Below are positions 1-34,276 of a DNA stretch of 34,276 nt, one piece after another; position 1 is the stretch's first letter; the number at the start of each line of letters is the position of its first letter. Both the position numbers and the translations under genes were made by a program. Origin of the DNA: Burkholderiaceae bacterium (GTDB lineage Bacteria; Pseudomonadota; Gammaproteobacteria; Burkholderiales; Burkholderiaceae_C); NCBI GenBank assembly GCA_016790515.1, contig JAEUOY010000124.1:1-34276 (forward strand), given 5' to 3'. The notes under the pieces are model-generated. The model made no database searches and was not told the origin of the DNA. It saw nothing but the letters and a program-made list of their open reading frames with translations.

Positions 1-1
1 C

Positions 2-412
2 GAGTTCGAGAAGATCGCCGACCGCGGCGGCGTGCTGGGCGCGATGGAGACCGGCTACCAGCGCAGCAAGATCCAGGAGGAGAGCATGCACTACGAGATG
101 CTCAAGCACACCGGCGAGTACCCCATCATCGGCGTCAACACCTTCCGCAACCCGCACGAGGACCCTAGCCCTAAGCAGATCGAGCTGGCGCGCTCGACGA
201 CCGAGGAGAAGGAATCGCAGCTGTCGCGGCTGGCCGATTTCCATGCCCGGCATGCCGCCGAATCGCCGGCGATGCTGAAGAGGCTGCAGCAGGCGGTGAT
301 CGACAACCAGAACGTGTTCAGCGTGCTGATGGACGCGGTGCGCTGCTGCTCGCTGGGGCAGATCACCAGCGCGCTGTTCGAGGTCGGCGGGCAGTACCGG
401 CGCAGCATGTGA
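2..412 (+). CDS. icmF: C-terminal end of fused isobutyryl-CoA mutase (IcmF-type), partial
   Basis: The gene enters from the left edge, so only its last 136 residues are visible. It belongs to the adenosylcobalamin-dependent acyl-CoA mutases, which rearrange the carbon skeleton of isobutyryl-CoA and related thioesters. The visible part is the end of the substrate-binding barrel: a YPIIGVNTF motif, a charged helix with STTEEKESQ, and the closing segment CSLGQITSALFEVGGQYRRS. That closing segment is typical of IcmF, in which the B12 domain, a G-protein chaperone and the mutase are one chain. Ordinary methylmalonyl-CoA mutase ends differently. The B12 and GTPase domains lie outside the window, so the fusion is inferred from the C-terminus only. 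Stop codon TGA is at 410-412. Confidence 0.82.
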   Translation, partial: EFEKIADRGGVLGAMETGYQRSKIQEESMHYEMLKHTGEYPIIGVNTFRNPHEDPSPKQIELARSTTEEKESQLSRLADFHARHAAESPAMLKRLQQAVIDNQNVFSVLMDAVRCCSLGQITSALFEVGGQYRRSM

Positions 413-426
413 GTGCCCCCAGGGAC

Positions 427-490
427 GGGCTGCGCCCAGCCCGCCCCCCGCGGGGGTCAAGGAAACCTGGGACGGCCCGGCGTTTCCTTG
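427..490. terminator. Hairpin cluster after the mutase gene
   Basis: Three inverted repeats lie in the 290-base gap after the mutase stop codon: GGGCTG/CAGCCC (427-432 with 437-442), a 12-base GC palindrome at 445-456, and a perfect 9-base pair CAAGGAAAC/GTTTCCTTG (458-466 with 482-490). None is followed by a T run, so a classical intrinsic terminator is not shown. I see nothing else recognisable between 413 and 702. Confidence 0.3.
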
Positions 491-702
491 CGAGCGCGGC
501 ACGCTGAAGGCTCTGGCCTCTCGCTGCCGTCGGTCTGCTCATTGGCCCGCGGCGCCCTTTCGCGCAGCGGCCGGACATCGAAGCAATCGTCGAACGCCAG
601 CCTGGCCGGCCGCGGCCAGCGTCCGGCCTCACGGGTCGGCGCCGTCACCGGCCGGGCTCTGCCCCTGGCAAGGTGTTGGTGCCTTGCCTCGGCGAGACCG
701 CC

Positions 703-951
703 GTGCCTTCGCTCACCGTCACCGCCAAGGGCCGGATCACGCTGCGGCGCGAGCTGCTGCGGCACCTGGGTGTCGTTCCCGGCCAGAAGGTGCAGCCGGT
801 CGAGATGCTCGCCGACGGCAGCCTGGCGCTGCAGGCAGCTCAGCCCCAGGGGCGGGACGCCTTCGTCGGCTGCCTGCCCAAGCCCGAGCGGGCACTGAGC
901 GTCCAGGAGAGGAACGCCGCCATCGCCGACGGCTGGGCGGGCCGGCGGTGA
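703..951 (+). CDS. AbrB/MazE-type antitoxin of a VapBC-like pair
   Basis: A predicted 82-residue protein. Residues 3-45 carry the swapped-hairpin DNA-binding pattern of the AbrB/SpoVT family (LTVTAKGRITLRRELLRHLG followed by PGQKV). The C-terminal tail ending in IADGWAG is the type that binds and blocks a PIN-domain toxin. The GTG at 703 is chosen because AbrB domains normally start a few residues before the first strand; an in-frame GTG at 673 would add ten unrelated residues. The stop codon overlaps the GTG start of the next gene (GTGA, 948-951), so the two are translationally coupled. Such antitoxins usually bind their own promoter, but no operator was identified. Confidence 0.75.
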   Translation: MPSLTVTAKGRITLRRELLRHLGVVPGQKVQPVEMLADGSLALQAAQPQGRDAFVGCLPKPERALSVQERNAAIADGWAGRR

Positions 952-1346
952 AGGTCACGCTGGATTCCAACGCCCTGGTCCGGCTGGCCACCCAGGACGA
1001 TCCGGGCCAGGCCGCCGCGGCGTGGCAGGCGCTGCGGCACGCCACGCTGATCGCGGTGCCGACGCCCGCCCTGTTCGGGCTGGTCTGGGTGCTGTTGCGT
1101 GGCTTCCGCTGCGCGCCCGACCAGGTCGCCCACGCGCTGCGCGTGCTGCTGCAGACACGGCATGTGGTCTGCGACACCGCGGCCGTGCTCGCGGGCCTGG
1201 CGCTGCTGGAAGGCGGCGATTTCGCCGACGGCGCGATCGCCCGACAAGGCGCCGCGCTGGGCGGCAACGAGTTCCTGTCGTTCGACCGGCAGGCCGTGAC
1301 GCTGCTGCAGCGGCACAAGCACAAGGCCCGCCTGCTGGCGGCATGA
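948..1346 (+). CDS. PIN-domain toxin (VapC-like) with a substituted active-site residue
   Basis: 132 residues, the usual VapC length. PIN-domain toxins are metal-dependent RNases whose site is built from three or four acidic residues. The first (D6, in VTLDSNALVR), the central pair (D91 and D94, in GGDFADGAIA) and the last (D113, in LSFDRQA) are present. The conserved glutamate normally found in the motif ELVWVL is glycine here (G44, in ALFGLVWVLL). One base change, GGG for GAG, would explain it. The product may therefore be catalytically weak or dead. It starts at GTG 948 inside the antitoxin stop codon. Confidence 0.75.
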   Translation: MKVTLDSNALVRLATQDDPGQAAAAWQALRHATLIAVPTPALFGLVWVLLRGFRCAPDQVAHALRVLLQTRHVVCDTAAVLAGLALLEGGDFADGAIARQGAALGGNEFLSFDRQAVTLLQRHKHKARLLAA

Positions 1347-1395
1347 GCGCGCCGGGCTGCCAGCAGCCGGACGCTGCTGTCCTTCGACACGCGCA

Positions 1396-1416
1396 AGACC
1401 GTCCTCAGGACGGTCT
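1396..1416. terminator. Perfect 10-base palindrome between convergent genes
   Basis: AGACCGTCCT at 1396-1405 is the exact reverse complement of AGGACGGTCT at 1407-1416, with a single C at the centre. It lies in the 156-base gap between the toxin gene and the oppositely oriented VOC gene, where a bidirectional terminator would be expected. No T run follows. The flanking CCTTCGACACGC with CTCAGGAC also resembles dispersed intergenic repeats seen in proteobacteria, so a repeat-element origin is possible. Confidence 0.4.
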
Positions 1417-1502
1417 CGCGTCCGGTCTCAGTTCCCAAGCGCGAATCCCGGAGCACGCGGTGCGGAGGGTCCAGTGTGCTGCCGGCGCCGCCGCAGGGCC
1501 CG

Positions 1503-2276
1503 TCAGCGCTTCGGCGCCACCATCGCGAACATCGCCCCCTGCGGGTCCATGCATTGCGCGATCCAGCTGCCGCCAGGCACCTCCATCGGGCCGCTGACGA
1601 CCTGGCCACCCCCGGCCTTGACGCGGCCGATCGCCGCGTCGATCGCGTCGACGTTGACGTAGTACAGCCAGCAGGCCTGCGGCACCTGCGGCGGGCGCTT
1701 CATCATGCCGCCGATCGCGTCGCCGCCGGCGCCGAAGAGCTGGTAGATGCCCATCTCGCCCATGTCGATCGCCTCGGCCTTGGTCCAGCCGAACATCGCG
1801 CTGTAGAACGCCCAGGCGGCGTCCAGGTCGCCGGCGTAGAGCTCGTGCCAGCCGATCGTGCCAGGGGTGCCCGCCGCCGGCTGCGGCGGCTGCTCGTCCA
1901 TGTTGCCCTTGAACAGGCAGAACACCGCGCCCTGCGGATCGGCAACGACCGCGAAGCGGCCGACGCCGGGGATGTCCTCGGGCGGATGGTGCACGGCACC
2001 GCCGGCCCCGCGCACCCGCTCGGCCATCGCATCGACGTCGGCGACGCCGACATAGCCGGTCCAGTTCGGCGGCACGCCGCGCGCCGCCGCCTCGTCGGGC
2101 AGCGCCATCAGCCCGCCGACGCCGGTCTCGCCGGCCGACAGGATGGTGTACTTCATGCCGGGCATGCCGGCATCGGCGGTCTGCCAGCCGATCGCCTGGC
2201 GGTAGAAGGCTTCGGCGGCGGCGGCGTCGGTGGTCATCAGTTCGTACCAGACGAACGGGCTGGCGGGGCTGGGCAT
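1503..2276 (-). CDS. Two-domain VOC (glyoxalase/bleomycin-resistance fold) protein
   Basis: 257 residues made of two tandem vicinal-oxygen-chelate modules, roughly residues 7-118 and 128-250. Each opens with the usual strand (FVWYELMTTD and IGWHELYAGD) followed by a helix with FYRQAIGW or FYSAMFGW. Proteins of this layout are annotated as lyases, hydrolases or resistance proteins, and the substrate cannot be read from the sequence. The ATG at 2276 is preferred over longer frames because GGAG sits about six bases upstream and homologous starts (MPSPASPFVWYEL) match. It is transcribed toward the toxin gene, and the ABM-domain gene lies upstream on the same strand 252 bases away. Confidence 0.8.
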   Translation of the reverse strand: MPSPASPFVWYELMTTDAAAAEAFYRQAIGWQTADAGMPGMKYTILSAGETGVGGLMALPDEAAARGVPPNWTGYVGVADVDAMAERVRGAGGAVHHPPEDIPGVGRFAVVADPQGAVFCLFKGNMDEQPPQPAAGTPGTIGWHELYAGDLDAAWAFYSAMFGWTKAEAIDMGEMGIYQLFGAGGDAIGGMMKRPPQVPQACWLYYVNVDAIDAAIGRVKAGGGQVVSGPMEVPGGSWIAQCMDPQGAMFAMVAPKR

Positions 2277-2528
2277 GGCGTCACTCCATTTCGGTTTCGG
2301 GGCCGCCACGATAGGCGCCGCAAGGCGCCGCGGCAAGGCCACGTCCAAGGGAGGCGGCCGCGCCGCGGCCCCCCGCCCTGGGCGCGCCTGCAGCCCTGGC
2401 GACGCCGTCCGAACCCGGTCCGACCCTGGACCGGCCTGCCGTGGCCTTCGCCACCGGCGACCGCGACCCCGGAAGACCTGCCCCGATGCGCTTCGACGGC
2501 AAGCGCTGGGCGCCGCCGCGCCCGCCGT

Positions 2529-2894
2529 TCAGCGGCGCCGGAAGCCCTCTTCCAGCACGAAGAACTGCGGCCCCAGCGCCTTCATCGGCTCGCGCAGCTT
2601 GTCCAGCTCGGCCGCCGGGCCGTGCACTTCCAGCTTGACGATGGCCGCGAGCTTCAGCGCCTCGCCCAGCAGCGCGCCGACGTTGTCGAGGTGGGCCAGC
2701 AACGCCGCCGCATCGTCGTAGCCCTCGCGGCAATGCGCGACCGAGCCGTTGAACGAGAACGCGTAGTGCACGCAGCCCGGCTCGTTGCGGGTCCTGGCGA
2801 CGAACTGCGGGCCCAGCGCCTTGAAGGCGTCGAGCTGGCCCTCGTTGACCTGGAAATAGGGCACCAGGGTGCAGCAGGTGTCGAGTTCTTGCAT
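2529..2894 (-). CDS. ABM-domain protein (putative antibiotic biosynthesis monooxygenase family)
   Basis: 121 residues. The pattern VPYFQVNEGQLDAFKALG, then TRNEPGCVHYAFSF, then a repeat-like second half with VKLEVHGPAAELDKL and LGPQFFVLEEGF fits the dimeric ferredoxin-like ABM fold. Members include quinol monooxygenases and heme-degrading enzymes, but many have no known substrate. The ATG at 2894 follows a TGGAG ribosome-binding site. The longer frame back to 2972 lacks homology and would run into the divergent promoter region shared with the NTF2-like gene. Confidence 0.7.
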   Translation of the reverse strand: MQELDTCCTLVPYFQVNEGQLDAFKALGPQFVARTRNEPGCVHYAFSFNGSVAHCREGYDDAAALLAHLDNVGALLGEALKLAAIVKLEVHGPAAELDKLREPMKALGPQFFVLEEGFRRR

Positions 2895-3030
2895 CGAAGA
2901 CTCCAGTCGGTTTGGTGGCACAGGCCGCCGATCGTAGGCAGACCGCAGCGCCGCCGATACCGGTGTATTCACCGTGGCACACTGGCCAGGCCGGTGTCGT
3001 CGCCGTCACACCGCCGCAACGGAGTCGCCC

Positions 3031-3447
3031 ATGAACCCACCCGCCGTCATCCAGGCCTGGCACCAGGTCGTCCGCTCGCGCGACCTGAACGCGCTCGGCC
3101 GCCTGCTGGCCGACGAGGTCGTCTTCCACTCGCCGGTGGTGCACACACCGCAGCGCGGCAAGGCGATCACCTGGCAGTACCTGGCCGGCGCGATGCAGGT
3201 GCTGAACAACGCCGGCTTCCGTTACGAGCGCGAGATCTACGGTCAGCTCGATGCGGTGCTGGAGTTCGCCACCGAGATCGACGGCATCCAGATCAACGGC
3301 GTCGACCTGATCCGCTGGAACGACGCCGGCCAGATCGTCGACTTCAAGGTGATGGTGCGGCCGCTGAAGGCGGTGAACCTGCTGCACCAGCGCATGGCCG
3401 CGATGCTCGAGCGGCTGAAGCAGGGCCAGGCCCAGCAGAATCAGTAG
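3031..3447 (+). CDS. NTF2-like (SnoaL-fold) protein
   Basis: 138 residues. The order of elements is that of the NTF2/SnoaL fold: an N-terminal helix (AVIQAWHQVVRSRDLNALGRLL), the VVFHSPVV strand, a helix with AITWQYLAGAM, and closing strands ending DLIRWNDAGQIVDFKVMVRP. The fold houses isomerases, dehydratases and many proteins of unknown role, and no catalytic set can be assigned. The start at 3031 has GGAG at 3021-3024. It is divergent from the ABM-domain gene (136-base gap) and convergent with the antiporter gene, only 12 bases from its stop. Confidence 0.75.
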   Translation: MNPPAVIQAWHQVVRSRDLNALGRLLADEVVFHSPVVHTPQRGKAITWQYLAGAMQVLNNAGFRYEREIYGQLDAVLEFATEIDGIQINGVDLIRWNDAGQIVDFKVMVRPLKAVNLLHQRMAAMLERLKQGQAQQNQ

Positions 3448-3459
3448 GCAGGTGCGGCC

Positions 3460-5181
3460 TCAGGCCGCGGCGGTCTCCTCGGCCGGCGGCGGCCGGAAGC
3501 GCTGCACGACGTGCAGCGTCATGGCCTTGGCGAGCTCTTCTTCGCCCTGAAACACGGTGCCCAGGTCCTCGTTGCGAAGCAGCTGGGTCTCGTCGCTGCT
3601 GCGGCAGCGCAGCACGATCTCGATGCCCGGGTTGAGCGTCCGCGCGGTGGCGACCATCTGGCGGATGTCGATCGCGTCGGCGGTGGCGACCACCAGCATC
3701 GCCGCGGTCGCGATGTGGGCCTGCACCAGCACGGTGGGGTCCGACGCGTCGCCCGACACCGCCGCCACGCCCTGGCGCCGCAGGTCCTCGACCAGTTCGC
3801 GGTTCTGCTCGGCCACCACGTAGGGGATGCCGCGGGACGCCATCGCCTGGGCGATGCGCAGCCCGACCCGGCCGTGGCCGACCAGCACCACCTGCCCTGC
3901 CAGGTATCTGGACTCGGTGCTCGGCGGCAGTTCGGCGGTCGGATCCTCGCGTTGCTCGAGGCTGCGCGCGGCGGCCGAGCGCGCCAGCACCCAGTGGCGC
4001 ACCGGCTCGACCGCCGCGAACAGCAGCGGGTTCAGCGCGATCGAGATCAGCGCGCCGGCCAGCACCAGGCTCATGCCTTGCGCCGGCAGCAGCCCGAGCG
4101 CGAGCCCCAGCCCGGCCAGGATGAACGAGAACTCGCCGATCTGCGCCAGGCTCACCGCGACCGTCAACGCGGTATTCAGCGGGTAGCGCAGCACCAGCAC
4201 CAGCAACAGCGCGGCCAGCGTCTTGCCGAACATGATCACCGCGACGACGGCGAACACGCGGCCGGGATGCTGGGCCAGGATGGCCGGCTCGAACAGCATG
4301 CCCACCGCGACGAAGAACAGCACCGAGAAGGCATCGCGCAGCGGCAGCGACTCCTCGGCCGCGCGGTGGCTGAACTCGGACTCGCGCATCACCATGCCGG
4401 CGAAGAACGCGCCCAGCGCGAACGACACGCTGAACAGCGCCGCCGCGCCGTAGGCGATGCCGATCGCCGAGGCGACCACCGCCAGCGTGAACAGCTCGCG
4501 CGAACCGGTGCGCGTGACCTGCCACAGCAGCCAGGGCAGCACGCGGCGGCCGACCAGCAGCATCAGCGCGATGAAGGCGGCCACCTGCAGCAGGGTCTGG
4601 CCGATCGTCACCCACAGTGGCCGGGCGGCCGCTGCCGGGGCGGCCTCGCTGCCGCCCAGCACGCCGGCCAGCGGCGGCATCAGCACCAGGACCAGCACGC
4701 AGACCAGGTCCTCGACCACCAGCCAGCCGATCGCGATGCGGCCGTTCATGCTCGCCAGCAAGCCGCGCGATTCCAGCGCCTTCAACAGCACCACGGTGCT
4801 GGCGCAGGACAGCGACAGGCCGAGGATCAGGCCGCTGCCGGCGCCCCAGCCCCAGCCCCAGGCCAGCCCCAGGCCCATCAGCGTGGCCAGGGCCATCTGC
4901 ACCACCGCACCGGGCACCGCGATGCGCCGCACCGCCAGCAGGTCGCCCAGCGAGAAGTGCAGCCCGACGCCGAACATCAGCAGCATCACCCCGATCTCGG
5001 ACAGCTGCGCAGCGATCTCGAGGTCGGCGACGAAGCCCGGGGTGGCCGGCCCGATCATGATGCCCGCCAGCAGGTAGCCGACCAGGGCCGGCAGCCTGAA
5101 GCGCTCGGCGACGAAGCCGAGCAGCAGCGCGACGCCGAAGCCGGCGGCCAGCGTGGTGATCAGGGAGATGTCGTGGTCCAT
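3460..5181 (-). CDS. YbaL/KefB-type cation:proton antiporter (CPA2 family) with RCK domain
   Basis: 573 residues. An N-terminal membrane domain of about 12 helices (residues 5-390) carries the family pattern MFGVGLHFSLGDLLAVRR, characteristic of YbaL. It is followed by a TrkA-N/RCK nucleotide-binding domain that begins at GHGRVG (residue 435) and ends near residue 560. Such inner-membrane proteins exchange potassium or other monovalent cations for protons, gated by NAD(H) or another ligand on the RCK domain. The ATG at 5181 (MDHDISLI) is preceded by GGAAGAG. The frame stays open far upstream, but that part is the antisense of the methyltransferase gene. No KefF/KefG partner is adjacent. Confidence 0.88.
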   Translation of the reverse strand: MDHDISLITTLAAGFGVALLLGFVAERFRLPALVGYLLAGIMIGPATPGFVADLEIAAQLSEIGVMLLMFGVGLHFSLGDLLAVRRIAVPGAVVQMALATLMGLGLAWGWGWGAGSGLILGLSLSCASTVVLLKALESRGLLASMNGRIAIGWLVVEDLVCVLVLVLMPPLAGVLGGSEAAPAAAARPLWVTIGQTLLQVAAFIALMLLVGRRVLPWLLWQVTRTGSRELFTLAVVASAIGIAYGAAALFSVSFALGAFFAGMVMRESEFSHRAAEESLPLRDAFSVLFFVAVGMLFEPAILAQHPGRVFAVVAVIMFGKTLAALLLVLVLRYPLNTALTVAVSLAQIGEFSFILAGLGLALGLLPAQGMSLVLAGALISIALNPLLFAAVEPVRHWVLARSAAARSLEQREDPTAELPPSTESRYLAGQVVLVGHGRVGLRIAQAMASRGIPYVVAEQNRELVEDLRRQGVAAVSGDASDPTVLVQAHIATAAMLVVATADAIDIRQMVATARTLNPGIEIVLRCRSSDETQLLRNEDLGTVFQGEEELAKAMTLHVVQRFRPPPAEETAAA

Positions 5182-5352
5182 CGGCAATCGCTCTTCCGGG
5201 GTCGTCGGTTCTTCTTCGTCACCATCGGCGACGTCGCTCGGGCCAGCGATCGCTTGACCGCTGCGTTGACTGAGCGTCTGCCAGCGGTTCAGTTCCCGCG
5301 CCGGCGCGCTCGGGCGGCATTCGCCGGGCGGGCCGGCGACGACAATCAGGCG

Positions 5353-6636
5353 ATGACCGCAGCACAACACCCTGGCGAGGCCGCCACCGAGCCGCAGAAG
5401 TTCATCGCCCGGCTGCAGCGCAGCCTGGCCGATGCCAGCTTCGTCAGGCTGACCCTGGCCCGGCCGCACGACGCCGACCCGACGCTGCACAAGCTGCTGG
5501 CCCGCCGCGTGGTGCTGCGCGGCGCGGACCACCTGTCGCTGGTGTGGCGCCATGCCACCCGCGACATCACCAAGAACCTGCCGCTGGCCGACGCGGTCGC
5601 GCTGCTGGCGTCGCTGATCGCCGCGAACTTCCACCACGCCCACCTGGTGACGCGCCAGCACGACGTCCAGCTGGCCTGGGGCAAGCGCGGCAGCTGGGAC
5701 CTGCGCGTCGGCAGGCTGGCCGACACCCCGGCCCCGCTGGCTGCTGCCGTGGCCCATGACCAGGCGCGCCAGCATGCGCTGGCGCTGGACCTGCCGTTCC
5801 TCGCCGAGCTGGGCGTCACCGATGGCCGGCACCGGCTGATCCCGGCGATGGCGCGCAAGTGGCGGCAGATCAACAAGTTCGTCGAGGTGCTGGGCCACGC
5901 GATCGCGCAGTCGCCACTGGCCGGGCGGGAGCCGGCGCAGCCGGTGCGGGTGCTCGACTTCGGCGCCGGCAAGGGCTATCTGACCTTCGCGGTGCACCAC
6001 CACCTGCTCGGCCTCGGTCGCGCGCCCGACGTGACCGGCGTCGAACTGCGCGAGGACCTGACCGCGCTGTGCAACACCGCGGTCGACCGCCTGGGACTGC
6101 AGGGGCTTCGCTTTGCCACCGGCGACGTGCGCAGCTTCAGCGACCCGGCCGGCAGCGGCCTGGACGTGATGATCGCGCTGCACGCCTGCGACATCGCGAC
6201 CGACGTCGCGATGCACCGCGGCGTGGCCAGCGGCGCGGCGATCATTCTGTGCTCGCCCTGCTGCCACAAGCAGCTGCGGCCGCAGATGCGCAGCCCGGCG
6301 CTGCTGCAGCCGATGCTGCGCCACGGCATCCACATGGCCGAACAGGCCGAGATGCTGACCGATGCGCTGCGCGCGCTGCTGCTGCAGTCGCGCGGCTACG
6401 ACACCCAGGTCTTCGAGTTCGTCTCGCCCGAGCACACCAGCAAGAACAAGATGGTGCTGGCGGTGCGCCGCGACCAAGCACCCAGTACCGCCCAGCAGAC
6501 CGCGCTGCGCCGCCAGGTGGCCGAGCTGAAGGCCTTCTACGGCGTGCGCGAGCAGTACCTGGAGAGCCTGTTCGACGCCGAGGCCGGCGCGCCGCCGCCG
6601 CCCGCGGACCGGGCGGCGGCGGCCAGCACGGGCTGA
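5353..6636 (+). CDS. SAM-dependent methyltransferase (Methyltransf_32 / METTL25-like type)
   Basis: 427 residues. The SAM-binding motif I is VLDFGAGKGYL (residues 200-210), with an acidic strand end at TGVELRED. Later come LHACDIATDVAM and a cysteine-rich CSPCCHKQLR segment (300-309), features of the Methyltransf_32 family that includes eukaryotic METTL25/RRNAD1 proteins. The cysteine and histidine cluster suggests metal binding, but this is inference. The N-terminal 190 residues are an additional domain I cannot name, containing VWRHATRDITKNL. The substrate is unknown. The ATG at 5353 is the first plausible start, since the longer frame upstream is antisense to the antiporter gene. Confidence 0.75.
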   Translation: MTAAQHPGEAATEPQKFIARLQRSLADASFVRLTLARPHDADPTLHKLLARRVVLRGADHLSLVWRHATRDITKNLPLADAVALLASLIAANFHHAHLVTRQHDVQLAWGKRGSWDLRVGRLADTPAPLAAAVAHDQARQHALALDLPFLAELGVTDGRHRLIPAMARKWRQINKFVEVLGHAIAQSPLAGREPAQPVRVLDFGAGKGYLTFAVHHHLLGLGRAPDVTGVELREDLTALCNTAVDRLGLQGLRFATGDVRSFSDPAGSGLDVMIALHACDIATDVAMHRGVASGAAIILCSPCCHKQLRPQMRSPALLQPMLRHGIHMAEQAEMLTDALRALLLQSRGYDTQVFEFVSPEHTSKNKMVLAVRRDQAPSTAQQTALRRQVAELKAFYGVREQYLESLFDAEAGAPPPPADRAAAASTG

Positions 6637-6713
6637 CCCGCCCCGGTGGCAACCAGCATGGCCGCACCCACTGGCAGCGGGCATGATCCGGCGTTGCCCA
6701 GCCGGAGTGGCGC

Positions 6714-7913
6714 ATGCCCCTGCGAACCGACCCGATCCGCTCGACCCAGCACCGTGATCTGCTGAACGAGGCCGCCCGCGCCGCGCTCGCGCTGCAGGGC
6801 CGCAGCGCCGAGATCGAGGCCCAGCGCCACCTGCCGCAGGAAATCGCCGACGCGCTGGCCGGCGCCGGGCTGTACCGGATGCTGACGCCGCAGGTCCACG
6901 GTGGTCACGAGGTACACCCGGCCACCTTCTACGCGGTGGTCGAGCAGCTGGCCCGCGCCGACGCCGCCGCCGCCTGGTGCTGCTTCATCTCCTGCACGGC
7001 CAGCGTGCTGGCGGCCTACCTGCCCGAGGCCGAAGCCGCGGCGATCTTCGGCCGCCCCGACCTGAAGACCGCCGGCGTGTTCGCGCCGCGCGGCCGCGCG
7101 GTGGCCGCCGAGCAGGAAGGTGTGGCCGGCCTGCGGGTCACCGGCCGCTGGGCCTGGGGTTCGGGTGCACGCAATGCCGACATCGTCACCGCCGGCTGCC
7201 TGCTGATCGGCGACGACGGCAAGCCGGCGCTGCTCGCCGATGGTTCGCCGCGGGTGCTCAGCGTGGTCCTCGAGCGCAGCCAGGTCCGCTTGCTGGACAA
7301 CTGGAACAGCCTGGGCCTGTGCGGCACCGGCAGCGGCGAGTTCGAGGTCAGCGACGCCTTCGTGCCGCTGGCGCGCAGCGCTTCGCTGTTCGACGGCCCG
7401 CGCATCGACACGCCGCTGTACCGCTTCCCGGTGTTCGGCCTGCTGGCGATCGCGATCGCCGCGGTGGCCACCGGCATCGCGCGCGAGGCGCTGGACCACT
7501 TCGTCACCGAGGCCGGCCGCAGCGTGCCGCAGGCCAGCACCAAGCCGCTGGCGGCGCGACCGGTGGTCCAGGATGCGGTGGCCCGCGCCGAAGCCAGGCT
7601 GCAGTCGGCAAGGGCCTGGTTGATGGCCACGATCGACGCCGCCTGGGCTGCCGCGCAGCTGAGCGGGCCGCTGACGGTGGAACACCGGCGCGACCTGCGG
7701 CTGGCGGCCACCCATGCGGTGCAGAGCTCGGCCGAGGTCGTCGACCGCGTCTACACGCTGGCCGGCGGCGCTGCGGTGTTTGCCGCCTCGCCGCTGCAGC
7801 GCGCGCTGCGCAACGTGCGCGTGGCCACCCAGCACATGATGGTCGGCGACGCGACCTACGAACTCACCGGCCGCCTGCTGCTGGGGGTGCCGACGAACGT
7901 CGCGATGCTGTAG
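6714..7913 (+). CDS. Acyl-CoA-dehydrogenase-fold flavoprotein (HsaA/group D monooxygenase-like)
   Basis: 399 residues. The N-terminal helical domain (IEAQRHLPQEIADALAGAGLYRML), the middle beta domain (VTGRWAWGSGARNADIVTAG, then WNSLGLCGTGSGEFEV) and the C-terminal helical bundle match flavin-dependent enzymes such as HsaA and the large subunits of two-component monooxygenases. These use reduced flavin supplied by a separate reductase. No reductase gene is adjacent. True acyl-CoA dehydrogenases have a catalytic glutamate in the C-terminal bundle that I could not locate, which favours the oxygenase subgroup. Start at 6714 follows GGAGTGG. The gene lies 77 bases after the methyltransferase gene on the same strand, so co-transcription is possible. 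Confidence 0.72.
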   Translation: MPLRTDPIRSTQHRDLLNEAARAALALQGRSAEIEAQRHLPQEIADALAGAGLYRMLTPQVHGGHEVHPATFYAVVEQLARADAAAAWCCFISCTASVLAAYLPEAEAAAIFGRPDLKTAGVFAPRGRAVAAEQEGVAGLRVTGRWAWGSGARNADIVTAGCLLIGDDGKPALLADGSPRVLSVVLERSQVRLLDNWNSLGLCGTGSGEFEVSDAFVPLARSASLFDGPRIDTPLYRFPVFGLLAIAIAAVATGIAREALDHFVTEAGRSVPQASTKPLAARPVVQDAVARAEARLQSARAWLMATIDAAWAAAQLSGPLTVEHRRDLRLAATHAVQSSAEVVDRVYTLAGGAAVFAASPLQRALRNVRVATQHMMVGDATYELTGRLLLGVPTNVAML

Positions 7914-8112
7914 CGCCACGGCGCCGGGGGCAGCGGCGAGCTCGCGGCCGCCTGACGGCCTGGTCGCCTCGACGCTGCGCCGCCGCCGTACAGCTCCAGG
8001 CTGACGATGCGCCGCTGCGCTGCCGCGCGCTCGATGCGTGCCTGGGCGTCGCCGCACAGGCTGGCTCGAGGGGTGCGTGCAATGGCCGCACGGCGCAGTA
8101 CCGGGAAGACCC

Positions 8113-9123
8113 TCAGTCCAGCCATCCCCTGATCCGCGCCCCCAGCGCCTCACGGCTGATGCCATAGCGGTCGTGCAGCGTCGGCAGCGCGCCGGCGTCG
8201 AGGAAGGCATCGGGCAGTCCGGCGAGCTGGAAACCTGCGGGCTGCACGCGGTGGCGCAACAGCGCGCCGGCCACCGCCTCGCCGAGTCCGCCGATCACCG
8301 AGTGGTTCTCGGCGACGACGACCAGCCGGTGCCGGTAGCGCACCGCTTCGACGATCGCCGCCTCGTCCAGCGGCTTGATCGTCGGGCAGTGCAGCACCGC
8401 GACGCCGATCTTGTCCTTGGCCAGGTCCTGCGCCACCTCCAGCGCGCGCATCGTCAGGATGCCGCTGGAGATCACCAGCACGTCGGCGCCATCGCGCAGC
8501 AGCTTGGCCTTGCCGAGCTCGAACCGGTAGCCGTCGATCTCGTCCAGCACCAGCGGCACCTGGCCGCGCAGCAGCCGCATGTAGACCGGGCCCTGGTGCG
8601 CGGCGATCTGCGGCACGGCCTGCTCGATGTCGAGCGCGTCGCAGGGGTCGACGATGGTCAGGCCGGGGATGCCGCGCATCATCGCCAGGTCTTCGGTGGC
8701 CTGGTGGCTGGGGCCGTAGCCGGTGGTCAGGCCGGGCAGCGCGCAGCAGATCTTGACGTTCAGGTTCTCCTCGGCGATCACCTGGTGGATGAAGTCGTAG
8801 GCGCGGCGCGTGCCGAACACCGCATAGGTGGTGGCGAACGGCACCAGCCCTTCCTTGGCCAGGCCGCCGGCCGCACCCATCAGCAGCTGCTCGGCCATGC
8901 CCATCTGGTAGAAGCGCTCGGGGTAGGCCTGGGCGAACAGGTGCAGGTCGGTGTACTTGGCCAGGTCGGCGGTCAGGCCGACCACCTCGGGCCGGTTTGC
9001 GGCGTAGTCGACCAGCGCCTTGCCGAACGGCGCGGCCCTGACGCGCTGCCCTTCGGAGGCGATCGAGGCGATCATCGCCGAGGTGGTCAGGCGCGGCTTG
9101 CCTGCTGCAACGGACGTGTTCAT
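8113..9123 (-). CDS. Split transketolase, C-terminal subunit
   Basis: 336 residues corresponding to the pyrimidine-binding and C-terminal domains of transketolase. The glutamate that activates the thiamine aminopyrimidine ring is E78 (MGMAEQLLMGAAGG), and the active-site loop GPSHQATEDLA supplies H140. Together with the preceding gene it should form a heteromeric thiamine-diphosphate enzyme that moves a two-carbon ketol unit between sugars. Split transketolases are known in dedicated sugar pathways such as AptAB (apulose 4-phosphate) and SqwGH (sulfofructose), so this one need not act on pentose-phosphate intermediates. The start ATG overlaps the stop of the N-terminal subunit (ATGA, 9120-9123). 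It is the last gene of the operon. Confidence 0.87.
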   Translation of the reverse strand: MNTSVAAGKPRLTTSAMIASIASEGQRVRAAPFGKALVDYAANRPEVVGLTADLAKYTDLHLFAQAYPERFYQMGMAEQLLMGAAGGLAKEGLVPFATTYAVFGTRRAYDFIHQVIAEENLNVKICCALPGLTTGYGPSHQATEDLAMMRGIPGLTIVDPCDALDIEQAVPQIAAHQGPVYMRLLRGQVPLVLDEIDGYRFELGKAKLLRDGADVLVISSGILTMRALEVAQDLAKDKIGVAVLHCPTIKPLDEAAIVEAVRYRHRLVVVAENHSVIGGLGEAVAGALLRHRVQPAGFQLAGLPDAFLDAGALPTLHDRYGISREALGARIRGWLD

Positions 9124-9986
9124 GCGGAGGCTCCTTCGGGGCTCGCGGACGGCTGGGACTGGTCGAGGATCGCGAGGGCCTGCTGCCACTCGGGCGGGTC
9201 GACGCGGATGAAGTGGTTCTTCTCGCGCACCTCCAGGAAGGGCACGCCCTTGCCCATCAGCGTGTCGAACAGGATCACGCGCGGCCGGGCGTCCTTCAGT
9301 GCGCGCGCGGCGTCGAAGGCGTCGACCACCGCCGCCAGGTCGTTGCCCTGCACGCGCTGCACGTGCCAGCCGAACGCGGCCCACTTGTCGGCCAGCGGCT
9401 CGAAGCCGAGCACCTTGGTCGATGCGCCGTCGGCCTGCTGGTTGTTGACGTCGACCAGGCAGATCAGGTTGTCGAGCTGGTGGTGCGCGGCGGACATCGC
9501 CGCCTCCCAGGTCGAGCCCTCGTCGAGCTCGCCGTCGGACATGCTGTTGTAGACGAAGGCCGGGTTCTTCTTCTGCTTCAGGCCCAGCGCCATGCCCACG
9601 CCGATGACCAGGCCCTGGCCCAGCGAGCCGCCGGAGATCTCCATGCCCGGCGTGTAGGCGGCCATGCCCGACATCGGCAGGCGGCTGTCGTCGCTGCCGT
9701 AGGTCTCGAGCTCGCTCTCGGGAATCACGCCGGCCTCGATCAGCGCCGCGTAGTGTGCGATCGCGTAGTGGCCGTGCGACAGCAGGAAGCGGTCGCGGCC
9801 TTCCCATCCGGGTTCGGCGGGCTCGAGGCTCATCGCATGGCGATAGGCCACGGCCAGCACGTCGGCCCAGCCCAGGGCCTGGCCGATGTAGCCCTGGCCC
9901 TGGACGTCGCCCATGCGCAGGGCGTAGCGGCGGATGCGCCAGGCGGCGGCGGACAGCTCGGCGAGCCGGTCGGCGGAAATACTCAT
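9120..9986 (-). CDS. Split transketolase, N-terminal (thiamine-diphosphate-binding) subunit
   Basis: 288 residues equal to the first domain of transketolase. The thiamine-diphosphate/metal motif reads SDGELDEGSTWEA, with D151 as metal ligand and N181/N182 (VDVNNQQ) thirty residues on. SHGHYAIAHY holds H71 and H73. The usual GDG is SDG here, a common variation in split enzymes. The closing segment MGKGVPFLEVREKNHF replaces the WHG form found in full-length transketolases. It sits 28 bases after the DctM gene and overlaps the C-terminal subunit by four bases, so the two should be made in equal amounts. Confidence 0.87.
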   Translation of the reverse strand: MSISADRLAELSAAAWRIRRYALRMGDVQGQGYIGQALGWADVLAVAYRHAMSLEPAEPGWEGRDRFLLSHGHYAIAHYAALIEAGVIPESELETYGSDDSRLPMSGMAAYTPGMEISGGSLGQGLVIGVGMALGLKQKKNPAFVYNSMSDGELDEGSTWEAAMSAAHHQLDNLICLVDVNNQQADGASTKVLGFEPLADKWAAFGWHVQRVQGNDLAAVVDAFDAARALKDARPRVILFDTLMGKGVPFLEVREKNHFIRVDPPEWQQALAILDQSQPSASPEGASA

Positions 9987-10014
9987 GATTGCTCCTTGAT
10001 GTAGAGGGGTTCGG

Positions 10015-11274
10015 TCACTTCAGGATCGAGGCCGGCACGTACGAGACGAGCGCCAGCACGCTGAAGGCGACCAGGTAGAACGGGCCCAGCTCGCGCACGG
10101 TCTGGCCGACCTTGACCTTGGCGAGTGCGCTGGTGATGAACAGCGTGGTGCCGACCGGCGGCGTGTACAGGCCGATGGCCAGGTTGACGACCATCATGAT
10201 TCCGAGCTGGGTCATGTCCATGCCGATCGAATTGGCCAGCGGCACGAACACCGGGGTCAGCAGCAGCACGGCGGCCGGCAGGTCGATGAACATGCCGAGG
10301 AACAGCATCAGCAGGTTCATCAGCACGATCACCAGCCACTTGGCATGCACGTTCTGCTGCACCCAGTGTGCGATGCCCTGCGGCATCTGGTCGAAGGTGA
10401 GCAGCCAGCCGATGGCCGCCGAGGCCATGATCACCAGCAGCACCACGCCGGTGGCCAGGCCGGCATGCACGATGGCATCGTTCAGCCGCTTCCAGCCCAG
10501 GTCGCGGTAGATCAGCGCCGACACGACACCGGCGTACAGCGTCGACAGCACCGCCACTTCGGTGGGGGTGGCGATGCCGAAACGCAGGAAGACGATGATC
10601 AGCACCGGCAGCACGATCGCCGGCGACGCATAGGCCATGTGGCGGCGGAAGGCGGGCCCGTCGAACTTCGCCGTCTCGCGCGGGAAGTTGCGCCGCTTGC
10701 CGACCCACCAGCAGGCGACCATGAAGCCGCCGCACATCAGCAGGCCCGGCATCACGCCGGCGACGAAGAGCTCGGCGATCGACGCGTTGGAGGTCAGCGC
10801 GAACAGGATCATCGGGATCGACGGCGGGATCAGGATGTCGATCGTCGCTGCCGCGGCCAGCGTCGCCGCCGAGAACGCGGCCGGGTAGCCGAGGCGCTTG
10901 TGCCAGGGGATCAGCAGCGAGCCGATCGCCGAAGCGTCGGCCACCGCCGAGCCCGAGACACCGCCGAACAGCGTCGACGACAGCACGCCCACCTGCGCCG
11001 GGCCGCCGTGGAAGCGGCCGATCAGCGCCGACAGCACGCCGACCAGGGCTTCGCCGAGCTTGCCGCCCATCATCAGCGTGCCGGTGAGCATGAAGAACGG
11101 GATCGCGATCAGCGGGAAGCTCTGCACCTGCGCCACCATCTGCTGCACCAGCAGGTCCAGCGGCACCTTGTCGGAGCTGGCCGCCGCGGCCATCGCGGCG
11201 AGCAGCAGCGCGTGGGCGATCGGCATCGCCGCGACCGCGCCGGCCATGAAGACCAGGAGAATCAATGCACTCAT
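10015..11274 (-). CDS. TRAP transporter large permease subunit (DctM type)
   Basis: 419 residues, strongly hydrophobic throughout, with about 11-12 membrane helices. The family signature GVSGSAVADASAIGSLLIP is present. DctM forms the sodium-driven transport channel and receives substrate from the periplasmic DctP protein. The ATG at 11274 (MSALILLVFMAGAV) is preceded by GGAGGAAA, a strong ribosome-binding site. The longer frame adds 24 polar residues that overlap the end of the DctQ gene and is unlikely. The gene is 25 bases downstream of dctQ. Confidence 0.88.
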   Translation of the reverse strand: MSALILLVFMAGAVAAMPIAHALLLAAMAAAASSDKVPLDLLVQQMVAQVQSFPLIAIPFFMLTGTLMMGGKLGEALVGVLSALIGRFHGGPAQVGVLSSTLFGGVSGSAVADASAIGSLLIPWHKRLGYPAAFSAATLAAAATIDILIPPSIPMILFALTSNASIAELFVAGVMPGLLMCGGFMVACWWVGKRRNFPRETAKFDGPAFRRHMAYASPAIVLPVLIIVFLRFGIATPTEVAVLSTLYAGVVSALIYRDLGWKRLNDAIVHAGLATGVVLLVIMASAAIGWLLTFDQMPQGIAHWVQQNVHAKWLVIVLMNLLMLFLGMFIDLPAAVLLLTPVFVPLANSIGMDMTQLGIMMVVNLAIGLYTPPVGTTLFITSALAKVKVGQTVRELGPFYLVAFSVLALVSYVPASILK

Positions 11275-11299
11275 GTCGGTTTCCTCCGTGTCGATGTGC

Positions 11300-11827
11300 T
11301 TACCAGTGCGCCGCCGGCACCACCGGCTCCGCAGGCTGGGCGGCATCGGGCCGGGTGTGCCATGCCCGCCAGGCCGACTGCAGCGCCAGCAGGGCGAGCA
11401 GCGCCATGCCGCTCATCACGCAGCCGTAGGTGATGGAGCCGGGCAGCTGCAGGATCGGCGACTTCTCGTCGTGCACGATCTCCAGCATGCGGAACGTGGC
11501 GACCGCGAGCGTGGCGTACAGCGCCGCCACCACGCACCAGCCGACGGTGGCGACGATGCGCCGCGCGGCGGCCGGCAGGGCCTCCATCAGGAATGTCGTG
11601 GCGATGTGCGCACCGTGCTGCGCGGCGATCACCACGCCGGCGATCACCAGCCACGGGAACAGCAGCTCGGGCACTTCGTTGGCCCATTGCAGGCTGGTGC
11701 CGGTGGCATAGCGCAGCACCGTGTTGGCCACCAGGATCACGAAGATCACGCTGGTGGACAGCCACAGCAGCACGCGGCACAGGCGCTCGACGGCCCGATC
11801 GACGGGCCCTGGTCTGATTGCTTGCAT
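11300..11827 (-). CDS. TRAP transporter small permease subunit (DctQ type)
   Basis: 175 residues with four predicted membrane helices (about 18-38, 53-70, 92-115 and 132-152). The EVPELLFPWLVIAG segment is typical of DctQ, which pairs with DctM in the inner membrane. ATG at 11827 follows TAGGAG. It lies between the receptor and the large permease genes, the usual P-Q-M order for this family. Confidence 0.85.
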   Translation of the reverse strand: MQAIRPGPVDRAVERLCRVLLWLSTSVIFVILVANTVLRYATGTSLQWANEVPELLFPWLVIAGVVIAAQHGAHIATTFLMEALPAAARRIVATVGWCVVAALYATLAVATFRMLEIVHDEKSPILQLPGSITYGCVMSGMALLALLALQSAWRAWHTRPDAAQPAEPVVPAAHW

Positions 11828-11871
11828 CCTTGTCTCCTATTCGACGAAGGGCCGTGCCGGCCCTCCAGGCT

Positions 11872-12861
11872 TCAGTGCGTCTGCGCGGCGGCGACGACCT
11901 TCTTGACGTACGGCCCGATCGCGGCGGACTCCCACTTCGCGACCACGTCCGCGGTGGCCTTGGCGAAGGCCGCCTTGTCCGGCGTCGTGACCTGCACGCC
12001 CTTGGACTTGAGGTCGGCCAGCAGCTTGTCGTCGGCCTCTTGCGACAGCTTGCGCTGCAGCGCGGTGGCTTCGGCGGCGGCCTCGGTCACGGCCTTGCGG
12101 TCGGCGTCGGACAGCTTGTCCCAGCTGCGCTTGCTGATCAGGAACGGCGTCATCTGGAACTGGTGGTTTGTCAGCGCCAGGTGCTTCTGCACCTCGTAGA
12201 GCTTGCTGGCGTGGATGTTGACCAGCGGGTTCTCCTGGCCGTCGACCACACCCTGCTGCAGCGCCACGTACAGCTCGGCGAACTTGATCTGCTGCGACTC
12301 GGCGCCCAGCGACTTCATGATGTCCACCAGCGTCGCGTCGGGCGGCACGCGCATCTTCAGGCCCTTCATGTCCTCGACCTTGGCGATCGGGCGCTTGCTG
12401 TTGGTCATCTGGCGGATGCCGTTGTCCCAGGTGCCGAGCAGCACCAGCCCCTTCTCGGCGGACTTGTCGGCCAGCTCCTTGCCCAGCGGACCGTCGAGCA
12501 GCTTGAAGGCCGCGGCCGCGCTTCCGAACAGGAAGGGCATGCCGAAGGCGGCGTACTCCGGTACCGCGTTGGCGACCGCGCCCTGCGAGTTGGCGCTCAA
12601 GTCGAGCGCGCCGGTGCGCAGCGCGGTCACCATCGCAGCGTCGTCGCCGAGCTGCCCCGACGGCGCGATCTGCACCTCGATGCGGCCGCCGGACTTGGCC
12701 TTGAGCGCTTCGGCGAACTTGACGGAGGCCTCGTGGCGCGGGTTGCCGATGGCGGCGCCATGGCCGAGCGTCAACTTCAGGGTCTGGGCCTGGGCCGCGA
12801 AAGGCAGCGCGGCGATGGCGGCGGCCGCCAGAGCGGCGCGGACGAAGGTGGTGCGTTGCAT
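11872..12861 (-). CDS. TRAP transporter periplasmic substrate-binding protein (DctP type)
   Basis: 329 residues. A signal peptide covers about residues 1-26, with a cleavage site after FAAQA or AQ. The DctP pattern follows: DNGIRQMTNSKRPI, GLKMRVPP with R171 as the expected carboxylate-binding arginine, then AELYVALQQGVVDGQENP and YEVQKHLALTNHQF. The conserved arginine implies that the ligand carries a carboxylate or similar anionic group, such as a sugar acid or keto acid. This is family knowledge rather than proof. It is the second gene of the operon, 28 bases after the SDR gene. Confidence 0.88.
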   Translation of the reverse strand: MQRTTFVRAALAAAAIAALPFAAQAQTLKLTLGHGAAIGNPRHEASVKFAEALKAKSGGRIEVQIAPSGQLGDDAAMVTALRTGALDLSANSQGAVANAVPEYAAFGMPFLFGSAAAAFKLLDGPLGKELADKSAEKGLVLLGTWDNGIRQMTNSKRPIAKVEDMKGLKMRVPPDATLVDIMKSLGAESQQIKFAELYVALQQGVVDGQENPLVNIHASKLYEVQKHLALTNHQFQMTPFLISKRSWDKLSDADRKAVTEAAAEATALQRKLSQEADDKLLADLKSKGVQVTTPDKAAFAKATADVVAKWESAAIGPYVKKVVAAAQTH

Positions 12862-12889
12862 TGTCTTGTCTCCTGTTCGGGAATCGAGA

Positions 12890-13639
12890 TCAGTGGATCA
12901 ACATGCCGCCGTTCACGTCGAGCGTGATGCCGGTGCAGTAGGCAGACAGGTCGCTGGCGAGGAACACGCAGGCGCCGGCGATGTCGCTGGCACGGCCCAG
13001 GCGGGCCAGCGGGATCGACTCGGCGATCTCGGCCTTCTTGGCGTCCGTCAGCTTGCCCTGGGTGATGTCGGTCTCGATCAGGCCCGGGGTGATGCTGTTG
13101 ATGCGGATGCCGTCGATGCCGAACTCGCGCGCCATCGCCTTGGCCAGGCCCAGCACGCCGGCCTTGGCCGCCGAGTAGTGCGGGCCGCCGAAGATGCCGC
13201 CGCCGCGCTGCGCCGACACCGACGAGATGCAGACGATCGAACCGCTGCGGCCCGCCTTCATCGCCGGCAGCACCGCCTGCGACATGTACAAGGTGCCGCG
13301 CAGGCTGACGTCGAGGATGCGGTCGTAGTCGGCGCCGGTGATGTCGAGCGTCTTCACCGGCTGGGTGATGCCGGCGTTGTTGACCAGGATGTCGATGCGG
13401 CCGAAGGCCTTCAGCACCTGCGCGGCGGCGGCCTCGCAGGCAGCCTTGTCGGTGACGTCGGCGACCAGGCCGAGGTGGCCTTCGCCGAGCTGGGCGGCGG
13501 CGGCCTGCGGGTCGGCGCGCGCCAGGTCGAGGATGGCGACGCGCGCGCCTTCGGCGGCCATGCGGCGCGCGGTGGCGAAGCCCAGGCCGTTGAGCCCGGC
13601 GCCGCCGGTGATGACGGCCACTTTGTTGTCGAGAAGCAT
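12890..13639 (-). CDS. Short-chain dehydrogenase/reductase (SDR), first gene of the TRAP-transketolase operon
   Basis: 249 residues, a classical SDR. The glycine-rich cofactor loop is TGGAGLNGLG (11-20), and D38 after the second strand points to NAD rather than NADP. NNAG lies at 87-90, and the catalytic set is S140 with Y155 and K159 (YSAAK). It probably oxidises a secondary alcohol of the imported substrate or an intermediate. The ATG at 13639 follows GGAGAC; the frame open back to 13783 covers the divergent promoter and was not used. As the gene nearest the LysR regulator, it should be under that regulator's control. Confidence 0.85.
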   Translation of the reverse strand: MLLDNKVAVITGGAGLNGLGFATARRMAAEGARVAILDLARADPQAAAAQLGEGHLGLVADVTDKAACEAAAAQVLKAFGRIDILVNNAGITQPVKTLDITGADYDRILDVSLRGTLYMSQAVLPAMKAGRSGSIVCISSVSAQRGGGIFGGPHYSAAKAGVLGLAKAMAREFGIDGIRINSITPGLIETDITQGKLTDAKKAEIAESIPLARLGRASDIAGACVFLASDLSAYCTGITLDVNGGMLIH

Positions 13640-13742
13640 CGGGAAGTCTCCGAAGAAGAGTGAGGAAGCGAGGCGGGGGATCCCCGCCGGATCGACCGGC
13701 GGCCGATCCGTGGAACGAATCTTCGGATCGGGCTTGGTTGAA

Positions 13743-13785
13743 GACAAGCGAAGTCTTGTCAACGTAAGATGACGTTCTGTCATCT
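13743..13785. promoter_or_regulatory. Two perfect inverted repeats, probable LysR operators
   Basis: GACAAG and CTTGTC (13743-13748 and 13755-13760, 6-base spacer) and AGATGAC and GTCATCT (13767-13773 and 13779-13785, 5-base spacer) lie side by side in the 164-base gap between the SDR operon and the divergent LysR gene. Two adjacent dyads in a divergent LysR promoter are the usual arrangement of a recognition site and an activation site. The second dyad ends 18 bases before the LysR start codon, suitable for autoregulation. Binding is inferred. Confidence 0.5.
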
Positions 13786-13803
13786 GACCCGAGGGTTCAC
13801 CCG

Positions 13804-14688
13804 ATGGCTGCGATTCCCCCGATCACCAACCTGCAGGCCTTCGAGGCCGTGGCGCGCCGGCGCAGCTTTGCCATCGCGGCGAACGAGCTGCACCTGACGG
13901 CGTCGGCGGTCAGCCACCAGATCGCGCGGCTGGAGGACTTCCTCGGCGTGCGCCTGTTCGAGCGCAGCGCGCACGGCGTGCGCCTGAGTCCTGCGGGAGA
14001 GCGCTACCTGTCGCGCGTGGGTGGGGCGATCACCGCGCTGACGACCGCGACCGACGACCTGCGGCAAGGCCTGAGCAACAGCCTGTACGTGCATTGCGCG
14101 CCGAGCCTGGCGTCCTTGTGGCTGATGCCGCGGCTGCACGAGTTCGCGCGCGCCCACCCGGAGATCACGCTGAACCTCTCGGCCGCGCATACCCACAGCG
14201 ACTTCGCGCTCGGCCAGGCCGACATCGACATTCGCTACGGCGTGCCGAACTGGCCGGAGCTGGTGGTCGAGCCGCTGTTCGAGGAGCGCATCCTGCCGCT
14301 GGCCAGCCCGGCCTACATCCGCGACCACCGGCTGCGGCGCGTCGAACAGTTGCTCGAACTGCCGCTGATCCAGAGCAATGTCAGCGTGGTGCAGTGGTCG
14401 GACTGGTTCAGCGCCTTCACCGACAGGCGCGCGCCCGACCGCTTCAGCGTGCGTTTCGACCGCGCGCAGATGTCGCTGGACGCCGCCTCACAAGGCCTCG
14501 GCGTCGCGCTCGAGAGCGCGACCATGGCCGGCAAGCACATCAGGGAAGGCAAGCTGCGCCCGCCGTTCGGAACCGACAAGGCCATCGAGGTCAAGGCGCA
14601 TTTCGCGGTCTATCCTGCCAGGCACGGCAAGCGTCCGCCGGTCGAGGCTTTCCTGGCCTGGGTGCATGGTCAGGCGGCGAAGGGATGA
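13804..14688 (+). CDS. LysR-type regulator (GcvA-like), divergent from the TRAP-transketolase operon
   Basis: 294 residues. An N-terminal winged helix-turn-helix (NLQAFEAVARRRSFAIAANELHL with TASAVSHQIARLEDFLG) is followed by a GcvA-like effector domain that begins near residue 90. Such proteins usually activate the neighbouring divergent operon when a pathway intermediate binds. Here that operon is SDR-DctPQM-transketolase. ATG at 13804 has GAGG at 13791-13794. The 3' end converges with the next LysR gene, with 35 bases between the two stops. Confidence 0.86.
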   Translation: MAAIPPITNLQAFEAVARRRSFAIAANELHLTASAVSHQIARLEDFLGVRLFERSAHGVRLSPAGERYLSRVGGAITALTTATDDLRQGLSNSLYVHCAPSLASLWLMPRLHEFARAHPEITLNLSAAHTHSDFALGQADIDIRYGVPNWPELVVEPLFEERILPLASPAYIRDHRLRRVEQLLELPLIQSNVSVVQWSDWFSAFTDRRAPDRFSVRFDRAQMSLDAASQGLGVALESATMAGKHIREGKLRPPFGTDKAIEVKAHFAVYPARHGKRPPVEAFLAWVHGQAAKG

Positions 14689-14723
14689 ACGTGGCGCTGC
14701 GCCGTTCGGCCCGGGGCCGCTCC

Positions 14724-15686
14724 TCACCCCATGGGGTCTGCGGCCTGGCCGTCGGCCGCCACCGCCGCCTCGATCATCGCGACGAAGGCGCGGGCCGCCG
14801 GCGACAGTTCCGAGCGCTGGCGCAGGGCCAGCAGCAGCAGCCGCTCGACTTCCAGCCCGCTCAGTCGCAGCATCACCAGGTCGAGCGCACGGGTGTACAG
14901 CGCAGCCGCCGAGCGCGGCAGCACGGCCACGCCGAGTCCGCTGGCGACCATGCGGCACATCGAGTCGAAGCTGCGCACCTGCACGCGGATGCGCAGCGAC
15001 AGCCCCGACGCCTCCGCGGCCGCGATCACCTTGCGCGTCAGCGATGCGCGGCGCGCCAGTGCGATCTGGTCGAACCCGAGCGCCTGCGCCACCGGCACTT
15101 CGTGCAAGCCAGCCAGGACATGCCTGCGCGGCGTCAGCAGCACCAGTTCGTCGCGGTTGCACGGGATGGTCTCCAGGCCTTCGACCGGGACGTTGTCGCC
15201 GATCACCGCCAGCTCGAACTCGCCCTTGTGCACCGCGCGGATCGCGTCCTCGCTGAGCAGGTCCTCGAGTTCGATGCGCACCTCGGGATGCCGCTCGGCA
15301 TATTGCGCCAGCAGCACCGGCAGAAAGCCACCGAAGGCCGACGGGTTGGCACAGAGCCGCAGGTGCTCGGTGGCACCGGCGCGAAAGTCGTCGACCGACT
15401 GCGCCAACTGCTCCAGCCTGGAGATCACCTCGACCGCCAGGCGGTGCACGGTCTGACCTTCGCGGGTCGCCGACACGCCGCGCTGACCTCGCTGCAGCAG
15501 CGCGACACCGCAGTGTTGCTCCAGTTCGGCGACACGCTTGCTCGCCGCCGCGAGCGAGATGCCGAAGCGGTTGGCTCCCGCGGTGAGGCTGCCGGCGTCG
15601 AGCGCGGCGACGAACAGGCGCAGCGTGACGAGGTCGAAGCGGTTGAGGTTGATCACGGCGACTTCACACGGCGACTGCGGGCTCAA
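14724..15686 (-). CDS. LysR-type regulator, divergent from the Bug receptor gene
   Basis: Up to 320 residues. The helix-turn-helix lies at about residues 16-60 (FDLVTLRLFVAALDAGSLTA through SKRVAELEQHCG), followed by a periplasmic-binding-protein-like effector domain. The start is uncertain. The longest frame begins at TTG 15686, while GTG at 15656 (protein starting INLNRFDLVTLR) places the helix-turn-helix at the normal distance from the N-terminus. Neither has a convincing ribosome-binding site. It faces the tctC-like gene across a 101-130-base gap and is the natural candidate to control it. Confidence 0.8.
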   Translation of the reverse strand: MSPQSPCEVAVINLNRFDLVTLRLFVAALDAGSLTAGANRFGISLAAASKRVAELEQHCGVALLQRGQRGVSATREGQTVHRLAVEVISRLEQLAQSVDDFRAGATEHLRLCANPSAFGGFLPVLLAQYAERHPEVRIELEDLLSEDAIRAVHKGEFELAVIGDNVPVEGLETIPCNRDELVLLTPRRHVLAGLHEVPVAQALGFDQIALARRASLTRKVIAAAEASGLSLRIRVQVRSFDSMCRMVASGLGVAVLPRSAAALYTRALDLVMLRLSGLEVERLLLLALRQRSELSPAARAFVAMIEAAVAADGQAADPMG

Positions 15687-15741
15687 CGGCCGGGAAAGGA
15701 GTCCTCAACGGATCGTGAATGGCGCCGCCGAGGCAATGGAT

Positions 15742-15769
15742 GAAGCATAGAGGCTTCTGCGCAATGCGC
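15742..15769. promoter_or_regulatory. Small dyads between LysR and Bug receptor genes
   Basis: GAAGC/GCTTC (15742-15746 with 15753-15757) and GCGCA-A-TGCGC (15759-15769) lie in the divergent gap just upstream of the receptor gene. They may be the LysR binding region, but their short length means chance occurrence in this GC-rich sequence is possible. Confidence 0.25.
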
Positions 15770-15787
15770 CGGAAAACAGGAGAACCC

Positions 15788-16756
15788 ATGACCCGCTTCC
15801 TCTCGTTCATCGCGCTGGCCGCTGCATTCACCGGCGTGGCGCCCGCCGCCGCCCAGTCGTGGCCGAGCCGGCCGGTGACCGTGATTGTTCCCTTTCCCGC
15901 CGGCGGGGGCACCGACGCCTTCGCCCGACCCTTGTCGGCACAGCTGACGAAGCAGCTCGGCCAGCAGCTCGTCATCGAGAACCGCGGCGGCGCCGGCGGC
16001 AACCTCGGCGCCGGCATCGCGGCCAAGGCAGCCCCCGACGGTTACACCTGGTTCATGGGCGGCGTGCACCACACGATCGCGCCGTCGGTCTATCCGAAGC
16101 TCGACTACCACCTGGCCAACGACTTCGTCCCGGTGGCGCTGGTCTCGAGCGTGCCGCAGGTGATCGTCGTCAACCCGAAGAACATCGCGGCGACCGACCT
16201 GAAGGGGCTGATCGCCTACCTCAAGGCCAACCCCGGCAAGGTGAGCTACGGCTCGGCCGGCAACGGCTCGTCGCATCACCTTGCGGGCGAGCTGTTCAAG
16301 GCGCAGACGCAGACCTTCGTCATCCACGTGCCCTACCGCGGCGCGGGTCCGGCGCTGCAGGACCTGATGGGCGGCCAGGTCGACATGATGTTCGACGGCC
16401 TCGGCTCGTCGGCCAACCACATCAAGGGCGGGCGGCTGAAAGCGATCGCGGTCGCCGGCGACAAGCGCGCGCCGGGCTTCGCCGACGTGCCCACTGCGGC
16501 CGAAGCCGGCCTTCCCACCTACAAGGTCAGCACCTGGTACGGGCTGTGGGCGCCGAAGGGCACGCCCGCGCCGGTGGTCGAGCGCATGGCCAGCGAACTG
16601 AAGAACGCCTTCGCATCGAAGGAGCTGCAGGCGGCTTGGGCCAATCTGGGCGCCGAGCCGCCGACGCTCGTCGGCAAGGCCTTCGGCGACTTCGTCGCCG
16701 GCGAGACCAGGCGCTGGGCCGACGTGGTCAAGGCCGGCAACATCAAGGCCGACTGA
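15788..16756 (+). CDS. Tripartite-tricarboxylate (Bug/TctC) periplasmic receptor, orphan
   Basis: 322 residues. A signal peptide covers about 1-25 (MTRFLSFIALAAAF, ending PAAAQ). The Bug-family pattern follows: WPSRPVTVIVPFPAGGGTDAFAR, QQLVIENRGGAGGNLGA, APDGYT, and later VPYRGAGPALQDLMGGQVD. These proteins bind small carboxylates in the periplasm of Betaproteobacteria and are often encoded without the TctA/TctB membrane subunits, as here. ATG 15788 follows AGGAGA. The gene ends only 20 bases before the mdcR start, so it may be co-transcribed with the malonate regulator. A malonate-sensing or malonate-binding role is therefore possible but unproven. Confidence 0.87.
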   Translation: MTRFLSFIALAAAFTGVAPAAAQSWPSRPVTVIVPFPAGGGTDAFARPLSAQLTKQLGQQLVIENRGGAGGNLGAGIAAKAAPDGYTWFMGGVHHTIAPSVYPKLDYHLANDFVPVALVSSVPQVIVVNPKNIAATDLKGLIAYLKANPGKVSYGSAGNGSSHHLAGELFKAQTQTFVIHVPYRGAGPALQDLMGGQVDMMFDGLGSSANHIKGGRLKAIAVAGDKRAPGFADVPTAAEAGLPTYKVSTWYGLWAPKGTPAPVVERMASELKNAFASKELQAAWANLGAEPPTLVGKAFGDFVAGETRRWADVVKAGNIKAD

Positions 16757-16776
16757 TCCTCTCCGGGCGAGGCGCC

Positions 16777-17697
16777 GTGGGCACCCGATCGCCGCTCGGC
16801 GACGAGATCAGCTTCCGCAAGCTGCAATCGCTGCTCGCCTTCATCGAGACCGGCAACCTCGCACGGGCAGCGGAGCGGCTCGATACCTCCGCCGTCAGCA
16901 TTCACCGTGCACTGCATTCACTCGAGGAGGCCCTGAGCTGCCCGCTGTTCCAGCCGAAGGGGCGGCAGCTGGCGCCCACCGATGCCGCGCTCGAACTGGC
17001 CGATGCCGCGCGCGACGTGCTGCGGCGCATGTCCGAGGGCATCCGCGCCACGCGCGAGGCGGCCGGCTACGGCAGCGACCGGCTGCGCATCGGCTCGCTG
17101 TTCTCGCTGACCAGCCGCACCGTGCCGAGGGTCGTCATCGCGCTGAAACGCCGGCGCGAGGACCTGCAGGCCGAACTCGTGCTCGGCTCCAACGCCGACC
17201 TGCTGCAGAAGCTGCGCGCCGGCGAGATCGATGCGGCGCTGATGGGTCACCTCGGCGGCGACCGCGACATCGAAAGCGAAGTCCTGTTCGAGGACGAGAT
17301 CGGCTTTGCCGCGCCGACCCGATCGCCCTACGCGCGCCAGACCGCGGTCGACCTGGCCGACTGCGCCGAGGACCGCTTCGTCAGCCTCAGCGAGGGCTTC
17401 GTCACCTTCGAGGGATTCACCGAAGCCTTCCGCATCGCCGGCTACGCGCCCCAGGTCGTGATGCGCACGGGCGACATCTTCTCGTTGATGAACCTGGTGC
17501 AAGGCGGTGTGGGCTGCACGCTGCTGCCGGGCCGGATCCGCCCGGCTCTGCCCGAAGGCGTGACGCTGGTGCCGCTGGCCGCGCCCTTTCGCATGCGTCA
17601 GTCGATCGCGCTGCACTTCCTGCGCCGCCGCGAACGAGACCCCAATCTGCTCGCCCTGCTGGCCATCTGCCGCAGCACCAGGGGCGAGCTCTCATGA
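16777..17697 (+). CDS. mdcR: LysR-type regulator of malonate utilisation (MdcR-like)
   Basis: 306 residues from a GTG start at 16777. The helix-turn-helix is LQSLLAFIETGNLARAAERL followed by SAVSIHRALHSLEEALS. The effector domain carries ALMGHLGGDRDIESEVLFEDEIGFAAP. MdcR activates malonate decarboxylase genes in the presence of malonate. The assignment rests on position directly upstream of the carrier and mdc genes, together with MdcR-like features such as the SIHRALHSLE recognition helix. GGGCGAGG lies upstream of the start. The gene shares the strand of the mdc operon rather than being divergent. Confidence 0.75.
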   Translation: MGTRSPLGDEISFRKLQSLLAFIETGNLARAAERLDTSAVSIHRALHSLEEALSCPLFQPKGRQLAPTDAALELADAARDVLRRMSEGIRATREAAGYGSDRLRIGSLFSLTSRTVPRVVIALKRRREDLQAELVLGSNADLLQKLRAGEIDAALMGHLGGDRDIESEVLFEDEIGFAAPTRSPYARQTAVDLADCAEDRFVSLSEGFVTFEGFTEAFRIAGYAPQVVMRTGDIFSLMNLVQGGVGCTLLPGRIRPALPEGVTLVPLAAPFRMRQSIALHFLRRRERDPNLLALLAICRSTRGELS

Positions 17698-17750
17698 CCC
17701 GGCACCCGCGCGACGTTACGGCGGGCGAAACGACCGTGCACGCAGCGTCA

Positions 17751-17779
17751 TTGATGGCGTCCCGATCCGCACCTAAGGT
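17751..17779 (+). promoter_or_regulatory. Candidate sigma-70 promoter of the malonate carrier and mdc operon
   Basis: TTGATG (17751-17756) and TAAGGT (17774-17779) are separated by 17 bases in the 130-base gap before the carrier gene. The -10 match is moderate. The small palindrome ACCTAAGGT (17771-17779) overlaps it. The leader to the ATG at 17828 would be about 40 bases. Confidence 0.35.
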
Positions 17780-17827
17780 CGCGGTCCATAAGGCGGCATC
17801 GACGTCCGCCGAACTGGAGACAGCTGC

Positions 17828-19198
17828 ATGAACCCTCACTGGATCTCGATCGGTGCGCTCGGCGCCATGTTCGTCGTCGCGACCGCGTTGCCGATCAACA
17901 TGGGCGTGCTCGCCTTCAGCGGCGCCTTCCTCGTGGGCACGCTGGTGGCCGGCATGGGCGCCAAGGCGATCATGGCGGGCTTCCCCGCCGACCTCTTCCT
18001 GACGCTCGTCGGCATCACCTACCTGTTCGCGCTGGCGCAGAACAACGGCACGATCGACTGGCTGGTGAGCCTGGCGGTGCGCGCGGTGGGCGGGCACATC
18101 GCCGCGATCCCGTGGATCATGTTCCTGATCGCCGCGGCGCTGACCTCCGTCGGCGCAGTGAGCCCGGCGGCAGTGGCGATCATCGCGCCGATCGCGCTCG
18201 GCTTCGCCGCCAAGCACGGCATCAACCCGCTGATGATGGGCCTGATGATCATCCACGGCGCGCAGGGCGGTGGCTTCTCGCCGATCAGCATTTACGGCGG
18301 CATCACCAACAAGATCGTCGCCAAGGCCGGCCTGCCGCTGTCGGAGATGACGACGATGTTCGCGAGCTTCAGCGTCAATCTCGCGGTGGCGCTGGCGCTG
18401 TTCGTGCTGATGGGCGGACTGAAACTGATGCGCCGCAGCGCCGGCGCGCCGGTCGGCCTGGCGCCGATTGCGCCGGTCGCGCGCGCCCAGCGCGGCCCGC
18501 AGGTCTTCGGCGACGCCGAAGGCGAGTCCTTCGCCGAAGAACGGCAGACGCGGGAAAACGCCTCGTCGATGCTCGGCCAGGCCGACAACGCTGCGGCCGC
18601 CGACGGTTCGCAGGTGTACCGCGTGATCACCACATTGGGCCTCGCCACGCTCGCCGTGCTGACGCTCGCCTTCAAGATGGACATCGGCTTCGTGTCGATC
18701 TCGATCGGCCTGCTGCTGAGCCTGCTGCAGCCGAACCTGCAGAAGAGCGCGCTCGGCCAGGTCTCGTGGCCGGAGATCATGCTCATCGTCGGCGTCAGCA
18801 CCTTCGTCGGCGTGATGGAGAAGATGGGCACGATAGAGTTCGTCGGCCACAGCGTCGCGCAGCTCACCTCGCCGCTCGTGGCCGCGCTGCTGCTGTGCTT
18901 CGTCGGCGCGGTGATCTCGGCCTTCGCGTCCTCGACCGCGGTGCTGGGCTCGCTGATCCCGCTGGGCGTGCCCTTCCTGCAGGGCGACAACGCCGGCATG
19001 GCGATCGGCTTCATCGCCGCGATGGCCGTGTCTTCGACGATCGTCGACGTCAGCCCCTTCTCGACCAATGGTGCGCTCGTGCTGGCCAATGCCAAGGGCG
19101 TCGACCGCAACCGCTTCTTCCGCCAGCTGATGCTCTACGGCGCCGGCGTCACCTTGATCGCGCCGGTCGTCGTCTGGCTGCTCTTCGTCGTCCTCTGA
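17828..19198 (+). CDS. matC: MatC-type malonate/dicarboxylate carrier
   Basis: 456 residues with about 11-12 membrane helices in two repeats, split by a polar loop at about residues 203-262. The N-terminal half resembles the MatC_N domain of the Rhizobium malonate carrier (ALPINMGVLAFSGAFLVGTL, and GAQGGGFSPISIYGG). The second half repeats the fold with DVSPFSTNGALVLANA. It should import malonate for the decarboxylase encoded downstream. GGAGA precedes the ATG at 17828. Klebsiella uses MdcF and Pseudomonas uses MdcL/MdcM at this point of the locus, so this is a different carrier family doing the same job, inferred from context. Confidence 0.8.
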   Translation: MNPHWISIGALGAMFVVATALPINMGVLAFSGAFLVGTLVAGMGAKAIMAGFPADLFLTLVGITYLFALAQNNGTIDWLVSLAVRAVGGHIAAIPWIMFLIAAALTSVGAVSPAAVAIIAPIALGFAAKHGINPLMMGLMIIHGAQGGGFSPISIYGGITNKIVAKAGLPLSEMTTMFASFSVNLAVALALFVLMGGLKLMRRSAGAPVGLAPIAPVARAQRGPQVFGDAEGESFAEERQTRENASSMLGQADNAAAADGSQVYRVITTLGLATLAVLTLAFKMDIGFVSISIGLLLSLLQPNLQKSALGQVSWPEIMLIVGVSTFVGVMEKMGTIEFVGHSVAQLTSPLVAALLLCFVGAVISAFASSTAVLGSLIPLGVPFLQGDNAGMAIGFIAAMAVSSTIVDVSPFSTNGALVLANAKGVDRNRFFRQLMLYGAGVTLIAPVVVWLLFVVL

Positions 19199-19221
19199 CC
19201 CACCTCTCGCCGGCCCATCCC

Positions 19222-20898
19222 ATGACCCACAGGACCTGGACCACCCGCGCCGACAACCGAGCGGCACGCCTGGCACGCGCCGGGCAGGCGCTCGGTGGGC
19301 GGCTGCGCGGCAAGCTCGCCGCCGCCGACGCGATCACCGAGCTGCTCGAAGCGGTGATCGAGCCGCATGATCGCGTCTGCCTGGAAGGCAACAACCAGAA
19401 GCAGGCCGACTTCCTGGCCCAGGCGCTGGTGCGGCTCGACCCGCAGCGCGTGCACCACCTGCACATGGTGCAGTCGGTGCTGGCGCTGCCCGAGCACCTG
19501 GACCTGTTCGACACCGGCATCGCCGCGAAGCTGGACTTCAGCTTCTCCGGCCCGCAGGGCGCGCGGCTGGCCAGGCTGGTGGCCGAAGGCCGCATCGAGA
19601 TCGGCGCGATCCACACCTACCTCGAGCTGTTCTCGCGCTACTTCGTCGACCTGACGCCGAAGGTCGCGCTGGTCGCCGCGCACGCGGCCGATGCGGCGGG
19701 CAACCTCTACACCGGGCCGAACACCGAGGACACGCCGGCAATCGTCGAAGCGACCGCCTTCTCCGGCGGCATCGTGATCGCCCAGGTCAACGAGCTGGTG
19801 GCCGAGGGCGCGCTGCCGCGCATCGACATCCCGGCCGACTGGGTCGGCTTCGTCGTGCAGGCGCCACGCCCCAACTTCATCGAGCCGCTGTTCACGCGCG
19901 ACCCGGCGCAGATCAGCGAGATCCAGGTCCTGATGGCGATGATGGCCATCAAGGGCATCTACGCCGAATACGGCGTGCAGCGGCTGAACCACGGCATCGG
20001 CTTCGACACCGCGGCGATCGAGCTGCTGCTGCCGACCTATGCCGAATCGCTCGGCCTCAAGGGCCGGATCTGCCGGCACTGGGCGCTGAACCCGCACCCG
20101 GCGCTGATCCCGGCGATCGAGGCCGGCTGGGTCGAGTCGATCCACTCCTTCGGCTCCGAGCTGGGCATGGAGGACTACATCCGCGCACGTTCGGACGTGT
20201 TCTTCACCGGCCCGGACGGCTCGCTCAGAAGCCACCGCGCGTTCTGCCAGGCCGCGGGCCACTATGCCTGCGACCTTTTCATCGGCTCGACACTGCAGAT
20301 CGACCTGCACGGCAACAGCTCGACGGCCACGCTCGGCCGCATCGCCGGCTTCGGCGGCGCACCGAACATGGGCGCCGACGCACGTGGCCGCCGCCACGTC
20401 AGCCCCGCCTGGCTGAAGGCCGGACGCGAGGCCCGCCAGGGCCGCACCGGTGCCGCCGGCACGCCACGCGGCCAGAAACTCGTCGTGCAGATCGTCGAGA
20501 CCTTCCGCGAGCACATGCAGCCGGCGTTCGTCGAGCACCTGGACGCCTGGCAGCTCGCCGAGCAGTCCGGCATGCAGTTGCCGCCGATCATGATCTACGG
20601 CGACGACGTGACCCACATCCTCACCGAGGAAGGCATCGCCAACCTGCTGCTGTGCCGCAGCGACGAGGAGCGCGAGCAGGCGATCCGCGGCGTCGCCGGC
20701 TACACCGCGATCGGCCTCGCCCGCGACAAGCACATGGTCGAGAACCTGCGCGACCGCGGCGTCATCCGCCGTGCACAGGACCTCGGCATCGACCCGCGCG
20801 ACGCCACCCGCAACCTGCTGGCCGCCCGCAGCATGCGCGACCTGGTGCGCGCGTCCGGCGGCCTCTATCAGCCGCCCAGGCGATTCCGCAACTGGTGA
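19222..20898 (+). CDS. mdcA: Malonate decarboxylase alpha subunit (acetyl-S-ACP:malonate ACP transferase)
   Basis: 558 residues, full length. MdcA exchanges acetyl for malonyl on the carrier protein MdcC, releasing acetate. Conserved blocks include VCLEGNNQKQADFLA, HLHMVQSVLALPEHLDLF, GAIHTYLELFSRYFVDLTP, LYTGPNTEDTPAIVEATAF, QRLNHGIGFDTAAIELLLP and TGPDGSLRSHRAFCQ, which closely follow the Klebsiella protein. No ribosome-binding site is visible before the ATG at 19222, and translation may depend on ribosomes finishing the carrier gene 23 bases upstream. Confidence 0.95.
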   Translation: MTHRTWTTRADNRAARLARAGQALGGRLRGKLAAADAITELLEAVIEPHDRVCLEGNNQKQADFLAQALVRLDPQRVHHLHMVQSVLALPEHLDLFDTGIAAKLDFSFSGPQGARLARLVAEGRIEIGAIHTYLELFSRYFVDLTPKVALVAAHAADAAGNLYTGPNTEDTPAIVEATAFSGGIVIAQVNELVAEGALPRIDIPADWVGFVVQAPRPNFIEPLFTRDPAQISEIQVLMAMMAIKGIYAEYGVQRLNHGIGFDTAAIELLLPTYAESLGLKGRICRHWALNPHPALIPAIEAGWVESIHSFGSELGMEDYIRARSDVFFTGPDGSLRSHRAFCQAAGHYACDLFIGSTLQIDLHGNSSTATLGRIAGFGGAPNMGADARGRRHVSPAWLKAGREARQGRTGAAGTPRGQKLVVQIVETFREHMQPAFVEHLDAWQLAEQSGMQLPPIMIYGDDVTHILTEEGIANLLLCRSDEEREQAIRGVAGYTAIGLARDKHMVENLRDRGVIRRAQDLGIDPRDATRNLLAARSMRDLVRASGGLYQPPRRFRNW

Positions 20899-20911
20899 AC
20901 CGGAGAACGAC

Positions 20912-21253
20912 ATGAGCCTTCACGCGGGCATCGAAGCCCTGGACTTCTGCTACGACGGCGAGCGCGCCATGGCACCGTTCGCACCGGTGCTGGTCGGCGT
21001 CGTCGGCTCCGGCAACCTGGAGGTGCTGCTCGAGCCGGACGAGCCGGGCGCCGCGCCGCAGTGCCACGTCAGCGTCGAGACTTCGGCGCGTGGCTTCGGC
21101 CCGATCTGGGCGGCGGTGCTCAGCGACTTCCATGCCCGGCACTCACTGGCCGGCGTGAAGGTCTCGATCCACGACATGGGCGCAACGCCGGCAGTCGTCA
21201 GCCTGCGGCTGGACCAGGCGGTCGCCGAACTCTCGACCGGAGGCCGGCCGTGA
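20912..21253 (+). CDS. mdcC: Malonate decarboxylase acyl carrier protein (delta subunit)
   Basis: 113 residues. The carrier holds a 2'-(5''-phosphoribosyl)-3'-dephospho-CoA prosthetic group on a serine. S33 in GVVGSGNLEVL matches Ser25 of the Klebsiella protein. HDMGATPAVVSLRLDQA near the C-terminus is also conserved. The ATG at 20912 follows CGGAGAAC. An N-terminal extension of about eight residues relative to Klebsiella is present. The stop overlaps the GTG start of mdcD. Confidence 0.92.
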   Translation: MSLHAGIEALDFCYDGERAMAPFAPVLVGVVGSGNLEVLLEPDEPGAAPQCHVSVETSARGFGPIWAAVLSDFHARHSLAGVKVSIHDMGATPAVVSLRLDQAVAELSTGGRP

Positions 21254-22149
21254 TCAGCTGGGCCGAATGCTCGGCGCGCGAACGGCTGGCGCAGTTGCTC
21301 GACGCCGGCAGCTTCCACGAATGGCTGCCGCCGGCCGCGCGCGTGATGAGCCCGCACCTCGCGCAGCTGGGCGTGCCCTGCGCCTTCGACGACGGCGTGG
21401 CGATCGGCCGCGGCCGGCTCGACGACCGCCCGGTGTTCGTCGCCGCGCAGGAAGGCGCCTTCATGGGCGGCGGGGTCGGCGAGGTGCACGGCGCCAAGCT
21501 GGTCGGGCTGCTGCAGCGCGCCCTACGTTGCAGTCCCGGCGACCGGCCGCAGGCCGTGCTGCTGCTGGCCGACTCGGGCGGCGTGCGGCTGCACGAGGCC
21601 AATGCCGGCCTGATCGCAGTGTCGGAGGTGATGCGTTCGCTGCTCGACGTGCGCGCTGCCGGCATCCCGGTGATCGTGCTGATCGGCAGCGCCAACGGCT
21701 GCTTCGGCGGCATGGGCATCGTCGCGCGCTGCGCCGACCATGTGGTGATGAGCGACATCGGCCGGCTGGCGATGTCGGGCCCCGAAGTGATCGAGGCCTC
21801 GCACGGTGTCGACGAGTTCGATTCGAGAGACCGCGCGCTGGTCTGGCGCACCACCGGCGGCAAGCACCGCTGGCTCAGCGGCGACTGCGACGCACTGGTC
21901 GAAGACGACGTGCAGGCCTTCCGCCGCGCCGCGATCAGCGCGCTCGGCGCCTCGCGACCGGTGACGCTCGCAGTGCTGGAGGCCGAGCACCGCCTGTTGG
22001 CCGAGCGGCTGGCCCTGCTGCCCGAAGGCCTGGACGGCGACGCCGAGGCGCCCACGCTGTGGGCCCGCCTCGGCGTGCACGACCCCGGCCGCATTGCCCA
22101 GATGGACGTGGCCCAGGTGCGCAGTCTGCGCACCCGCAGCGAGGAGTGA
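21250..22149 (+). CDS. mdcD: Malonate decarboxylase beta subunit
   Basis: 299 residues from GTG 21250, which overlaps the mdcC stop by four bases. It has the crotonase-like carboxyltransferase fold shared with acetyl-CoA carboxylase beta subunits. Typical segments are VAAQEGAFMGGGVGEVHGAK, LLADSGGVRLHEANAG, GSANGCFGGMGIVA and IGRLAMSGPEVIEASHG. With MdcE it decarboxylates malonyl-S-carrier to acetyl-S-carrier, without biotin. Confidence 0.93.
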   Translation: MISWAECSARERLAQLLDAGSFHEWLPPAARVMSPHLAQLGVPCAFDDGVAIGRGRLDDRPVFVAAQEGAFMGGGVGEVHGAKLVGLLQRALRCSPGDRPQAVLLLADSGGVRLHEANAGLIAVSEVMRSLLDVRAAGIPVIVLIGSANGCFGGMGIVARCADHVVMSDIGRLAMSGPEVIEASHGVDEFDSRDRALVWRTTGGKHRWLSGDCDALVEDDVQAFRRAAISALGASRPVTLAVLEAEHRLLAERLALLPEGLDGDAEAPTLWARLGVHDPGRIAQMDVAQVRSLRTRSEE

Positions 22150-22154
22150 CGAAG

Positions 22155-22856
22155 ATGGACTGGACGACGCTGGCCACCCGGCTCTTCGGGCCCGAGCACG
22201 GCATTCGCGCCGACGGCGACTTCCTGCACGGGACGGCGACCTTCGACGGCGCGCCGATCGAAGTGGTCGGCACGACGAATCATGCGCCGATCGGCGTGCG
22301 CCTCGCGCTGGCGCAGGCGCGGGTGGTGCTCGACACGATGCGCCGGCACCCCGGGCGGCCGATCCTGCTGCTGATCGACACCCAGGGGCAGCAGTTGCGC
22401 CGCCACGACGAGCTGCTCGGCATCAACCGCGCGATGGCGCACCTGGGCCTGTGCATCGACCTGGCGCGGCGGCGCGGCCATCGCGTGCTCGGCCTCGTCT
22501 ACGACCAGGCGCTGTCCGGCGGCTTCATCACCTCGGGGCTGATCGCCGACGCCTGCGACGCGCTGCCGGAGGCCGAGATCCGCGTCATGCGCCTGCCGGC
22601 GATGGCCCGCATCACCAAGCTTGCGCCCGAGCTGCTGGAAGAACTTTCGCGGTCGAACCCGGTGTTTGCGCCGGGCGTGGCGAACTATGTCGCGATGGGC
22701 GGCGTGCGCTCGCTGTGGCAGGGCGACCTGGCTGCGGCGCTGCGCGCGGCGCTGGCCGAGGCGCCGACCTCGGACCAGCGCGCCCGGGACGGCGCGCAGC
22801 GCGGCGGGCGGCGACGGGCGGCCAGCGTCGTGCAGCAGGTGCTCGAGGCCGCGTGA
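22155..22856 (+). CDS. mdcE: Malonate decarboxylase gamma subunit
   Basis: 233 residues, the partner of MdcD in the decarboxylase core. It shows VVGTTNHAPIGVRLALAQA, LLLIDTQGQQLRRHDELLGIN and LVYDQALSGGFITSG, which resemble the alpha half of carboxyltransferases. The ribosome-binding site GAGGAG overlaps the end of mdcD. The last 30 residues are arginine-rich and poorly conserved. Confidence 0.92.
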   Translation: MDWTTLATRLFGPEHGIRADGDFLHGTATFDGAPIEVVGTTNHAPIGVRLALAQARVVLDTMRRHPGRPILLLIDTQGQQLRRHDELLGINRAMAHLGLCIDLARRRGHRVLGLVYDQALSGGFITSGLIADACDALPEAEIRVMRLPAMARITKLAPELLEELSRSNPVFAPGVANYVAMGGVRSLWQGDLAAALRAALAEAPTSDQRARDGAQRGGRRRAASVVQQVLEAA

Positions 22857-22876
22857 CCGCTCGAAGGGGGAACACG

Positions 22877-23563
22877 ATGCACCCGCTGCGCCGGCATCAG
22901 CTGGCGATTCCATCGACCGCCGGGTGGCGCGACATCCTCGCCGCCGACTGGGACGACGAACTCCGCGATGCCCTCGTGCACTGGGCGGCGCACGGCCTGC
23001 CGCTCGTCGTGACACGGCAGCGCGTGCCGCGCCGCCACGCCACGGCCCCGGTGTCGCTCGGCCTGTGCCTGCCCGAGCGCTGGCGCCGCCGGCTCGTTGC
23101 GCTGCAGCTGCCGTGGCACCGGATCGCGCTGTTCTCCGAGTTCCCTACCCTCGCGCAGGCGCTGTGCGAGCTGCCCAGGACCGACCATCCGGCACTGCGC
23201 ACGGCCGCGGCCGAACTCGGCGCGCGCGGGCTGCGGGCTCGGGTCTACGGCAGCGTCGGCTGGCAATGCCTGACCGGCCTGCGCTATGTGCACGAGCGCA
23301 GCGACCTCGACCTGTGGGTGGCGGTCGATGGCGAGCGAGAGGCCGACGAGGCAGCCGCCGTGCTCGATCGCTGCATGGCGCCGACGCTGCGCGTCGATGG
23401 CGAACTGGTCTTCACCGACGGCATGGCCACGGCCTGGCGCGAATGGCGCCACTGGCGGGCCGGGCGCTGCAGCAGCCTGCTCGTCAAGCGGCTGGACGGG
23501 GCGGATCTGCTGCAGCGCGTGCCGCCGGTGGCCGATCAACGGGCCCTGGCCTGCGCCGCATGA
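22877..23563 (+). CDS. mdcG: Phosphoribosyl-dephospho-CoA transferase (holo-ACP synthase)
   Basis: 228 residues. MdcG attaches the prosthetic group to the MdcC serine. The nucleotidyltransferase-like motif is GSVGWQCLTGLRYV (125-138) followed by SDLDLW (142-147), with D143 and D145 as likely metal ligands. The ATG at 22877 is chosen because AGGGGGAA precedes it. An in-frame GTG at 22853, overlapping the mdcE stop, would add eight residues and cannot be excluded. Confidence 0.9.
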   Translation: MHPLRRHQLAIPSTAGWRDILAADWDDELRDALVHWAAHGLPLVVTRQRVPRRHATAPVSLGLCLPERWRRRLVALQLPWHRIALFSEFPTLAQALCELPRTDHPALRTAAAELGARGLRARVYGSVGWQCLTGLRYVHERSDLDLWVAVDGEREADEAAAVLDRCMAPTLRVDGELVFTDGMATAWREWRHWRAGRCSSLLVKRLDGADLLQRVPPVADQRALACAA

Positions 23564-24423
23564 GCGCTGCCTCGCCCTGCCGGACGCATGCGGCGCAGCG
23601 CTGGTCCGCTGCCGCGATCGGCCGCGCCGCGACGCTGGCGCTGCACGACGAGCTGGCGCTCGCACCCAAGCCGGGGCTGGTGTCCTTCGTGGACAGCGGC
23701 AGCCACGACGACATGGACGCGCAGACCTTCATGCGCAGCCTGTTCGCGCTGCACGGCTATTTCGTGCGCATCGCCGAACTCGGCGCCGCGGGCGCGCCGT
23801 TCGCGGCGCTGGAACGCTGCGGGATCGAAGCCGAGGCACGCATGCTCGCCGCCACCGGCGGCATCAACACGCACCGCGGCGCGATCTTCATGCTCGGGAT
23901 GCTGTGCGCGGCCTGCGCGGCGACGCAGTCCGCCGGCCAGACGACCACGGCCGGCACCCTGCGCACGGCACTGCAGCAGCGTTGGGGCCACGCGCTCGCG
24001 GCACGCAAGCTGCGGGTATCGACGCTGCCCGGCGGGATCGCGGCGCGGCGCCACGGCCTGCGCAGCGCGTCGCAGGAGGCGGCGCTCGGATTTCCGGCGC
24101 TGTTCGAGGTCGCCGTGCCCGCGTGGGCGCGGGCCCGCCGGTCCGGCCTCGACCAGGCACGGCTGCACCTGCAGGTCTTCTTCGAGATCATGGCCGTGCT
24201 CGACGATGCCAACCTGGCGCATCGCGGCGGGCTCGACGGACTGCGCCATGCCCGCGAGCATGCGCGTGCCTTCCTGGCGACTGGCGGCGCATCGAGCCCG
24301 CAGGCCTGCCAGCAGGCATGGCGCATCCACCGAGACTTCGTCCAGCGCCGGCTGTCGCCGGGCGGCTGCGCCGACACGCTGTCGGCGGCCTGCTTCCTGG
24401 AGCGGATCGGCGCGCTCGGCTGA
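23560..24423 (+). CDS. mdcB: Triphosphoribosyl-dephospho-CoA synthase
   Basis: 287 residues of the CitG/MdcB family, which condenses ATP with dephospho-CoA to make the prosthetic-group precursor used by MdcG. Conserved parts are LAPKPGLVSFVDSGSHDDMD (34-53), GGINTHRGAIFMLG and FFEIMAVLDDANLAHRGG. The ATG overlaps the mdcG stop (ATGA, 23560-23563), so the maker and the user of the precursor are coupled in translation. Confidence 0.92.
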   Translation: MSAASPCRTHAAQRWSAAAIGRAATLALHDELALAPKPGLVSFVDSGSHDDMDAQTFMRSLFALHGYFVRIAELGAAGAPFAALERCGIEAEARMLAATGGINTHRGAIFMLGMLCAACAATQSAGQTTTAGTLRTALQQRWGHALAARKLRVSTLPGGIAARRHGLRSASQEAALGFPALFEVAVPAWARARRSGLDQARLHLQVFFEIMAVLDDANLAHRGGLDGLRHAREHARAFLATGGASSPQACQQAWRIHRDFVQRRLSPGGCADTLSAACFLERIGALG

Positions 24424-24432
24424 GGCGACGGC

Positions 24433-25341
24433 ATGGGCTACGCGCTGCTGTTTTCGGGCCAAGCCGGGCAGCATCCGGACATGCTGTCCTGGTTGCAGCC
24501 CGACGAGACGGTCGAGGCGGTCGAGCGGCGGCTCGGCGCCGACTGGCGCCAGCGGCTCGCCGATCCGGCATGGGCCGGCGACAACGCACGCGCCCAGTGC
24601 CTGATCACCGGACTGTCGCTTGCAGTGTGCCGGCAGCTTGCTGCCGAACTGGGTCCACCGGCGATCGTGGCCGGCTACAGCGTCGGGGAACTGGCGGCAT
24701 TCGCCGCGGCTGGCGTGTTCGACGCGGCCACCGCGCTGCAGCTGGCCGAGCGGCGCGCCGCCTGCATGGACGCTGCCGCTGCCGCCGTCCGCACCGGCCT
24801 GATGGGCCTCCATGCCCGCAACCCCGATGAACTGTGCGACCTGTGCGGACGCTTCGACCTGGACCTCGCGATCCGGCTCGGCCCAGGCAGCGCCGTCGTC
24901 GGCGGCCCGGTAGCGGCGCTCGCCGCGGCGGCGCAGCACGCCGAAGAGGTGGGGCTTCGGGCAACACCGCTGAATGTCGCACTCGCGTCGCACACGCGCT
25001 GGATGCGCCCGGCACTGGCCCCGTTCGCCGCGGTTCTCGACCAGGCCGTGCTGGCGCGGCCGGCGCTGCCGCTGGTCAGCAACGCGCTGGGCCGCATCCA
25101 TTCCGCCAGGCAGGCCCGCGAAGCACTCGTGCGGCAGATCGCCGAGCCGGTGCGCTGGGACGAATGCCTCGACCTGGTCCAGGCCCAGCGGGTGGAGGTC
25201 GTGCTCGAAATCGGACCGGGCCAGGCGCTGGCTCGGATCTGGAACGAGCGCCATCCGGCGATCCCTGCACGGTCCGCCGACGAGTTCCGCAGCCGGTCGA
25301 CCGTGCTCGCCTGGGCCGGGCGGCATCTGGCAATGCGATGA
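24433..25341 (+). CDS. mdcH: Malonyl-CoA:ACP transacylase (epsilon subunit), mdcH
   Basis: 302 residues of the FabD-like acyltransferase fold. The nucleophile is S83 in GYSVGE, with catalytic H187 in ASHTRWM. The N-terminal YALLFSGQAGQ and the C-terminal EIGPGQAL are family hallmarks. MdcH primes the carrier with a malonyl group from malonyl-CoA. GAGGCGA precedes the ATG at 24433. It is the last gene of the operon. The 210 bases after it hold no gene I recognise and no clear terminator. Confidence 0.92.
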   Translation: MGYALLFSGQAGQHPDMLSWLQPDETVEAVERRLGADWRQRLADPAWAGDNARAQCLITGLSLAVCRQLAAELGPPAIVAGYSVGELAAFAAAGVFDAATALQLAERRAACMDAAAAAVRTGLMGLHARNPDELCDLCGRFDLDLAIRLGPGSAVVGGPVAALAAAAQHAEEVGLRATPLNVALASHTRWMRPALAPFAAVLDQAVLARPALPLVSNALGRIHSARQAREALVRQIAEPVRWDECLDLVQAQRVEVVLEIGPGQALARIWNERHPAIPARSADEFRSRSTVLAWAGRHLAMR

Positions 25342-25551
25342 GGAAGCGCCCGCGGGCAGCGTGGCCGGTGGACTGCCGCTGCCTGCAGGCCGCGAGTCCG
25401 CGCGGCTCGCCGCAACGGGTACATCGCTGGGCCAGCGCTGCTCTCGTCCCAGGCGCTGCCCGGCGATACCCCGCCATCCCATCGCCGACGGGCCCATACG
25501 TCGACCCGGGCGCCGGAATGAAGGAACCGGTCGGCGTCGCGCGACATCGAC

Positions 25552-25903
25552 CCGTTGACCTGTTTGGCGCGCCAGGGCGGACCGTACCGCGAACGCGCCG
25601 GCGAGCTGCTGGACGCGCGTGGCAAGGTCGCGCTGGCCACGCTGGCGCCCGCCGCGCGCGCCACCGCGGCCGCCCTGCACGAGGCGCAGATGGCGGCACA
25701 CCTGGTCGACCGCCTCGACAGCGCGCAGCCGGTGGTGCTGGAAGGCCCGTTCGCGCACGACCCGGTCCTCGTGCAGGTGCTCGCGGCACGGCTGCCCGAC
25801 GGTGCGCTGCAGCTGGTCGGCGAGGGACTGGAGGGCACCGTGCACGGTACCGCGATGCTGGCCCGCTGGACCCAGGCCCGGCTGGACCGCCAGGTGACCT
25901 GCC
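25552..25903 (+). pseudogene. C-terminal remnant of an FGGY-family sugar kinase
   Basis: About 115 residues resemble only the end of FGGY carbohydrate kinases: a helix AARATAAALHEAQMAAHLVDRL, the strand and loop VVLEGPFAHDPVLVQVLAA, and GTVHGTAMLA. The ATP and sugar sites of a full kinase of about 450-500 residues are missing, and no start codon or ribosome-binding site fits. It is read as the broken tail of a sugar kinase. The frame runs on to 26361, but the kinase likeness stops near 25890. Confidence 0.5.
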
Positions 25904-26104
25904 ATGCCTTTCTCGGTCGACGAACGCCGCCCGCTGCTGGCCACGCCCGGCATCGGCCCCGTTGTGGTGGCCCGGCCGGAACAAGCCGGTTCCGAGTCGC
26001 TGGCGGCATCGGCTGCAGCCGGCGCAGCACACGCGGTGCATGCGGTCGCGCAGGCCTTCGGCAGCGCCGCGTGGGGCAATCGGCGCGCGGCGCTGGAATG
26101 GGCC
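25904..26104 (+). pseudogene. Truncated helix-hairpin-helix protein
   Basis: Starts at ATG 25904 with AGGTGA just upstream (25892-25897). PFSVDERRPLLATPGIGPVV contains the helix-hairpin-helix GIG loop that contacts DNA backbone. After about 67 residues (NRRAALEWA) the likeness ends where the LysR remnant begins on the other strand. Small proteins of this kind follow other genes in Burkholderiales, and their role is unknown. The intact start and broken end point to a deletion or insertion breakpoint near 26105-26160. Confidence 0.45.
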
Positions 26105-26122
26105 CCGCATCCGGCCACCCAG

Positions 26123-26569
26123 GGTGCGCGCACCGACGGCGCGGCAGGCCGTCAGCGGTGGGCCGTGCGTCAGCAGGAACTGGCGCCAGGTCTGCGCCGC
26201 GGCCGACAGCGGCCGGTCGTGCCGGTGCAGCACGCACCCGTCCAGCCGCTTGGGCATCTCGGGCAGGTCAAGCACGACCAGGCGACCGGCCCCGAGCTCG
26301 ACCTGGATCGCACGGGCCGACATCAGCGACAGCCCCATCCCGGCCATCACCGCGTGCTTGACGGTCTCGTTGCCCTGCAGCTCGGCGGCCACCGGCGGGC
26401 GCCGGCGGCGCGCCTGCTTGTCGAAGTGCGCGACGGCGACCGCATCTTCCAGCGGCTTGATCTGCCTCGAGAAGGCCGGCTGCGTGACGTCCAGTGCCTC
26501 GGCGGCACGCAAGAAGCTGCCCAGCGACGCCGCCGCCTCGAAGCTGCGCCAGTGCCGGAGGCTGATGTC
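26123..26569 (-). pseudogene. LysR regulator remnant with a large in-frame internal deletion (CbbR-like)
   Basis: The reading frame begins DISLRHWRSFEAAASLGSFLRAA in meaning, continues through the helix-turn-helix (LDVTQPAFSRQIKPLED) and wing (HFDKQARR), then jumps straight to the end of the effector domain: GNETVKHAVMAGMGLSLMSA, LPEMPKRLDG and LSAAAQTWRQFLL. About 150 residues of the middle are missing without breaking the frame. The codon before the first aspartate is TAG, the stop of the neighbouring hydrolase remnant, so the start codon is also gone. Confidence 0.65.
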
Positions 26570-27140
26570 CTACGAGAAGCCGACCGGGAAGTGGTTGTGT
26601 TCGCGGTTCACGCGCAGCTCGGGCCGGAAATCGTGCCGGGCGACCAGGCGCGCGAACAGTTCACCGGCCTGCACCTGCATCTGCACCAGGTCGCGCTCGG
26701 CCTGGCTGATCCACAGCGGCAAGGGCGCGGCGTCGATGTGACCGACGATGCTGGCATCGCCCCAGGCACCGGTGTCGGCGCCGAAGCAGGCCTCGTTGCG
26801 CGGGTCGGGCGTGGCGATGCCGGAAGCCCCTCGCGCGCCAAGCCTTCGAGTCGTGCGTGATTGGGCCCGGACATCAAGGCCACGCCCGCTGACGCCCAGC
26901 CGTCGGGCAGGAACCGGCGCATCAGCGCCGCGGCGGCCACGTGCGCGGCGCCTGCCGATTCACCGGCCAGGACGGCGCGCCTCGGGTCGCCGCCGTGGGC
27001 CGCGGCCTCGGCCTGCAGCCAGGTCCACACGCGCGCCACGTCCTGCGGAGTGCCGGGCCAGCAGCTTTCGGGCGCCAGGCGGCAGTTCGGCAGCACGACG
27101 ACGAAGCCTTCGCGCGCGCCCCACCGGCCGCTCGGCGCCG
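26570..27140 (-). pseudogene. Alpha/beta hydrolase (acetyl-esterase type) remnant, frameshifted and 5'-truncated
   Basis: The 5' part reads EGFVVVLPNCRLAPE and then LAGESAGAAHVAAA, the GESAG nucleophile loop of hormone-sensitive-lipase-like esterases. Near 26824-26834 the frame shifts, and the protein continues in another frame as GIATPDPRNEACFGADTGAW, PLWISQAERDLVQMQ and NREHNHFPVGF, which hold the likely catalytic aspartate and histidine. It ends at TAG 26570-26572. The oxyanion-hole HGGG segment is missing at the 5' end, where the sequence gives way to transposase remnants near 27140-27180. It cannot make an active enzyme. Confidence 0.65.
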
Positions 27141-27177
27141 TCGCGCGGCTGTGCCGCCAGCAACGGGCATGGTAGTT

Positions 27178-27546
27178 TCAAACGCCCTCGGGGTCGACCT
27201 GTGACGGTCCTGCGGCGGTCCTGCGGCGATCCTGCGGCGGTCCGAAGTGCCTGGGGGTCAGGATCTTCTCGATCACCGGCCGCTCGAGGATGGCCACGAT
27301 GATCTTGAGCTCCCCGCTGCCACAGTTCGGGCAGTGCTGCATGTCGACGTCGAAGACGCGCTCGAGCAGCCGCGCCCAGCTGATCCGGTGCGATCGGCTC
27401 TGGTCCTGAACCGTCTCGGCCCCGCATTCGCTGGCAACTGCGGCTTCGGTGGCCTGCTCTTCCACGTCGGGCCCCTGCGGCACCACCAGCGCCCGCAGCC
27501 TGGCGTTCGGCGCCAGCACGCCGTCGTTCGCGCAGCGGGGGTCCGC
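27178..27546 (-). mobile_element. IS91-type transposase C-terminal remnant
   Basis: The frame gives VLAPNARLRALVVPQGP, then HRISWARLLERVFDVDMQHC, PNCGSGELKIIVAILE and RPVIEKIL. These are the closing segments of IS91-family (Y2, rolling-circle) transposases common in Burkholderiales, including the C-x2-C zinc-binding pair. The tyrosine catalytic domain is absent, and an in-frame TGA lies at 27547-27549. It is a dead fragment, with the coding tail altered by an 11-base tandem repeat at 27206-27243. Confidence 0.65.
27206..27243. repeat. 11-base tandem repeat inside the transposase tail
   Basis: GGTCCTGCGGC is repeated at 27206-27216 and 27217-27227, then as GATCCTGCGGC at 27228-27238, with a partial fourth copy to 27243. 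Eleven bases is not a multiple of three, so each added copy changes the reading frame. This is consistent with slippage in a gene no longer under selection. Confidence 0.8.
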
Positions 27547-27755
27547 TCAGTTCGAGCAGCGATTCATGTTGCAGCATCCCCCGCGCCGGTGTCGAGAGCC
27601 TGAAGACCTATCCGGACGCCACCCATGACACCGGAAAGCGGGCCATTTGCGGCGGGATTTCCGCTGGCGCGGGGTGGATCACAGGGGAACACTGCTCCCG
27701 AACGACAGCCGGCCTGCGCGACCGGCTTGGAGCCGACCAGCCGAGAAAGCACACG

Positions 27756-28379
27756 ATGAAGCCGGAGACGATCGCCAAAGCCAGGACGATGCTTTCCAGC
27801 GTCCTGCTCGACGGCCTGAGCTATCGCGAGGCCGTCGCCCCCTTCGGCGTGGGGCGATCGACGGTCGAGCGCTCGATCAAGAGCCTGGTGTTGGAAGTCG
27901 CCCGCGAGCGCGGCATACCCGAGCTGGACGAGGACGGACTGTCCTGCCTGCCGCGCTTGCGGCAGTTCCGGGAACCCGTCCTGCGCGCCGTCGCAGCGTA
28001 CACACCGGTCCATCCGCGCCGCAAGCGCCTCACCCTGCTGGACCCCGACGACATCGCTGCGGGTGCCAACCGCGTGCGCCTGCGCAGCGAGAACGCCAGC
28101 CGGGACGTCGCGCTCCTCTACCTGCTGTTCTGCACCGGCGCCAAGCCGATCGAGATCGCACGGCTCGAGGTGCGCGACTACCTGAACAGCGACGGATCGA
28201 TCCGTGAGCGCTCGAAGATGCGACCCGAGACAGCCGTCAACGGGCGAAGTCGACCGCTCTTCTTCACTTCGTCGCGAGCCTGCGCGGCGGTTGATGCCTA
28301 CCTGGTCGAGCGCCGTCGCCGAAAACTCGGCGTCGCGGTGCCTTCGCCCGGGTTCGACGCCTACAGGGGACTGGATCCT
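27756..28379 (+). pseudogene. Tyrosine-recombinase-like integrase, 3'-truncated
   Basis: The protein starts at ATG 27756. It has an N-terminal helix-turn-helix-like stretch (LLDGLSYREAVAPFGVGRST) and then a recombinase-like core with LLYLLFCTGAKPIEIARLEV. In tyrosine recombinases this box normally holds the first catalytic arginine (TGxR), but it is lysine here. Likeness ends at about FDAYRGLDPS, where the frame runs into the rhamnosidase gene read out of frame. The second box (HxxR) and the tyrosine are therefore missing. The frame stays open to 28601 but that part is meaningless. Whether the family is a true integrase is uncertain. Confidence 0.55.
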
Positions 28380-30504
28380 TCCAATCACCGCGTTGGGCGC
28401 GTACGAGGCCGAAGTCAATGGCCAGCGCGTAGGCGACGCGCGCCTGGCACCCGAGAACAGCGACTTCCACCAGCGGCTGTTGGTGCAGCAGTACGACGTG
28501 ACCCGTTTGCTCCGTGCGGGCGACAACGTGCTGGGGGCGCATGTGGCCGATGGCTTCTACGCCAGCGAGGCCATCGGTCGTGGCCGCTACCCCTTCGGTG
28601 AGGCGCCGCGCCGCCTGTGGGCACGGCTGGAGGTGCAGATGCCGGGTGGCGATCGACAGGTCGTCACCACCGACGGCCTGTGGCGTACCGCCGCCGGGCC
28701 CGTCACCTTCGCCGAGATCTACCACGGTGAGACGCACGACGCGCGGCTCGAATCGCCAGGCTGGTCCAAGCCCGGGTTCGACGACAGCGCGTGGGCCGAG
28801 GCCTGGTCCGCGCCCACGCCGTCGTGTGCGCTCCATCTGCAGGAGAGCCCTCCAATCCGCGCCGTGATGGCCTTGCCGCCGCGCCAAGTCACCCGGCTTC
28901 CCGATGGCGACCACGTCATCGATTTCGGCCAGAACTTCGCCGGCTGGTGTCGCATCCGCGTGCGCGGCATGGCGGGGCACACGATCACCCTGCGCTTCGC
29001 CGAGTTGCTGAACAGCGACGGCAGCGTGGACATGCGCAACCTGCGCGCCGCGCGCTGCACCGACCGCTACACGCTGCGCGGCGAAGGAGTCGAGACCTGG
29101 GAGCCGCGCTTCACGTACCACGGCTTCCGCTACGTGCAGGTGAGCGGCTGGCCGAGCGAGTTGCAGGCCGGTGACATCGAAGGCATCGTCGCCCACAGCG
29201 ATCTGCCCATCACCGGCCACCTCGAGAGCAGCCAAGCCATCGTGCAGGGGCTGTGGCACAACACCTTGTGGAGCCAGCGCAGCAACTTCTTCGGCCTGCC
29301 CACCGATTGCCCGCAACGTGACGAACGGCTGGGCTGGACGGGCGATGCGCAGATCTTCTGGCCCACTGCCGCCTTCAACATGGACGTGCGGGCCTTCACG
29401 CGCCGCTTCCTGGCCGATCTGCGTGCCAGCCAGCAGCCTGGCGGCGCCTACATGGACACCAACCCGCCGGCGCTTCCAGCGGCCGGCGCTCCGGGTTGGA
29501 GCGATGCCGGTGTGGTGCTGCCCTACACGGTCTGGCAGCACTACGGCGAGACCGAGCTGATCGACGAGCACTGGGCGTCGATGGAGCGCTGGATGGCGTG
29601 GATCGCAGAGCCGAACTCTGAAGGACTCTGGCGCCACCGGCGCGACGTCGACTTCGGCGACTGGCTGTCGCTGGACGCGAAGTCGCTGATGGACGAGACC
29701 ACGCCCAAGTTGTTGACGGCGACGGCCTGCTGGGCACGCATGCTCGGCATGATGGTCGACATGGCCCGCATCACCAAGCGCGACGCGGCCGCCGGGCACT
29801 ACGGAGCGTGGCATCGCAAGGTGCACGCCGCTTTCGTGCGCGAGTTCGTGCGTGACGACGGCCGCGTCGGCAACGACAGCCACACCGGCGCCATCCTTGC
29901 GCTCGCGTTCGGCCTGGTACCGGCGTCGCTGCGACAATCAGTTGCTGACCGGCTGGCAGGGAATGTGCGAGCTCGCGGCACGCTGCTGACCACCGGTTTC
30001 CTCGGCACACCCTTCAGCCTGGATGCGCTGGCCGAGCACGGCCATGCGGGGCTGGCCGTCGAGCTGCTGCTGCGCACCGAGTTTCCGAGCTGGGGCTACA
30101 TGGTCGCGCGCGGCGCCACGACGATCTGGGAGCGCTGGAACGGCGACGTGGGCGACGTCGCGATGAACTCCTACAACCACTACGCGCTGGGTGCCGTGAC
30201 GGCCTTCCTCTACCGGCGCATCGCCGGCATCGACGTTGGTGCGCCGGGCTTTTCCCAGATCGCCGTGCGACCGCTGCTTGACGCCCGACTCGGATCGGGC
30301 AGCGCATCGCTGCAGACGGCGCATGGCGAGATCGCCAGCGAATGGCAGGTGCGCGACGGCGGTGACGTGGACTACAGGCTCACGGTGCCGGCGGGATGCA
30401 TCGCCAGTGTCACCTTGCCGGGCGGCACGCCGCACACGCTGGGCCCAGGCACGCACCAGATGGTGCAGCGATCCGCCGACCTGAAGGACACGCGCCGTGG
30501 CTGA
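28204..30504 (+). CDS. Alpha-L-rhamnosidase (GH78), N-terminally truncated
   Basis: Glycoside hydrolase family 78 releases terminal L-rhamnose from glycans and glycosides. Likeness begins abruptly at ITALGAYEAEVNGQRVGD (28382), inside the N-terminal beta domain, so roughly the first 150 residues of a protein of about 900 are missing. The open frame reaches back to GTG 28204 through recombinase DNA read in another frame. The catalytic barrel is intact: DCPQRDERLGWTGD (near 29305-29345) holds the expected acid, and ATTIWERWNG with NSYNHYALGAV (near 30118-30195) the base region. No ribosome-binding site fits a start inside the gene. It may still be translated, but folding is doubtful. Confidence 0.8.
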   Translation: MSARRCDPRQPSTGEVDRSSSLRREPARRLMPTWSSAVAENSASRCLRPGSTPTGDWILPITALGAYEAEVNGQRVGDARLAPENSDFHQRLLVQQYDVTRLLRAGDNVLGAHVADGFYASEAIGRGRYPFGEAPRRLWARLEVQMPGGDRQVVTTDGLWRTAAGPVTFAEIYHGETHDARLESPGWSKPGFDDSAWAEAWSAPTPSCALHLQESPPIRAVMALPPRQVTRLPDGDHVIDFGQNFAGWCRIRVRGMAGHTITLRFAELLNSDGSVDMRNLRAARCTDRYTLRGEGVETWEPRFTYHGFRYVQVSGWPSELQAGDIEGIVAHSDLPITGHLESSQAIVQGLWHNTLWSQRSNFFGLPTDCPQRDERLGWTGDAQIFWPTAAFNMDVRAFTRRFLADLRASQQPGGAYMDTNPPALPAAGAPGWSDAGVVLPYTVWQHYGETELIDEHWASMERWMAWIAEPNSEGLWRHRRDVDFGDWLSLDAKSLMDETTPKLLTATACWARMLGMMVDMARITKRDAAAGHYGAWHRKVHAAFVREFVRDDGRVGNDSHTGAILALAFGLVPASLRQSVADRLAGNVRARGTLLTTGFLGTPFSLDALAEHGHAGLAVELLLRTEFPSWGYMVARGATTIWERWNGDVGDVAMNSYNHYALGAVTAFLYRRIAGIDVGAPGFSQIAVRPLLDARLGSGSASLQTAHGEIASEWQVRDGGDVDYRLTVPAGCIASVTLPGGTPHTLGPGTHQMVQRSADLKDTRRG
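28370..28382. other. Fusion junction: recombinase gene into rhamnosidase gene
   Basis: Recombinase likeness ends at GLDPS (through about 28379) and rhamnosidase likeness starts at ITALG (28382) in another frame. The breakpoint is therefore fixed to within about a dozen bases. No obvious direct repeat marks it. Confidence 0.6.
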
Positions 30505-30967
30505 ATGTCTTGACCGACGGCAGTGCGTCGGAGCCCCGCTGGCTGGCTTGGTCGATGCTGGTGCCAATGCCGCACCTGCTTGCGCGGCGCCCCTCTCGAT
30601 GGCCCGCGTGATCATCGACAACGACTTTGCGGGAGAGCCGGACGCCGCCCAGACCATCTTCAACGATTCCGACGTCCCCATTCGGCAGGTGTCATTCGAT
30701 GCCTCTGGCCAGTTCCCCTTCCCTGAAGCCGAGGTCTGTGTGCTTGGAGACGGCCCGTTGGTCACGTTCACGGCCCCGCTGCGGCCCTGCCCGCCGGAGC
30801 CGTCCTCCAGCCACGACCGCTTGACGCCGATGCCGCAGTTGCAGGCAGACGGCCGTGACGTCGAACGTCTCGGGACTCGCCCGCTGCAGGTGTACACACA
30901 GGTCGGCGCGCAGCCGACGTTCCGCGACATGCTGGCGAAGTTCCGCCGGGTCGGAGGCCTGCCGTGA
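30497..30967 (+). pseudogene. Nucleoside-hydrolase-like remnant with internal deletion
   Basis: The frame opens at GTG 30497 (AAGGACA upstream) overlapping the rhamnosidase stop, or at ATG 30599. ARVIIDNDFAGEPDA resembles the first strand and calcium-binding aspartates of nucleoside hydrolases. DGPLVTFTAPL with [23 protein letters not shown] resembles their C-terminal end. A protein of about 300 residues is expected, so the central part would be deleted. The stop overlaps the galT start (GTGA, 30964-30967). The family call is tentative because the likeness is short. Confidence 0.4.
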
Positions 30968-32043
30968 CCGGTGTCGATCTCCCCGCACACGCCTGGGAGC
31001 CGGGAAAGGCGCCATTCGACCCGTCCCGGCATCCGCACCGCAGGCTCAATCCGCTCAGCGGGCGATGGGTCCTGGTCTCACCCCAGCGCGCGCAGCGGCC
31101 GTGGCTGGGGCGCACCGAGCGTGCGACCACCGACGTGGCTCGGCCATCGTACGACCCGGGTTGCTATCTGTGTCCTGGCAATGTGCGCGCGCAGGGCGCA
31201 CGTAACCCTGCCTATGGCGGCGTGCACGTTTTCGCCAACGACTTCGCGGCGCTGCTGCCCGATACGCCGGCGCCCAAGTCGGACGACAACAGCCCACTTC
31301 AGATGCGCCAGGCGGCGGGGGAATGTCGCGTCATCTGCTTCTCGCCTGATCATGGCCGGAGTTGGCCCGAACTGTCGCAGCCGCAGCGTCGGGCGGCGGT
31401 GGAGACCTGGTGTTCGCAGACCAGAGAACTGGGCCAGCGCTGGGCCTGGGTCCAGGTGTTCGAGAACCAGGGCGAGCTCATGGGATGCTCGAGTCCGCAT
31501 CCGCACGGTCAGATCTGGGCGACCGATGCCTTGCCCGACGAGGCGGCGGTTGAAGACCGCAACCAGGCAGATTGGTACCGGCGCACCGGGCAGGTCCTTC
31601 TCGACGCCGTGCTGCAGCATGAACTGGCCACGGCTGAACGCGTCGTCTGGCGCAACGCCGACTGGGTCGTGGTGGTGCCCTGGTGGGCCGCCTGGCCCTT
31701 TGAGACCTTGGTGTTGCCCGTGCGCCCCTGGACGCGTCTGGACCTGCTGGACGAGGCGGCGCGAGACGCACTCGCCGAGGTGATGCGCGTCATCACGCGC
31801 TGTTACGACGCGCTCTTTCAATGCCCGTTCCCTTACTCCATGGGCTGGCATGGCGCGCCGTTCATTGCCGGCGTGGACGTGAGCCCTTGGCGGCTTCATG
31901 CGCATTTCTACCCGCCGCTGTTGCGTTCGGCAACGGTACGCAAGTTCATGGTCGGCTATGAAATGCTGGCGGAGACCCAGCGCGACCTGACACCTGAGGC
32001 TGCCGCTGCAGCACTGCGGGCAGCGCTGGCGGAGGTGGTTTGA
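30964..32043 (+). CDS. galT: Galactose-1-phosphate uridylyltransferase
   Basis: 359 residues. It transfers UMP from UDP-glucose to galactose 1-phosphate in the Leloir pathway. The catalytic H179-P-H181 lies in [12 protein letters not shown], and the metal-binding pair is CYLC near residue 64. [45 protein letters not shown] and the long C-terminal [20 protein letters not shown] block are nearly those of the Escherichia coli enzyme. It begins at GTG 30964 inside the preceding stop. Confidence 0.95.
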
Positions 32044-32045
32044 CT

Positions 32046-33212
32046 GTGAATACCTTGTTCGATCGGGCGGATGCGCTGCTGCGCCGCACATTGGGGCGTT
32101 CCACCGATGGCCTGGCCTTTGCGCCAGGCCGGGTCAACCTGATTGGCGAGCACACCGACTACAACGGCGGCTTCGTGCTGCCCTGCGCCATCCAGCTCGG
32201 CACCGGCGTCGCCTGGGCAGCGCGCGACGACGACCTCGTGCGCGTGGTGCGATCGGACCCGCAGGAAGACGTGGCCGAGTTCCGGCTCTCGGACCGGCTG
32301 GGCGCCGGCCCCGGCACTGGACGCACAGGGGGGCCGCCCTGGTGGGCTTATGTGCAGGGCATGATGCTGGCAATGCGCCAGGCCCACGGTCTGTCGCTGG
32401 GCGGTCTGGACATTGCGCTGGCCGGCGACCTCCCCATGGGCGCAGGGCTTTCGTCGTCGGCGTCGTTGTGCGTGGCCGTGGGACAGGCTTGTGCGGCCTC
32501 GGCTGCGTTCGAGATGCCGCGAACACACCTGGCGCTGGCCGCGCAGCGCGCTGAGAACGACTTTGTCGGCTGCCGTTGCGGCAACATGGACCAGATGGCG
32601 TCCACGCATGGGCAAGCCGGCAAAGCCTTGCTGATCGACTGTCGCGCACTGTCGGTTCAGCCCATATCGATGCCACCCGGTCTGGCCATCCTTGTGGTGC
32701 ACAGCGGAGTCGAGCGGGGCTTGGTGGACAGTGCCTACAACGAGCGTCGCGCGTCGTGTGACCGTGCGGCAGCCTTGCTCGGCCTGGGCAGCCTGCGGGA
32801 CGCGACCACCGACCTGCTGGCCGATCCGCGCCTGGACGCCCTGGCCCTTCAGCGGGCGCGACATGTGGTCACCGAGAACGAGCGCGTCCTGGCAGCGGCC
32901 CAGGCGCTGCAGACAGGCGACTTGCGCACCTTGCGCGAATGCATGGCAGCGTCGCATCGCTCGATGCGCGACGATTTCGCCATCACCGTGTCGGCCGTGG
33001 ACCGCTTGGCGGACCTGATGCACACCGCCATCGGCGCGGAAGGCGGTGCGCGCATGACCGGGGGCGGCTTCGGCGGCTGCGTCGTGGGGCTCGTGCCGGA
33101 GGACCGCCTCAACGCGCTGGATCAGGCCGTTGCAGCAGGCTACCGCGACCCGCACGGAAGCCCGCCCAGGCGCTGGCGTCTGCGTGCTTCGACGGGTGTC
33201 AGCCTTGGCTGA
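32046..33212 (+). CDS. galK: Galactokinase
   Basis: 388 residues of the GHMP kinase family. It phosphorylates galactose to galactose 1-phosphate for GalT. The signature is GRVNLIGEHTDYNGG (28-42), the nucleotide loop is PMGAGLSSSAS, and the catalytic aspartate is D182 in CGNMDQ. GTG 32046 is preferred because GGAGGT at 32031-32036 sits nine bases before it. TTG 32040, overlapping the galT stop, is too close to that site but may also be used. Confidence 0.93.
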   Translation: MNTLFDRADALLRRTLGRSTDGLAFAPGRVNLIGEHTDYNGGFVLPCAIQLGTGVAWAARDDDLVRVVRSDPQEDVAEFRLSDRLGAGPGTGRTGGPPWWAYVQGMMLAMRQAHGLSLGGLDIALAGDLPMGAGLSSSASLCVAVGQACAASAAFEMPRTHLALAAQRAENDFVGCRCGNMDQMASTHGQAGKALLIDCRALSVQPISMPPGLAILVVHSGVERGLVDSAYNERRASCDRAAALLGLGSLRDATTDLLADPRLDALALQRARHVVTENERVLAAAQALQTGDLRTLRECMAASHRSMRDDFAITVSAVDRLADLMHTAIGAEGGARMTGGGFGGCVVGLVPEDRLNALDQAVAAGYRDPHGSPPRRWRLRASTGVSLG

Positions 33213-34119
33213 GTCGGTGCCCGCGTGGCAGCCGGTTGTGTTTCAGGGTTGGCCGGCCTGGCGGTACACGGCGGGCAGCGTGACGCTGCACGCCGTGCCG
33301 GTCATCGGCGGGCGTCTGATGGGCATGGCTTGGCAGGGACACGAACTGTGCTTCATTCACCCCGCGTTGGCTGGCCGCATGCCAGACATCGACGACCCTG
33401 AGGCCTGGGCGCAGTGTTGTGAGGGCTGGCACTTCCCGCTCTGGGGTGGTGGCAAGACATGGATCGCGCCACAGTCGGGGTGGCCGTGCGACGAGCCATG
33501 GCGGGACCTGGACAGCGGCTGCTGGCAAGCCAGCGTGTCTGGTTTCAGGGGCGACATCCTGCAGATGGTCAGCCCGGTCTGCCGCCAGTCTGGGCTGCAG
33601 GTGCGGCGCAGCATCCAGCCCGGCCCGGGTGACGGCACCTGGACCATCGAGCACCAGGTCATGAACTGGGGCAACAAACCCTTCACCTTGGGCCTGTGGG
33701 ATGTGCTGATGCTGCGCCGGCCTGGAACAGTGATCGCCCGATTGACGGCGCCGAACACCTTGGAAGCCACCGAAGGCCAGCCACCCCTGGCCTGGCTGGC
33801 CGAACAAGACGCGATGCACTTGGATGGCGTCGGTTTGGCTCTGCATTGTCGCGATGCTGCGGAATGGAAAGTCGGACTGTCTGCCTCACCTGCGGCGCTG
33901 CAGGTCGAGTTGGCTGCAGGCAGCACGCCTCTGCGCTATGTGCGGACCTTGTCGCCGGAGTCCGGTGCGCGCTACGCACACGGTCATCCATTGGAGGTGT
34001 TCAATGCGCCCGTGCTGCCGTACTTCGAAGTGGAGAGCCACTCGCCGCTGCGCTGCCTGTCCCCTGGACAGTCGCTGATCTGGCGGGTTGAGGAGTCACT
34101 TCGGTGCGATCGCATGTGA
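33196..34119 (+). CDS. Galactose-mutarotase-like fold protein (DUF4380-like)
   Basis: About 307 residues. Position after galK suggests an aldose 1-epimerase, but the sequence is not typical GalM. WHFPLWGGGKTWIAPQSGWP and LEVFNAPVLPYFEVESHSPL followed by LSPGQSLIWRVEE resemble DUF4380 proteins, which share the beta-sandwich fold. The two histidines of classical GalM are not evident, and a glutamate in YFEVES could serve as the base. The start is uncertain: GTG 33196 overlaps galK by 17 bases, and GTG 33217 is an alternative. Neither has a good ribosome-binding site. Confidence 0.65.
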   Translation: MSALAESVPAWQPVVFQGWPAWRYTAGSVTLHAVPVIGGRLMGMAWQGHELCFIHPALAGRMPDIDDPEAWAQCCEGWHFPLWGGGKTWIAPQSGWPCDEPWRDLDSGCWQASVSGFRGDILQMVSPVCRQSGLQVRRSIQPGPGDGTWTIEHQVMNWGNKPFTLGLWDVLMLRRPGTVIARLTAPNTLEATEGQPPLAWLAEQDAMHLDGVGLALHCRDAAEWKVGLSASPAALQVELAAGSTPLRYVRTLSPESGARYAHGHPLEVFNAPVLPYFEVESHSPLRCLSPGQSLIWRVEESLRCDRM

Positions 34120-34136
34120 GAGGTGTGGCATTCGCC

Positions 34137-34276
34137 GGCTACGTCCCAGGAAGTGGTGTAAGTCCTCAGTCGCGCGGCGAGACGCGTAGGGCGTAGCCCG
34201 AAGCGGATCGCCGCGCGGCGGCGGCCGCCCTGATCGGGGTGGTCATCGTGATTCCGGATAGGGTTGAGGTGCGAAT
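34137..34276. mobile_element. Possible terminus of an IS256-like insertion sequence
   Basis: Just after the last gene, ACGTCCCAGGAAGTGGTGTA (34141-34160) resembles the terminal repeats I recall for IS256-family elements. No homologous coding frame was recognised up to the window end, and the partner terminus would lie outside it. The call rests on memory of the motif and is weak. Confidence 0.25.

Follow-up and report, generated by a model that had tools for sequence, protein, structure and literature searches.

AptAB is a split transketolase dedicated to a plant-sugar pathway, in which an isomerase and a kinase provide its phosphorylated donor. SqwGH is likewise a two-subunit transketolase devoted to one catabolic substrate; according to PMC11659671 (in excerpt), it moves a C2 ketol onto G3P from an unphosphorylated donor that carries an acidic group, in a pathway that begins with an isomerase, most likely imports through an ABC system and acts on a sulfonate. 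Activity on an unphosphorylated keto-aldonate has been engineered into the single-chain E. coli TktA, whose R358I/H461S/R520Q variant has enhanced activity on 5-ketogluconate (PMC12016104, in excerpt). For uptake, the closest described system is Advenella CxaP (7bbr), a TRAP binding protein for sugar acids made from several sugars, several of which it binds (excerpts of PMC5812351 and PMC11668362). Here we describe an operon in a 34,276-nucleotide stretch of DNA from a Burkholderiaceae bacterium (the window) that combines a two-subunit transketolase with TRAP import, that has an SDR in place of the isomerase, and for which we propose, as for SqwGH, ketol transfer from an unphosphorylated acid, in this case a carboxylate.

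Gene content of the operon

The ORF list, the gene caller and Pfam place six genes in one minus-strand operon, with a LysR-family regulator divergent from it. TK-C, the C-terminal subunit of the split transketolase (positions 8113-9123, minus strand, 336 aa; Transket_pyr PF02779, 107.6 bits; Transketolase_C PF02780, 85 bits), overlaps by 4 bases the N-terminal subunit TK-N (9120-9986, minus, 288 aa; Transketolase_N PF00456, 138.4 bits), and there follow, after gaps of 28, 25, 44 and 28 bases, the TRAP large permease DctM (10015-11274, minus; PF06808, 377 bits; TIGR00786 above cut-off), the small permease DctQ (11300-11827, minus; PF04290, 95 bits), the solute-binding protein DctP (11872-12861, minus; PF03480, 302 bits; TIGR00787 above cut-off) and the SDR dehydrogenase (12890-13639, minus, 249 aa; adh_short_C2 PF13561, 220 bits). 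The regulator lies 164 bases beyond the SDR (13804-14688, plus strand; LysR_substrate PF03466, 111 bits; PF00126, 79 bits) and is GcvA-like, scoring 256.6 bits against the GcvA subfamily model, under its cut-off of 288. The Pfam scores of all six operon genes and of the LysR gene are far above the cut-offs. A codon-score caller supplied the gene calls, several of whose starts are approximate; for DctQ it favours a later start at 11773 over 11827, and for the SDR we prefer a start at 13639 to one at 13783, because the former gives a protein of 249 aa and the closest solved relative has 250 aa.

The first-pass annotation had described six tightly spaced genes with a divergent LysR gene and had remarked that the operon encodes no sugar kinase or isomerase; domains, coordinates and spacings bear out the former, and the ORF list and Pfam scan the latter. 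Nor did we find a sulfoquinovose isomerase or sulfo-specific genes among the ten genes scanned at 6714-16756. The same annotation had separated the operon from the AptAB and SqwGH loci, and this holds at the level of gene content: the SqwGH locus has an isomerase and sulfo genes and the AptAB locus a kinase and an isomerase within the operon.

Against the solved structure 7krk the SDR scores 346.6 bits; we found no mention of the codes 7krk and 7krm in the literature, and one solved SDR member is labelled 3-oxoacyl-ACP reductase. The catalytic triad S142/Y155/K159 is present in 113 of 113 SDRs with the Rossmann glycines conserved, and Asp38 in all 109 that have a residue at that position, which suggests NAD+ as the cofactor. 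The pocket loop SAQRGGGIFGGPHY is conserved, its Arg145 without exception (113/113), and position 112, presumed from a motif to be that of the helix-4 catalytic Asn, is Ser in 75/113, the window among them, and Asn in 38/113. Among the 25 NCBIfam models listed of the 229 matched, only the glucose 1-dehydrogenase subfamily NF005559 exceeds its cut-off (218.9 versus 215 bits). A FabG or fatty-acid role is thought unlikely, as no FabG model reaches its cut-off among the same 25, and it is further disfavoured by the constant company of the split transketolase, reported below.

Spread of the operon type and exchange of its importers

We fetched 138 loci with their flanks, the window included, and used 132 for residue comparison; L042 and L092 were too short, and L095, L127, L171 and L177 yielded no TK-N call that could be used, even though for L095 and L127 the genes are annotated in the record. 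No two of the 132 TK-N sequences are the same, though some loci may still come from the same or sister species, and the genome loci are the best 80 of at least 573 confirmed candidates, with near relatives over-represented. In the 122 gene-called loci with TK-N at least 60% identical, TK-C lies in a same-strand run with TK-N every time (122/122) and the SDR in 111/122, indicating that the operon is more than a chance arrangement; a LysR gene is found within 7 genes in 101/122 related loci. These neighbour counts span 7 genes on each side (L062 and L091 have relevant genes further out, in L091 the SDR), and the neighbour clusters are labelled from scans of one or two members each. An exception on a distant branch is L173/L174, where methylamine-dehydrogenase-type genes sit between TK-N and TK-C.

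TK-N was detected in 7 of 300 genomes of the host order (own genome included, one at 44% identity), 24 of 398 of the host phylum (own included, two at 54-56%) and 11 of 337 in an alphaproteobacterial set (four at 52-54%). Many copies of the operon type lie on large plasmids, and it occurs in Beta-, Alpha- and Gammaproteobacteria as well as in at least one actinobacterium. It is widespread and apparently uncharacterised, and among the papers listed in the literature search we found no homologous operon (a split transketolase with TRAP, SDR or LysR genes) tied to a defined substrate, in keeping with the first-pass annotation, which had treated the substrate as unassigned. That annotation overlooked this wide spread, the strongly diverged transketolase active site and the extra genes of homologous operons; the neighbourhood comparison of transketolase-subunit homologues it had proposed reveals, over the 122 loci, a constant enzyme core with variable importers.

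A TRAP transporter alone accompanies the enzymes in 95 of these loci, TRAP with ABC in 4, TRAP with MFS in 1, a galactonate-type MFS alone in 6, a metabolite:H+-type MFS in 3, ABC alone in 2 and ABC with MFS in 1, and in 10 none was seen. L080, whose contig spans 4.9 kb, may have a TRAP as well. Where an MFS replaces TRAP, the best models are D-galactonate and metabolite:H+ symporters, all under cut-off. In L032, whose transketolase subunits are 84-90% identical, the 13.7 kb contain no TRAP but a sugar-type ABC importer together with an SMP-30-type lactonase; in L143 and L148 a single run includes TRAP and ABC genes and a fuconolactonase-like amidohydrolase. Exchangeable importers around constant enzymes, together with a sugar-type ABC importer beside a lactonase, suggest that the substrate is an aldonic acid or the lactone of one.

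In the window, DctPQM has the receptor, both permeases and the conserved carboxylate-binding Arg of a TRAP transporter, and this residue, R171 of DctP, is invariant in the 57 aligned DctP proteins out of 92 collected. An alignment-based AF2 model of DctP has a mean pLDDT of 90.5 (a single-sequence fold gave 42). DctP is 36-38% identical to 7bbr, 4pdh, 4pdd and 4pak, with 36% and a TM-score of 0.87 for CxaP 7bbr, a likeness measured on the binding protein; the fold gives no single ligand, as sialic-acid and other binders score almost equally. The Herbaspirillum DctP scores 387 bits against 4oan, whose ligand is probably acetolactate; for the Paracoccus DctP a search at E 1e-60 gave no solved relative. 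Among the TRAP proteins related to DctP are binders of erythronate and pantoate, and 7BBR was found with bound 2-keto-3-deoxygluconate (PMC11668362, in excerpt).

Active site of the split transketolase

The two genes have the two-subunit form, with Transketolase_N in TK-N, the pyrimidine-binding and C-terminal domains in TK-C, and adjacent positions. The best solved relative of TK-N is 6yak (207.6 bits), the N-terminal component of a split-chain transketolase divided into subunits in the same way, the comparison being one of TK-N sequence score only. Residues are numbered here as in E. coli TktA, placed by motifs; R358, H461 and R520 match the published numbering. The TPP Asp/Asn and the catalytic Glu (D155, N185, E411) are kept in 128/128 each, and H66, H261, H473 and R520 are also retained. 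The canonical donor- and phosphate-site set H26, H100, R358, H461 and D469 is absent from TK-N/TK-C: the H26 position has Tyr in 127/128 with one gap, the H100 position Ser in 128/128, within SDG instead of GDG (128/128), and the H461 and D469 positions Leu and Tyr, each in 128/128, while the automatic alignment has a gap at the place of R358, where placement by motif gave no Arg and one Lys in the 126 of 128 examined. These residues set the split enzyme apart from ordinary transketolases, its TPP and catalytic residues being kept and its canonical site gone. The two ordinary full-length transketolases of the host genome (on C83 and C75) keep all five canonical residues, and with these two present we reject a housekeeping role for the split enzyme.

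Four other split transketolases were compared at the same positions. H461 is His in only one of them, Asp469 is absent from all four and an aligned R358 is found in two; both H26 and H100 are kept in three, and GDG in all four. As H461 is missing in three of the four, part of the phosphate-site loss may be general to split enzymes. In a Cryobacterium split transketolase encoded next to RpiB and TPI genes, H461 is missing, but H26, H100 and R358 remain. In canonical transketolase H26 and H100 contact the donor ketol, so the loss of both makes two-carbon ketol transfer less secure, and the chemistry may differ. The engineered TktA variant (PMC12016104, in excerpt) shares the changes at R358 and H461 with TK-N/TK-C but differs at R520, changed there and kept here, and at H26 and H100, untouched there and lost in TK-N.

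An unlikely alternative is that the split TPP enzyme has given up ketol transfer and, like acetolactate synthase, DXS or an E1 subunit, carries out the decarboxylation or ligation of an alpha-keto acid supplied by the SDR. The Tyr and Ser-SDG substitutions, at sites that most of the four other split transketolases keep, would fit this, and the methylamine-dehydrogenase-type genes of L173/L174 may indicate an unusual aldehyde partner; against it stand the retention of H66, H261, H473, E411, R520, the TPP Asp/Asn and the transketolase subunit layout, and the split transketolase that is the best solved relative.

Candidate substrates

We propose, with a probability of about 0.4, that the operon serves the catabolism of a free C5 aldonate by way of a keto-aldonate, ketol transfer and glycerate. 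In broader terms, it probably imports and oxidises a plant-type sugar acid that is cleaved by the two-part transketolase; the indication is fairly strong for a sugar acid as substrate class, and moderate to weak for the chain length C5 and a C3 product. DctPQM would take up the sugar acid, and the SDR with NAD+ would convert one hydroxyl to a ketone beside a carbinol carbon, giving a keto-aldonate. The split TPP enzyme would break the ketone-carbinol bond without a kinase, retaining the two-carbon ketol unit for an aldehyde acceptor and releasing a C3 oxo-acid, which would be tartronate semialdehyde from a linear pentonate or hydroxypyruvate from a branched acid. The oxo-acid would be taken on to glycerate and 2-phosphoglycerate by enzymes whose genes occur in some of the homologous operons and at other places in the host genome. 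If this is true, there would be a natural transketolase family that cuts unphosphorylated keto-aldonates, sharing two of three residue losses with the engineered E. coli TktA, and with it a new route of sugar-acid catabolism, a function for hundreds of genes labelled merely transketolase, SDR or DctP, and natural catalysts for producing semialdehydes from sugar acids.

We count in favour of the C5 aldonate the constant core with swapped importers, the lactonases, the diverged active site, the glycerate-level genes and Arg145 of the SDR. We add to these the enolase-superfamily acid-sugar-dehydratase-like genes of distant relatives (52-56%), one of which, L154, also has a Gfo/Idh/MocA dehydrogenase and sugar ABC genes. 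The unphosphorylated carboxylate substrate suggested in the first-pass annotation, with oxidation by the SDR and cleavage by the split transketolase, gains support by inference from the invariant R171, the galactonate-type MFS, the lactonase with ABC and the missing phosphate-site residues. Some homologous operons add 2-hydroxyacid dehydrogenase, glycerate-kinase-like and beta-hydroxyacid dehydrogenase genes: L168/L169 end in a D-2-hydroxyacid dehydrogenase and a MOFRL-type glycerate-kinase-like gene, and L062 has in one run TK-N, TK-C, SDR, DctPQM, a beta-hydroxyacid dehydrogenase, a second transketolase, a 2-hydroxyacid dehydrogenase and a glycerate-kinase-like gene. Together, the 2-hydroxyacid dehydrogenase and glycerate-kinase-like genes imply a C3 oxo-acid. 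Within 7 genes, the former occurs in 11/122 loci, nine of them also beside a second transketolase, and the latter in only 6/122; neither is in the operon of the window, and this scarcity counts against C5, as does the retention of R520, altered in the engineered TktA. The host genome has a cluster on C102 with gcl, tartronate semialdehyde reductase (above cut-off) and a glycerate-kinase-family gene.

A DAK-type kinase occurs in 6 of the 122 loci and TIM-barrel and RpiB-like genes in some, which suggests that a tetrulose is an intermediate, something a linear pentonate would leave unexplained. Erythrulose as the general product, formed by two donors condensing through free glycolaldehyde and then used by a DAK kinase, was rejected, as Dak1 is found in 7 of 27 TK-N-positive genomes versus 2 of 9 negatives. 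In an unlikely variant, the kinase-free transketolase pathway would serve D-apionate or a closely related branched C5 acid. Its SDR product would be 3-oxo-isoapionate, HOCH2-CO-C(OH)(CH2OH)-COO-, and cleavage would yield hydroxypyruvate for a 2-hydroxyacid dehydrogenase and a glycerate 2-kinase, as encoded in L168/L169. 3-Oxo-isoapionate would itself be a transketolase donor and could lose CO2 spontaneously to form erythrulose, which would explain why some relatives carry a DAK kinase and TIM-barrel and RpiB-like genes. Apionate resembles erythronate and pantoate, the ligands of related binding proteins.

Those same ligands (PMC11668362, in excerpt) could mean a C4 substrate, namely D-erythronate or L-threonate oxidised at C3, from which the split transketolase would free glyoxylate for the glycerate pathway. 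By stereochemical reasoning both acids have the carbinol configuration required of a transketolase donor, and the host genome has gcl and tartronate semialdehyde reductase. We nevertheless hold this route to be improbable, given that just 9 of 27 TK-N-positive genomes have gcl, versus 5 of 9 negatives, that none of the neighbour clusters annotated is labelled gcl, and that a 2-hydroxyacid dehydrogenase and glycerate-kinase-like gene within the operon suit a C3 product better. On erythronate or threonate with transketolase, the literature search returned only a plant review.

A C6 acid, gluconate or idonate, passing through 5-ketogluconate and tartaric semialdehyde to tartrate by an aldehyde-oxidising enzyme, is distinctly unlikely. 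The experimental parallel for a transketolase acting on a keto-aldonate is 5-ketogluconate (PMC12016104), its cleavage by transketolase has been proposed for plants (PMC11066805), and the ligand in 7BBR is 2-keto-3-deoxygluconate (PMC11668362), all three sources in excerpt. Distant relatives have genes resembling gluconate/galactonate dehydratases, under cut-off, and genes annotated as PaoABC-type aldehyde oxidoreductase lie next to the locus in L100, while L027 and L028 contain members of those clusters. However, no NAD-type aldehyde or tartrate dehydrogenase is among the annotated recurrent clusters, a subset of all clusters, and what recurs are glycerate-level genes.

Orthology to AptAB (apulose 4-phosphate) or SqwGH (sulfofructose) is very improbable: the two-subunit architecture is common to all, some relatives have sugar-type ABC importers and DAK, RpiB and TIM-barrel genes, and a possible parallel exists in R. 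leguminosarum, where two transketolases adjoin the gene of a CUT2 binding protein and an SDR is close by, induced on alfalfa and by arabinogalactan (PMC3333776, in excerpt), but the window is without a kinase or isomerase and there is no Arg at R358, unlike the Cryobacterium enzyme beside RpiB and TPI, which keeps that residue along with H26 and H100.

Operon structure and host genome

In the window, the operon (8113..13785, minus strand) runs in the order SDR (a dehydrogenase), DctP, DctQ, DctM (a TRAP importer), TKN and TKC (the N- and C-terminal subunits of a split transketolase), with a divergent LysR gene. The Pfam scores of all its domain assignments are far above the cut-offs. The six minus-strand genes and divergent regulator described in the first-pass annotation are borne out. 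The tight packing also claimed there (gaps of 25-45 bases and one 4-base overlap) is found as a 4-base overlap of TKN and TKC and gaps of 28, 25, 44 and 28 bases between the other genes; the most probable SDR start is 13639. A housekeeping role for the split enzyme is ruled out, because the host genome (5.0 Mb, 176 contigs, 82% complete) encodes two ordinary transketolases of full length as well.

After the operon's LysR gene come a second LysR gene, a TctC-type solute receptor and a third LysR-like ORF recognized by eye (14724-17697). Convergent to the operon is an acyl-CoA-dehydrogenase-like flavoprotein gene (6714-7913), whose best NCBIfam model, an HsaA-type monooxygenase, is below cut-off and whose product formed no cluster with proteins of the other loci in the neighbour clustering.

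Residues of the transketolases and the dehydrogenase

We aligned 122 main sequences (TKN at least 60% identical to the window's), 6 from a distant branch (TKN 52-56%), 4 other split transketolases, 22 full-length neighbours and the host's two ordinary transketolases, with positions numbered by motif after E. coli TktA. All 128 main and distant sequences keep H66, D155, N185, H261, E411, H473 and R520, and in all 128 H100 and the GDG glycine are replaced by Ser, H461 by Leu and D469 by Tyr; H26 is Tyr in 127, with a gap in the remaining one. The place of R358 is a gap in the automatic alignment, and read by motif it holds no Arg in the 126 readable sequences (Ala in 92, Lys in one, and otherwise mostly Pro, Ser or Glu). 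The split enzyme belongs to the transketolase superfamily and, failing the canonical residue test, falls outside the sugar-phosphate transketolase group. Because the four other split transketolases have His26 and His100 in 3, GDG in 4, His461 in 1, Asp469 in none and an aligned R358 in 2, the changes at 26, 100 and GDG distinguish this family, and the loss of the phosphate site appears to be partly common to other split enzymes. The loss of H26 and H100 also leaves room for a non-ketol TPP reaction, which is for this reason a possible alternative to ketol transfer. An engineered E. coli TktA (R358I/H461S/R520Q) is described in PMC12016104 as having 55.3% enhanced activity on 5-ketogluconate; two of these three positions, R358 and H461, are naturally changed here, whereas R520 is kept.

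A second, full-length transketolase (cluster c8; for example L062:16527-18506 and L025:11865-13853, in related loci with local positions) stands beside 20 of the 122 loci. In its 22 copies the R358 position is Ile (21) or Met (1), S385 is replaced by Cys (21) or Ala (1), and D469 by Asn (22). It has the look of a transketolase dedicated to a non-phosphate substrate. In L025 its gene overlaps by 4 bases a tannase/feruloyl-esterase family gene (13850-15550), hinting at ester-bound plant sugar acids.

Among 113 SDR relatives, the pocket-loop Arg145 is invariant; at position 112 (numbering of the window's SDR), presumably that of the fourth catalytic residue, 75 have Ser and 38 Asn. An Acinetobacter baumannii record has a split-transketolase locus whose SDR (L127:4338-5087) is nearly identical (513 bits) to the solved SDR of PDB 7krk/7krm, and the 3-oxoacyl-ACP reductase (FabG) label of those entries is for that reason probably wrong.

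Neighbourhoods, importers and distribution

Neighbourhoods of the transketolase homologues, whose comparison had been proposed earlier, were gene-called by a codon-score script in the 122 main loci, window included. TKC lies in one same-strand run with TKN in all 122, SDR in 111, DctM in 93 and DctP in 92, and a LysR gene is within seven genes in 101. Median identities to the window, for labelled genes, are 81% for TKN and TKC, 76% for SDR and 63% for DctP and DctM; the transporter is less conserved than the operon enzymes, and the importer is exchangeable among these loci. TRAP occurs alone in 95, with a sugar-type ABC system in 4 and with an MFS protein in 1; ABC occurs alone in 2 and with MFS in 1; MFS proteins nearest, below cut-off, to the D-galactonate transporter model or to metabolite:H+ symporters are found in 6 and 3, respectively, the former as sole importer; and no importer was seen in 10, a group that includes short contigs. 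A DRL-type oxidoreductase (PF21135, from the scan of one member) lies within seven genes in 6 loci (7 members, for example L144:10001-11353, L150:216-1556 and L025:2762-4120), sometimes divergent from TKN.

Searches by tblastn confirmed at least 573 TKN relatives in species genomes, the best 80 of which were kept as loci, and plasmid records gave 193 matches at E 1e-50. At the cut-offs used, relatives turn up in 7 of 300 evenly drawn genomes from the order, 24 of 398 from the phylum and 11 of 337 from an alphaproteobacterial set; the first two counts take in the window's genome itself, and all three contain distant members. Among the hosts that the records name are Hydrogenophaga, Ramlibacter, Variovorax, Herbaspirillum, Azospirillum, Rhizobium, Sinorhizobium, Pantoea, Klebsiella, Acinetobacter, Paracoccus, Sulfitobacter and Arthrobacter. 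Conjugative-typed plasmids carry copies in L095, L101, L125 and L126, in part with other transporters. A Klebsiella pneumoniae plasmid record has an MFS-SDR-TKN-TKC version (L097:4904-8817) flanked by a cecR-type regulator region and rhlE/dinG/ybiB, a flank that looks chromosomal in origin.

Candidate substrates and proposed pathway

Two kinds of lactonase-like protein accompany the locus: a fuconolactonase-like amidohydrolase in L080, L142, L143 and L148 (PF04909 exceeds its cut-off, and the NCBIfam lactonase model falls well short of its own) and an SMP-30/gluconolactonase-like protein in L032, L101 and L141 (PF08450 over cut-off). L143 and L148 have a single run SDR-TKN-TKC-DctPQM-ABC-lactonase, in L032 (subunits 84-90% identical to the window's) TRAP is replaced by ABC and lactonase, and L080 (81-88%) has ABC, lactonase and transketolase on a short contig. 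ABC uptake of a neutral lactone with a lactonase, beside an acid importer, would be the expected picture of an aldonate pathway. In the distant branch, enolase-superfamily proteins occur in L154, L155 and L172, with acid-sugar-dehydratase models below cut-off, and in L175, whose scanned protein matched none of these models; L154 also carries a Gfo/Idh/MocA dehydrogenase, a fused sugar permease and a GntR/LacI-type regulator.

DctP R171 is invariant in 57 of 57 aligned sequences chosen from 92. The predicted DctP structure (pLDDT 90.5) matches 7bbr, 4pdh and 4pak, each at TM 0.87; as binders of sialic acid come to 0.85 and a second look ranks other entries higher, the modelled fold by itself points to no particular ligand. 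A paper on IseP (PMC11668362) describes 7BBR with 2-keto-3-deoxygluconate bound, and pantoate or erythronate, mostly co-purified, in other related structures.

We propose that an aldonate would be imported and converted to a keto-aldonate by the SDR with NAD+ (Asp38), and that the split transketolase would cleave this by ketol transfer, releasing a C3 oxo-acid that would pass through glycerate to 2-phosphoglycerate. If the substrate is a linear pentonate and is oxidised at C4, the C3 acid would be tartronate semialdehyde. By our own reasoning from ordinary transketolase stereochemical demands, D-arabinonate or L-xylonate would fit best; ascorbate breakdown is described as yielding L-xylonate, L-lyxonate and their lactones (PMC11066805). 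Like SqwGH and AptAB, this would be a dedicated split-transketolase pathway, but with a dehydrogenase in place of their isomerase and kinase. Among the papers listed by searches of the open-access literature, with subscription journals largely outside it, none assigns a substrate to the operon. In Rhizobium leguminosarum, the two transketolases RL2718-19 beside a CUT2 system, described as induced on alfalfa and by arabinogalactan (PMC3333776), are possibly related.

Accessory genes point to glycerate on the product side. Of the 122 loci, 19 have a beta-hydroxyacid dehydrogenase (c10) nearby, 17 of them within the same run; its best models, L-threonate dehydrogenase and tartronate semialdehyde reductase, stay below cut-off. 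The corresponding numbers are 11 and 6 for a D-2-hydroxyacid dehydrogenase (c11), and 6 and 5 for a MOFRL-type glycerate-kinase-like gene (c24; Pfam over cut-off, glycerate 2-kinase models below); these loci include several close relatives and are thus non-independent, with c24 in about four lineages. The run is SDR-TKN-TKC-DctP-DctQ-DctM-c11-c24 in L168 and L169, and TKN-TKC-SDR-DctP-DctQ-DctM-c10-c8-c11-c24 in L062. Host contig C102 has, within about 4.3 kb, glyoxylate carboligase, tartronate semialdehyde reductase (over its model cut-off) and a glycerate-kinase-family gene.

A C6 substrate is possible, and would suit the PaoABC-annotated aldehyde oxidoreductase genes just beyond the LysR gene at L100:1162-4970; L027 and L028 also have members of these clusters close to the locus. 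A C4 substrate is likewise possible. DAK-type kinase (six loci), TIM-barrel (seven) and RpiB-like isomerase (three) genes fit the aldonate route poorly, suggesting an erythrulose-type branch; as a general feature this was rejected, with Dak1 in 7 of 27 genomes tested. Two alphaproteobacteria of one genus have methylamine-dehydrogenase-type genes between TKN and TKC: heavy chain, MauE, thioredoxin-like protein, light chain and cytochrome c by Pfam at L173:10090-13417, and at L174:9932-11101 a heavy chain, the member scanned, followed by four further ORFs.
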